From NCBI GenBank assembly GCA_036169595.1, contig CM069770.1, forward strand, positions 62,001-126,000: DNA of 64,000 nucleotides, read 5' to 3'. A program made the position numbers and the translations under genes. The notes under the pieces were generated by a model. That model saw only the letters and a list, made by a program, of their open reading frames with translations. It did not search any database and was not told the origin of the DNA. Position 1 is the stretch's first letter. Every line of letters starts with the position of its first letter. Of the stretch, positions 1 to 64,000 are shown piece after piece. This stretch comes from Dictyostelium firmibasis. Lineage: Eukaryota; Evosea; Eumycetozoa; Dictyosteliales; Dictyosteliaceae.

Positions 1-254
1 AATGAAATGCATTCGTCTGTAAAAATTTCAACAAAAAAAAAAAAAAAAAAAAAAAATTTTATTTTTCCCCCACTTTTTGGCGCACTTATTTGCGCGGGAA
101 ATTTTAACACACCCCACACCACACTTTGCGCGAAATTTTTAAAAATTTAAAAATTATCTTAAATATTTGGGAATAATCAAATAAATAAATGTATTCATAA
201 TATAAATATATATATTTAATATAAAATATAATTTAATGAATTAAATTTTTAATT
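1..254 (+). mobile_element. DIRS element, right terminal repeat remnant (subfamily 2)
   Basis: This is the inverted terminal repeat of the DIRS subfamily marked by a stretch of C-rich and GCGC-containing sequence near 67-135. The same repeat occurs in the opposite orientation at 2258-2520 and again at 31610-31823. The remainder of its element lies outside the window. It abuts DIRS fragment Z without a recognisable target duplication. It is a fossil fragment. Confidence 0.75.
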
Positions 255-433
255 TATTTGAAATTCCCAAATATTTAAGATAATTTTCAGAGAAATTCAA
301 GAGAATTTTCTGGAGATATTTTAGCTCGAAAAAATTATTGAAAAAATGAAAAATTTCGAGTTTGAAAAAAGTTGCCACGTGTCACGCACCTATTTTTTTG
401 AGTTTTGAGAAATTTTTCAGAAAGTAAAAACAG

Positions 434-441
434 TATAAATA
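434..441 (+). promoter_or_regulatory. TATA-like box of the DIRS left terminal repeat
   Basis: TATAAATA lies about 180 bases before the ORF1 start codon and downstream of an upstream block with GAA/TTC alternations. DIRS-1 terminal repeats are known to act as heat-responsive promoters. The same box recurs in the other subfamily-1 copies at 12339, 16749, 45824 and 52448. The right repeats carry it inverted, which would give antisense transcription. Confidence 0.5.
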
Positions 442-1650
442 GTGGCACTAAATATTGAAAACAATTTGATTTATTTTATTTGGGAATTCCTCCTATATAT
501 ATTTAAGATACACACACATAATTTATACAAATAATTAAAAAAAAAAAAAAAAAAATTCTTTTATTAATTTAATACTTTTTCTCTATCTCTATAAAAATAA
601 TTTTAGATATCAATAAAATAATGTCTACCACCGATAATAATAACCACGCTAGTAGCTCTACCGAAAATAATTCTAATTCTTATGAAACTAGAATGAAATC
701 GCTTGAGGATCAATCTCCAATCTCTCATTAGCTTTTACAAGATATATGAAAGAGCCAATCAGAGAGTCGTACGGTAACTCTGATAATCAACGTTCTAATG
801 ATGAATCTGAAACTGAGAATGAACAAGGTGATGATGAATCTATCGATCCAGTCGATGTTCCAACTGATTATCAACTATCAGAATCATTGCTTGCTAACTA
901 CAAACATTTAATCAATAATCAAGGTTTGTTAGTTGAAGAAAAATGTATCCTTAAGAAGAACGAAATCGCTGATGTTAACAAAATCTTTTGCTTTCCATCT
1001 AACTTCCAAGTGAATGTAGCTCCATTCGGTACTCCAGAAGGTATATCTGCTTCATCGAATCTCAAGAATAATGATACTGACTTGTACATTGTCGAAAAGA
1101 GAATCAATGACATATTGAAACCAATACTTTTACTTTCAAGTATGATATCATCCGATAAAACTGATATCGATACCGAACTCTTAGGTTACTTAGCTGACTC
1201 GTCCATCCAATTAGTTGTTAGTGCTCAAGCAACATTAGCTCGTGTTCGTCGTAACAATATCTCAAAAGAAATCTACGGTTCCGAAGTGGTCCAACCAATT
1301 AAGATCAAAGACACTCCAAAGATGTTTGATGATACCGAATCTGAACGTGTAAGAAAGTTAGCAAAGTCAATCAGAAAGAACAATGAAGCCAAACAATCAT
1401 TGTTAAAAGTTAACAATCAATCAAAGACAAACTTTAAGAAATCAACCAACACAGGTGGTAATAACACTACTGGAAGTAGTAGTGGGAGTAATGGCCGATC
1501 CAACAACTTCAATGGATCCCAAAGTAACGCTGCATCAGGTAGCAGCAATACCAAGTCTGGAAACGGTACCAATTATCGTTTTCAGAAGAACAAGAAGTAA
1601 ACTTACCAGTAGGTGGACGTCTCGTCCACTTCAAACAAGTTTGGAAAGAA

Positions 1651-2257
1651 TTGGGTCTTCCAAACTTTTGTCAAGAAGTAGTAAACGGATTAAAGGTTCC
1701 ACTACTTTCAAACTTCAAACCGATGCTGAACCCAATTCCGATTTCAATTCCAGAGGGTCCGAAATCGGATTGCATCACAAACGAAGTACAAGATTTATTA
1801 AAAGACAATGCAATAGAACAGGTACTTCCAAACCGTCACTCCCAACTCGTTTTTTACTCCAACGTGTTTACGGTTCCAAAAGCTGGAACGAATTTACATC
1901 GTCCAGTACTAGATCTAAAGAGGTTAAACCTTTTTATCAAAAACCAATCATTCAAGATGGAAGGTCTAAAGAGTCTGTCTTCAATGGTAAAACAAGGTTA
2001 CTACATGGTAAAACTCGATATCAAGAAAGCTTATCTCCATGTTTTAGTCGACGAAAGTTATCGAGACTTATTCCGATTCGTTTGGAAAGGAACTCATTAC
2101 AGATGGAGAACAATGCCATTCGGGTTATCGTCAGCTCCTCGAATCTTTACAATGTTAATGAGACCAGTACTCCGAATGCTAAGAGATATCAACATTTCCG
2201 TAATCGCCTACTTAGACGATCTTCTAATCGTTGGTTCAACAAAAGAAGAATGTTTAA
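1651..2257 (+). CDS. DIRS Z reverse transcriptase, partial
   Basis: This is the N-terminal and palm part of a DIRS reverse transcriptase, including KLDIKKAYLHV, PFGLSSAPR and the catalytic YLDD. A second open frame over the same bases is the overlapping recombinase frame that DIRS elements are known to use. It is a fossil fragment. Confidence 0.75.
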
Positions 2258-2448
2258 TTAAAAATTTAATTCATTAAATTATATTTTATATTAAATATAT
2301 ATATTTATATTATGAATACATTTATTTATTTGATTATTCCCAAATATTTGAGATAATTTTTAAATTTTTAAAAATTTCGCGCAAAGTGTGGTGTGGGGTG
2401 TGTTAAAATTTCCCGCGCAAATAAGTGCGCCAAAAAGTGGGGGAAAAA

Positions 2449-2485
<37 letters not shown>

Positions 2486-2665
2486 TTGAAATTTTTACAG
2501 ACGAATGCATTTCATTATAAATACCACACAGAAACTTTTACAATTTGATTTATTGAATTCCGACTAGGGAGGGTGGGTTGGGGCTAATATAAATATATAT
2601 ATTTAATATAAAATATAATTTAATGAATTAAATTTTTAATTTATATTATCATATATATATTTATA

Positions 2666-3254
2666 TTATGAAAGTTTGACTACAGTATTTAAGAAACCAC
2701 CAGATTTTTCACCAATAATTCTTTTATCATAAAAGGTATCTATTGTTTCATTTGATTTCCAACGACCCATCTTCTTGACGACATGAAATGGTACATTGTT
2801 AGACAATAACAGAGAGGCCATAGCGGAACGAGTAGAGTGAGATTTGAACTTTGTAATGTCAATACCTGATTTAGAGAGGTATGATTTGACAATAGAATTA
2901 ATATTATCTATTGATATTGGATCACCATTTGATAAAATAAAAACAGAGTTACAAGATTTTGTAGTTCTTTTAGGTTCAGCACTTTTAAGATATCTTCTAA
3001 GATGAAGTACTGGACAAACACTTGAATTAGAGTCATCTAAAGACGTTAATTCAATTACTGAAATATTAGCAGTATTATTCTTTGAATTTCTTTGTTCTTT
3101 TGCATTTATAACTGGTCCTTTGATATAGTGTTCATCAATGTATAAATCGTTGAAAGACCATTTAATTAAATCTGATGATCTTGCTAAACTAAACATTTTA
3201 CATAATACAATTGTTTTGTGTAAAAGAGATATGTATGTAAACTTTGGATACAAC
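2666..3254 (-). CDS. DIRS C tyrosine recombinase, C-terminal part
   Basis: This is the catalytic half of a DIRS tyrosine recombinase. It shows the first arginine (LARSSD), the HSTR box, the tryptophan of GRWKSN and the nucleophilic tyrosine of TFYDKR. The N-terminal part lies at 11849-12116 and 28320-28400 because E1 and DIRS A were inserted. DIRS elements integrate circular cDNA with this enzyme rather than with an integrase. Confidence 0.8.
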
Positions 3255-4120
3255 CCTCCGGTTTTTAGTATTGATAAGTTCATATTAAAATGACCAATAA
3301 TCTGGTGCATTCGATTTTATTTGTTATATAACCCGGGAAAAAATTAATTTAAAAATAAAAATAAAAAAAATTAAAATTTAAATTAAAAAAATATTTTTTT
3401 TATTTTTTTATTTTTTTAGATCTTGCGGAGTTTTGAAAAGCCTTATCAACACTCCAAAATAACCATGTCATAACAGAACAACAGGCCCTTTCATTATGAT
3501 AAGGTATCTTCTTGGGTTATATGAGTGTTTTAGATGTTTTTAATCAATAACTATGAAAAAAAAGTAATAATGTCATTTTAAATGGTGATTTTTTTTTTTT
3601 TTTTTTTTTTTTATATGTAAAAATTTTTTTTTTTTTTTTTTTTATATGTAAATTTTTATTATGTACTAATAATTATTCAAAAAAAAATTAAATAATAAAA
3701 TATAAAAAAATATAATATAAATAGGAAATTGTAAATGGTAAATATTAAAATAATTTTTTTTTTTTTTTTTTTGCATGTAAATTTTTTTTATATTTTAAAA
3801 AAAAAAATAATAAATAGATAAAAATATAAAAAAATAAAAAAAAAAATATAAATTGATTTTGTATTTAAGATCTTAAATATTAAAAAATATTAAAAAAAAA
3901 AATTAAATGAGAAAATAAAAAAAAAAAAAATATAAATAGAAATTGTAGATCGTAAAAATTCGAAATTGTTTTTTTATTTTTTTTTTTTTTATTTTTTTTT
4001 TATTTTTTAAATTTTAAATTAATATACGATCTACAATTTCTATTAATCTCAATATTATACAAAATAGGAAGTAGTCTAAGATGAAAGATTTCTACAAGAT
4101 TCATAAAAATATATTCAAAT
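3255..4120 (+). other. E1 5' terminal region, no gene seen
   Basis: This non-coding A/T-rich stretch separates the left end of E1 from its first start codon at 4121. The same sequence lies at 58020-58879 in the inverted copy. The first 360 bases are repeated almost exactly at 4138-4500, because element X shares this end. It holds long A and T runs and no other recognisable signal. Confidence 0.6.
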
Positions 4121-4921
4121 ATGGATAATAATAATAACCCTCCGGTTTTTAGTATTGATAAGTTCATATTAAAATGACCAATAATCTGGTGCATTCGATT
4201 TTATTTGTTATATAACCCGGGAAAAAATTAATTTAAAAATAAAAATAAAAATAATTAAAATTTAAATTAAAAAAATATTTTTTTTATTTTTTTATTTTTT
4301 TAGATCTTGCGGAGTTTTGAAAAGCCTTATCAACACTCCAAAATAACCATGTCATAACAGAACAACAGGCCCTTTCATTATGATAAGGTATCTTCTTGGG
4401 TTATATGAGTGTTTTAGATGTTTTTAATCAATAACTATGAAAAAAAAGTAATAATGTCATTTTAAATGGTGATTTTTTTTTTTTTTTTTTTTTTTTTATG
4501 AGTAAAAATTTTTTTTTTTTTTTTTTTATATGTAAATTTTTATTATGTATTAATAATTATTCAAAAAAAAATTAAATAATAAAATATAAAAAAAATAAAT
4601 ATAAATAGAAATTGTAAATGGTAAATATTTTTTTTTTTTTTACAAAAATTTCACTCGCATATTCACAAACGGCTTCTTTCATTTGGCAACTGAGAACATA
4701 TGTAAATTTTTTGATTTCCATCACTCCACTTCAAGATTTCATACATCCCACCTACCACACTCTCAAATTTTTTTGAAATAAATTTTTGCTGCTCGTCAGG
4801 AATATTTTTTTTTATTTTTTATTTTTTTTTATTTTTTTTTTCATTTTTTTTGAAACTATACAAATAATAACAATATATATAATAACAAGATTATATTTTA
4901 CAGGTGCATTAGTTCATTTTA

Positions 4922-5051
4922 AAATACATTTATATTAATGTATATACAACTTGTAGATTGACCTATTTTAAAATTTTAAAATAAACAATATTGTATATAA
5001 ATTTTAAAATAGGTCAATCTACAAGTTATATACATTAATATAAATGTATTT
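4922..5051. repeat. Large imperfect palindrome in element X
   Basis: Two arms of about 55 bases, both containing TTGTAGATTGACCTATTTT or its complement, flank a loop of about 20 bases. The same structure is present in the other X copy near 39668-39800, where the loop and one arm differ slightly. Retention in both copies suggests it belongs to the element. Confidence 0.8.
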
Positions 5052-5084
5052 CTTTTTTTTAAAAAAATTCATACCTACTTAATT

Positions 5085-5165
5085 TTTAATATATATTCTA
5101 TTTCTTCATATATAGATGACCATCTGTATCCATAATGGTTGCAGGCCAATATAATCTTACTAAAA
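5085..5165 (-). pseudogene. Tudor-like domain remnant in element X
   Basis: On the minus strand one frame reads LYWPATI and the adjacent frame reads GYRWSSIYEEIEYILK. Y1 has the continuous form YWPATIIGYRWSDIYGEIEYLLK at about 32910-32980. X therefore carries a frameshifted piece of a Y-type transposon protein. The other X copy has the same piece at 39550-39640, so the frameshift predates the separation of the copies. Confidence 0.65.
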
Positions 5166-5418
5166 TTTTTGGTAAACAGATGAAGACATTCTTAAAGTAG
5201 TACCAGTGTTAGATGAAGAAGAAGGTGTATTTCGTGGTGATGAAGAATAGGTAGTATTAGTAGCAGTGGCAGTTGTAGTAGTGGTATTGGATGATGAAGC
5301 AGGTGTATTAGATGATTGTGATGAAGAAGTAGGTGTATTAGATGATTGTTATGAAGAAGTAGGTGTATTAGATGATTGTTATGAAGAAGCAGGTGTATTA
5401 GATTGTGGTGATGAAGAA

Positions 5419-5542
5419 GTGGTAGTAGCAGTAGCAGTAGCAGTAGCAGTAGCAGTAGCAGTAGCAGTAGCAGTAGCAGTAGCAGTAGCAGTAGCAGTAG
5501 CAGTAGCAGTAGCAGTAGCAGTAGCAGTAGCAGTAGCAGTGG
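5419..5542. repeat. (GTAGCA)n microsatellite
   Basis: About twenty tandem GTAGCA hexamers lie within element X. The same tract on the other strand is expanded at 39105-39315 in the second copy. Open frames across it (Ala-Val or Leu runs) are an effect of the repeat and are not called as genes. Confidence 0.9.
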
Positions 5543-6052
5543 TAGGGTAGTGGTGATATTGAATGATCTTGATAAAGAGGCAGGTGTATTCAATGGTGGT
5601 GATGATGAAGAGGTAGTAGAAGTAGTATTGGTATTATTTAAAGAGAGTTTGTTATTGTGATGAAGAAGCAGGAGTATTGGATGATCATGATGAAGAAGCA
5701 GGAGTATTAGATGGTGGATCAAGAGGTAGTAGCGGTGGTGAAGCAGGAGTAGTGATGATCTTGATGAAGAAGCAGGATTATTGGAAGGTGATGGATGAAG
5801 AGGTAGTAGTAGTAGAAGTGTATTGGTATTATTTAAATCAAATAGATTTCTGAATTCAATATTTGACGATCCAAAAACGTATTAATGGGTGATGCATCAT
5901 CATCATTATCATATGAATAATTGTGATCTTCACTAACCATTTACAAATTGATCATCAATTTTCTCAAAACCAATATCAAAATCAAAGTCAAAATAATAAT
6001 AATCAAAACTAAAAACAATCCAGATGATAACCAGGATGTCTACGAAGACGAA

Positions 6053-6139
6053 GACGATGAAACAGAGATAGAGATTGGAATGAGGAACTATTTGATCAAA
6101 TAGTTCCTCAACCCAATCTTCCATCTCTGTTTCATCGTC
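6053..6139. repeat. Palindrome formed from the E1 acidic tail coding sequence
   Basis: An imperfect hairpin is centred on TTTGATCAAA, with arms GACGATGAAACAGAGAT and ATCTCTGTTTCATCGTC at the ends. The left arm is recognisable coding sequence for the C-terminal ETEIDWDEELFDQ tail of E1 (11505-11545). A coding segment has therefore been duplicated in inverted form. The same palindrome exists in the second X copy at about 38515-38600. Confidence 0.8.
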
Positions 6140-6822
6140 TTTATTGTATCAATATTTCAAATATAATACCATTTGTCAAAAAAAATAAAAAAATAAAAAA
6201 ATAAAAAAAAATAAAAAAAATAAAAAATAAAAAAAAATAAAAAAAAATAAAAAAATTAATTTTAATTAAAATATGAGATTTTTATTTTTAAAAAACACAA
6301 ATTTTAATTTTTTCGATTTAAATTTTATATTTTTTAATTAAATTATGCCGTTTCGCGTGCAGATCGATTATTTTTGCTGAACAAACCAATGCACCAAAGA
6401 CACCATAAAAATACTTTATTTCGGAGGGTATGGATAATAATAATATTAATAAAAATAATAATAGTTACAATAATATTATTACATGTGATACGGATGCTAA
6501 TGTCACCGATTCACCTTCAAGCCTTCAATTAAACAATAGTTTCAATCATGGGAATATTAATACAGAAAGTCAACCTTTAAATTCAAATTTTAGCACAAAC
6601 AGTACTAAATTTAATAAAAGTAGTGGCGACAGTGACAATGACGGTTGTTATGAATTAACACCAACTCATACACCAACTCAAACACCAACCCATTCTCCAA
6701 TCCATTCACCAAGCATTCACGAAGCTTCAAACCCACCATTATATATATATAACAACAATTATAATAATAATAATAATATTAACAATAATAATAATAATAA
6801 TACTAGTAATAGTAGTAATGTT

Positions 6823-7025
<203 letters not shown>

Positions 7026-7286
7026 CCTGTTAAATAATAACAACAATAATAATTCAACTTTAACCATCGAATATTTTAATAGATTGATTTATACTCAAAG
7101 AGATGGAAAGCATTTTTGTAACATTTGTAGAGTTGATAATAATAATAAAAGTTGTCGTGGTGGTTCTCAAAACAAAAAAGGTATAAGAAGACACATAAAA
7201 AAACAGCATTCTTCATTAATAACTCTTTCTAATAAAGACCTTCTAGAAAGAAAATATTTTTTAAATAGTAATAATAATGGTGTAAA

Positions 7287-7462
<176 letters not shown>

Positions 7463-8023
7463 TTGATGGCGTTAATACAAGTAATGATGTTGGTGGATTG
7501 ATTGTTACTAGAAGCTATTGTAGTGATAGCATCAATAGTAGTATTGTCAGTAATGGTAGCAATTCCAATAGTAGACAAAGAACAAATAAAATCAATAATA
7601 AATATTCCACACTTTAAGTTAAACAATTGGTAGTTAAAAGTGATGACAAGTATGGTTGTTCAGAATGTAGTGAATATAAATTGGTAAAGTATACCGATAC
7701 AATATATGACCACATTAGAAAACATCATGAACCACAATTAGAAATAATAAGAGTTGGTATCCAGGAAGAATCAAAATCAGAGGTAGAGGCAAAAAACCAC
7801 CAAAATAATGAAACATATGTTCCAAAACACTCAAAAAATATAGTGTGCGACCATACAAATTGTGGTTCGATAATTACATATTCAAATGCCCAAAATCATT
7901 ACAAAAAACTACATCATTATGGGTTCCCAAATGATAAAATAAATTGTAGGAGGTGCAAGGATATTGAATGTCTTGCTCGAATAAGTGAGGAAAAGAAATT
8001 AATCGAAGATCGTTCTAGTTCAA

Positions 8024-8307
8024 GTATGTATATTTTTGGAAGTGTGGGAAGCTGAACAAATAAATTTTTCTTTTTCAATTTTTCAATTTTTTTTTTTCAA
8101 AATTTTATTTTCAAATCATTCACCTCAAATAAAACATACTTTACATTATTTATTACTTATTTGTTTATTTTATTTTTTAATTTTATTTTGTGTTTGTTTA
8201 TTTTTTACAATAATCAATTATAAAATATAGTTTCACGATGTTTTTTGTTTTATTATACTATATGTATATACTAAAGTGTTGTTTTTATTTTTATCCATTA
8301 ATAAAAG
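8024..8307 (+). other. Intron 1 of the E1 gene
   Basis: The GTATGT donor at 8024 and AG at 8306-8307 join RSSS to VPFEHLVRDK in frame. The interval is very T-rich and has no coding potential. The inverted copy has the matching intron at 55967-56256. Confidence 0.6.
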
Positions 8308-8648
8308 ATGTACCATTTGAACATTTAGTACGTGACAAGTATTGTAACATGATACCATTCAGCAAATGGGGATATCATTGTACATCTTTAGGTTTAAGTG
8401 TACATTATTACAGTATTTCAAGAATTAAAAGTTTTTCAAGAATTTTGGCATCAAAAATTTATTTCCCTAAAAAATTACCCAATGGTTATTATATAGATAT
8501 CAAAAAAACAATCAAATTAATTTTAAAAATAGATAATCATGAAATTCAAGAAATGGAAGATAGTGGTCAATCAATCGATGATCTAAAAAACTATGTAATT
8601 GCATCAAATAGACAACAACCAACTAATAATTATAATAATAATAATAAT

Positions 8649-8707
<59 letters not shown>

Positions 8708-9623
8708 TAGTAATAGTAATAATAATAATAATAATCAACCAATAAACTTTTTATTACAAATGGATGGGTGTGTAATGAATAAAAACAAAACACACCCACA
8801 AAATGCTATAATGATAAAATCGATAAGAGATCACAAAACAACAACTCAATTAAAATCTCATATTGACGGAATATTATTAGGTGTATCAATTATGTCAGAA
8901 ACATATAGCAATTTAACAAAAGAGTTGAAACCAATTAGAGAAGAGCTCAATCAGTTCTTTGATACCGAGCACGGCCAAATCAAATTTGGTCAGGAAAGAG
9001 TTCAGTGTATTTTATTACACAGTTATGATTTAGCATGCAAGATTAAATTACTTGGGTATGGAAATATTTTTCATCCAAAATCATTTTGGAGGTGTAGTCT
9101 TTGTCAGTGCACTTGTGAAACCATTCATTCTTTTTTTTGGTTGTTGGATTTCGAAAAAAGAACTTATGAATACAATCAAGCAGCAGTTCAAAAGGCTATT
9201 AAAATGAAAAAAGATAAATATCAAGAAGGAGAACAAATTAAATCTTCAAAAAAGCACAATGGGATGATCGGTCCACCATGTTTAGATATTGATCCATGGG
9301 ATGTTATATTAGATACCCTTCACATGATTATGGGTGTAGTTAGATTTTACATCCGTCTGTTGTTGCAACCAATTGAAGAAAATAATGAATTATTGACCAA
9401 AAAAATAGAAGAATTTTTCAAAGTTGATTGCAAAGTAAATATAACAGAAAGTATATCAAAATTTACCTCTGGTGGTAATAAAGAAATCTCAAATAAGATG
9501 GTAGATCGTGTTGCATCAAGTATGGTCAATTATATGGAATTTGAGAGAATTATTAAAAACAGAGAAAAGTTATTCAATATTTTTGATGAATTTAAGGTTT
9601 CAAATAGACAAAAAATGACAAAA
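8308..9623 (+). CDS. E1 protein, DDE-like transposase core
   Basis: This exon holds a putative RNase H-like transposase core. Visible landmarks are MDG (first acidic residue, near 8760), a YDLACKIKLLG helix with the second acidic residue, a WRCSLC zinc-knuckle insert, and DTLHMIMG. The same order (IDGAG, LDLACLINILG, YRCPWC, PDFLHM) occurs in Y2 and Y1. The CxxC insert and the D-x-LHM box recall CMC/CACTA- or KDZ-type transposases, but that assignment is inference. There is a poly-Asn tract near 8624-8735. The exon ends at a GTAAGT donor at 9624. Confidence 0.65.
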
Positions 9624-9627
9624 GTAA

Positions 9628-9680
<53 letters not shown>

Positions 9681-9762
9681 GTTTAAATCATCTAATATAT
9701 AAAAAAATTTTAAACGTAATCAATCATATTCACACCACTAACCATTTAATATTATAATTCAG

Positions 9763-10214
9763 GTTAGATCTGTTTTTAATAAATTAGATTTCATGATTCG
9801 TTTGTTGTGTAGTGATGATCCAATTACAGTACCACAATGGAGATACATGGGATGGAGATTAATGGATCAAAGTATTGAAGTATTTAATATTCAGTAAGTT
9901 TAGTTTATTATATTTATCACCATTGGCCTAATATTATTAACAAATTATAACTTTATTTTATATAATAGAGATAATCAATTTACAACATACATACACAATT
10001 TTATAATTCATGCAGGTGATTTTAGAGCCAAGTTTGGAAACTTGGAAAGATTCTCAACATTTGGTGTTGAGGGTACACATCGATTTAATAGAACCATTAA
10101 AGAAAATGAAACCAATGGTTATAATGTTGGTAACAAAAAGTTAAAAAACAACCACACACCAACAATAACACCAACACCAACAGCAACAACAACAACAACA
10201 GCAACAGCAACAGC

Positions 10215-10273
<59 letters not shown>

Positions 10274-10913
10274 ATATCAATAATCTTATTAGTGATCAAA
10301 ACTATGATGAATATAATGAAGAGGATGAAGAATATAATGAAGAGAATGAAAATCAATTCGATGAGGAAGTTATCAAAAATAATAGCGACAATAATAACAA
10401 TAATAACAATATTAATAATCTCACTCTCCCACACACATTACAATACCAAATTTTATGGATAAATTTAATGATTAGAATATTCAAACATGGAGAATTGTTT
10501 ATGAACCAACTTGAGGCAACCAAAACTGAATTAGATCAAGTCAACAATTATAGCCGTGTTCAATCATCTCAATCGCGATCTTCATCATCACAGTCTTTTG
10601 ATTTTAAACAAAACCAATCCTCAATGCTAAAAATTGAAAAGAACAAAGAGGTTAGAAACATCATCAAAAATGAAAAGAAAAGAAATCACACCTCTCTTAG
10701 CTTTACAGAAGTATTTGGAGGATCCTTTCGCTCATTATGTGACATCCAATTCCCAACACATAAACCAAAATACAAACTTAACCAAAAGGTATCTACATGT
10801 TGGATTGAAGGTGTTAATGTAAATGCATCAGGGTATTCATCATGGCATGATGGATACATAGTTGGTATCAAATTTTTACTTGGAGTATTCTGTTATGATG
10901 TAAAATATCCAAA
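9763..10913 (+). CDS. E1 protein, middle exons with first Tudor-like domain
   Basis: There are two exons, about 9763-9893 and 9969-10913, separated by a 75-base intron. They continue the transposase C-terminal part, then a Thr-rich and acidic low-complexity segment. They end in a Tudor/agenet-like domain, where KVSTCWIEG, WHDGYIVGI and CYDVKYPK form the expected barrel pattern. The donor is GTACGT at 10914. Confidence 0.55.
10183..10273. repeat. (CAA)n microsatellite, poly-Thr coding
   Basis: This tandem ACA/CAA tract is in phase with the E1 frame and encodes a run of threonines. Confidence 0.85.
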
Positions 10914-10997
10914 GTACGTATAATATAAACATTTATTATTTTATTTAGAATACTTCTAATACTATAGTTTCTTTCATTTTATTTTATAAATATTAAG

Positions 10998-11553
10998 AGA
11001 ATTTACTAAAGATAAAAGAGATGAAATAATATACAATATTAAAGAGGACCTAATTGTACTTTTCGATTATAGTTTTGTAGCTTGTCCAAATGCTGATTTA
11101 TTAATGAATCAACATCACCGATTCCTCAAACGCTATGACCTCGTGGTAGCACATTACGATGGATTTTTCTTTGCTGGTATTATTCAAAGTGTTTTTGGCA
11201 ACAGAGTCCACAGAAAATATCTAGTAAAATTTTTTGATTTCAATCACTATCATGGTTTCATCAAAATCAACACTGATACCAAAAAAACCTTTATTAGACC
11301 AATTCTAGATGAATCACATCTGTCACTACAAATGAAATACAACCATTTACATATTGATGACAAATTTTCTCAAAACCAATATCAAAAAAATAATTATAAT
11401 CAAAACCAAAACAATCCAAATGATGACCAGGTTCAAGATGATGAACAGGATATCTACGAAGATGAAGATGAGGATGAAGATGAAGAAGAAGACGAAGAAG
11501 ATGAAACAGAGATAGATTGGGATGAGGAATTATTTGATCAAGTTTATTGGTAA
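10998..11553 (+). CDS. E1 protein, C-terminal Tudor-like domain and acidic tail
   Basis: This is the last exon of E1. DLVVAHYDGFFFAGII ... KYLVKFFDFNHY is a typical Tudor/agenet pattern, and it makes a tandem pair with the domain before it. An Asp/Glu-rich tail ending ETEIDWDEELFDQVYW follows. Tudor-like pairs commonly read methylated lysine or arginine on histones, so a role in choosing chromatin targets is an inference. Confidence 0.6.
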
Positions 11554-11848
11554 TAATATTTCAACTATGCTACAATCTGTCAAAAATAAAAAATAAAAAA
11601 AAAAAAAAATGAAAAAAAATAAAAAAAAATAAAAAAAAAAAAAATAAAAAAAAAAATAAAAAAAAAATAAAAAAATTAATTTTAATTAAAATATGAGATT
11701 TTTATTTTTAAAAAACACAAATTTTAATTTTTTCGATTTAAATTTTTTATTTTTTAATTAAATTATGCCGTTTCGCGCGCAGATCGTTTATTTTTGCTGA
11801 ACAAACAAACGTACCCAAGACACCATAAAAATACTTTATTTCGGAGGG

Positions 11849-12116
11849 ATTTAATTGTTGATAAGTATTTGAACACTTGATTTGCATCCCAAATTTCGTT
11901 ATATTTTGTTGGACGCAATTTATGGATACCAGTCATAATTCTTGTAATGAAAGGGTCATTAACAATTTCAGATTGATTCTTTAGAACTAATAATTGATTT
12001 AACATTGAACGATGGCTGTTGATTGTTGAATATGCTAATGGAGGTTGTAACTTGAATAGATATGTAAGATAATCCATGAAAACTACCAATGTTATGTTTG
12101 AAGGTTTGAGATTGTT
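11849..12116 (-). CDS. DIRS C tyrosine recombinase, middle piece
   Basis: This is the N-terminal DNA-binding part of the recombinase (FMDYLTYLFKLQPPLAYSTI, HRSMLNQLL). It is flanked by E1 on the left and DIRS A on the right, and it shows that 2258-3254 and 28320-31823 belong to the same element. Confidence 0.75.
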
Positions 12117-12338
12117 TTATATTATCATATATATATTTAAATTTATGAATATATTTATTTATTTGAAATTCCCAAATATTTAAGATAATTTTCAGAGAAA
12201 TTCAAGAGAATTTTCTGGAGATATTTTAGCTCGAAAAAATTATTGAAAAAATGAAAAATTTCGAGTTTGAAAAAAGTTGCCACGTGTCACGCACCTATTT
12301 TTTTGAGTTTTGAGAAATTTTTCAGAAAGTAAAAACAG

Positions 12339-12346
12339 TATAAATA
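12339..12346 (+). promoter_or_regulatory. TATA-like box of the DIRS A left repeat
   Basis: TATAAATA lies about 180 bases before the ORF1 start, in the same context as in the other subfamily-1 copies. The CACGTG-containing block is about 55 bases upstream at 12277-12289. Confidence 0.5.
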
Positions 12347-12524
12347 GTGGCACTAAATATTGAAAACAATTCGATTTATTTTATTTGGGAATTCCTCCTA
12401 TATATATTTAAGATACACACACATAATTTATACAAATAATTAAAAAAAAAAAAAAAAAATTCTTTTATTAATTTAATACTTTTTCTCTATCTCTATAAAA
12501 ATAATTTTAGATATCAATAAAATA

Positions 12525-13526
12525 ATGTCTACCACCGATAATAATAACCACGCTAGTAGCTCTACTGATAATAATTCTAATTCTTATGAAACAAGAATGA
12601 AATCACTTGAGGATCAAATCTCCAATCTCTCATTAGCTTTTACCAGATATATGAAAGAGCCAATCAGAGAGTCGTACCGTAACTCTGATAATCAACATTC
12701 TAATGATGAATCTGAAACTGAGAATGAACAAGGTGATGATGAATCTATCGATCCAGTCGATGTTCCAACTGATTATCAACTATCAGAGTCATTGCTTGCT
12801 AACTACAAACATTTAATCAATAATCAGGGTTTGTTAGTTGAAGAAAAATGTATCCTTAAGAAGAACGAAATCGCTGATGTTAACAAAATCTTTTGCTTTC
12901 CATCTAACTTCCAAGTGAATGTAGCTCCATTCGGTACTCCAGAAGGTATATCTGCTTCATCGAATCTCAAGAATAATGATACTGACTTGTACATTGTGGA
13001 AAAGAGAATCAATGATATTTTGAAACCAATACTTTTACTTTCAAGTATGATATCATCCGATAAAACTGATATCGATACCGAACTATTAGGTTACTTAGCT
13101 GACTCGTCTATTCAATTAGTTGTTAGTGCTCAAGCAACATTAGCTCGTGTTCGTCGTAACAATATCTCAAAAGAAATATACGGTTCCGAAGTGGTCCAAC
13201 CAATCAAGATCAAAGACACTCCAAAGATGTTTGATGATACCGAATCTGAACGTGTAAGAAAGTTAGCAAAGTCAATTAGAAAGAACAATGAGGCCAAACA
13301 ATCTTTGTTAAAAGTTAACAATCAATCAAAGTCAAACTTTAAGAAATCAACCAATACAGGTGGTAATAACACTACTGGAAGTAGTAGTTCGAATAACAAG
13401 TCCAGTAGTGGGAGTAATGGCCGATCCAACAACTTCAATGGATCCCAAAGTAATGCTGCATCAGGTAGCAGCAATACCAAGTCTGGAAACGGTACCAATT
13501 ATCGTTTTCAGAAGAACAAGAAGTAA
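12525..13526 (+). CDS. DIRS A ORF1 (gag-like), 333 aa
   Basis: This is the putative structural protein of DIRS-1. It has an acidic, Asn/Ser-rich N-terminus, a conserved middle (VDVPTDYQLSESLL, FCFPSNFQVNVAPFGTPEG), and a basic Gly/Asn/Ser-rich C-terminus. It starts at the first ATG after the leader and ends just before the reverse transcriptase frame. The same protein is present in B, D and Z and, more diverged, in C and F. Confidence 0.8.
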   Translation: MSTTDNNNHASSSTDNNSNSYETRMKSLEDQISNLSLAFTRYMKEPIRESYRNSDNQHSNDESETENEQGDDESIDPVDVPTDYQLSESLLANYKHLINNQGLLVEEKCILKKNEIADVNKIFCFPSNFQVNVAPFGTPEGISASSNLKNNDTDLYIVEKRINDILKPILLLSSMISSDKTDIDTELLGYLADSSIQLVVSAQATLARVRRNNISKEIYGSEVVQPIKIKDTPKMFDDTESERVRKLAKSIRKNNEAKQSLLKVNNQSKSNFKKSTNTGGNNTTGSSSSNNKSSSGSNGRSNNFNGSQSNAASGSSNTKSGNGTNYRFQKNKK

Positions 13527-13576
13527 ACTTACCAGTAGGTGGACGTCTCGTCCACTTCAAACAAGTTTGGAAAGAA

Positions 13577-14533
13577 TTGGGTCTTCCAAACTTTTGTCAA
13601 GAAGTAGTAAACGGATTAAAGGTTCCGCTACTTTCAAACTTCAAACCGATGCTGAACCCAATTCCGATTTCAATTCCAGAGGGTCCGAAATCAGATTGTA
13701 TCACAAACGAAGTACAAGATTTATTAAAAGACAATGCAATAGAACAAGTACTTCCAAACCGTCACTCCCAACTCGTTTTTTACTCCAACGTGTTTACGGT
13801 TCCAAAAGCTGGAACAAATTTACATCGTCCAGTACTAGATCTAAAGAGGTTAAACCTTTTTATAAAAAATCAATCATTCAAGATGGAAGGTCTAAAGAAT
13901 CTGTCTTCAATGGTAAAACAAGGTTACTACATGGTAAAACTCGATATCAAGAAAGCTTATCTCCATGTTTTAGTCGACGAAAGTTATCGAGACTTATTCC
14001 GATTCGTTTGGAAAGGAACTCATTACAGATGGAGAACAATGCCATTCGGGTTATCGTCAGCTCCTCGAATCTTTACAATGTTAATGAGACCAGTACTCCG
14101 AATGCTAAGAGATATCAACATTTCCGTAATCGCCTACTTAGACGATCTTCTAATCGTTGGTTCAACAAAGGAAGAATGTTTAAACAACCTCAACCAAACA
14201 ATGAATCTGTTAGTCAAACTCGGATTCAAGTTAAATCTAGAAAAGAGTGTTCTCGAGCCAACTCAATCAATAACGTTTCTAGGATTACAAATCGATTCAA
14301 TATCAATGAAGTTACTTGTTCCAAAAGAAAAGAAGAAGAGTATCATCAAAGATATCAGGAACTTTCTAAAACTCGAAACTTGTACTCTAAGAAAGTTAGC
14401 TGGTTTAAAAGGAAAACTGATTGCATTGAAAGATGCAGTAATACCATTCCGTTTGTACACTCGTCAAACAAACAAGTTTCATTGTCAAAGTCTGAAACTA
14501 GCAAATGGAAATTGGGATCAATCATTTCCAATT
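13577..14533 (+). CDS. DIRS A reverse transcriptase, N-terminal part
   Basis: The palm and fingers of the reverse transcriptase are present, with KLDIKKAYLHV and YLDD. It continues at 25996 beyond Harbinger H1. No conventional start codon is evident, and expression by read-through or internal initiation is usual for DIRS. Confidence 0.75.
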
Positions 14534-14702
14534 GAGGTGTTTACAGTAAATTGTAGAAATCAAATTCAAAAATTAAGTACGGTGTACTTTCACAGATTTA
14601 AATTTAATTTTTGTAAAACATATCAAATTTTCGACGAAAACTCTTTTAAATTAAAATAAACTTTAAAAGGAATAAAAAAATAATATAATTTTAAAAATAT
14701 AT

Positions 14703-16141
14703 TCATTTATTGTTTCTTAAATTAAAATTGATTTGTTCAATATGGAATATCATTATTAAACAGTACGAAAGGAAGTTTGGTTGATGAATTCCTCTTTGTT
14801 TTACTATTCCCCATCTATTCTTCATATCAGCAAACTTGTTCTCTACCAATGACCGTTTACCAGCTTGGAAATGATGGAATCTTGATTCCACAACTTTTCT
14901 TTCTTGATTGGAAAGTATTTCGTCACCTTTACCAAGAAGATTTTTGATTCTCTTTGGTGTATAAAACAAGGTACCGTTGTAAGCAGGGTCTGCAAGTACT
15001 GAAAACTCTTCTCCGTTTTTTATAAAAGAGTAAATTAGATCATTGAGACCAGTTAACATTGACATACCTGAATCATTATTATGACCTTTACCAATGATCG
15101 CAGAATCGATTGTACCATTTTCATCGACAAGTATTTGAATTGTAAAAGAGTGATACTTTAAGTCGCCTCTGTACCATTCGAATTGATATGGATGCACTCG
15201 ATTGATTCTAAAATCGGTACAATCGACATAATGTAAACAGTTTAAGTTCATTAACTCCAACGAGATGGTATAAAGACATGGTATCATTAGTGGAATAAGT
15301 GCACGTACAGCTCTTGAAATAGTAGCACTACTAATACTAAAGATTCTCTTTAACAATGAGGTTGAATTTGGTCCTTTCTAAATTATTTGACAAAAATATT
15401 TAATATTCCAATATAATAGTAATCTAATACTTATTTTTAATATGTACAGACCTTCAAAAAAAACAATACTAACAACACTTTCAATCTTGAATCTAACAAA
15501 CATTTAAACTCTTTGACTGAGTTTCTACACAATCTAACAATTTCATCAACGAGATCTATTGGGAAACCTAATTCATTGTAAACATCTACTTGATTGTAAT
15601 GAGTTGGATATAAATCTTTAAATATTCTAACAGTTTTACGAGATTGGTTTTTATTTAATGGAGTTGGAACAAATGTATCATTTCTATATCTCTTTTTAAT
15701 TGTTCTTTCCAATTTATTAATATTAATATAGTTATGTCTAATAATTTTCTTTTGTTGAACATCATTATTTTCATTCAGTTGATTCAAAATCCTGAATGGA
15801 TCATTGTTGAATAAGTTTGTATTCGAGTTAAGTTTTTTAATTATAATACTCTTTATTAAGTTGATTTTGGAAATTGTTGCTATAATCATCTTTATTACTA
15901 CAATAGTTTCTACATCATCGTTATCGAATTGATTTGTATTTATAAAATCTTTTACAATTGTTTCAAATCGATTTCGTTCGAATGTTTCTAACATGTTTTT
16001 ATTAAAACCATCATCTAAAATTTCCCAAGTAGATTCATTAAAACTATATCCTTCCCATTTTATAAAGTATTCTATCGAACCATCTATAATTCTTTTATCT
16101 AAAATTTCTTCAACATTATATCGATAATTGTTACTATCCAT
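14703..16141 (-). CDS. Chromodomain-Harbinger transposase (H1 copy), 454 aa
   Basis: There are two exons, 16141-15452 and 15377-14703, with a 74-base intron that closes the frame exactly. Residues about 5-60 form a chromodomain (YNVEEILDKR, YFIKWEGYSFNESTWE). Residues about 215-260 form the helix-turn-helix usual before Harbinger DDE domains. The catalytic domain shows VDCTDF (first D near 282), LADPAYNG (D near 360) and SLVENKFADMK (E near 409), matching the DDE_Tnp_4 pattern. A chromodomain fused to a Harbinger transposase is unusual. It differs from the H2 copy at a few residues only. Both copies look functional. Confidence 0.85.
15378..15451 (-). other. Intron of the H1 transposase gene
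   Basis: The donor is GTCTGT and the acceptor TTTAG. Removing it fuses the VLFFLK helix to KGPNSTSLLKRIF, restoring the continuous helix-turn-helix of the DDE_Tnp_4 family. Confidence 0.7.
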
Positions 16142-16449
16142 TTGAGTTAACTTTATATCAATTAAATAATTGTTATTTATAGGAATTATAGTTTATAAGT
16201 TTATATAATATTTATAGTTTATAGGTTTTTAATTATATTATTTAATGTGAATAGAAAATTAATGTGAAACAATTATTTTCACGCAAGTGGTATAAAAAAA
16301 TAATAAATTTAATTAAATTTAATTACTTTTTAACACTAACCCACACGTGGTAAAAATTATTGAAAATAAATTGAAAAAAATAAATAATTTAATTTAATTT
16401 AATTATTTACCCCTAATGTGGTTAAATTATATCGATAATTTACAACAAT

Positions 16450-16462
16450 TGACACGTGGCAA
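16450..16462. promoter_or_regulatory. Shared 13-base CACGTG site in the H1 intergenic region
   Basis: TGACACGTGGCAA is the reverse complement of TTGCCACGTGTCA in the DIRS subfamily-1 repeats. It lies between the two divergent Harbinger genes. Further CACGTGG and CACGCAAGTGG motifs are nearby. Confidence 0.45.
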
Positions 16463-16748
16463 TATTATTAATAAAATAAATTAATAAAAACACCCACATT
16501 TTTAATTTTAATTTTTATTTTTTATTTATATTATCATATATATATTTAAATTTATGAATACATTTATTTATTTGATTATTCCCAAATATTTAAGATAATT
16601 TTCAGAGAAATTCAAATGAATTTTCTGGAGGTTTTTTAGCTCGAAAAAATTATTGAAAAAATGAAAAATTTCGAGTTTGAAAAAAGTTGCCACGTGTTAT
16701 GCACCTATTTTTTTGAGTTTTGAGAAATTTTTCAGAAAGTAAAAACAG

Positions 16749-16756
16749 TATAAATA
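16749..16756 (+). promoter_or_regulatory. TATA-like box of the DIRS B left repeat
   Basis: TATAAATA is in the conserved position about 180 bases upstream of ORF1. In this copy the upstream CACGTG block reads TTGCCACGTGTTA. Confidence 0.45.
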
Positions 16757-16935
16757 GTGGCACTAAATATTGAAAACAATTTGATTTATTTTATTTGGGA
16801 ATTCCTCCTATATATATTTAAGATACACACACATAATTTATACAAATAATTAAAAAAAAAAAAAAAAAAATTCTTTTATTAATTTAATACTTTTTCTCTA
16901 TCTCTATAAAAATAATTTTAGATATCAATAAAATA

Positions 16936-17937
16936 ATGTCTACCACCGATAATAATAACCACGCTAGTAGCTCTACCCAAAATAATTCTAATTCTTATGA
17001 AACTAGAATGAAATCGCTTGAGGATCAAATCTCCAATCTCTCATTAGCTTTTACAAGATATATGAAAGAGCCAATCAGAGAGTCGTACCGTAACTCTGAT
17101 AATCAACGTTCTAATGATGAATCTGAAACTGAGAATGAACAAGGTGATGATGAATCTATCGATCCAGTCGATGTTCCAACTGATTATCAACTATCAGAGT
17201 CATTGCTTGCTAACTACAAACATTTAATCAATAATCAAGGTTTGTTAGTTGAAGAAAAATGTATCCTTAAGAAGAACGAAATCGCTGATGTTAACAAAAT
17301 CTTTTGCTTTCCATCTAACTTCCAAGTGAATGTAGCTCCATTCGGTACTCCAGAAGGTATATCTGCTTCATCGAATCTCAAGAACAATGATACCGATTTG
17401 TACATTGTGGAAAAGAGAATCAATGATATTTTGAAACCAATACTTTTACTTTCAAGTATGATATCATCCGATAAAACTGATATCGACACCGAACTCTTAG
17501 GTTACTTAGCTGACTCGTCAATTCAGTTAGTTGTTAGTGCTCAAGCAACATTAGCTCGTGTTCGACGTAACAACATCTCAAAAGAAATCTACGGTTCCGA
17601 AGTGGTTCAACCAATCAAGATCAAAGACACTCCAAAGATGTTTGATGATACCGAATCTGAGCGTGTAAGAAAGTTGGCAAAGTCAATTAGAAAGAACAAT
17701 GAAGCCAAACAATCATTGCTAAAAGTTAACAATCAATCAAAGTCAAACTTTAAGAAATCAACCAACACAGGTGGTAATAACACTACTGGAAGTAGTAGTT
17801 CGAATAACAAGTCCAGTAGTGGGAGTAATGGCCGATCCAATAACTTCAATGGATCCCAAAGTAATGCTGCATCAGGTAGCAGCAATACCAAGTCTGGAAA
17901 CGGTACCAATTATCGTTTTCAGAAGAACAAGAAGTAA
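16936..17937 (+). CDS. DIRS B ORF1 (gag-like), 333 aa
   Basis: This is nearly identical to the DIRS A ORF1, with the same start context after the leader and the same Gly/Asn-rich basic tail. It is open from start to stop. Confidence 0.8.
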   Translation: MSTTDNNNHASSSTQNNSNSYETRMKSLEDQISNLSLAFTRYMKEPIRESYRNSDNQRSNDESETENEQGDDESIDPVDVPTDYQLSESLLANYKHLINNQGLLVEEKCILKKNEIADVNKIFCFPSNFQVNVAPFGTPEGISASSNLKNNDTDLYIVEKRINDILKPILLLSSMISSDKTDIDTELLGYLADSSIQLVVSAQATLARVRRNNISKEIYGSEVVQPIKIKDTPKMFDDTESERVRKLAKSIRKNNEAKQSLLKVNNQSKSNFKKSTNTGGNNTTGSSSSNNKSSSGSNGRSNNFNGSQSNAASGSSNTKSGNGTNYRFQKNKK

Positions 17938-17987
17938 ACTTACCAGTAGGTGGACGTCTTGTCAACTTCAAACAAGTTTGGAAAGAA

Positions 17988-18838
17988 TTGGGTCTTCCAA
18001 ACTTTTGTCAAGAAGTAGTAAACGGATTAAAGGTTCCACTACTTTCAAACTTCAAACCGATGCTGAACCCAATTCCGATTTCAATTTCAGAGGGTCCGAA
18101 ATCAGATTGTATCACAAACGAAGTACAAGATTTATTAAAAGACAGTGCAATAGAACAGGTACTTCCAAACCGTCACTCCCAACTCGTTTTTTACTCCAAC
18201 GTGTTTACGGTTCCAAAAGCTGGAACGAATTTACATCGTCCAGTACTAGATCTAAAAAGGTTAAACCTTTTTATCAAAAACCAATCATTCAAGATGGAAG
18301 GTCTAAAGAATCTGTCTTCAATGGTAAAGCAAGGTTACTACATGGTAAAACTCGATATCAAGAAAGCTTATCTCCATGTATTAGTCGACGAAAGTTATCG
18401 AGATTTATTCCGATTCGTTTGGAAAGGAACTCATTACAGATGGAGAACAATGCCATTCGGGTTATCGTCAGCTCCTCGAATCTTTACAATGTTAATGAGA
18501 CCAGTACTCCGAATGTTAAGAGATATCAACATTTCCGTAATCGCCTACTTAGACGATCTTCTAATAGTTGGTTCAACAAAAGAAGAATGTTTAAACAACC
18601 TCAACCAAACAATGAATCTGTTAGTCAAACTCGGATTCAAGTTAAATTTAGAAAAGAGTGTTCTCGAGCCAACTCAATCAATAACGTTTCTAGGATTACA
18701 AATCGATTCAATATCAATGAAGTTACTTGTTCCAAAAGAAAAGAAGAAGAGTATCATCAAAGATATCAGGAACTTTCTAAAACTCGAAACTTGTACTCTA
18801 AGAAAGTTAGCTGGTTTAAAAGGAAAACTGATTGCATT
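17988..18838 (+). CDS. DIRS B reverse transcriptase, N-terminal part
   Basis: This reverse transcriptase region contains the YLDD motif. It runs up to the insertion point of Harbinger H2 and continues at 22199. Confidence 0.75.
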
Positions 18839-19008
18839 GAGGTGTTTACAGTAAATTGTAGAAATCAAATTCAAAAATTAAGTACGGTGTACTTTCACAG
18901 ATTTAAATTTAATTTTTGTAAAACATATCAAATTTTCGACGAAAACTCTTTTAAATTAAAATAAACTTTAAAAGGAATAAAAAAATAATATAATTTTAAA
19001 AAATATAT

Positions 19009-20447
19009 TCATTTATTGTTTCTTAAATTAAAATTGATTTGTTCAATATGGAATATCATTATTAAACAGTACGAAAGGAAGTTTGGTTGATGAATTCCTC
19101 TTTGTTTTACTATTCCCCATCTATTCTTCATATCTGCAAACTTGTTCTCTACCAATGACCGTTTACCAGCTTGGAAATGATGGAATCTTGATTCCACAAC
19201 TTTTCTTTCTTGATTGGAAAGTATTTCGTCACCTTTACCCAGAAGATTTTTGATTCTCTTTGGTGTATAAAACAAGGTACCGTTGTAAGCAGGGTCTGCA
19301 AGTACTGAAAACTCTTCTCCGTTTTTTATAAAAGAGTAAATTAGATCATTAAGACCAGTTAACATTGACATACCTGAATCATTATTATGACCTTTACCAA
19401 TGATCGCAGAATCGATTGTACCATTTTCATCGACAAGTATTTGAATTGTAAAAGAGTGATACTTTAAGTCGCCTCTGTACCATTCGAATTGATATGGATG
19501 CACTCGATTGATTCTAAAATCGGTACAATCGACATAATGTAAACAGTTTAAGTTCATTAACTCCAACGAGATGGTATAAAGACATGGTATCATAAGTGGA
19601 ATAAGTGCACGTACAGCTCTTGAAATAGTAGCACTACTAATACTAAAGATTCTCTTTAACAATGAGGTCGAATTTGGTCCTTTCTAAATTATTTGACAAA
19701 AATATTTAATATTCTAATATAATAGTAATCTAAAACTTATTTTTAATATGTACAGACCTTCAAAAAAAACAATACTAACAACACTTTCAATCTTGAATCT
19801 AACAAACATTTAAACCCTTTGACTGAGTTTCTACACAATCTAACAATTTCATCAACGAGATCTATTGGTAAACCTAATTCATTGTAAACATCTACTTGAT
19901 TGTAATGAGTTGGATATAAATCTTTAAATATTCTAACAGTTTTACGAGATTGGTTTTTATTTAATGGAGTTGGAACAAATGTATCGTTTCTATATCTCTT
20001 TTTAATTGTTCTTTCCAATCTATTAATATTAATATAGTTATGTCTAATAATTTTCTTTTGTTGAACATCATTATTTTCATTCAGTTGATTCAAAATCCTG
20101 AATGGATCATTGTTGAATATGTTTGTATTCGAGTTAAGTTTTTTAATTATAATACTCTTTATTAAGTTGATTTTGGAAATTGTTGCTATAATCATCTTTA
20201 TTACTACAATAGTTTCTACATCATCGATATCGAATTGATTTGTATTTATAAAATCTTTTACAATTGTTTCAAATCGATTTCGTTCGAATGTTTCTAACAT
20301 GTTTTTATTAAAACCATCATCTAAAATTTCCCAAGTAGATTCATTAAAACTATATCCTTCCCATTTTATAAAGTATTCTATCGAACCATCTATAATTCTT
20401 TTATCTAAAATTTCTTCAACATTATATCGATAATTGTTACTATCCAT
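19009..20447 (-). CDS. Chromodomain-Harbinger transposase (H2 copy), 454 aa
   Basis: The exons are 20447-19758 and 19683-19009, with a 74-base intron (19684-19757, GTCTGT donor). It has an N-terminal chromodomain followed by the helix-turn-helix and a DDE_Tnp_4 catalytic domain with VDCTDF, LADPAYNG and SLVENKFADMK. It acts in the nucleus to cut and paste the element, usually together with the Myb-like partner encoded on the other strand. All key residues are present and the frame is open. It differs from H1 at positions such as N/I, L/I, K/R, F/L and E/G in the first exon. Confidence 0.87.
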
Positions 20448-20966
20448 TTGAGTTAACTTTATATCAATTAAATAATTGTTATTTATAGGAATTATAGTTT
20501 ATAAGTTTATATAATATTAATAGTTTATAGGTTTTTAATTATATTATTTAATGTGAATAGAAAATTAATGTGAAACAATTATTTTCACGCAAGTGGTATA
20601 AAAAAATAATAAATTTAATTAAATTTAATTACTTTTTAACACTAACCCACACGTGGTAAAAATTATTGAAAATAAATTGAAAAAAATAAATAATTTAATT
20701 TAATTTAATTATTTACCCCTAATGTGGTTTAATTATATCGATAATTTACAACAATTGACACGTGGCAATATTATTATTAAAATAAATTAATAAAAACACC
20801 CACATTTTTAATTTTATTTTTTATTTTTTATTATTTTTTATTTTTTATTTTTTAATATCTTTAATTTTTTAATTAGAAAACTATAATAAGTTACACAAAA
20901 CAATTTAATTATTAAAAACAAAAACAAACATATATATTAAGTAATAACATTCTTTTATTAAACACC
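20448..20966. promoter_or_regulatory. Divergent intergenic region of H2
   Basis: This 519-base A/T-rich region separates the two start codons and must hold both promoters. It contains three CACG motifs: CACGCAAGTGG near 20587, ACACGTGG near 20649 and TGACACGTGGCAA at 20756-20768. The last is shared with the DIRS terminal repeats. Confidence 0.5.
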
Positions 20967-22042
20967 ATGGGTATGCATTACTAAAATAAAAATAATATAG
21001 TTTACAAATTGTTTTATTAACAAAATGTGTTTTAATAGATTTTAGAAATCTAAAAAAATATAAATTAGATAAATCAAACAATAACAATATTAATAAAAAT
21101 AATATTAATAATAACTATGAATCAACAGAATCAACAGAATCTAGTAGTGAAAATGAAGAATATAGTGATGATATTGCATTGTCAAACAATGAAAATGATG
21201 ATTACAGTGATAATGATACTTTTAATGATAATGATAATAGGTTTGAAGATACTGATATCGAAAGTCAACAACAATCACTTGATTCTAGCGAGTCAGATAA
21301 TGATTTAGATGACTCGGATTCCAGAGATATAGATTCAAACTCAAATGTTTGGAATTGGGAAACAACACATACATTCTTGACATTTTATTTAAAGAATTTA
21401 AGAAACCCGAATATCAATTCATTATCAAACAAAAGTGTAATGCAATTAACCGTTTCCGACTATAATAAAAAGTATAAAACCAATCTCAGTGTCAAACAAG
21501 CTTTGTCGTACTTATCAAATCTCAGAGGCGTTAATTCAAAATTGAAAAAACCATTCACTCGTCCAAAGAGATTCACAAGTCATCACATCAATAAATATGG
21601 TTCCAAACATAATTTCAGTTTATATCTTGATACTTGTGAAAACTATTTTAACAAATCTTCTAAATTGTTGGAATTAATAGAGAAAGAATTAAGAAGTTCT
21701 CAAGTAATTGGTGATACCGAATCAAGATTAAATTCTTCCCAAATCTCTGATGATATTGCTTCTCAACAACAGAATAGAACAAATGTAAGAAGAGATCGTT
21801 ATTCAACTTTAACAAATATCTTTCAAGATGAAAAATCATTCAGAGGGAAGGTATGCTCCAGACTTGAAAAACAAGAACAGATCGAAAGAGAAAAGTTAGA
21901 TCACCAAATTAAACAAGATAGTGTTAATAACTCTTTAAACTCTAGATTAATAACACAACTAGAAAGATCAAGTAACCAATTAGAAGTGTTGTCTGAAATA
22001 TTGATTCAACTATTAAAAAATAAAACCAATCCCAATAAATAA
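20967..22042 (+). CDS. Myb/SANT-like Harbinger partner protein (H2), 335 aa
   Basis: The proposed exons are 20967-20970 (ATGG) and 21039-22042, with a 68-base intron (GTATGC donor, TAATAG acceptor). Without this intron the long frame has no usable ATG. Spliced, it starts MDFRNLKKYKLDKS. An Asn/Ser/Glu/Asp-rich acidic N-terminus is followed by a Trp-containing Myb/trihelix-like segment (NVWNWETTHTFLTFYLKNL ... KYKTNLSVKQALSYLSNL). A charged coiled-coil-like C-terminus completes it. Harbinger elements typically need such a second protein for DNA binding and nuclear import of the transposase. The mini-exon is inference. Confidence 0.75.
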
Positions 22043-22198
22043 AAATTAAATCTTTTCATTTATAAATTATAAAAAAAGTATTCATTTTTTAAGGCTTATG
22101 TTTTTTACAAAAATTAAATTTAAATCTGTGAAAGTATACACATCTTAAGTTTTGAAATTGTAATTTAATATTTAAATTTAAGTAAGTGAAAACACCTC

Positions 22199-23246
22199 AT
22201 TGAAAGATGCAGTAGTACCATTCCGCTTGTACACTCGTCAAACAAACAAGTTTCATTGTCAAAGTCTGAAACTAGCAAATGGAAATTGGGATCAATCATT
22301 TCCAATTTCTCAAGATGTCAAGAAAGAAATTTCAAATTGGTTAACTCTCTTAAACCAATGGAATGGAAAAGAAATAAGTCTGTTTCCAAGTTACGATTAT
22401 GTTCTAACAACAGATGCATCAGAATCAGGTGCAGGTGCAACTTTAATGAAAGACAACAAACTCATCAAAACTTGGTCGTTCCAGTGGTCAGAAGTCCAAT
22501 CAAACATGTCATCGAACCGTCGAGAAATGCTCGCTCTACTAATGGCATTTCAAACTCTATGTCGGAAGTTGAACAACTGCAATCTAAAGATTCAAACCGA
22601 CAACACAACAACTCTCTCGTATGTCAATCGCCAAGGTGGTCAGATTCAAGATCTATCGACTCTCTTCGAACAACTTTGGAAACAATGTCTCAAGAAGAAA
22701 ATCAATCTGATTGGGGAACACATTCCAGGATTCTTCAATGTCAAAGCCGATCACCTCAGTCGTCTATCAGAGATGAATCACAAATCATCCAAGCCGATCA
22801 AGAGTTACAACTGGCAACTCAAGAAAGAAGTATTCAATCGAATTCAACTCCAATTCGGTCAAATTCAAATGGATCTGTTTGCTTCACACTTCAACCACCA
22901 AACAGTCAATTACTCAACCATGAAAATGAATGCTCTACAACTCGATTGGAGTCAATGGAATCAATGTCTAGCGTTCCCACCTCCAATACTTTTGCCTTCT
23001 GTGATGGAGAAGATGAACTTATTGAGTTCGAAGATGGTTTCTATAATACTGATCTTCCCGATTTGGAGATCAGCAACTTGGTATCCGATGATTCAAGCTC
23101 AAGTTCCTCGTCATCATCGCCATCTGTTTCCTCAAGTAATGGGTACGTTCCAAGAAGTATTGACAAAGGAATCGATAGAGTCAATACCAATTCAAATTCA
23201 GCAACGATGGAAACTGGGGATTATTCGACTTTCCAATCTCATGTAA
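22199..23246 (+). CDS. DIRS B reverse transcriptase C-terminal part and RNase H
   Basis: This is a continuation of the 17988 frame beyond H2. LTTDASESGAGATL marks the RNase H active site, and TDNTTTLSYVN and NVKADHLSR are the other conserved acidic boxes. Confidence 0.75.
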
Positions 23247-23284
23247 AGTCAATAATTAAAACAAGTAAATCGAGTACTTCGAAT

Positions 23285-24220
23285 TTGTTTATGAACTCTT
23301 GGCAACCATCAACCTTAAAGGTCTATGATTCAAATTACTCAAAGTTCCATTTCTTTTGTATTTTAAATCGTTTGGATCCATCAAAGATTACTCTGGTAGT
23401 TTTTATGGACTATTTAACCTATTTATTCAAGCTACAACCTCCGTTGGCTTATTTAACAATTAACAGTCATCGTTCAATGCTCAATCAGTTACTCATTCTT
23501 AGGAATCAATCTGAAATAGTTAATGATCCATTCATATCAAGAATAATGACTGGTATTCACAAGTTACGTCCGAGTAACTCAAAGTATAATGAAATCTGGA
23601 ATGCAAATCAAGTTTTCAAATACTTATCTACAATCAACGTTTATCCAAAGTTTACATACTCTGTCCTTCTACATAAGACTTTTGTTCTTTGTAAAATGTT
23701 CGGTTTAGCAAGGTCATCTGACTTGGTCAAATGGTCTTACAAGAATTTAATAATCACTGAACACTCAATTAAAGCTCCTGTTATCAATGCAAAAGAACAA
23801 AGGAATACAAAGAATGCTGATATTTCCATTTTAGAATTAACTTCATTAGATGAATCCAATGCAAGTATTTGTCCGGTTATCCATCTTTCAAGATACCTCA
23901 AACACTCTGAACAAAGAAGAACTGTTTCTTCTGGTGATTCAGTATTCATTCTCCGTGATGGTAGTCCAGTTTCAGTCGAATATATAAACTCTATAGTTTT
24001 ATCAATACTTTCAAAATCAGGTATTGATATTACAAAGTTCAAATCTCACTCTACTCGTTCCGCTATGGCTTCTCTCTTGTTGTCCAGTAATGTTCCATTC
24101 CATGTGGTCAAGAAACTAGGTCGTTGGAAATCAAATGATACAGTTGATAACTTTTATGACAAGAAAATCATTGGTGAAAAATCTGGTGGTTTCTTAAATA
24201 ATGTAGTCCAACTTTCATAA
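23285..24220 (+). CDS. DIRS B tyrosine recombinase domain
   Basis: The core of the recombinase lies in a frame that overlaps the RNase H upstream, as known for DIRS-1. The catalytic residues are visible in LARSSDLVK, HSTRSAM, LGRWKSND and NFYDKK. It ends shortly before the internal complementary region. Confidence 0.8.
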   Translation: MFMNSWQPSTLKVYDSNYSKFHFFCILNRLDPSKITLVVFMDYLTYLFKLQPPLAYLTINSHRSMLNQLLILRNQSEIVNDPFISRIMTGIHKLRPSNSKYNEIWNANQVFKYLSTINVYPKFTYSVLLHKTFVLCKMFGLARSSDLVKWSYKNLIITEHSIKAPVINAKEQRNTKNADISILELTSLDESNASICPVIHLSRYLKHSEQRRTVSSGDSVFILRDGSPVSVEYINSIVLSILSKSGIDITKFKSHSTRSAMASLLLSSNVPFHVVKKLGRWKSNDTVDNFYDKKIIGEKSGGFLNNVVQLS

Positions 24221-24763
24221 ATTTAAATATATATATGATAATATAAATTAAAAATTTAAATAATTAAATTATATTTTATATTAAATATATATATTTAAAT
24301 TGGTCCCAGCCCGCCCTCCCTTAGTCGGAATTCCATATAAATCAAATTGTTTTCAATATTTAGTGCCACTATTTATACTGTTTTTACTTTCTGAAAAATT
24401 TCTCAAAACTCAAAAAAATAGGTGCATAACACGTGGCAACTTTTTTCAAACTCGAAATTTTTCATTTTTTCAATAATTTTTTCGAGCTAAAAAACCTCCA
24501 GAAAATTCATTTGAATTTCTCTGAAAATTATCTTAAATATTTGGGAATAATCAAATAAATAAATGTATTCATAAATTTAAATATATATATTTAATATAAA
24601 ATATAATTTAATTATTTAAATTTTTAATTATTTTTTATTTTTTATTTTTTAATATCTTTAATTTTTTAATTAGAAAACTACAATAAGTTACACAAAACAA
24701 TTTAATTATTAAAAACAAAAACAAACATATATATTAAGTAATAGCATTCTTTTATTAAACACC

Positions 24764-25839
24764 ATGGGTATGCATTACTAAAATAAAAATAATATAGTTT
24801 ACAAATTGTTTTATTAACAAAATGTGTTTTAATAGATTTTAGAAATCTAAAAAAATATAAATTAGATAAATCAAACAATAACAATATTAATAAAAATAAT
24901 ATTAGTAATAACTATGAATCAACAGAATCAACAGAATCTAGTAGTGAAAATGAAGAATATAGTGATGATATTGCATTGTCAAACAATGAAAATGATGATT
25001 ACAGTGATAATGATACTTTTAATGATAATGATAATAGGTTTGAAGATACTGATATCGAAAGTCAAGAACAATCACTTGATTCTAGCGAGTCAGATAATGA
25101 TTTAGATGACTCGGATTCCAGAGATATAGATTCAAACTCAAATGTTTGGAATTGGGAAACAACACATACATTCTTGACATTTTATTTAAAGAATTTAAGA
25201 AACCCGAATATCAATTCATTATCAAACAAAAGTGTAATGCAATTAACCGTTTCCGACTATAATAAAAAGTATAAAACCAATCTCAGTGTCAAACAAGCTT
25301 TGTCGTACTTATCTAATCTCAGAGGCGTTAATTCAAAATTGAAAAAACCATTCACTCGTCCAAAGAGATTCACAAGTCATCACATCAATAAATATGGTTC
25401 CAAACATAATTTCAGTTTATATCTTGATACTTGTGAAAACTATTTTAACAAATCTTCTAAATTATTGGAATTAATAGAGAAAGAATTAAGAAGTTCTCAA
25501 GTAATTGGTGATACCGAATCAAGATTAAATTCTTCCCAAATCTCTGATGATATTTCTTCTCAACAACAGAATAGAACAAATGTAAGAAGAGATCGTTATT
25601 CAACTTTAACAAATATCTTTCAAGATGAAAAATCATTCAGAGGGAAGGTATGCTCCAGACTTGAAAAACAAGAACAGATCAAAAGAGAAAAGTTAGACCA
25701 TCAAATTAAACAAGATAGTGTTAATAACTCTTTAAACTCTAGATTAATAACACAACTAGAAAGATCAAGTAACCAATTAGAAGTGTTGTCTGAAATATTG
25801 ATTCAACTATTAAAAAATAAAACCAATCCCAATAAATAA
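24764..25839 (+). CDS. Myb/SANT-like Harbinger partner protein (H1), 335 aa
   Basis: The organisation is the same as in H2: exon ATGG at 24764-24767, intron 24768-24835 and exon 24836-25839. The protein differs from H2 at a few residues (Q to E in the acidic region, A to S before SQQQ, E to K in the basic tail). The frame is open. Its partner gene is on the other side of DIRS B, more than 8 kb away, so the divergent promoter region of H1 has been split. Confidence 0.75.
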
Positions 25840-25995
25840 AAATTAAATCTTTTCATTTATAAATTATAAAAAAAGTATTCATTTTTTAAGGCTTATGTTT
25901 TTTACAAAAATTAAATTTAAATCTGTGAAAGTATACACATCTTAAGTTTTGAAATTGTAATTTAATATTTAAATTTAAGTAAGTGAAAACACCTC

Positions 25996-26937
25996 ATTTC
26001 TCAAGATGTCAAGAAAGAAATTTCAAATTGGTTAACTCTCTTAAACCAATGGAATGGAAAAGAAATAAGTCTGTTTCCAAGTTACGATTATGTTCTAACA
26101 ACAGATGCTTCAGAATCAGGTGCAGGTGCAACTTTAATGAAAGACAACAAACTCATCAAAACTTGGTCGTTCCAGTGGTCAGAAGTCCAATCAAACATGT
26201 CATCGAACCGTCGAGAAATGCTTGCTCTACTAATGGCATTTCAGACTCTATGTCGGAAGTTGAACAACTGCAATCTAAAGATTCAAACCGACAACACAAC
26301 AACTCTCTCGTATGTCAATCGTCAAGGTGGTCAGATTCAAGATCTATCGATTCTCTTCGAACAACTTTGGAAACAATGTCTCAAGAAGAAAATCAATCTG
26401 ATCGGGGAACACATTCCAGGATTCTTCAATGTCAAAGCCGATCACCTCAGTCGTCTATCAGAGATGAATCACAAATCATCCAAGCCGATCAAGAGTTACA
26501 ACTGGCAACTCAAGAAAGAAGTATTCAATCGAATTCAACTTCAATTCGGTCAAATTCAAATGGATCTGTTTGCTTCACACTTCAACCATCAAACAATCAA
26601 TTACTCAACAATGAAAATGAATGCTCTACAACTCGATTGGAGTCAGTGGAATCAATGTCTAGCGTTCCCACCTCCAATACTTTTGCCTTCTGTGATGGAG
26701 AAGATGAACTTATTGAGTTCGAAGATGGTTTCTATAATACTGATCTTCCCGATTTGGAGATCAGCAACTTGGTATCCGATGATTCAAGCTCAAGTTCCTC
26801 GTCATCATCGCCATCTGTTTCCTCAAGTACTGGGTACGTTCCAAGAAGTATTGACAAAGGAATCGATAGAGTCAATACCAATTCAAATTCAGCAACGATG
26901 GAAACTGGGGATTATTCGACTTTCCAATCTCATGTAA
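25996..26937 (+). CDS. DIRS A reverse transcriptase C-terminal part and RNase H
   Basis: This is a continuation of the 13577 frame on the far side of Harbinger H1. The RNase H TTDASESGAGATL box and the NVKADHLSR box are present. Confidence 0.75.
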   Translation: MSQDVKKEISNWLTLLNQWNGKEISLFPSYDYVLTTDASESGAGATLMKDNKLIKTWSFQWSEVQSNMSSNRREMLALLMAFQTLCRKLNNCNLKIQTDNTTTLSYVNRQGGQIQDLSILFEQLWKQCLKKKINLIGEHIPGFFNVKADHLSRLSEMNHKSSKPIKSYNWQLKKEVFNRIQLQFGQIQMDLFASHFNHQTINYSTMKMNALQLDWSQWNQCLAFPPPILLPSVMEKMNLLSSKMVSIILIFPIWRSATWYPMIQAQVPRHHRHLFPQVLGTFQEVLTKESIESIPIQIQQRWKLGIIRLSNLM

Positions 26938-26975
26938 AGTCAATAATTAAAACAAGTAAATCGAGTACTTCGAAT

Positions 26976-27911
26976 TTGTTTATGAACTCTTGGCAACCAT
27001 CAACCTTAAAGGTCTATGATTCAAACTACTCAAAGTTCCATTTCTTTTGTATTTTAAATCGTTTGGATCCATCAAAGATTACTCTGGTAGTTTTTATGGA
27101 CTATTTAACCTATTTATTCAAGCTACAACCTCCATTGGCTTATTCAACAATTAACAGTCATCGTTCAATGCTTAATCAGTTGCTCATTCTTAGAAATCAA
27201 TCTGAAATCGTTAATGATCCGTTCATATCAAGAATAATGACTGGTATTCACAAGTTACGTCCGAGTAACTCAAAGTATAATGAAATCTGGAATGCAAATC
27301 AAGTTTTCAAATACTTATCTACAATCAACGTTTATCCAAAGTTTACATACTCTGTTCTTCTACATAAGACTTTTGTTCTTTGTAAAATGTTTGGTTTAGC
27401 AAGATCATCTGACTTGGTCAAATGGTCTTACAAGAATTTAATAATCACTGAACACTCTATTAAAGCTCCTGTTATCAATGCAAAAGAACAAAGGAATACA
27501 AAGAATGCTGATATTTCCATTTTAGAATTAACTTCACTAGATGAATCAAATGCAAGTATTTGTCCAGTTCTCCATCTTTCAAGATACCTCAAACACTCTG
27601 AACAAAGAAGAACTGTTTCATCTGGTGACTCGGTTTTCATTCTCCGTGATGGTAATCCAGTTTCAGTCGAATATATAAACTCTATAGTTTTATCAATACT
27701 TTCAAAATCAGGTATTGATATTACAAAGTTCAAATCTCACTCTACTCGTTCCGCTATGGCTTCTCTCTTGTTGTCCAGTAATGTTCCATTCCATGTGGTC
27801 AAGAAACTCGGTCGTTGGAAATCAAATGATACAGTTGATAACTTTTATGACAAGAAAATCATTGGTGAAAAATCTGGTGGTTTCTTAAATAATGTAGTCC
27901 AACTTTCATAA
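26976..27911 (+). CDS. DIRS A tyrosine recombinase domain
   Basis: This is near-identical to the B and D copies, with R, HxxR, W and Y catalytic positions visible. The frame overlaps the end of the RNase H frame, the normal DIRS arrangement. Confidence 0.8.
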   Translation: MFMNSWQPSTLKVYDSNYSKFHFFCILNRLDPSKITLVVFMDYLTYLFKLQPPLAYSTINSHRSMLNQLLILRNQSEIVNDPFISRIMTGIHKLRPSNSKYNEIWNANQVFKYLSTINVYPKFTYSVLLHKTFVLCKMFGLARSSDLVKWSYKNLIITEHSIKAPVINAKEQRNTKNADISILELTSLDESNASICPVLHLSRYLKHSEQRRTVSSGDSVFILRDGNPVSVEYINSIVLSILSKSGIDITKFKSHSTRSAMASLLLSSNVPFHVVKKLGRWKSNDTVDNFYDKKIIGEKSGGFLNNVVQLS

Positions 27912-28319
27912 ATTTAAATATATATATGATAATATAAATTAAAAATTTAAATAATTAAATTATATTTTATATTAAATATATATATTTAAATTGGTCCCAA
28001 CCCGCCCTCCCTTAGTCGGAATTCCATATAAATCAAATTGTTTTCAATATTTAGTGCCACTATTTATACTGTTTTTACTTTCTGAAAAATTTCTCAAAAC
28101 TCAAAAAAATAGGTGCGTGACACGTGGCAACTTTTTTCAAACTCGAAATTTTTCATTTTTTCAATAATTTTTTCGAGCTAAAATATCTCCAGAAAATTCT
28201 CTTGAATTTCTCTGAAAATTATCTTAAATATTTGGGAATTTCAAATAAATAAATATATTCATAAATTTAAATATATATATTTAATATAAAATATAATTTA
28301 ATTATTTAAATTTTTAATT
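27912..28319 (+). repeat. DIRS A internal complementary region and inverted right repeat
   Basis: This region holds inverted copies of the outermost bases of both terminal repeats, then a CCCGCCCTCCC marker near 28001 and the right repeat in inverse orientation to the left one. The complementary region is thought to template circle formation. The same block is at 24221-24629 and 49930-50334. Confidence 0.75.
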
Positions 28320-28503
28320 TTCGAACAGAAATTGAAAAATTTTGAATAATTTGAATCATAAACCTTGAGTGTAGAAGGTTGCCAAGAGTTCATAAACAAG
28401 GTAGATGTACTTGACTTTTGAGTTCCAATTATAGATTTTACATAAGATTGAAAAGTTGAATAATCCCCAACTTCCAACGTTGTTGGATTTGAATTGGTAT
28501 TGA

Positions 28504-30333
28504 CTAAATTGATTCTTTGGTCAATACTTCCTGGAATGTACCCAGTACTTGAGGAAGCAGATGGCGATGATGACGAGGAACTTGAGCTTGAATCATTGGA
28601 TACCAAGTTGCTGACCTCCATATTGGAAAGATCAGTATTATAGAAACCATCTTCGAACTCAATAAGTTCATCTTCTCCATCACAGAAGGCAAAAGTATTG
28701 GAGGCGGAAAGGCGAGACATTGGTTCCATTGACTCCAATCGAGTTGAAGGGTATTCATTTTCATTGTTGAGTAGTTGATTGTTTGATGATTCAGATGAGA
28801 TGCAAACAGATCCATTTGAATTTGACCGAATTGAAGTTGAATTCGATTGAACACTTCTTTTTTGAGTTGCCAGTTGTAACTCTTGATCGGCTTGGATGAT
28901 TTGTGATTCATCTCTGATAGACGACTGAGGTGATCGGCTTTGACATTGAAGAATCCTGGAATGTGTTCCCCGATCAGATTGATTTTCTTCTTGAGACATT
29001 GTTTCCAAAGTTGTTCGAAGAGAATCGATAGGTTCTGGATTTGACCACCTTGACGGTTGATATACGATAGGGTTGTTGTGTTGTCGGTTTGAACTTTTAG
29101 ATTGCAGCTCTTTAACTTTCGACAAAGTTTTTGAAATGCCATTAATAGTGCAAGCATTTCTCGACGATTCGATGACATGTTTGATTGATCGGTTGACCAT
29201 TGGAAAGACCAAGTTTGTTTGAGCTTGTTTCCTTTCTTTAGAGTTGCACCTGCACCTGATTCTGATGCATCTGTTGTTAACACATAATCGTAACTTGGAA
29301 AAAGACTTATTTCTTTTCCATTCCATTGGTTTAAGAGTTTTAACCAATTTAATATTTCTATCTTTACTTCTTGAGGGATTGTAAATGATTGATCCCAATT
29401 TCCATTTGCGATAATTAAACTTTGACAATGGAACTTGTTTGTTTGTCGAGTGTATAGACGGAATGGTATTACTGCATCTTTCAATGCAATAAGCTTTCCT
29501 TTTAAACCAGCTAACTTTCTTAGAGAACATGAATCCAGTTTTAGAAAGTTTCTTATTTCTTTGATGACACTCTTTTTCTTTTTCTCCGGGACAAGCAATT
29601 TCATTGATATTGAATCGATTTCTAACCCGAGAAATGTTATTGTTTGAGTTGGTTGTAAAACACTCTTTTCTAGATTTAATTTGAATCCCAGTTTTAATAA
29701 AAGGTCCATTGTTTTGTTGAGGTTGAGAGTACATTCTTCTTTTGTTGAACCAACAATTAGAAGATCGTCCAAGTAAGCGATTACTGATACATTGATTTCT
29801 CTTAATCTTTGGAGTACTGGTCTCATTAACATTGTGAAGACTCGAGGAGCTGTTGATAATCCGAATGGCATCGTTTTCCAACGATAATGAATTCCTTTCC
29901 AAACGAACCGAAATAGGTCTCTGAATCTTTCGTCCACTAAGATATGAAGGTAGGCTTTCTTGATATCGAGTTTTACCATGTAATAACCTTGTTTCAACAT
30001 TGATGTGAGATTATTTATTCCTTCCATCTTGAATGATTGATTGCTGATGAACTTGTTTAATCTTTTTAAATCTAGTACTGGACGAAGTAAATTCGTTCCA
30101 GCTTTTGGAACCGTAAACACGTTGGAGTAAAAAACGAGTTTTGAATAACGGTTTGGAAGTACTTGCTCTATAGCATCGTCTAGTAGCAATTCTTGTACTT
30201 CGTTTGTGATGCAATCCGTTTTCGGATCATCTGACATCGAGATCGGGATTGGGTTCAGCATCGGTTTAAAGTTTGGAAGTAGATGAATCTTTAGACCATT
30301 CACTACTTCTTGACAAAAGTTTGGAAGACCCAA
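28504..30333 (-). CDS. DIRS C reverse transcriptase/RNase H, 609 aa
   Basis: The frame holds the reverse transcriptase with KLDIKKAYLHI and YLDD, then RNase H with TTDASESGAGATL. It is clearly diverged from subfamily 1 but collinear. On the same bases a second frame (28298-29902) carries the start of the recombinase frame. Confidence 0.8.
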   Translation of the reverse strand: MGLPNFCQEVVNGLKIHLLPNFKPMLNPIPISMSDDPKTDCITNEVQELLLDDAIEQVLPNRYSKLVFYSNVFTVPKAGTNLLRPVLDLKRLNKFISNQSFKMEGINNLTSMLKQGYYMVKLDIKKAYLHILVDERFRDLFRFVWKGIHYRWKTMPFGLSTAPRVFTMLMRPVLQRLREINVSVIAYLDDLLIVGSTKEECTLNLNKTMDLLLKLGFKLNLEKSVLQPTQTITFLGLEIDSISMKLLVPEKKKKSVIKEIRNFLKLDSCSLRKLAGLKGKLIALKDAVIPFRLYTRQTNKFHCQSLIIANGNWDQSFTIPQEVKIEILNWLKLLNQWNGKEISLFPSYDYVLTTDASESGAGATLKKGNKLKQTWSFQWSTDQSNMSSNRREMLALLMAFQKLCRKLKSCNLKVQTDNTTTLSYINRQGGQIQNLSILFEQLWKQCLKKKINLIGEHIPGFFNVKADHLSRLSEMNHKSSKPIKSYNWQLKKEVFNRIQLQFGQIQMDLFASHLNHQTINYSTMKMNTLQLDWSQWNQCLAFPPPILLPSVMEKMNLLSSKMVSIILIFPIWRSATWYPMIQAQVPRHHRHLLPQVLGTFQEVLTKESI

Positions 30334-30383
30334 TTCTTTCCAAACTTGTTTGAAGTGGACGAGACGTCCACCTACCGGTAAGT

Positions 30384-31436
30384 TTACTTCTTGTTCTTCG
30401 GAAAACGGTAGTTGTTGTTGGAACCGTTTCCAGACTTGGTATTGTTGCTACCTGCTGCAACAGTACCTTGGGATCCATTGAAGTTGTTGGATCGGCCATT
30501 ACTCCCACTATTGGATTTACTATTACTACTGTTTCCATTAGTGTTATTACCACTTGAGTTGTTATTATTGTTATTATTGTTGTTATTATTAAATGATTTC
30601 TTAAATCTTGATTTTGATTGATAACTACTTTTTGATAATGATTGTTTTGTTTCATTATTCTTTCTGATTACCTTTGATAACTTTCTTATACGTTCAGTTT
30701 CAGTTTCATCAAATAATTTTGGAGTATCCTTTATCTTGATTGGTTGAACGACTTCAGAACCATATATTTCTTTTGATATGTTGTTACCACGAACACGACT
30801 TAATGATGCTTGTGCATTAATAGTTAAAAGAATAGTAGAGTCAGCTAAATAACTTAATAGTTCAGTATCGACTTCAGAATTATCAGTAGATGATAACATG
30901 TTTGATATCAAGAGGATAGGTTTCAATATATCATTGATTCTTTTTTCGACAATGAATAGATCGGAATCATTATTCTTGAGATGAGATGAGGCAGTAATAC
31001 CATCTGGAGTACCGAATGGAGCAACATTAACTTGAAAATTTGATGGAAAGCAAAAAGTTTTATTAAAATCAGAAATATCGTTCTTTTTGAGGATACATTG
31101 TTCTTCAACAAGTAAACCTTGATTGTTTAATAAATGTTTATATTCATTAAACAATAAATCAGATAATTGATATTCAGTTGGTATATCGACATCATTATTT
31201 GAATCATCATCATTATCTTCATTCTCTTTATCTGAATTGTTATTATTCTCTTGATTTTTACTTATATTATTGTTAGATGTTATTGGTTCTTTAACGTATC
31301 TACTAAATGTTAATGTTAATTTATTTATTTGATCTTCAATTGATTTCATTCTAATATCCATTGAATTTGTGTATTTATCTGTAGAGGAACTGCCATAGCT
31401 TTGATCATTAGAGTTATTATTAACAGTGGTGTTCAT
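30384..31436 (-). CDS. DIRS C ORF1 (gag-like), 350 aa
   Basis: This is the subfamily-2 version of ORF1, starting MNTTVNNNSNDQSYGSSS. It shares the conserved FCFPSNFQVNVAPFGTP block and the basic Gly/Asn/Ser tail ending RFPKNKK with subfamily 1. Open. Confidence 0.8.
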   Translation of the reverse strand: MNTTVNNNSNDQSYGSSSTDKYTNSMDIRMKSIEDQINKLTLTFSRYVKEPITSNNNISKNQENNNNSDKENEDNDDDSNNDVDIPTEYQLSDLLFNEYKHLLNNQGLLVEEQCILKKNDISDFNKTFCFPSNFQVNVAPFGTPDGITASSHLKNNDSDLFIVEKRINDILKPILLISNMLSSTDNSEVDTELLSYLADSTILLTINAQASLSRVRGNNISKEIYGSEVVQPIKIKDTPKLFDETETERIRKLSKVIRKNNETKQSLSKSSYQSKSRFKKSFNNNNNNNNNNNSSGNNTNGNSSNSKSNSGSNGRSNNFNGSQGTVAAGSNNTKSGNGSNNNYRFPKNKK

Positions 31437-31539
31437 TATTTTATTTAATTTAAAATATTGTATGAGTTAGTATAATATTAAATTAAAATATATAAAAATA
31501 TTGTTATAAATTAATTATTTGTATAAAAATTGTATGAAT

Positions 31540-31823
31540 GTATCTTAAACATATAGGAGGAATTCCCAAATAAAATAAATCAAATTGTAAAAGTTTCTGT
31601 ATGGTATTTATAATGAAACGCATTCGTCTGTAAAAACTTCAACAAAAAAAAAAAAAAAAATTTTTATTTTTCCCCCACTTTTTGGCGCACTTATTTGCGC
31701 GGGAAATTTTAACACACCCCACACCACACTTTGCGCGAAATTTTTAAAAATTTAAAAATTATCTTAAATATTTGGGAATAATCAAATAAATAAATGTATT
31801 CATAATATAAATATATATATGAT
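31540..31823 (-). repeat. DIRS C left terminal repeat (subfamily 2)
   Basis: The repeat contains the C-rich and GGCGCAC/GCGCGGG marker segment of subfamily 2, inverted relative to 2258-2520. This pair defines the two ends of element C. Confidence 0.75.
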
Positions 31824-31885
31824 AATATAAATAAATATATTCATAAATTTAAATATATATATGATAATATAAATTAATAAAAGAA

Positions 31886-31916
<31 letters not shown>

Positions 31917-32233
31917 GTATAAATTATGTGTGTGTATCTTAAATATATATAGTAGGAATTCCCAAATAAAATAAATCAAATTGTTTTCAATATTTAGTGC
32001 CACTATTTATACTGTTTTTACTTTCTGAAAAATTTCTCAAAACTCAAAAAAATAGGTGCGTGACACGTGGCAACTTTTTTCAAACTCGAAATTTTTCATT
32101 TTTTCAATAATTTTTTCGAGCTAAAAAACCTCCAGAAAATTCATTTGAATTTCTCTAAAAATTATCTTAAATATTTGGGAATAATCAAATAAATAAATGT
32201 ATTCATAAATTTAAATATATATATGATAATATC
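31824..32233 (-). mobile_element. DIRS subfamily-1 terminal repeat fragment(s)
   Basis: A short duplicated repeat edge (31824-31863) is followed by a minus-strand leader and left terminal repeat of subfamily 1 (31864-32233). No coding part is attached. It ends at the left terminus of transposon Y1. It is a fossil fragment. Confidence 0.7.
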
Positions 32234-32451
32234 ACTACAAACTATCTTACCTTTCCACCCCTCCCCCACCCCCTAAATTTTTTGAAAAAAATTTTTACAG
32301 GTGTGGGAAAATTTGCGCAATTTTTTTTTCTTTTTTTTTTTTTTTTTTTTTTTCATTTTTTTTTTCAATTTTATATAACACAAGGATATATATTTGTTTT
32401 CGAAAATGTAATCAAATATTAAAATTTTTTTAAAAAAATTATAAAATTTTA

Positions 32452-32758
32452 TTACAATATTATTATTTTAGTTTTACCTGGTTTAAAATCGATCGTTTTA
32501 TTACCAAAATCACACAATAATACTTTTATGTTGTCTCTTCCTACCAATTGTTGAAATTTTGCAACATACCAGAAACTAGAAGGTAAGTGTCGATTTTTAT
32601 CATCAATATATTCACCATTTTCATCACACACACCATTCACAAACACAAACAACTTCTCATCAGGGAGCAATACATATTTATTTGTGAAATTTAATTCAGT
32701 ACGTGGCTTTGTTGAGATATGTGATGCAAGTGTTTGTTGATATTCATTTTCACCTTCG
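32452..32758 (-). CDS. Y1 protein, last exon with second Tudor-like domain
   Basis: The segment reads LPDEKLFVFVNGVCDENGEY, then SSFWYVAKFQQL and KVLLCDFGNKTIDF. The CDFGN motif after two beta-strand-like stretches is characteristic of Tudor domains. The acceptor AG is at 32759-32760. The splice phase to the preceding exon does not fit cleanly, so either the junction is elsewhere or a break lies between them. Confidence 0.5.
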
Positions 32759-32847
32759 CTATATATTATGATATAAATTATGATTTGAATAGTCATGTAC
32801 ACATACAATAATATTGTTAATTATAATGTATACTAACTCCATCAGTG

Positions 32848-32903
<56 letters not shown>

Positions 32904-32904
32904 C

Positions 32905-33350
32905 TTTCTTAAATTTTAATAGATACTCAATTTCACCATAAATATCTGACCATCTATATCCGATAATAGTTGCAGGCCAATATGATCGGTAGAATTGATT
33001 TTTACGTAGAAAAATGGATTCAACAATTCTTCCAACTGGTATTATTGATTTATTATATTTATTTTCTCTAGCAAAACATAATCGATATACTTTGAATAGT
33101 CTTAAAGTTAGTTCAAATGATTTTACATCTATAAGAGTGTATGTTGAATCGGGGAATCCCAAATATATTTGTTGGTCACCGATATTAAATGAACACTTCA
33201 TATTATAAAATATTGTAGTAGTAGTAGAAGTAGTTGCTGGTCTGGTAGCTGGTCTGGTGGTAGCTGATCTAGTGGTAGCTGATCTAATGGTAGCTGATCT
33301 AGTGGTAGCTGGTTTGGTGGCATTGGTAGTGGTAGTAGTGGTAGCAGGTC
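32905..33350 (-). CDS. Y1 protein, first Tudor-like domain
   Basis: On the far side of Y2, the frame begins with a Thr/Ala/Pro-rich repeat (PATT, SATT units). It then reads MKCSFNIGDQQI, GRIVESIFLRK, and the Tudor-like core YWPATIIGYRWSDIYGEIEYLL. It is the continuation of 37942-38217. The end is a GTATAT donor at 32904 followed by an (AT)n tract. Confidence 0.55.
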
Positions 33351-33634
33351 ACTACAACATTTCTTCTACCCCCTGCTGTGTGTTTTTCTGAAGTAATTTT
33401 TGAAAGTGTGGGTGGGGGTAGCTGCGCAAATTTTTTTTTTTTTTTTAAATTATTTCAATTTTTTTTTTTCAAAATTTTATTTTTCATATCATTCACCTCA
33501 AATAAACTACATTATAATATATATTTATTACCTATTTGATAATTTTATTTGTTTACTTTATTTGTTACTTTATAATATATATTTTGTGCCCGTTTTATTT
33601 ATTTATTATTTTTTAGAGGTGTTAATTAAATTAG

Positions 33635-33980
33635 TCAATCTAATAAAATTGTATTATTTCGACGCAATCTGAAAAAATGCTCAACATTATTACCTTCATT
33701 GTTGAATGGAAAGTCAGTAAGTTTTATAATTATTTTTTTATTATCACGTGGATCAATCTTTTCAAAACATACTCTATACCAATAAAAATTATGTTTTTGT
33801 TTATGTTTAACCATTTGACCTCTATCACCACACAATGATTCAATTTTCACCAATAATTTCTCACCACTGATCAATGTATTAATTTTTTGTTTATCCACCC
33901 ATTCCACCTCTTCATCTTTAATATAGGGAATAATATTATTATTTAGAGTACATTGATACTCAACAAAATCCAATACTTGA
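33635..33980 (-). CDS. Y2 protein, last exon with second Tudor-like domain
   Basis: This is exon 4 of the Y2 gene. Splicing from 34092 gives LLKFDQVLDFVEYQC in frame. GEKLLVKIESLCGDRGQ and FYWYRVCFEKID followed by IIIKLTDF fit a Tudor-like barrel. It ends with RLRRNNTILLD. Confidence 0.6.
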
Positions 33981-34091
33981 CTGTATGTATATATTTGGTT
34001 AGTTTCTATAATTAATAGACTATTTTATAAATAAATAGTTTATTATAATAACATATGTGGATAATATATATATATATAGCATAACACTTAC

Positions 34092-34936
34092 TCGAATTTC
34101 AACAAATATTCAATTTCATTATAGGTTGTGGATAATTTATAACCAACAACAACAGCAGGCCAAAACGAAAATTTAAATTCGTTATTGAATTGGCTAAGAG
34201 CTTTCACAGGCTGACCAACATGATATTTAACATTGATGTTATAGTTTTTCTTCCATGTTAACCTCGCAACCTTGTATAGAGATAAGGTGTTTGCCAAAAC
34301 AACATCATCGACCATAGAAGATGATGAATCGACATGTGTCAATCTATTTGGGGACCGTTGAACATGGTCAGATGAGGTGGTAATTTCTGGTCTTTTATTT
34401 CTATCGTACACATCTTGAAAACCTAAATCAAGTTCGTCACCTTCATCATATTGGTCAACAGCAGCAAATATATTTAAACTATATTCACCAATACCAGATC
34501 CAAACAAATCTCTGTAGTCAAACATATTATGATTCAGTTTGTCAGCAGAGTATGAAGTATTTCTTGATGATGGTGTTAGCATACTTTTGTACTCGTCAAC
34601 CGTATGAGTTACCTTTGTTATATAATTAGATTTGGTAATTTGTTGTAAACAAGCATCTTCTCTATCTAAGAAGTGCTCTCCTTCTGTTGCAAAGTTTGCC
34701 AGTGCTTCGATATAAATACCCATTTTTCCATACTTTTCAATGAAATAGCCAGTATGGCAAATAAGTATGTGTAAGTATGTAGAAATTACTTCTTTGGTGG
34801 TCCAGTTAATATCATAAATTTCCAAAGCTAAATTACCAAATACTGATGCATATTCCAACCATTTAGACTCAGAACATGCTGTCACACTAGACATCAAACT
34901 AATTAATGCATACATCATTTTCCACAATTTTGATAC
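34092..34936 (-). CDS. Y2 protein, exon 3: transposase C-terminal part and first Tudor-like domain
   Basis: The exon begins VSKLWKMMYALISLMSSV and is helical through ITKSNYITKVTHTVDEYKSM. It then has a charged linker, followed by VGQPVKAL ... FWPAVVVGYKL ... YNEIEYLLKF, the Tudor-like core also seen in Y1. Homologous to 40618-41170. Both splice sites (GTAAGT donor below 34092, AG before 34936) keep the frame. Confidence 0.6.
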
Positions 34937-34983
34937 CTGGTTTTGTATTTATTATTTGTAAGTATTAATTTATAAAATATGTA

Positions 34984-35520
<537 letters not shown>

Positions 35521-35556
35521 ATTATGGTTCTCCATTATTAAATTTTTTTTACTTAC

Positions 35557-36523
35557 TTTATGTTTATTAGGATTTAAAGAGTATTTATTTACAATTGCTA
35601 CCAACTTTTCATACTTGAATAAAATCATAATTAACTCATTATATTTAATTCTAGAGTTTCTGAAATTTGTTGGGAGGTCAGCAAATGATCCATCAGATGG
35701 TTTAAATAGTTTAATTCCACACTCTTCTTTAAGAAAATGTTCCAACTCTCTTCTATACTTTGACTTTCTGGTGATGTGTGTTGGATCAGGTAGATTAACA
35801 ATTTCTTCATCAACAATCAATTTAAAAAATTGTTTTATCACGGCCAGTACCATATGTAAAAAATCTGGTACAATTTGATCCAATGGAATTGGTAGAATGG
35901 GTGAGGATCTTTGCCCTTTACATCTTTTGGTAGTTGATGCAGATGCTCCAACAGGAGCATGTTTGTGCATATTATAGATGTCTCTAAATGGTCTTTTATG
36001 GAATCGATTCATCTCATCTTTTGTAATCTCACACCAAGGGCATCGGTATGTACTCTGTCTTTTCCAAACAGTATACAATCCCAGAATATTTATCAAACAA
36101 GCCAAATCCAATACTAAAACTAAATCAACATTGTACACTATTCTTTTGAATGTGTGTCTAAATCCATTGAAAACGTTTTGTAAATCATTATTTTTAACCA
36201 TGTAGTTTAAGGTTTTAATCAACGGAGCCAACTCTTCTTTCAAAGTTAAAACATCTTCATCTCCTTGGTATATTAAAAATTGATAAGCGTCATATGGTGA
36301 TTTACTTTTAGCTACCAATTTTTGTGAATGCACACCTTGCATTGTACCAATTACTTGTTTCACAGTCCCATTATTGGTCATTCCTGCGCCGTCTATGCCC
36401 ATATGAATTAAAAAATTTTGTGGTGGATTTTCATTTTCAATCAACATGTTCAACAACTTTCTAATTGAAATGTATCTACCCCTATTGGTTGAAATAGATG
36501 CTTCTATTAACTCTTCTAATTCT
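35557..36523 (-). CDS. Y2 protein, exon 2: DDE-like transposase core
   Basis: The exon shows MGIDGAGMTNNG (first acidic residue), LVLDLACLINILGLYT (second), YRCPWCEITK zinc-knuckle insert, RSSPILPIPLDQIVPDFLHM, and a conserved helical end (RIKYNELIMILFKYEKL). The order and spacing match Y1 and E1. I infer an RNase H-like DDE transposase. The third acidic residue cannot be assigned by eye. Confidence 0.65.
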
Positions 36524-36602
36524 ATTACATTTTTGTATATGTAAGTTTAGTTAATATAAATACAAAAAAAAAGAAAAAACCAATTACTAATCAATATATT
36601 AC

Positions 36603-37565
36603 CTTTTCTACATTCTTTTTTAATGTGATATAATGTGAAATCACTAGATAATTTCATGGTGTTTTGAAAATTTTTCCATTTAGAATCAACAATACCATGT
36701 ATGAGTTTCATACAAGCCACCGTCTTGATTGAAAGATGATCAGTACTAATTCTACTCAAATTATTTGAGATATCTCTGTTGTTTGCATTTACAACCAAAT
36801 TTGCCGCTTTGTTACATCCTGGACAACGCTCATGTTCCTCAATTTTCAAATCACCATGTGTGTGTCTCACCAATTTGATATGTCTTTGCCAATTTGATAT
36901 AGTCAAACTAGCATTACAATTCCAGTGAATACATTTTTTGATTTGTACCTCTGTTACTTCAGCCTCTTCTTCAACATAATCCTCCTCTCGTCTTTGATTT
37001 TGAAATTCAATTTCCCTTTGAATTTGAAGTTCACCATCTCTTATAAATCCCATTATTATTTCTTCTTCACTTCTCTGAACTTGATTGTTTCTTATTTCAG
37101 ATGGTACAATATATGGTTTTTTAAAATTAATTGGTTGGTTGAAATAGTAACACACATGACAATTTGGTGTACATCTGTTATGGTGCAATTCCAAACGTTT
37201 TTCATGTTTATTCCTGTATCCAGTGTCTGAAAATCTGCTGTTGCAAGGGTCGTGTCTGCAAGTATACCAGTTTGGTATTTGGTTAGATATTGGATGTTGA
37301 TTTACAGGTACATTTACACCAACCACATTGGACAAACGTGGTGTAGCTGTGTATGAAATTTCAGGTTAAACTCAACATTGCTTGGCTGAGTACTATTCAA
37401 ACTTGGTTGAGAATTGGTTGGAACATCATCATCCTCATCAGCAGCAATCAATAAATTATTTAATCCACCACCACCACCACCACCACTACTACTACTATTT
37501 CCAACAGAGCAATAATAATTCAACAATATAATTAAAAAAATTAAATAATTTATTTTCATTTTCAT
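36603..37565 (-). CDS. Y2 protein, exon 1: zinc-finger region
   Basis: The start MKMKINYLIFLIILLNYY is hydrophobic, then comes a Ser/Gly-rich and acidic stretch. Finger-like segments follow: WYTCRHDPCNSRFSDTGYRN with HEKR...HHNRC, CIHWNCNASLT...RHIKLVRH and ERCPGC. The frame shifts once near 37340-37360, between VEFNLKF and SYTATPRLSN. The exon ends at a GTAATA donor at 36602. The intron 36524-36602 leads into the transposase core. Confidence 0.6.
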
Positions 37566-37697
37566 TAAAATAATAACAATAATATTACAAAAAAAAAAAA
37601 AATCACAAAAAAAAAAAAAAAAAAAAAAAAATAACCAACAAAAAAAAAAAAAAAAAATTAAAATTTTAAAAAAAAATATAAATAAAAATTAATTATT

Positions 37698-37742
37698 AAC
37701 CGATTCAGTTTGTGATAAATCTTTACACGGACTGAATCGGTT
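37698..37742. repeat. Subterminal 12-base inverted repeat in Y2
   Basis: AACCGATTCAGT and ACTGAATCGGTT form a perfect 12-base stem with a 21-base loop, about 200 bases inside the right end of Y2. Subterminal repeats often bind transposase. No second copy was found elsewhere in the window. Confidence 0.6.
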
Positions 37743-37941
37743 GAAAAATACACTTTTATTTGAATTTTTAGGAGACGGCAGGTTGCGAAGATTTCAGGTG
37801 GTATATGTCGAAATCTTCCCACAATTTTTATATGAGAAACTTTTTTTTTTTTTCAAAGTTAATTTTTACATATTAAATTTTTATGAGACCCCACTTAACA
37901 CTTGTAAAAACCCACGGCAGGGGGAGAAGATAATTTGCAGT

Positions 37942-38217
37942 GTCTTCTTGTTCTTGTGACAGCATTAGTAGTAGTAGTAGTGGTAGTGGTAGTAGTAGTA
38001 TTGGTTGGTGTTGATACTGCAGTCAAGGGTTGGGTTGGAGTTGTGTCACAATCTCCATCAAAACATTCACCATCCAATAAATCATGGTCATTTGACATAT
38101 CACCTAGTAATATTAAATTGATATCCAAGTTTGCATTATCATCTTCATCATCACACGAATCAATGGTATACTCAAAGTATTCATCATCATCATCGTCCGG
38201 TATGGATTCATTAAAAC
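37942..38217 (-). CDS. Y1 protein, acidic linker piece between X and Y2
   Basis: The frame is GFNESIPDDDDDEYFEYTID followed by more acidic residues and a poly-Thr tract. It follows directly from the Asp run at 40618 if X is removed, with the frame preserved and no duplicated bases. It continues at 33350 if Y2 and one GTC are removed. Confidence 0.55.
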
Positions 38218-39104
38218 CCCTCCGAAATAAAGTATTTTTATGGTGTCTTTGGTGCATTGGTTTGTTCAGCAAAAATAATCGATCTGCACGCGAAACGGCA
38301 TAATTTAATTAAAAAATAAAAAATTTAAATCGAAAAAATTAAAATTTGTGTTTTTTAAAAATAAAAATCTCATATTTTAATTAAAATTAATTTTTTTATT
38401 TTTTTTTATTTTTTTTTATTTTTTTTTATTTTTTTTTTTTTTATTTTTTTTTTTTTTTATTTTTTTTTTTTTTTTGACAAATGGTATTATATTTGAAATA
38501 TTGATACAATAAAGACGATGAAACAGAGATGGAAGATTGGGTTGAGGAACTATTTGATCAAATAGTTCCTCATTCCAATCTTCTATCTCTGTTTCATCGT
38601 CTTCGTCTTCGTAGACATCCTGGTTATCATCTGGATTGTTTTTAGTTTTGATTATTATTATTTTGACTTTGATTTTGATATTGGTTTTGAGAAAACTGAT
38701 GATCAATTTGTAAATTGTTAGTGAAGATCCCAATTATTCATATGATAATGATGATGCATCACCCATTAATACGTTTTTGGATCGTCAAATATTGAATTCA
38801 GAAATCTATTTGATTTAAATAATACCAATACACTTCTACTACTACTTACTCTTCATCCACCACCTTCCAATAATCCTGCTTCTTCATCAAGATCATCACT
38901 ACTCCCACCACCGCTACTACCTCTTGATCCACCACCATCTAATACTCCTGCTTCTTCATCATGATCATCCAATACACCTGCTTCTTCATCACAATAACAA
39001 ACTCTCTTTAAATAATACCAATACTACTTCTACTACCTCTTCATCATCACCACCATTGAATACACCTGCCTCTTTATCAAGATCATCCAATACCACCACT
39101 ACCT

Positions 39105-39315
39105 ACCACTGCTACTGCTACTGCTACTGCTACTGCTACTGCTACTGCTACTGCTACTGCTACTGCTACTGCTACTGCTACTGCTACTGCTACTGCTACT
39201 GCTACTGCTACTGCTACTGCTACTGCTACTGCTACTGCTACTGCTACTGCTACTGCTACTGCTACTGCTACTGCTACTGCTACTGCTACTGCCACTGCTA
39301 CTGCTACTGCTACTA
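39105..39315. repeat. (TGCTAC)n microsatellite in X
   Basis: About 35 hexamers, the expanded counterpart of the tract at 5419-5542. Confidence 0.9.
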
Positions 39316-39667
39316 CCTCTTCTTCATCACCACAATCTAATACACCTGCTTCTTCATAAAAATCATCTAATACACCTACTTCTTCATCACAATCATCTAA
39401 TACACCTGCTTCATCATCCAATACCACTACTACAACTGCCACTGCTACTAATACTACCTATTCTTCATTACCACAATCTAATACACCTTCTTCTTCATCA
39501 CAATCATCTAATACTGGTACTACTTTAAGAATGTCTTAATCTGTTTACCAAAAATTTTAGTAAGATTATATTGGCCTGCAACCATTATTGATACAGATGG
39601 TCATCTATATATGAAGAAATAGAATATATATTAAAAATTAAGTAGGTATGAATTTTTTTAAAAAAAA

Positions 39668-39800
39668 GAAATACATTTATATTAATGTATATAACTTGTA
39701 GATTGACCTATTTTTATTTATATACAATATTGTTTATTTTAAAATTTTAAAATAGGTCAATCTACAAGTTGTATATATACATTAATATAAATGTATTTTA
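39668..39800. repeat. Large palindrome, second X copy
   Basis: The arms contain ACATTTATATTAATGTATAT and AATAGGTCAATCTACAAGTT and match 4922-5051 in inverse orientation, with small length differences. Confidence 0.75.
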
Positions 39801-40617
39801 AAATGAACTAATGCACCAGTAAAATATAATCTAGTTATTATATATATTGTTATTATTTGTATAGTTTTAAAAAAAATGAAATGAAAAAAAAATAAAAAAA
39901 ATAAAAAATTAAAAAAAATATTCACGACGAGCTGCAAAAATTTTTTTTAAAATAAATTTTGAGAGTGTGATAGGTGTGATGCATGAAATCTTGAAGTGAA
40001 GCGATGGAAATCTAAAAATTTTACATATGTTCTCATTTGCCAAATGAAAGAAGCCGTTTGTGAATATGCGAATGAAATTTTTGTAAAAAAAAAAAAAAAT
40101 TTTAATATTTACCATTTAAAATTTCCTATTTATATTTATTTTTTTTATATTTTATTATTTAATTTTTTTATGAATATTTTTCAATACATAATAAAAATTT
40201 ACATACAAAAAAAAAAGAAAATTTTTACGCATAAAAAAAAAAAAAAGAAATTTTTACGCATAAAAAAAAAAATAATAAAAAAATCACCATATAAAATGAC
40301 ATTATTACTTTTCTTTCATGGTTATTGATTAAAAACACCCAAAACACTCATATAACCCATGAGGATACCTTATCATAATGAAAGGGCCTGTTGTTCTGTT
40401 ATGACATGGTTATTTTGGAGTGTTGATAAGGCTTTTCAAAACTCTGCAAGATCTAAAAAAATAAAAAAATAAAAAAAATATTTTTTTAATTTAAATTTTA
40501 ATTTTTTTTATTTTTATTTTTAAATTAATTTTTCCCGGGTTATATAACAAATAAAATCGAATGCACCAGATTATAAGTCATTTTAATATGAACTTATCAA
40601 TACTAAAAACCGGAGGG

Positions 40618-41170
40618 CATCATCATCATCATCGTCGTTAACTTCTGTAGTTGGTAATGGATTTGCTATTGAATTTGTTGGTTGGAATAGTGTTGTATAT
40701 TCAAAATTATCAGGATTAAGATGTTTCTCTGAATATTTATTGTTTCTTGATGAAGTAGCCAACAAACCAGAGTAATCTTTTACAGTGTGTGCAATCTTTG
40801 ACATATAGTTAGTTCTTGTCATTTGTTGAATGGATGAATCTTCTGCATCAGGTCCGTACCGATTTTTATTTGTAGCCCGATCCCAAATTAATTTATTCAA
40901 GTAATGTTTACACTCGGTTGCAAAGTTAGCAAGACTTTCCACAACCACATCAAACTCATCGCCCAACCAGTCTGCAAAATCACCCACATGACAAATAAAT
41001 ATATGGGTATATGTTGAAATAATTTCTCTTGTTGTTTGGTCTTTGTAGATTTCAAGGGCCAAATTACCAAATACAGATGAAAATGATAACCAACTATCAG
41101 AATCCACTCTTTTCTTTTTATTGGACAGTAATGTAATCAACGCAAACATTTGCTCCCAGAGCTTAGAAAT
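40618..41170 (-). CDS. Y1 protein, exon homologous to Y2 exon 3
   Basis: The exon begins SKLWEQMFALITLLSNKKK and keeps the helical pattern WLSFSSVFGNLALEIYKD ... ICHVGDFADWLGDEF ... YMSKIAHTVKDYSGLL. It then runs into an Asp run where X is inserted. The acceptor AG is at 41171-41172. No break seen within this piece. Confidence 0.6.
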
Positions 41171-41258
41171 CTGTTTATGGATAAGATTATATTGTTAATA
41201 TATATATATATATATATATATTCCCAACTATTATTACAATCAGAGTAAAAACAATTAC

Positions 41259-42083
41259 CTTTGATTTATGCGGATTTCTAGAATGTTTTTCGACAATCTC
41301 CATCAACTTTCTAAATTTAAATAGTATTCTTATCAATTCATTATACTTTATTCTAGACTTTGAAAAGTTGGTATGTAATTGGCCAATAGAACCATCAGAA
41401 GGTTTAATCAACTTGATCTTACATTTTTGTGTTAAAAATGCCTCCAACTCTCTCCTATACTCACTTTTACATGATGGATGTCCACTAATTCGAGTAACTT
41501 CACCATCTTCACAAATCAATTTAAAAAAGTGTTTTATCAACGCCTGGACCATGTGCAGAAAATCAGGAACTATTTTTTCTAAGGGTATCGGTAAAATTGG
41601 TCTACCTCTTTGTCCTCTATACTTGGCTTTCCCGGCATTTTCTGAACGTAGTGGTGGTGTGGTTTCATACATTTTGTAAATGTTACGGTATTGAAATTTT
41701 TTAAAAGTATTTATTTCATGTTTAGTACAGTAACACCATATACACCTGTATGTGGATTGCCTTTTCCATACAGTGTATAGGCCAAGGTAGTTGATCAGAA
41801 AAGCAAGATCAGCTACCAGTACAAATTGAAATGTATAATCGATGTTTTGGTTTGGTATTGGTGATTTAATTACAAATGAATTAAAGATGTTTCGACGATC
41901 ACATTCCTTGGTCATTAATTTCAAATCTTTTTTCATTAGTTTTAGTTGTGGTGCAAGCATTTCTGGCTCTTCATTACCTTTGTATACCAAAAATTCATAT
42001 GAATCATATGGTGATTTAGAAAGTGATGTTTTCTTTGAACCGTAAACCAACTGCTTCGGCTGTGTCGTTTGTAACATCCACAA
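41259..42083 (-). pseudogene. Y1 transposase core
   Basis: This is homologous to Y2 exon 2: SKSPYDSYEFLVYKGNEE, LVADLAFLINYLGLYTVWKR, YRCIWCYCTKHEIN, RGRPILPIPLEKIVPDFLHM and RIKYNELIRILFKF. The first acidic box (IVDVTND) lies in another frame at about 42080-42095, so there is a frameshift near 42060. A GTAATT donor follows at 41258. The adjoining intron carries an (AT)n tract. Confidence 0.6.
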
Positions 42084-43151
42084 TCATTCTTCTAAAATGT
42101 TGCAACTCGATGTTACATCTTCTTTTCACTCTATTTAGCGAAAAACTGTTTGACATACGCATGCTAGATCTAAATGATTCCCAATTTTTATCAACTATTC
42201 CATGTATCAACTTCATACATGCTACTGTTTGAATGTTCAGGTGACTTGAATCAATTAATGCAGTTTGATTTACCTCCAAACGATTCTGATTTCTTTCACG
42301 TAAAACCAACTCTTTACTACAACCTAGACAACCAACCTCTTCATTATTGGCCAAATCTAAATGGTGCTTTGTATCTTTTACTTGGCAAAGTTTTTGTATG
42401 AAACAACTACGTTACAACCTGTATGGATGCATGCCTTTCGCTGACGAATACCATCAACACCATTTTCATTTACAACCACTGGTGGAGTTATTTGCTGTCT
42501 TGGTGGGTTTGTATCATATCCTCTTTGAAGATTACGATTAGATGGAATAGAATAATACAAACAAACACTGCATTCCACTGTATGGTCGTTATTTATTGGA
42601 TGAAGTCTTTTTTCGTGCTTGTTACGATAAATAGATTTTTTAAAACCTCTATCAACATCAGTATTATTGGCACAACCTTGGTGTCTACAAAAAAAACGAT
42701 TCAAATTATCATTCACTGTTCGAGTTGGTACTTCATCTTCACTTACATCAATATCTACTTCAACTTCAACTTCAACATCATCTTCATCATCATCATCACC
42801 ATCATCATCATCACCACCAACATTTGCAACTGGTACTCGACTTGTTGTTGGTTGTGTTGGTACCAGTAATTGAACATTTTCAAATTGCACTTGATTAGTT
42901 ACTATTGGATGTGTAGGCGCAGGGTGTGGAATATTATTTAAATGGCGATATGGGTGAAACCTTTGATTTGGAACGTAATTATCAGCAACCACGGCCAACA
43001 AATTTAAATAGTTCTGATTCTGGTCTCCATTATTGTGTTTTTGGTTTCCATCATTCATACCACCACTCAAACCAACATTCAAGAAAAAGAAAATTAAAAA
43101 AATTATAATGGAATTTATCAAGAAAAAATATTTAGAAATATTTAGAAACAA
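42016..43151 (-). pseudogene. Y1 zinc-finger region
   Basis: This is homologous to Y2 exon 1: FFCRHQGCANNTD, YRNKHEKRLHPIN, VECSVCLYY, CIHTGCNVVV, then in a second frame CLGCSKELV and IQTVACMKLIHGIVD. The frame changes near 42370. The acidic Asp/Glu/Val tract resembles the acidic linker of Y2. The likely start is MNDGNQKHNNG near 43060. Confidence 0.55.
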
Positions 43152-43614
43152 TAAAATTGTGGAACTATAATTATATGATAATAATACTAAAACAATTAAA
43201 TAATAATATACTAGGGAAAATTAATAAAAAATAGTTAAAAAAAAAAAAAACTGAAAACAAACCAACCGACAATAATTTGGGCAAATTAAAACAAATTTTT
43301 CAAAAAAAAAAAAAACAATCTAATCAAACACCAACTCACAAATCAAATCAAGTTTATTTTAATCAAATCAAATCAAGTTTATTTTAATCAAATCAAATCA
43401 TTATTTTTCATTAAAAAAAAAAAATTAAATAAAGTTTAATGCACCTCATATTTATTACTATTAATTTTTTTGAATGAGAGGGAAACTACGAATGTTAGGT
43501 TGAATATGCAGTTTTCTTAGTGTGTCATGTAAAAATTTCAATTGAAAAAAGTGGGGGGGTGGGGGTATTTTCCCACATTAATTTACCCCCACGGAAACTA
43601 CGATAATTTGCAGT
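43152..43614 (-). other. Y1 5' terminal region
   Basis: This A/T-rich non-coding end of Y1 holds two tandem copies of a 25-base unit built from AATCAAATCAAGTTTATTTT (about 43340-43400). Next comes a G-run and C-run segment near the terminus that pairs with the C-rich left end at 32256-32276. Confidence 0.55.
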
Positions 43615-43722
43615 GATAAAATCACCATGAAGGTCCGCTCGAACATAGATTTTTGGATTTTTTTTGGGATCTAGATCGACCTTGTCGATATATCCAAAAT
43701 GCAGCTCCTTATTTATCTCTTT

Positions 43723-44449
43723 TTACGCGAATATTTCTACATGTTGAGAAGGCTTCTCTATAAACCTAGGAACGTTAAAATCAGTCTTAAATTGAAAGCA
43801 CTTTTTTTTGGGGTTCCAATCCTCTATATAGGTTTTTATGATTTGATCTGCCGTGTGGTCAGATTGAGTTGAAACAGAGGCCTGTAGAACTATCTGATCG
43901 ATACTCTCTAAAAGATTCCTCTTCTCCTGAGTTATACATTCAGCTTGAGCGTTTTTTACCTGCTCTATTTTCTCTGCCGTCCCCTCTATTTTGACGTCTC
44001 CAAGCTTTAATCGAAAGAGGAGCTTACAGGTCAGGGTAAAGAGCGGAATAACTACTGTTAAGTAGCTGAATATTTTGAGGGCGCAAAATACAATTTCTTG
44101 AATCTGAGTGTCTTGAGTTTCCCTTATTTCAACTCTTTTGAGATCTTTATCTTTGATAGAGCCTGAAAGAATGTATACATTTTTGCCCCAAAGGTGGAGA
44201 CATTTTTCTGCAAGTTCATCCGCAAAACTCACAAGTATATTGAGCTTGGGGTTCTCGATAATTGTGTAGAAGAAGCTGAACTGTTTTTTTTTATGGAGTT
44301 CCCTGTTTTACTGCAATGCGGTGTGCCTCTTTTTCAGCATATTTTTCTATCAGCTCTTTTGCTTCTTGATGCTCAGTTTGAAATGGTGGAATAGAGAAAC
44401 AGCTATAAAAGATCCATAGCAGACAAGCAGTTCCGAGTTTATTATCCAT
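43723..44449 (-). pseudogene. Bacterial membrane protein remnant (Chlamydiae-like)
   Basis: A small frame, 44449-44291 (52 codons, with a GGAG about 12 bases before its ATG), begins MDNKLGTACLLWIFYSCFSI. The reading then continues in the next frame with KKKQFSFFYTIIENP and the long part to 43723. That part has ILSGSIKDKDLKRVEIRETQ, a hydrophobic segment (FCALKIFSYLTVVIPLFTL), and a charged helical C-terminus. One lost base near 44295 would explain the two frames. The hydrophobic block after RETQ resembles hypothetical proteins of Chlamydiae (perhaps DUF648-like), from memory and not checked. Alternatively these are two overlapping genes. Confidence 0.55.
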
Positions 44450-44721
44450 AATATGTAATAACTCCATTATTAATTTGATTTGAAGTATATAATCTATTAT
44501 TTTGATTTATGCTTTAATATCGAATTAATTCAATTTAGGATTTATTTCAATGCAAATAATTATTAAAATTTATTAATTAATTTAATAATTATAAGCTTGG
44601 TAAGAACTAAAATGTGAGATTTTTAAGAAGAGTAGAGCCTTTTATCGATGCCCAAAAAGAGTATTTGACTATAGTGCAAGCGTGTAGAACAAAGTCTTAT
44701 GCAAACGTAATGAAATGTGAA
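44450..44721. other. A/T-rich spacer in the bacterial segment, no gene seen
   Basis: There is no frame with coding character. The left half is very A/T-rich and the right half is mixed. The spacer separates the lipoprotein gene from the membrane protein remnant. Confidence 0.4.
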
Positions 44722-44744
44722 AGAGTAGAAAATTTCTCTACTCT
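44722..44744 (-). terminator. Possible bacterial terminator hairpin
   Basis: On the minus strand AGAGTAG and CTACTCT form a seven-base stem around a nine-base loop. It overlaps the stop codon of the lipoprotein gene and is followed by a short T-containing tail. The weak tail makes this tentative. Confidence 0.35.
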
Positions 44745-45235
44745 CGAGAAATAATTCTTGAGCGGCCTTTGCGATTATTACTTGATATCAACCATATTTT
44801 TTGGCCCTCTATAAAAAGAGGCTTTGGCCCTTGGATTACAGTTTTTGTCTCTCCATTATCTAGAGATATAATATACTCTATTGCAGCCTGTTTTTTTATT
44901 GATTTTTCAGAAAAAGCGCCGATTGTAGCCCCAAGGACTGCTCCAGCAACGGTCGATAGCGCATTTCCTGATCCATGCCCAAATTGAGATCCCAGAAGAG
45001 CCCCCCCAATTCCACCACCGATGCCACCTGCTTCATTATCTCCTAGATAATCACCCTCTTGTACCTGTATGTTGCGGGTCTTGGGAACAGTGCCAGAATA
45101 GGTTGTACTTGAACTTCCAATACTCTCTGCTGAGTAGACATCAGAGTCAATTTGACGTCCACAGCTGACAGTAAGGATAGGGATTACAAGAGCTAATAAC
45201 AGCACTTTAAGGAACTTTAGGAGCTTTTTTCTCAT
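44738..45235 (-). CDS. Glycine-zipper outer-membrane lipoprotein, 165 aa, bacterial type
   Basis: MRKKLLKFLKVLLLALVIP is followed by the lipobox LTVSC, a classical lipoprotein signal peptide that has no role in a eukaryote. The mature part has the Gly-rich double zipper GGIGGGIGGALLG ... GAVLGATIGAF and a beta-rich end (YIISLDNGETKTVIQGP, IWLISSN), as in SlyB/Pcp/17-kDa-antigen-type proteins of Gram-negative bacteria. The frame is open from ATG to TAG. It is the only gene of the segment that looks intact. Confidence 0.75.
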   Translation of the reverse strand: MRKKLLKFLKVLLLALVIPILTVSCGRQIDSDVYSAESIGSSSTTYSGTVPKTRNIQVQEGDYLGDNEAGGIGGGIGGALLGSQFGHGSGNALSTVAGAVLGATIGAFSEKSIKKQAAIEYIISLDNGETKTVIQGPKPLFIEGQKIWLISSNNRKGRSRIISRE

Positions 45236-45296
45236 ATTTCACCAAGGTTATAAATCGGAGTTTCACTCTTAATATAATTTTTTTGCAAGGGGTGAC

Positions 45297-45600
45297 TTAA
45301 TTGAGCTCTTCTTGGTACTCATGCATTCTTTGCAGATAGAATGGGAGAAGTTCGGGCCATGCTGATTCAATCCAAGATTTTAAGGGTTTTAACCTCTTTA
45401 TATCATTTGTTGTTATCTCTACAGCCGTAGCCTTTGAAAATTTTCCGATATCAATAATAAACGCTTTGTAGTGCCCATTCTGGTGTAGAAGAGCGATATT
45501 TCCATTTCGTATCAAAACCCCATCGAGATCTATAATTCCCTTTGAACGGATTTCAGCTAGAAGCGCAAAGAGCGAATCTACAATTTCCTCTCCATCTGCT
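45297..45600 (-). pseudogene. Kinase-like bacterial gene, 3' part
   Basis: The frame is open from the DIRS D junction to the stop at 45297: ADGEEIVDSLFALLAEIRSK, IIDLDGVLIRNGNIALL, KAFIIDIGKFSKAT and the C-terminus MHEYQEELN. DLDGVLIRNGN followed by IIDIGK resembles the catalytic and metal-binding loops of kinase-fold proteins. It is the downstream half of the gene that begins at 50747. The two halves join in frame when DIRS D and one copy of the repeated CTATTT are removed. Confidence 0.6.
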
Positions 45601-45823
45601 ATTTATATTATCATATATATATTTAAATTTATGAATATATTTATTTATTTGAAATTCCCAAATATTTAAGATAATTTTCAGAGAAATTCAAGAGAATTTT
45701 CTGGAGATATTTTAGCTCGAAAAAATTATTGAAAAAATGAAAAATTTCGAGTTTGAAAAAAGTTGCCACGTGTCACGCACCTATTTTTTGAGTTTTGCGA
45801 AATTTTTCAGAAAGTAAAAACAG

Positions 45824-45830
45824 TATAAAT
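45824..45830 (+). promoter_or_regulatory. TATA-like box of the DIRS D left repeat
   Basis: TATAAAT is in the conserved promoter position of subfamily-1 repeats. The CACGTG block is at 45763-45775. Confidence 0.45.
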
Positions 45831-46012
45831 AGTGGCACTAAATATTGAAAACAATTTGATTTATTTTATTTGGGAATTCCTCCTATATATATTTAAGATA
45901 CACACACATAATTTATACAAATAATTAAAAAAAAAAAAAAAAAAAAATTCTTTTATTAATTTAATACTTTTTCTCTATCTCTATAAAAATAATTTTAGAT
46001 ATCAATAAAATA

Positions 46013-47009
46013 ATGTCTACCACCGATAATAATAACCACGCTAGTAGCTCTACTGATAATAATTCTAATTCTTATGAAACAAGAATGAAATCACTTGAGG
46101 ATCAAATCTCCAATCTCTCATTAGCTTTTACAAGATATATGAAAGAGCCAATCAGAGAGTCGTACGGTAACTCTGATAATCAACGTTCTAATGATGAATC
46201 TGAAACTGAGAATGAACAAGGTGATGATGAATCTATCGATCCAGTCGATGTTCCAACTGATTATCAACTATCAGAGTCATTGCTTGCTAACTACAAACAT
46301 TTAATCAATAATCAAGGTTTGTTAGTTGAAGAAAAATGTATCCTTAAGAAGAACGAAATCGCTGATGTTAACAAGATCTTTTGCTTTCCATCTAACTTCC
46401 AAGTGAATGTAGCTCCATTCGGTACTCCAGAAGGTATATCTGCTTCATCGAATCTCAAGAACAATGATACCGACTTGTACATTGTGGAAAAGAGAATCAA
46501 TGATATTTTGAAACCAATCCTTTTACTTTCAAGTATGATATCATCCGATAAAACTGATATCGATACCGAACTCTTAGGTTACTTAGCTGACTCGTCAATT
46601 CAATTAGTTGTTAGTGCTCAAGCAACATTATGTTCGTCGTAACAACATCTCAAAAGAAATCTACGGTTCCGAAGTGGTTCAACCAATCAAGATCAAAGAC
46701 ACTCCAAAGATGTTTGATGATACCGAATCTGAACGTGTAAGAAAGTTAGCAAAGTCAATTAGAAAGAACAATGAAGCCAAACAATCATTGTTAAAAGTTA
46801 ACAATCAATCAAAGTCAAACTTTAAGAAATCAACCAACACAGGTGGTAATAACACTACTGGAAATAGTAGTTCGAATAACAAGTCCAGTAGTGGGAGTAA
46901 TGGCCGATCCAATAACTTCAATGGGTCCCAAAGTAATGCTTCATCAGGTAGCAGCAATACCAAGTCTGGAAACGGTACCAATTATCGTTTTCAGAAGAAC
47001 AAGAAGTAA
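46013..47009 (+). CDS. DIRS D ORF1 (gag-like) region
   Basis: This is collinear with the ORF1 of DIRS A and B, with the same start context and the same basic Gly/Asn/Ser tail. It belongs to a fossil element and is described at the level of parts only. Confidence 0.75.
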
Positions 47010-47059
47010 ACTTACCAGTAGGTGGACGTCTCGTCCACTTCAAACAAGTTTGAAAAGAA

Positions 47060-48955
47060 TTGGGTCTTCCAAACTTTTGTCAAGAAGTAGTAAACGGATT
47101 AAAGGTTCCACTACTTTCAAACTTCAAACCGATGCTGAACCCAATTCCGATTTCAATTCCAGAGGGTCCGAAATCAGATTGTATCACAAACGAAGTACAA
47201 GATTTATTAAAAGACAATGCAATAGAACAAGTACTTCCAAACCGTCACTCCCAACTCGTTTTTTACTCCAACGTGTTTACGGTTCCAAAAGCTGGAACAA
47301 ATTTACATCGTCCAGTACTAGATCTAAAGAGGTTAAACCTTTTTATCAAAAATCAATCATTCAAGATGGAAGGTCTAAAGAATCTGTCTTCAATGGTAAA
47401 ACAAGGTTACTACATGGTAAAACTCGATATCAAGAAAGCTTATCTCCATGTATTAGTCGACGAAAGTTATCGAGATTTATTCCGATTCGTTTGGAAAGGA
47501 ACTCATTACAGATGGAGAACAATGCCATTCGGGTTATCGTCAGCTCCTCGAATCTTTACAATGTTAATGAGACCAGTACTCCGAATGCTAAGAGATATCA
47601 ACATTTCCGTAATCGCCTACTTAGACGATCTTTTAATAGTTGGTTCAACAAAAGAAGAATGTTTAAACAACCTCAACCAAACAATGAATCTGTTAGTCAA
47701 ACTCGGATTCAAGTTAAATTTAGAAAAGAGTGTTCTCGAGCCAACTCAATCAATAACGTTTCTAGGATTACAAATCGATTCAATATCAATGAAGCTACTT
47801 GTTCCAAAAGAAAAGAAGAAGAGTATCATCAAAGATATCAGGAACTTTCTAAAACTCGAAACTTGTACTCTAAGAAAGTTAGCTGGTTTAAAAGGAAAAC
47901 TGATTGCATTGAAAGATGCAGTAATACCATTCCGCTTGTACACTCGTCAAACAAACAAGTTTCATTGTCAAAGTCTGAAACTAGCAAATGGAAATTGGGA
48001 TCAATCATTTCCAATTTCTCCAGATGTCAAGAAAGAAATTTCAAATTGGTTAACTCTCTTAAACCAATGGAATGGAAAAGAAATAAGTCTGTTTCCAAGT
48101 TACGATTATGTTCTAACAACAGATGCATCAGAATCAGGTGCAGGTGCAACTTTAATGAAAGACAACAAAGTCATCAAAACTTGGTCGTTCCAGTGGTCAG
48201 AAGTCCAATCAAACATGTCATCGAATCGTCGGGAAATGCTTGCTCTACTAATGGCATTTCAAACTCTATGTCGGAAGTTAAACAACTGCAATCTAAAGAT
48301 TCAAACCGACAACACAACAACTCTCTCGTATGTCAATCGCCAAGGTGGTCAGATTCAAGATCTATCGATTCTCTTCGAACAGCTCTGGAAACAATGTCTC
48401 AAGAAGAAAATCAATCTGATCGGGGAACACATTCCAGGATTCTTCAATGTCAAAGCCGATCACCTCAGTCGTCTATCAGAGATGAATCACAAATCATCCA
48501 AGACGATCAAGAGTTACAACTGGCAACTCAAGAAAGAAGTGTTCAATCGAATTCAACTCCAATTCGGTCAAATTCAAATGGATCTATTTGCTTCACACTT
48601 CAACCATCAAACAATCAATTACTCAACCATGAAAATGAATGCTCTACAACTCGATTGGAGTCAGTGGAATCAATGTCTAGCGTTCCCACCTCCAATACTT
48701 TTGCCTTCTGTGATGGAGAAGATGAACTTATTGAGTTCGAAGATGGTTTCTATAATACTGATCTTCCCGATTTGGAGATCAGCAACTTGGTATCCGATGA
48801 TTCAAGCTCAAGTTCCTCGTCATCATCGCCATCTGTTTCCTCAAGTACTGGGTACGTTTCAAGAAGTATTGACAAAAGAATCGATAGAGTCAATACCAAT
48901 TCAAATTCAGCAACGATGGAAACTGGGGATTATTCGACTTTCCAATCTCATGTAA
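47060..48955 (+). CDS. DIRS D reverse transcriptase/RNase H, 631 aa
   Basis: This is the uninterrupted subfamily-1 polymerase frame in this window. The reverse transcriptase holds KLDIKKAYLHV and YLDDLLIVGS in the first third. The RNase H holds TTDASESGAGATL, IQTDNTTTL and NVKADHLSR. No clear ATG lies at the start, so the domain is defined from the conserved GLPNFCQEVV block. Confidence 0.8.
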   Translation: MGLPNFCQEVVNGLKVPLLSNFKPMLNPIPISIPEGPKSDCITNEVQDLLKDNAIEQVLPNRHSQLVFYSNVFTVPKAGTNLHRPVLDLKRLNLFIKNQSFKMEGLKNLSSMVKQGYYMVKLDIKKAYLHVLVDESYRDLFRFVWKGTHYRWRTMPFGLSSAPRIFTMLMRPVLRMLRDINISVIAYLDDLLIVGSTKEECLNNLNQTMNLLVKLGFKLNLEKSVLEPTQSITFLGLQIDSISMKLLVPKEKKKSIIKDIRNFLKLETCTLRKLAGLKGKLIALKDAVIPFRLYTRQTNKFHCQSLKLANGNWDQSFPISPDVKKEISNWLTLLNQWNGKEISLFPSYDYVLTTDASESGAGATLMKDNKVIKTWSFQWSEVQSNMSSNRREMLALLMAFQTLCRKLNNCNLKIQTDNTTTLSYVNRQGGQIQDLSILFEQLWKQCLKKKINLIGEHIPGFFNVKADHLSRLSEMNHKSSKTIKSYNWQLKKEVFNRIQLQFGQIQMDLFASHFNHQTINYSTMKMNALQLDWSQWNQCLAFPPPILLPSVMEKMNLLSSKMVSIILIFPIWRSATWYPMIQAQVPRHHRHLFPQVLGTFQEVLTKESIESIPIQIQQRWKLGIIRLSNLM

Positions 48956-48992
48956 AGTCAATAATTAAAACAAGTAAATCGAGTACTTCGAA

Positions 48993-49929
48993 TTTGTTTA
49001 TGAACTCTTGGCAGCCATCAACCTTAAAGGTCTATGATTCAAACTACTCAAAGTTCCATTTCTTTTGTATTTTAAATCGTTTGGATCCATCAAAGATTAC
49101 TCTGGTAGTTTTTATGGACTATTTGACCTATTTATTCAAGCTACAACCTCCGTTGGCTTATTCAACAATTAACAGTCATCGTTCAATGCTTAATCAGTTG
49201 CTCATTCTTAGAAATCAATCTGAAATCGTTAATGATCCGTTCATATCAAGAATAATGACTGGTATTCACAAGTTACGTCCAAGTAACTCAAAGTATAATG
49301 AAATCTGGAATGCAAATCAAGTTTTCAAATACTTATCTACAATCAACGTTTATCCAAAGTTTACATACTCTGTTCTTCTACATAAGACTTTTGTGCTTTG
49401 TAAAATGTTTGGTTTAGCAAGGTCATCTGACTTGGTCAAATGGTCTTACAAGAATTTAATAATCACTGAACACTCAATTAAAGCTCCTGTTATAAATGCA
49501 AAAGAACAAAGGAATACAAAGAATGCTGATATTTCCATTTTAGAATTAACTTCACTAGATGAATCAAATGCAAGTATTTGTCCAGTTCTCCATCTTTCAA
49601 GATACCTCAAACACTCTGAACAAAGAAGAACTGTTTCATCTGGTGACTCGGTTTTCATTCTCCGTGATGGTAATCCAGTTTCAGTCGAATATATAAACTC
49701 TATAGTTTTATCAATACTTTCAAAATCAGGTATTGATATTACAAAGTTCAAATCTCACTCTACTCGTTCCGCTATGGCTTCTCTCTTGTTGTCCAGCAAT
49801 GTTCCATTCCATGTGGTCAAGAAACTCGGTCGTTGGAAATCAAATGATACAGTTGATAACTTTTATGACAAGAAAATCATTGGTGAAAAATCTGGTGGTT
49901 TCTTAAATAATGTAGTCCAACTTTCATAA
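48993..49929 (+). CDS. DIRS D tyrosine recombinase domain
   Basis: The recombinase core has a SAM-like N-terminal part (SWQPSTLKVYDSNYSKF) and catalytic ARSSDL, HSTRSAM, GRWKSND and NFYDKK boxes. The frame extends upstream to 46843 over the polymerase gene in another frame, the overlap known for DIRS-1. Confidence 0.8.
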
Positions 49930-50334
49930 ATTTAAATATATATATGATAATATAAATTAAAAATTTAAATAATTAAATTATATTTTATATTAAATATATA
50001 TATTTAAATTGGTCCCACCCGCCCTCCCTTAGTCGGAATTCCATATAAATCAAATTGTTTTCAATATTTAGTGCCACTATTTATACTGTTTTTACTTTCT
50101 GAAAAATTTCGCAAAACTCAAAAAATAGGTGCGTGACACGTGGCAACTTTTTTCAAACTCGAAATTTTTCATTTTTTCAATAATTTTTTCGAGCTAAAAT
50201 ATCTCCAGAAAATTCTCTTGAATTTCTCTGAAAATTATCTTAAATATTTGGGAATTTCAAATAAATAAATATATTCATAAATTTAAATATATATATTTAA
50301 TATAAAATATAATTTAATTATTTAAATTTTTAAT

Positions 50335-50747
50335 TCTATTTTCATATTGAAGCTGAAAAAGGGTCTCTTTGAGAGAGATCGGCACTCTTTTTTGCAGGGC
50401 GAAGAGAGCACTATTGAGATCAATAGTCTCTTTTTTCCCTCGTTCATCGAGTACTGTGACGATGAGAGGGCTCTTTTTTTTCTCTTCTAAGGGACTATAT
50501 TACAGAAAAATAAGGCCTGTTTGATCTTTAAGTTCAGTAGCCGCAAGACAGACACTCTGAAAAAGAGATCTCCTTTTTTTTTCTGTTTAGGAATATGCAC
50601 TATTTTTAGGACATGATGCCCATCTAAGGAAGCAAAGACGCGAGCCTGTTTTCCTTTTCCAATATAGATATATGGCGTTTTAATGAGGTTTAGATCAAGA
50701 GGTTCTTTGATATAGGAGAATTTCATATATGAAGAGGCGCTTTGCAT
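50335..50747 (-). pseudogene. Kinase-like bacterial gene, 5' part
   Basis: ATG at 50747 gives MQSASSYMKFSYIKEPLDLN, then YIYIGKGKQARVFASLDGHH and VLKIVHI. IGKGKQARVF followed by VLKIV resembles a glycine-rich loop and the conserved lysine of kinase-like folds. The frame breaks near 50487-50500, then continues as KKKSPLIVTVLDERGKKETI to the DIRS D junction. The combined protein would be about 240 residues. Kinase activity is inference only. Confidence 0.6.
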
Positions 50748-50852
50748 ACAGCTCTATAAGAAGTCGTTTTTTTCTCTCTTTTTGTAGCTTCTGGTAGGAA
50801 GAGAAGGAGAAAAAAATCATGAGGAGCAGAACTATGCATTTCATGAAGTCCT

Positions 50853-52223
50853 CTATATAGCTTTAGTAATAGTACTAAAATGGTGCATTCGCGCAAAAGC
50901 TGGGCAGGGTAAAAGAAGCTCTTGAAAGGCTCCTTCGCCAATTTTCTTACCCTCATCGAGAACAATAATGCGATCGGCCTCTTCTATGGTACTTAATCTA
51001 TGAGCGATGATGATCTGTGTGACATCCCCCTTCATTTCGTAAAGAGACTGCTTGATGTGATGTTCTTCTGCGATGACGGTATGGTATCCAAGTGGCAGGT
51101 CGCGAATGAAATTATCAGCATGAGCATTTTTACAGGCCTCTTCAACATCGCTATCGCTATAGTCTTGTCCAAATCGAATATTTTCTAAGATCGTATCTTG
51201 AAATAGAAAGGGTCTCTGTGGAACAACAGAAATTCCTTGCCGCAATCCCTTTTGAGAAAAACTATCTAATGGGCTTCCATCAATAGTAATAGAGCCCGAA
51301 TGCGGGGTAAAAAGATTGGTAAGAAGAGATACAATAGTCGATTTTCCGCTATCGATTGCCCCAACAATTGCCACCATCTCGCCCGAGCTATAGTAAATGA
51401 GACATCACTGAGAACTGGTTTTGATTCAGTATACCCAAAAAAGACAGACTGAAAGGTGATCTCTTTTGTGAGTAGAACTTCGCTTCTTTTCTGATTCTCT
51501 TCGATATCAGCTCTCTCTGGTGGTATAGCGAGCACTTCCCACATCCGCTCACAAGCGGCAATACCGCACTGAATCCGGCCATTCTCCTCGGCAAATTTCT
51601 TTATAGGCTCATAGACAGATAAGAGTCCGCAAAAAAAGAGAACCTCATAGAGCGGAAGCTGCAGTCCCCATAGACCAAAAATGAGCGCTGTAATGAGACA
51701 GAGCATTCCAACAATATGTAGAATTGGTCTTGAGCTGATATCATAGCGAGCACTTCGAAGCTCTAGTTTTGCAAGCTGATTATTCTGTTCTTCATATTTT
51801 TCCATAGAAAATGTCTCCATAGAAAAGAGTTTAATCGTCTGAATGCCACTAATAAACTCAATAAGTATGGATGAGAAATTCTCCTGCCTCTTCTGGATCT
51901 CTTTTGAAATCTTCTTAATTCTTCGGGCAAGAAAAATAATGGGGGCTACTACAAAGGGGAGTCCAAAGAAGATGCTGTAGAGAGCTGCCAGCTTATTGAA
52001 AAACAGAGAAGGAGAGTTGAAAAAATGGTAAATGGAGTCTGAATATAGTTTATCACCATAGAGTTGATTCCATCGGCAATCACATACCCATCTTGAACGG
52101 TTCTTGATGAGAGAGATTCAATATTATGCCGAAGGTAGAAGGAGAGAGGAAGTTTTTGAATATGGTCAAAGTATTTCTTTCGCAGATCTTGACTTATCCG
52201 TATTGAAAATGCTTTTGCGCTAA
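50853..52223 (-). pseudogene. ABC exporter (MsbA-like), decayed
   Basis: The transmembrane half is recognisable: RKKYFDHIQKLPLSFYLRHN, then SRTVQDGYVIADG, FLARRIKKISKEIQKRQENF and SGIQTIKLFS. It is followed by the nucleotide-binding half with Walker A (GAIDSGKST), Q-loop (VVPQRPFLFQDTILENI) and H-loop (IIAHRLSTIEEADRI). Two frameshifts (near 52000 and 51385) are visible. A stretch is missing after TVIAEE (near 51065), removing the LSGGQ signature, Walker B and D-loop. The N-terminal end is cut by DIRS fragment E. In bacteria this family exports lipids or drugs across the inner membrane. This copy cannot work. Confidence 0.8.
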
Positions 52224-52544
52224 ATTTATATTATCATATATATATTTAAATTTATGAATATATTTATTTATTTGAAATTCCCAAATATTTAAGATAATTT
52301 TCAGAGAAATTCAAGAGAATTTTCTGGAGATATTTTAGCTCGAAAAAATTATTGAAAAAATGAAAAATTTCGAGTTTGAAAAAAGTTGCCACGTGTCACG
52401 CACCTATTTTTTTGAGTTTTGCGAAATTTTTCAGAAAGTAAAAACAGTATAAATAGTGGCACTAAATATTGAAAACAATTTGATTTATTTTATTTGGGAA
52501 TTCCTCCTATATATATTTAAGATACACACATAATTTATACAAAT

Positions 52545-52587
<43 letters not shown>

Positions 52588-52762
52588 CTTTTATTAATTT
52601 AATACTTTTTCTCTATCTCTATAAAAATAATTTTAGATATCAATAAAATAATGTCTACCACCGATAATAATAACCACGCTAGTAGTTCTACCGAAAATAA
52701 TTCTAATTCTTATGAAACAAGAATGAAATCACTTGAGGATCAAATCTCCAATCTCTCATTAG
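52224..52762 (+). mobile_element. DIRS fragment E (subfamily 1), left end only
   Basis: It holds the left terminal repeat, the leader with a long A run, and the first codons of ORF1 from 52651. It ends at the Skipper repeat. It is inserted in the ABC exporter remnant. No matching right end is found in the window. It is a fossil fragment, young by similarity. Confidence 0.8.
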
Positions 52763-53141
52763 TGTTGGGGTTTCCCCTCGTTTACTTATTCTAACTATAT
52801 AACTATTAACGCTGTACCTGTATGTCCACTAACTACTCTATATTATAATCATACAATCTACATCCTAATTTCTATCTAATTTTATTTATATAATTAAAAC
52901 AAATAAATATAAAAATTCTTACAATAAAGGTAAAGTTTCAGTGTGGGAAAAACTAGCGTAATGATTTATTTTAAAAAATTATAAAAACATCTTCGACTTT
53001 TTCGAAGAGAAAAAAATAACAAAATTTCGACAATTGTAAAAATTTAATTTAATTTTTACGAACTTCGTTTTGAGAACATTATTTCATTATTTTGTGTCTT
53101 GAGTTACTATTTCTTTTAATAAAACTAGTTAAACTCTAACA
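52763..53141 (-). repeat. Skipper LTR
   Basis: This LTR is 379 bases with TG...CA ends. The inverted partner is at 60319-60700. The pair is in opposite orientation, so the two do not bound a single element. Confidence 0.8.
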
Positions 53142-53174
53142 CCTTCCCCTCCCCTCTGAAGGAGATTATGGGCT

Positions 53175-55674
53175 TTAGAATCTACTTGGTGGTTTACTGG
53201 TTCTACCACTCTTTGTGACTTTACTTTTAACAACTTCCGATTCTCCTCCTTTACTATTAACTCTTTTCCTTCCAGCTTTGGATTTATTGAAATTCTCTGG
53301 AATCTCTGGATCTTGAAAGTTGCTCTCTGATCTGTCGGACAAAGAGATATTGGAGGTTTCAGGATGAACAATTGACTCAAGATTTTCTTGTTGTCTGCTC
53401 TCCCTCCCTTGTTTTGAGTTCAATTTTTCATTTTGAACTTCCCAATATTCTTTTATCAACTCATCACAGTTGGCATCTTCCTCTTTGACCCATTCAGGTT
53501 CTGGATAACCAACAAACTTGGCTAGATAACGTCTATGTTTTCTATCGTAGTTAATAATTTTTTCTACTTCATAGGTGGACTCTTCAGTCTCTTCTGCGTC
53601 AGGCATTGATATTTCATTTCTAATCCAATCATCATCTTCAAATAGTTGTACTAATTGGTCAACATTGAATACATTGTGTTTTCTAGGATAACTAATTAGA
53701 TCAAGAGTTACATTGTTTCCATTTACTTCAATGATTTTAAATGGACCACAATTTTTAGACTCTAGTTTTTTAGAAATAATATCTTTTGAAAGACCAGTTT
53801 CAAAGTATTTTCTTTTTACAAACACTTTGTCACCTATTTTGTAGTCGGGTGCTTTACCACGATTTTTATTATAATATTTTTGTGAGGTTATTTGAGCATC
53901 AAGAATATTGATTTTTTTGATACTACTCAACGGAATCTTAGTTCTTGTTAAAGTATTAAAATGACTCACTGGAGTTGGTGGATTGAAACCATAAACTGCT
54001 TGGAAAGGTGACATTTTCGTTACCTTACTAATAGATGAATTCATTGCAAATTCTGCTAACGCAGTAAGATCGGCCCATCCTTCTCCGTATGTGCTCGACA
54101 TCTTTGTTAGGATTGCAACGAATTCTTGAATTTTTCTTTCAGTTTGGCCATCCCCTTTCGCTCTATGTGCAACAGTCATTTTTAATTTCGAATCCATAGT
54201 TTCAGCCCAAAGTCTCCAAATTTCCGATATGAATTTTGGGTCTCTGTCTGATACAATGGTCCTTGGATAACCATGTAATCTGAAAACATGATTCAACATG
54301 AGTTGTGCTGTATGTTCAGCATTGATGGTTTTAGCACATGGGATTGCATGAATCATTTTAGATAATCTACATACTATCATGCAGCATTGATCTACTTCAA
54401 CTTGGAATCCATTCATTGCCATTTTAGATTTGGGCATGGAGACGAAATCCATTGATATGTCCCTCCAAACCTCATAGGGTATTTCTAAACTTTGAAGTAA
54501 CCCAGTTTCCTTTCTATTGATATTCAATTGGCATACTGCACAAGATTTGATATATCTTTTAATTATAGAATACATATCTCTAAAATAGTAATCATGTCTA
54601 ATGTTATTATACACGACTTCGAATGACTTATGACCACTATATTTGGCGTCATGATATTCTCTTACTATTTTATCTATAGTTTCTTTTTCTATAATTATTA
54701 ATTTTCTTATACCATCTTCTACAAGATAATATATATCATTGGTTCCTTCGATGCAGAGATTTTGATTATTTTTCATCTCTTTTAGCCATTCCGAACCTTC
54801 TTGTTCTTCTTTAATCTTCTCTAAAAATGAGGCATCCCACTGGAATGAGTCATATTTACGAGATAAGAAATCAGCCACACCATTTTTATTACCACTAATA
54901 TGTATTAATTTTGCATTAAACTCTTCTAAATATTTTATATAGTTTATTTGTCTATTCGACAATAGCTGTTCGCTCGTCTTATTAATAACATATAGTAGGT
55001 TTTGGTGGTCAGTATAAATTGTCACTCTTTTCCCCATTAATAAATATTGGAATTTTTTGAGTGAATCAACTATCGAAAGGAATTCTCTATCACCAATACT
55101 GTATCTTTTCTGAGTTTCAGATAGTTTTCTACTATGAAACCATATTGGTCTGAGTCTACTTTCTTGTATTTGATATAGTACACCTGACAAAGCTAGGTCA
55201 CTAACATCACAATATAGATGGTATCCACCATTAAATATATTATCCGGATCCTTAACTGGTAATCCGTGTGGTTCCTCAAGTAATTCCATGTCAACAGGAT
55301 CATCGTTCTTTTCGATTGGGATAGCAACAATATTGTCACCTTTAAACTCTTCCTTTAATGCAATGAATTCTTCTATTGCTTTATCGGATAGTTTCCCCCC
55401 CTTGACCTTTGATTCAGCTGATATGAATGCAGTTTTCTCTGCATACTTGGGAATAACTCTTCTGAAGAATCCAAACAAACCTAAAGCAGATTCAGCCTCT
55501 TTTGCGGTTCTTGGGTTTGGTAATTCAGTGATGGCTCTAATCTTAGCAGCTCTTGGAGAAATACCTTTTTGATTTATTTGAAATCCTAAAAAATCTACTT
55601 CTTTTTTGAACATATGACTTTTTGATTTTGCAATATAAATCATGTATTTTCTACAATATAATAACATAATAAAT
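53175..55674 (-). CDS. Skipper pol fragment: RT end, RNase H, integrase, chromodomain
   Basis: In order the frame shows the end of the reverse transcriptase (VDFLGFQINQKGIS), RNase H (YCDVSDLALSGVLYQ, TDHQNLLYV), the integrase zinc domain (HDAKYSGHKS ... CAVCQ) and the integrase core (SMDFVSMPKS, IVSDRDPKF). It ends with a C-terminal chromodomain (YEVEKIINYDRKHRRYLAKF, EWVKEE). In chromoviruses the chromodomain directs integration to marked heterochromatin. It is a fossil fragment. Confidence 0.85.
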
Positions 55675-55966
55675 ATTACATAGTTTTTTAGATCATCGAT
55701 TGATTGACCACTATCTTCCATTTCTTGAATTTCATGATTATCTATTTTTAAAATTAATTTGATTGTTTTTTTGATATCTATATAATAACCATTGGGTAAT
55801 TTTTTAGGGAAATAAATTTTTGATGCCAAAATTCTTGAAAAACTCTTAATTCTTGAAATACTGTAATAATGTACACTTAAACCTAAAGATGTACAATGAT
55901 ATCCCCATTTGCTGAATGGTATCATGTTACAATACTTGTCACGTACTAAATGTTCAAATGGTACAT
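55675..55966 (-). pseudogene. E1-prime transposase core, first part of exon 2
   Basis: VPFEHLVRDKYCNMIPFSKW to SIDDLKNYV match E1 exon 2 closely. The rest of the exon, including all catalytic boxes, is missing because of the Skipper junction. Confidence 0.7.
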
Positions 55967-56256
55967 CTTTTATTAATGGATAAAAATAAAAACAACAACA
56001 CTTTAGTATATATGCATATAGTTATAATAAAACAAAAAACATCGTGAAACTATTAATTATAATTGATTATTGTAAAAAATAAACAAACACAAAATAAAAT
56101 TAACAAATAAAATAAACAAATAAGTAATAAATAATGTAAAGTATGTTTTATTTGAGGTGAATGATTTGAAAATAAAATTTTTAAAAAAAAAAATTGAAAA
56201 ATTGAAAAAGAAAAATTTATTTGTTCAGCTTCCCACACTTCCAAAAATATACATAC

Positions 56257-58012
<1,756 letters not shown>

Positions 58013-58879
58013 ATTTGAATATATTTTTATGAATCTTGTAGAAATCTTTCATCTTAGACTACTTCCTATTTTGTATAATATTGAGATTAATAGAAATTGT
58101 AGATCGTATATTAATTTAAAATTTAAAAAATAAAAAAAAATAAAAAAAAAAAAAATAAAAAAACAATTTCGAATTTTTACGATCTACAATTTCTATTTAT
58201 ATTTTTTTTTTTTTTTATTTTCTCATTTAATTTTTTTTTTTTAATATTTTTTAATATTTAAGGTCTTAAATACAAAATCAATTTATATTTTTTTTTTTAT
58301 TTTTTTATATTTTTATCTATTTATTATTTTTTTTTTTAAAATATAAAAAAAATTTACATGCAAAAAAAAAAAAAAAAAATTATTATAATATTTACCATTT
58401 ACAATTTCCTATTTATATTATATTTTTTTATATTTTATTATTTAATTTTTTTTTGAATAATTATTAATACATAATAAAAATTTACATATAAAAAAAAAAA
58501 AAAAAAAATTTTTATTAATAAAAAAAAAAAAAAAAAAAAAAAAATCACCATTTAAAATGACATTATTACTTTTTTTTCATAGTTATTGATTAAAAACATC
58601 TAAAACACTAATATAACCCAAGAAGATACCTTATCATAATGAAAGGGCCTGTTGTTCTGTTATGACATGGTTATTTTGGAGTGTTGATAAGGCTTTTCAA
58701 AACTCCGCAAGATCTAAAAAAATAAAAAAATAAAAAAAATATTTTTTTAATTTAAATTTTAATTTTTTTTATTTTTATTTTTAAATTAATTTTTTCCCGG
58801 GTTATATAACAAATAAAATCGAATGCACCAGATTATTGGTCATTTTAATATGAACTTATCAATACTAAAAACCGGAGGG
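58013..58879 (-). other. E1-prime 5' terminal region, no gene seen
   Basis: This A/T-rich stretch with long homopolymer runs is collinear with 3255-4120. A short block TAGAAATTGTAGATCGTA occurs twice with opposite orientation near 58090 and 58180, giving a stem-loop that E1 also has near 3940-4040. Confidence 0.55.
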
Positions 58880-59617
58880 TTTAATATAAAGCCTAATCTT
58901 AGCGAATTTTTGAGAAATGGTTGTGCCAATGACAAAACCGCACCACACCTGAATTGCTACGACAAAGAGGTGGAGGGTGAAGAGTTAAAAAGTATATTAA
59001 GAAGAGTGCATAAGGCACACAAAGAGGCCGAGAGAGCGAGTGACCTCCCAGTCATTATCATGGATCTGGTTGAAGCTGTCACTAACTCCCAAAAGATTAG
59101 CAGTTCATTTGAGACTGATAAAAACCTTGATAGAGTGTACAACTTTATTAATATCTACAGTCCACCTCACTACAATGGTAAAACAGTAGAGGAGAAATTT
59201 AATAAGGACTGTGAGAACAAGGTGAAAATCTGCAAAGAGATGCTGATTGCTTCAGTCCATCCACAATTCGCCTCTGAAGTTAGAGCACTAATCTCCAATG
59301 AAAAGTGTATCGACGCTTCGCGTAGCAAAATATCTGACTTCATTTTCAATAATGAAATAAGATTAAAAAGCCCAAAACCAATCCAACCAGCCGAGAGAAA
59401 GGCGATGCTAGAAGGCATTAGAAAAAAGGGTAGTGGTTGTGGTCCAAATGTTAATCTTACAACAATCAATGACAACATATTGTTGTTTAGAAATAATAAT
59501 AATGTATGTCTCAATTGTGGAAGAAATCATTTAGTTAAAGAATGTAGAGCTCAGTCGAGTAATGAAAAGGTTCAACTCGACAAGAGTCAAAGTCCATTCA
59601 AAAAAATGACCAAATGA
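58880..59617 (+). CDS. Skipper gag fragment
   Basis: This is a capsid-like helical protein with a CCHC zinc knuckle (CLNCGRNHLVKEC) near the C-terminus, typical for Ty3/gypsy gag. The natural start is not present here. The first codons read out of the E1-prime terminus are unrelated. It is a fossil fragment. Confidence 0.7.
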   Translation, partial: FNIKPNLSEFLRNGCANDKTAPHLNCYDKEVEGEELKSILRRVHKAHKEAERASDLPVIIMDLVEAVTNSQKISSSFETDKNLDRVYNFINIYSPPHYNGKTVEEKFNKDCENKVKICKEMLIASVHPQFASEVRALISNEKCIDASRSKISDFIFNNEIRLKSPKPIQPAERKAMLEGIRKKGSGCGPNVNLTTINDNILLFRNNNNVCLNCGRNHLVKECRAQSSNEKVQLDKSQSPFKKMTK

Positions 59618-60091
59618 TGCCATGCCGTTGATGGTGTAGAAAATAATAATAATAAAATAAATAAAAAATATTTTTTTCCAAACTATCATCACATAGAAGA
59701 TCAGGATCAATTAGATGATCATGACTCATTAAAAAAACTTGAAGACATTTATTTTAATTTAAAACATTCAAACAATGAAAGTGAGAATGATGATCCTAAT
59801 AAAGGACAGAATAAAATAAAGAAGTTCCTTCAAAAAGTATATGAGGTTAAACTAAAAAGCAATGAAGAGATTGAAATTCCTTCAAAGGTGAAGATAGAGA
59901 AACCCATAAAAATAATAAATAAAGAAATTGATAATAAAATTAAAGATAATAATAAAAATTATATTGTTAATTTATTTAATCAATTAAAAGAAACTAATTT
60001 CAACTTTGATTCCATAAAGAGAAAAGGGGAAGAAAAGGTTAAATAAATTTATGAAATTAGATTTAACGAAAATAAAAAACCTTTAATTACA

Positions 60092-60331
60092 ATGGTTGCT
60101 AATTCATCCATTGGTAATAAAGATATAATGATCCCTATTGTAAAAGGTATTATGATAGAGAATAAAAATAACATGAACAAACCACGTTTGATATTAGATC
60201 CAAAGAAGGTAAATGAAACCAGAAAAGTGATCTTGGATACAGGTAGTAATATCAGTTTAATTAATAGAAAATTATTAACTGAAGAAATGAAATCAATGAT
60301 TCACAACAGTAAAGATATTGTTAGAGTTTAA
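60092..60331 (+). CDS. Skipper protease fragment
   Basis: ILDTGSNISLINRKLL contains the DTGS active site of retroviral-type aspartic proteases. The frame runs into the LTR. It is a fossil fragment. Confidence 0.65.
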   Translation: MVANSSIGNKDIMIPIVKGIMIENKNNMNKPRLILDPKKVNETRKVILDTGSNISLINRKLLTEEMKSMIHNSKDIVRV

Positions 60332-60700
60332 CTAGTTTTATTAAAAGAAATAGTAACTCAAGACACAAAATAATGAAATAATGTTCTCAAGACGAAGTTC
60401 GTAAAAATTAAATTAAATTTTTACAATTGTCGAAATTTTGTTATTTTTTTCTCTTCGAAAAAGTCGAAGATGTTTTTATAATTTTTTTAAAATAAATCAT
60501 TACGCTAGTTTTTTCCCACACTGAAACTTTACCTTTATTGTAAGAATTTTTATATTTATTTGTTTTAATTATATAAATAAAATTAGATAGAAATTAGGAT
60601 GTAGATTGTATGATTATAATATAGAGTTAGTTAGTGGATATACAGGTACAGCATTAGTAGTTATATAGTTAGAATAAGTAAACGAGGGGAAACCCCAACA
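60319..60700 (+). repeat. Skipper LTR, plus-strand copy
   Basis: TGTTAGAG ... ACCCCAACA, 382 bases, is the reverse complement of 52763-53141 with few differences. Confidence 0.8.
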
Positions 60701-60815
60701 TGTTTAAGATACATTCACACAATTTTTATACAAATAATTAATTTATAACAATATTTTTATATATTTTAATTTAATATTATACTAACTCATACAATATTTT
60801 AAATTAAATAAAATA

Positions 60816-61865
60816 ATGAACACCACTGTTAATAATAACTCTAATGATCAAAGCTATGGCAGTTCATCTACAGATAATAACACAAATTTAATGGATATTA
60901 GAATGAAATCAATTGAAGATCAAATAAACAAATTAACATTAACATTTAGTAGATACGTTAAAGAACCAATAACATTTAACAATAATATAAGTAAAAATCA
61001 AGAGAATAATAACAATTCAGATATAGAGAATGAAGATAATGATGATGATTCAAATAATGATGTCGATATACCAACTGAATATCAATTATCTGATTTATTG
61101 TTTAATGAATATAAACATTTATTAAACAATCAAGGTTTACTTGTTGAAGAACAATGTATCCTCAAAAAGAACGATATTTCTGATTTTAATAAAACTTTTT
61201 GCTTTCCATCAAATTTTCAAGTTAATGTTGCTCCATTCGGTACTCCAGATGGTATTACTGCCTCATCTCATCTCAAGAATAATGATTCTGATCTATTCAT
61301 TGTCGAAAAAAGAATCAATGATATATTGAAACCTATCCTCTTGATATCAAACATGTTATCATCTACTGATAATTCTGAAGTCGATACTGAACTATTAAGT
61401 TATTTAGCTGATTCTATTCTTTTAACTATTAATGCACAAGCATCATTAAGTCGTGTTCGTCGTAACAACATATCAAAAGAAATATATGGTTCTGAAGTCG
61501 TTCAACCAATCAAGATAAAGGATACTCCAAAATTATTTGATGAAACTGAAACTGACTGTATAAGAAAGTTATCAAAGGTAATCAGAAAGAATAATGAAAC
61601 AAAACAATCATTATCAAAAAGTAGTTATCAATCAAAATCAAGATTTAAGAAATCATTTAATAATAACAACAATAACAACAATAATAACAACTCAAGTGGT
61701 AATAACACTAATGGAAACAGTAGTAATAGTAAATCCAATAGTGGGAGTAATGGCCGATCCAACAACTTCAATGGATCCCAAGGTACTGTTGCAGCAGGTA
61801 GCAACAATACCAAGTCTGGAAACGGTTCCAACAACAACTACCGTTTTCCGAAGAACAAGAAGTAA
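60816..61865 (+). CDS. DIRS F ORF1 (gag-like), 349 aa
   Basis: This is nearly identical to the DIRS C ORF1 at 30384-31436. It has the conserved FCFPSNFQVNVAPFGTP block and a basic tail. Open from ATG to stop. Confidence 0.78.
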   Translation: MNTTVNNNSNDQSYGSSSTDNNTNLMDIRMKSIEDQINKLTLTFSRYVKEPITFNNNISKNQENNNNSDIENEDNDDDSNNDVDIPTEYQLSDLLFNEYKHLLNNQGLLVEEQCILKKNDISDFNKTFCFPSNFQVNVAPFGTPDGITASSHLKNNDSDLFIVEKRINDILKPILLISNMLSSTDNSEVDTELLSYLADSILLTINAQASLSRVRRNNISKEIYGSEVVQPIKIKDTPKLFDETETDCIRKLSKVIRKNNETKQSLSKSSYQSKSRFKKSFNNNNNNNNNNNSSGNNTNGNSSNSKSNSGSNGRSNNFNGSQGTVAAGSNNTKSGNGSNNNYRFPKNKK

Positions 61866-61918
61866 ACTTACCGGTAGGTGGACGTCTTGTCCACTTCAAA
61901 CAGGTTTGGAAAGAATTG

Positions 61919-63800
61919 GGTCTTCCAAACTTTTGTCAAGAAGTAGTGAATGGTCTAAAGATTCATCTACTTCCAAACTTCAAACCGATGCTGAACCCAA
62001 TTCCGATCTCGATGTCAGATGGTCCGAAAACGGATTGCATCACAAACGAAGTACAAGAATTGCTACTAGACGATGCTATAGAGCAAGTACTTCCAAACCG
62101 TTATTCAAAACTCGTTTTTTACTCCAACGTGTTTACGGTTCCAAAAGCTGGAACGAATTTACTTCGTCCAGTACTAGATTTAAAAAGATTAAACAAGTTC
62201 ATCAGCAATCAATCATTCAAGATGGAAGGAATAAAGAATCTCTCATCAATGTTGAAACAAGGTTACTACATGGTAAAACTCGATATCAAGAAAGCCTATC
62301 TTCATATCTTAGTGGACGAAAGATTCAGAGACCTATTTCGGTTCGTTTGGAAAGGAATTCATTATCGTTGGAAAACGATGCCATTCGGATTATCAACAGC
62401 TCCTCGAGTCTTCACAATGTTAATGAGACCAGTACTCCAAAGATTAAGAGAAATCAATGTATCAGTAATCGCTTACTTGGACGATCTTCTAATTGTTGGT
62501 TCAACAAAAGAAGAATGTACTCTCAACCTCAACAAAACAATGGACCTTTTGTTAAAACTGGTATTCAAATTAAATCTAGAAAAGAGTGTTTTACGACCAA
62601 CTCAAACAATAACATTTCTCGGGTTAGAAATCGATTCAATATCAATGAAATTGCTTGTCCCGGAGAAAAAGAAAAAGAGTGTCATCAAAGAAATAAGAAA
62701 CTTTCTAAAACTGGATTCATGTTCTCTAAGAAAGTTAGCTGGTTTAAAAGGAAAGCTTATTGCATTGAAAGATGCAGTAATACCATTCCGTCTATACACT
62801 CGACAAACAAACAAGTTCCATTGTCAAAGTTTAATTATCGCAAATGGAAATTGGGATCAATCATTTACAATCCCTCAAGAAGTAAAGATAGAAATATCAA
62901 ATTGGTTAAAACTCTTAAACCAATGGAATGGAAAAGAAATAAGTCTTTTTCCAAGTTACGATTATGTGTTAACAACAGATGCATCAGAATCAGGTGCAGG
63001 TGCAACTCTAAAGAAAGGAAACAAGCTCATACAAACTTGGTCTTTCCAATGGTCAACCGATCAATCAAACATGTCATCGAATCGTCGAGAAATGCTTGCA
63101 CTATTAATGGCATTTCAAAAACTTTGTCGAAAGTTAAAGAGCTGCAATCTAAAAGTTCAAACCGACAACACAACAACTCTATCGTATATCAACCGTCAAG
63201 GTGGTCAAATCCAGAACCTTCGAACAACTTTGGAAACAATGTCTCAAGAAGAAAATCAATCTGATCGGGGAACACATTCCAGGATTCTTCAATGTCAAAG
63301 CCGATCACCTCAGTCGTCTATCAGAGATGAATCACAAATCATCCAAGCCGATCAAGAGTTACAACTGGCAACTCAAAAAAGAAGTGTTCAATCGAATTCA
63401 ACTTCAATTCGGTCAAATTCAAATGGATCTGTTTGCATCTCATCTGAATCATCAAACAATCAACTACTCAACAATGAAAATGAATGCCCTTCAACTCGAT
63501 TGGAGTCAGTGGAACCAATGTCTCGCCTTTCCACCTCCAATACTTTTGCCTTCTGTGATGGAGAAGATGAACTTATTGAGTTCGAAGATGGTTTCTATAA
63601 TACTGATCTTTCCAATATGGAGGTCAGCAACTTGGTATCCAATGATTCAAGCTCAAGTTCCTCGTCATCATCGCCATCTGTTTCCTCAAGTACTGGGTAC
63701 ATTCCAGGAAGTATTGACCAAAGAATCAATTCAGTCAATACCAATTCAAATCCAACAACGTTGGAAGTTGGGGATTATTCAACTTTCCAATCTTATGTAA
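61919..63800 (+). CDS. DIRS F reverse transcriptase/RNase H region
   Basis: The reverse transcriptase boxes KLDIKKAYLHI and YLDD and the RNase H TTDASESGAGATL box are present, collinear with DIRS C. A second, overlapping frame across 61594-63264 is the recombinase-side frame known for DIRS. It is a fossil element, described by parts only. Confidence 0.65.
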
Positions 63801-63829
63801 AATCTATAATTGGAACTCAAAAGTCAAGT

Positions 63830-64000
63830 ACATCTACCTTGTTTATGAACTCTTGGCAACCTTCTACACTCAAGGTTTATGATTCAAATTATTCAAAATT
63901 TTTCAATTTCTGTTCGAAAAACAATCTCAAACCTTCAAACATAACATTGGTAGTTTTCATGGATTATCTTACATATCTATTCAAGTTACAACCTCCATTA
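63830..64000 (+). CDS. DIRS F tyrosine recombinase, N-terminal part
   Basis: NSWQPSTLKVYDSNYSKFF is followed by FMDYLTYLFKLQPPL, the DNA-binding part of the recombinase. The window ends before the catalytic residues. Confidence 0.65.

Follow-up and report, generated by a model that had tools for sequence, protein, structure and literature searches.

How genes of bacterial type came to lie within a cluster of Dictyostelium transposons is the question raised by this locus, which occupies part of a 64,000-nucleotide window of contig C6 of the Dictyostelium firmibasis assembly. Two-state Markov segmentation marked positions 43611-45599 and 50335-52221 of the window (C6:105611-107599 and C6:112335-114221) as bacterial-like, and these edges agree almost to the base with those proposed by a sequence-only reading of the same DNA. 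The model was trained on a copy of the same pieces on contig C3, so it fixes the edges and is not independent proof. The bacterial pieces have 36-41% GC, compared with 29% for the whole window, in agreement with that reading. In 1-kb windows, GC ranges from 15 to 42%, and the maximum falls within the ABC gene. The segment comprises an ABC exporter, a conserved 'kinase-like' gene, a glycine-zipper lipoprotein, and a metallophosphoesterase remnant (Table 1). The reading frames confirm that three of the four genes are broken, with the lipoprotein alone intact. Retroelements had also been placed in two genes, and both are DIRS-1 elements, one within the 'kinase-like' gene and the other within the ABC gene.

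Table 1. Bacterial-type genes and mobile elements at the locus (window positions).
Feature	Position	Strand	Evidence
Membrane-anchored metallophosphoesterase gene, broken N-terminal part, chlamydial family	43621..44470	-	DNA match to C1, C7
Glycine-zipper lipoprotein gene, intact, 165 aa	44738..45235	-	PF05433, E 4.6e-6
'Kinase-like' gene, C-terminal piece cut by DIRS-1	45297..45603	-	Homologue in chlamydial locus L032
DIRS-1 retroelement inside bacterial gene	45604..50335	+	Empty site on C3; long element frames
'Kinase-like' gene, N-terminal piece, broken	50336..50747	-	Contiguous with 45297-45603 on C3
MsbA-like ABC exporter, frame-broken, truncated by second DIRS-1	50853..52225	-	ABC_tran, 7.7e-13
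Second DIRS-1, left end only	52225..52766	+	C3 has the rest of the ABC gene and kdsC there
LTR-like sequence truncating second DIRS-1	52767..53154	.	Sequence comparison

The C3 copy establishes the order of events. It carries the same piece without DIRS-1, is 1.1 kb longer in bacterial sequence, and adds kdsC; its five adjacent bacterial genes form a multi-gene block in bacterial order. The two window stretches had been recognized as bacterial; the uninterrupted C3 copy identifies them as halves of one interrupted segment. The empty DIRS-1 site on C3 shows that the retroelement entered bacterial DNA already present in the chromosome. Two loci (C3/C6; C5 and C7/C1) show both an empty and a filled DIRS-1 site. 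A further DIRS-1 junction, compared against C3, provides half a comparison only. Across these two complete comparisons and one half, DIRS-1 inserted without a long target-site duplication; the first DIRS-1 has none beyond 1-3 ambiguous bases. The join to host DNA is seen, at the assembly level only, in two contigs with shared and unshared host flanks and the empty/filled DIRS-1 site. The LTR family that truncates the second DIRS-1 also borders bacterial pieces on C3, C1, and C5. Later transposons hide the first integration junctions.

These shared junctions bear on whether the segment is an assembly artefact, in which DIRS-1 repeats were linked to reads from a contaminating or resident bacterium. 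DIRS clusters are difficult to assemble, the sequenced culture was fed on E. coli, and dictyostelids are described as hosts of chlamydiae. However, diverged copies have transposon junctions in common, empty and filled sites recur at two loci, and the genes are broken. Among 20,395 records of the food species, E. coli, nothing closely matches the C3 copy, and best matches elsewhere are not near 100%, which speaks against a laboratory contaminant. The genome authors also report constant gDNA coverage and the removal of contigs of bacterial origin. Bacterial-type 16S matches were reported on two contigs only, C10 and C12, the latter assigned to the mitochondrion because it carries COX1; with 5 of 64 candidates scored, this is a weak control, and 16S was rejected as a donor marker. 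An artefact is therefore very improbable.

The lipoprotein is 86% identical over 90% to its best match, P0001 (84% in the full alignment), and the two group together in a tree with support of 100/100. Among 232 Chlamydiota genomes searched, 29 contain a match, the best at 52% identity; the genome of P0001 seemingly lies outside this set. P0001 and two phosphoesterase homologues are presumably on one contig of 1,543,817 bp, and the 86-87% protein matches lie on this contig and another of 273,024 bp. For the kdsC piece of C3, the best match is 87% identical and named Chlamydia sp.; P0015 and P0019 carry this name. Where matches came with an organism name, the closest were chlamydial.

The phosphoesterase remnant had been described as a membrane protein remnant. 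It is indeed broken, but what it retains is the N-terminal part of a gene from a calcineurin-like phosphoesterase family whose closest named relatives are chlamydial. Over 599 bp (43621-44219), it is 99% identical to C1:4740184-4740782 and C7:18289-18887. A Pfam search of the remnant itself gave no significant domain; its C1 relative (88% protein identity) has a Metallophos domain (PF00149) further on. The kinase name given to the neighboring gene was dropped, as its pieces matched no Pfam family at E up to 1, and a second Pfam search gave either nothing or one sub-threshold match to an unrelated family. In chlamydial locus L032, a homologue with 44% identity immediately precedes the lipoprotein gene. 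The best NCBIfam models for the ABC exporter are of MsbA type, yet its scores fall below their cut-offs. An ABC_membrane domain is present on the C3 copy, and relatives of the exporter were found in 218 of the 232 Chlamydiota genomes.

Gene order is partly chlamydial. The kinase-lipoprotein order seen here occurs in one chlamydial genome, and the kdsC-ABC order in one of 20 ABC loci examined; in the other 19, kdsC is not within the flanks, which for most compared loci span 1.5 kb only. Loci L060 and L062 have the 'kinase-like' gene near the ABC gene, but in another orientation. On C6, recC is divergent from an LplT-type gene, as it is in six of 15 recC loci. The lipoprotein alone was rejected as proof of Chlamydiae, its family being found also in Holosporaceae, Caedibacter, and other intracellular bacteria. 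Such relatives, together with an IS-type transposase in the C3 cluster, would fit a donor that was another intracellular bacterium, itself a recipient of chlamydial genes. This is hardly credible, however, given that Chlamydiota are indicated at several loci independently, among them recC, kdsC-ABC, and parA-UPF0137, and that some of these have a chlamydial gene order. The closest named relatives across these loci thus support Chlamydiota as the probable donor. We infer that it belonged to an intracellular lineage close to today's dictyostelid symbionts, on the basis of the 1.54-Mb contig and the published 1.5-Mb symbiont genomes rather than a DNA match.

The earlier estimate of about 3.9 kb describes the locus well but not the whole, which is larger: at least five contigs carry similar DNA in their repeat-rich regions. 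Further chlamydial-type pieces in such regions of C1, C3, C5, C6, and C7 include recB, recD, recC beside an LplT/Aas-type gene, parA with UPF0137, and tandem phosphoesterases. UPF0137 was recognized with an E value of 1.5e-62 and in none of 14 control genomes, none of them chlamydial. Markov segmentation classed about 40 kb of the 254 kb examined as bacterial-like. Left out of this figure are three C6 segments that would raise it to 42,007 bp: 5954-6687, where the published telomere repeat lies, and 17197-17897 and 18123-18629 (25% GC). Since the model had been trained on the pieces of C3 and C5, with host DNA taken from the window itself, these pieces do not count as independent evidence. The bacterial-like stretches C3:4931843-4936095 and C7:1-1149 gave no chlamydia-specific match. 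Outside the repeat regions, a parA-family match was recorded at C1:437933-438148. At the assembly level, the fragment is present on two chromosomal contigs, and both it and related pieces recur as duplicates in repeat-rich regions.

The amoeba might instead have kept bacterial genes for use after an ancient functional transfer. The intact lipoprotein frame and the recD open frames of 456 aa on C5 and 565 aa on C1 are compatible with this. However, most of the window genes are broken, and the genes are located in repeat-rich DNA. In recD, the one gene tested, 12 codons differ between C1 and C5, 11 nonsynonymous and one synonymous; at the assembly level, the compared copies appear to change without visible constraint. 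Retention for function is accordingly exceedingly improbable.

The best reading is thus the one first suggested from the sequence, an old transfer whose donor was an intracellular bacterium resembling Chlamydiae; it is supported by the 86-87% best matches, the partial chlamydial gene order, and the two contigs with empty and filled transposon sites. In all likelihood, both stretches together represent a single piece of chlamydial chromosome, now nuclear DNA, inherited from an ancestor of the present amoeba and decaying. On assembly-level evidence, the segment is very probably nuclear-integrated endosymbiont DNA from Chlamydiota, spread among centromere-like clusters; DIRS-1 clusters are described as acting as centromeres in D. 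discoideum. Donor DNA released inside the amoeba may have been ligated into a break in gene-poor DIRS chromatin, after which recombination between repeats would have carried copies to other chromosomes. The assembly shows that DIRS-1 inserted into the fragment afterwards, on one of the two contigs; the integrated DNA would have no present function. Insect small-RNA clusters store viral fragments. A parallel, although very improbable, idea is that dictyostelid centromere clusters archive earlier intracellular infections: DIRS-1 chromatin would trap bacterial DNA, which would be copied between chromosomes and perhaps yield small RNAs against the genes of the infecting bacterium. Such RNAs are conceivable because the DIRS region of D. 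firmibasis chromosome 1 is small-RNA-rich according to its published profile, which also makes the infection-memory idea cheap to test.

The locus is a record, in principle datable, of past Chlamydia-like infection in a lineage that the published account does not describe as infected. It offers a naturally occurring example of DNA passing from endosymbiont to nucleus, in a genus that is tractable and has sequenced living symbionts, and its empty and filled DIRS-1 sites allow events inside centromere-like repeats to be ordered. Like NUMTs, the nuclear copies of mitochondrial DNA, the segment represents DNA captured passively from a compartment inside the cell, but the donor was a bacterium and not an organelle. 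Nuclear endosymbiont DNA of the Wolbachia type is already known; here it comes from Chlamydiota and lies in DIRS-1 clusters. As described for Wolbachia DNA in animal nuclear genomes, such as that of Brugia malayi (PMC3849323), fragments of an intracellular bacterium are found in host chromosomes and are duplicated; here they are also decaying, and the recipient is an amoeba. In the available part of the tick-Rhabdochlamydia genome paper, no chlamydial DNA is reported in the tick genome (PMC6490308). Wild Dictyostelium is described as hosting Chlamydia-like endosymbionts with complete 1.5-Mbp genomes, which represent the probable donor lineage (PMC12324515). Those endosymbionts live in other isolates, whereas here fragments with best protein identities of 86-87% are part of a nuclear assembly. 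Chlamydial genes are likewise reported within the nuclei of plants and algae, but as single retained genes (PMC2376095), whereas D. firmibasis carries multi-gene, pseudogene-like blocks.

The two bacterial-type stretches that the sequence-only reading had placed in the window were confirmed with correct edges by sequence inspection and Markov segmentation. Its count of three broken genes among the four was also borne out, with the lipoprotein gene alone intact. When the whole genome was searched at the DNA level, contig C3 proved to bear the same sequence with the two halves adjacent and uninterrupted. Relative to the window, the C3 copy carries 4 substitutions in 1,980 aligned bases in the first half; in the second half, the 1,877 aligned bases contain 3 substitutions and 3 gaps. 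It also extends 1.1 kb beyond the window's copy; the extra sequence covers the beginning of the ABC exporter gene, then a kdsC gene that is broken, and stops at an LTR. C3 and C6, the contig holding the window, have the left flank in common as well, at about 99.5% identity, with a further 150 bp on C3. Because the C3 copy is uninterrupted and the left flank is common, this comparison shows, at assembly level, that the bacterial DNA was already chromosomal and had been duplicated when DIRS-1 interrupted the C6 copy.

A second pair of empty and filled sites was found in the phosphoesterase gene, which contains DIRS-1 on C1 and is empty on C5 and C7. DIRS-1 is inserted between T and C at both complete pairs and at a half-visible third junction (window 52225). 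None of the three junctions has a target duplication beyond 1-3 ambiguous bases, as expected of tyrosine-recombinase elements.

Strong bacterial matches are found at C1 4.65-4.74 Mb, C3 4.91-4.94 Mb, C5 4.12-4.27 Mb, C6 0-131 kb, and on C7. One exception is a parA-family match with two internal stops (C1:437933-438148, E 5.3e-9), away from the known repeat region. Weaker matches elsewhere from the phosphoesterase and parA searches appear to resemble host phosphatases and ATPases. C1 contains tandem phosphoesterases, C7 has a phosphoesterase at two places, and recB and recD pieces are present on both C1 and C5. UPF0137, the family to which a protein of chlamydial plasmids belongs, is paired with parA on C7 and C1, an arrangement reminiscent of such plasmids; the family was detected in none of 14 control genomes, all non-chlamydial. 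Markov segmentation identified 42,007 bp of bacterial-like DNA in 18 segments of the 253,790 bp examined (40,065 bp in 15 without three doubtful segments); this DNA was picked around matches, so the share is no genome-wide rate, and the total includes segments without a chlamydia-specific match.

Locations of the shared segment, other bacterial-like features and side observations
Feature	Location	Remark
Uninterrupted copy of both window stretches	C3:4912982-4917967	
Left flank common to C3 and C6	window 40819-45616	
recB and recD pieces	C5:4121755-4127000 (L022:4755-10000)	beside chlamydial phosphoesterase; minimum extent, block continues past sequence examined
recB and recD pieces	C1:4730001-4733062 (L016:1-3062)	beside chlamydial phosphoesterase
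parA and UPF0137	C7, L019:2841-3671 and 7013-7801	
Second parA-UPF0137 pair	C1:4647270-4648699 (4.647-4.649 Mb)	
recC divergent from LplT/Aas-type gene	C6:36201-40377	outside window
Bacterial-like block, 5.4 kb	C6:35022-40427 (L026/L027)	upstream of window; recC, Aas/LplT-type gene and further frames
Weak recC family matches	C1:4723077-4723550; C5:4139666-4140226; C5:4268170-4268646	
Bacterial-like frames common to C3 and C6	C3:4931843-4936095 (L014:1843-6095); C6:127276-130753	one with DUF4116 repeats; adjoined by DDE_Tnp_1_3 transposase of bacterial insertion-sequence type
About 20 codons of the DDE_Tnp_1_3 frame	window 58817-58880	adjoining a retroelement frame
Ankyrin-repeat frames	C3, L011:576-1441	one continuing into LTR-like sequence
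Telomere-like repeats	C6:5954-6687 (L023)	about 6 kb from contig start

Gene order was compared at 20 ABC loci with flanks of ~1.5 kb. At one of the 20, the chlamydial locus L058, kdsC and the ABC exporter share a strand and kdsC comes first, which is also their order on C3. In one chlamydial genome (L032/L048), the 'kinase-like' gene is located ahead of the lipoprotein gene, in the same order as in the window, and it is unmatched at the other loci compared around lipoproteins. At L060 and L062, it is near the ABC gene, but the orientation differs. The divergent recC/LplT-type layout of C6 recurs at 6 of 15 chlamydial recC loci, and recC itself has a match, at low identity, in 121 of 232 Chlamydiota genomes.

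The lipoprotein has 14 matches among 542 candidates, the best of which (P0001) is 86% identical over 90% of the query and 84% in the full alignment. The two are grouped at 100/100 in a tree whose family is overall a mix of Chlamydiota and Proteobacteria. The kdsC piece has two matches, the better (87%) being a 'HAD hydrolase family protein [Chlamydia sp.]', and of 232 Chlamydiota genomes, 218 contain a match to the ABC exporter piece, with 60% as the highest identity. The C1 phosphoesterase piece has 153 matches; the 120 listed include P0017 (59%), P0018 (49%), and six rows that name an organism, the best four being Chlamydiota and the remaining two Dependentiae (E 9.5e-16) and Babeliales (E 2.7e-11). 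In a quick phosphoesterase tree of 65 rows, several of them short (5 from the amoeba's genome and 60 of the 120 listed matches), all five own-genome pieces fall within one 8-row set with P0017, P0018, and P0019 (SH-aLRT 100). Complete circular 1.5-Mbp genomes of Chlamydia-like symbionts are described from Dictyostelium isolates GS8b and M4B in a preprint (PMC12324515), and NCBI taxonomy has entries for Chlamydiota living as endosymbionts in D. discoideum and in two further species. The donor was likely, if not provably, related to these known dictyostelid symbionts.

Decay was followed in the recD open frame, in which C1 and C5 differ at 12 codons in 1,363 aligned columns, with 6 gap positions. 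Eleven of these codon differences alter the amino acid, and the differences per codon position are 5, 4, and 3. In this one gene, the changes behave as those of unconstrained sequence.

The assembly comprises 31,455,843 bases in 12 contigs (first contig, 9.4 Mb; C6, 2.98 Mb; C7, 118 kb), and the window corresponds to C6:62001-126000. The D. firmibasis TNS-C-14 genome paper places a DIRS1 region on chromosome 1 at 4.5-4.8 Mb, locates those of chromosomes 2 to 5 at the chromosome ends, and describes two small contigs consisting mainly of DIRS1; a text search of that paper did not return the word root 'chlamyd'. The published 21-base D. firmibasis telomere repeat has one exact occurrence, close to the C6 contig end (C6:6183-6203), among the telomere-like repeats there. 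An exact double repeat of the other published telomere sequence is found at none of 92 loci.

DNA from lysed intracellular bacteria may have been joined where DIRS-rich chromatin with few genes had broken and an insert would be harmless, and could later have been copied between clusters via shared repeats. One LTR family flanks bacterial pieces on C1, C3, and C5. The entry step is one that we infer, since none of the original junctions is preserved. Chlamydial DNA in a dictyostelid nucleus was not reported among the matches listed from titles and abstract starts of open-licence PMC literature, an absence that is weak evidence given this scope. Copies of endosymbiont DNA in nuclear genomes are already known from Wolbachia (PMC3849323).
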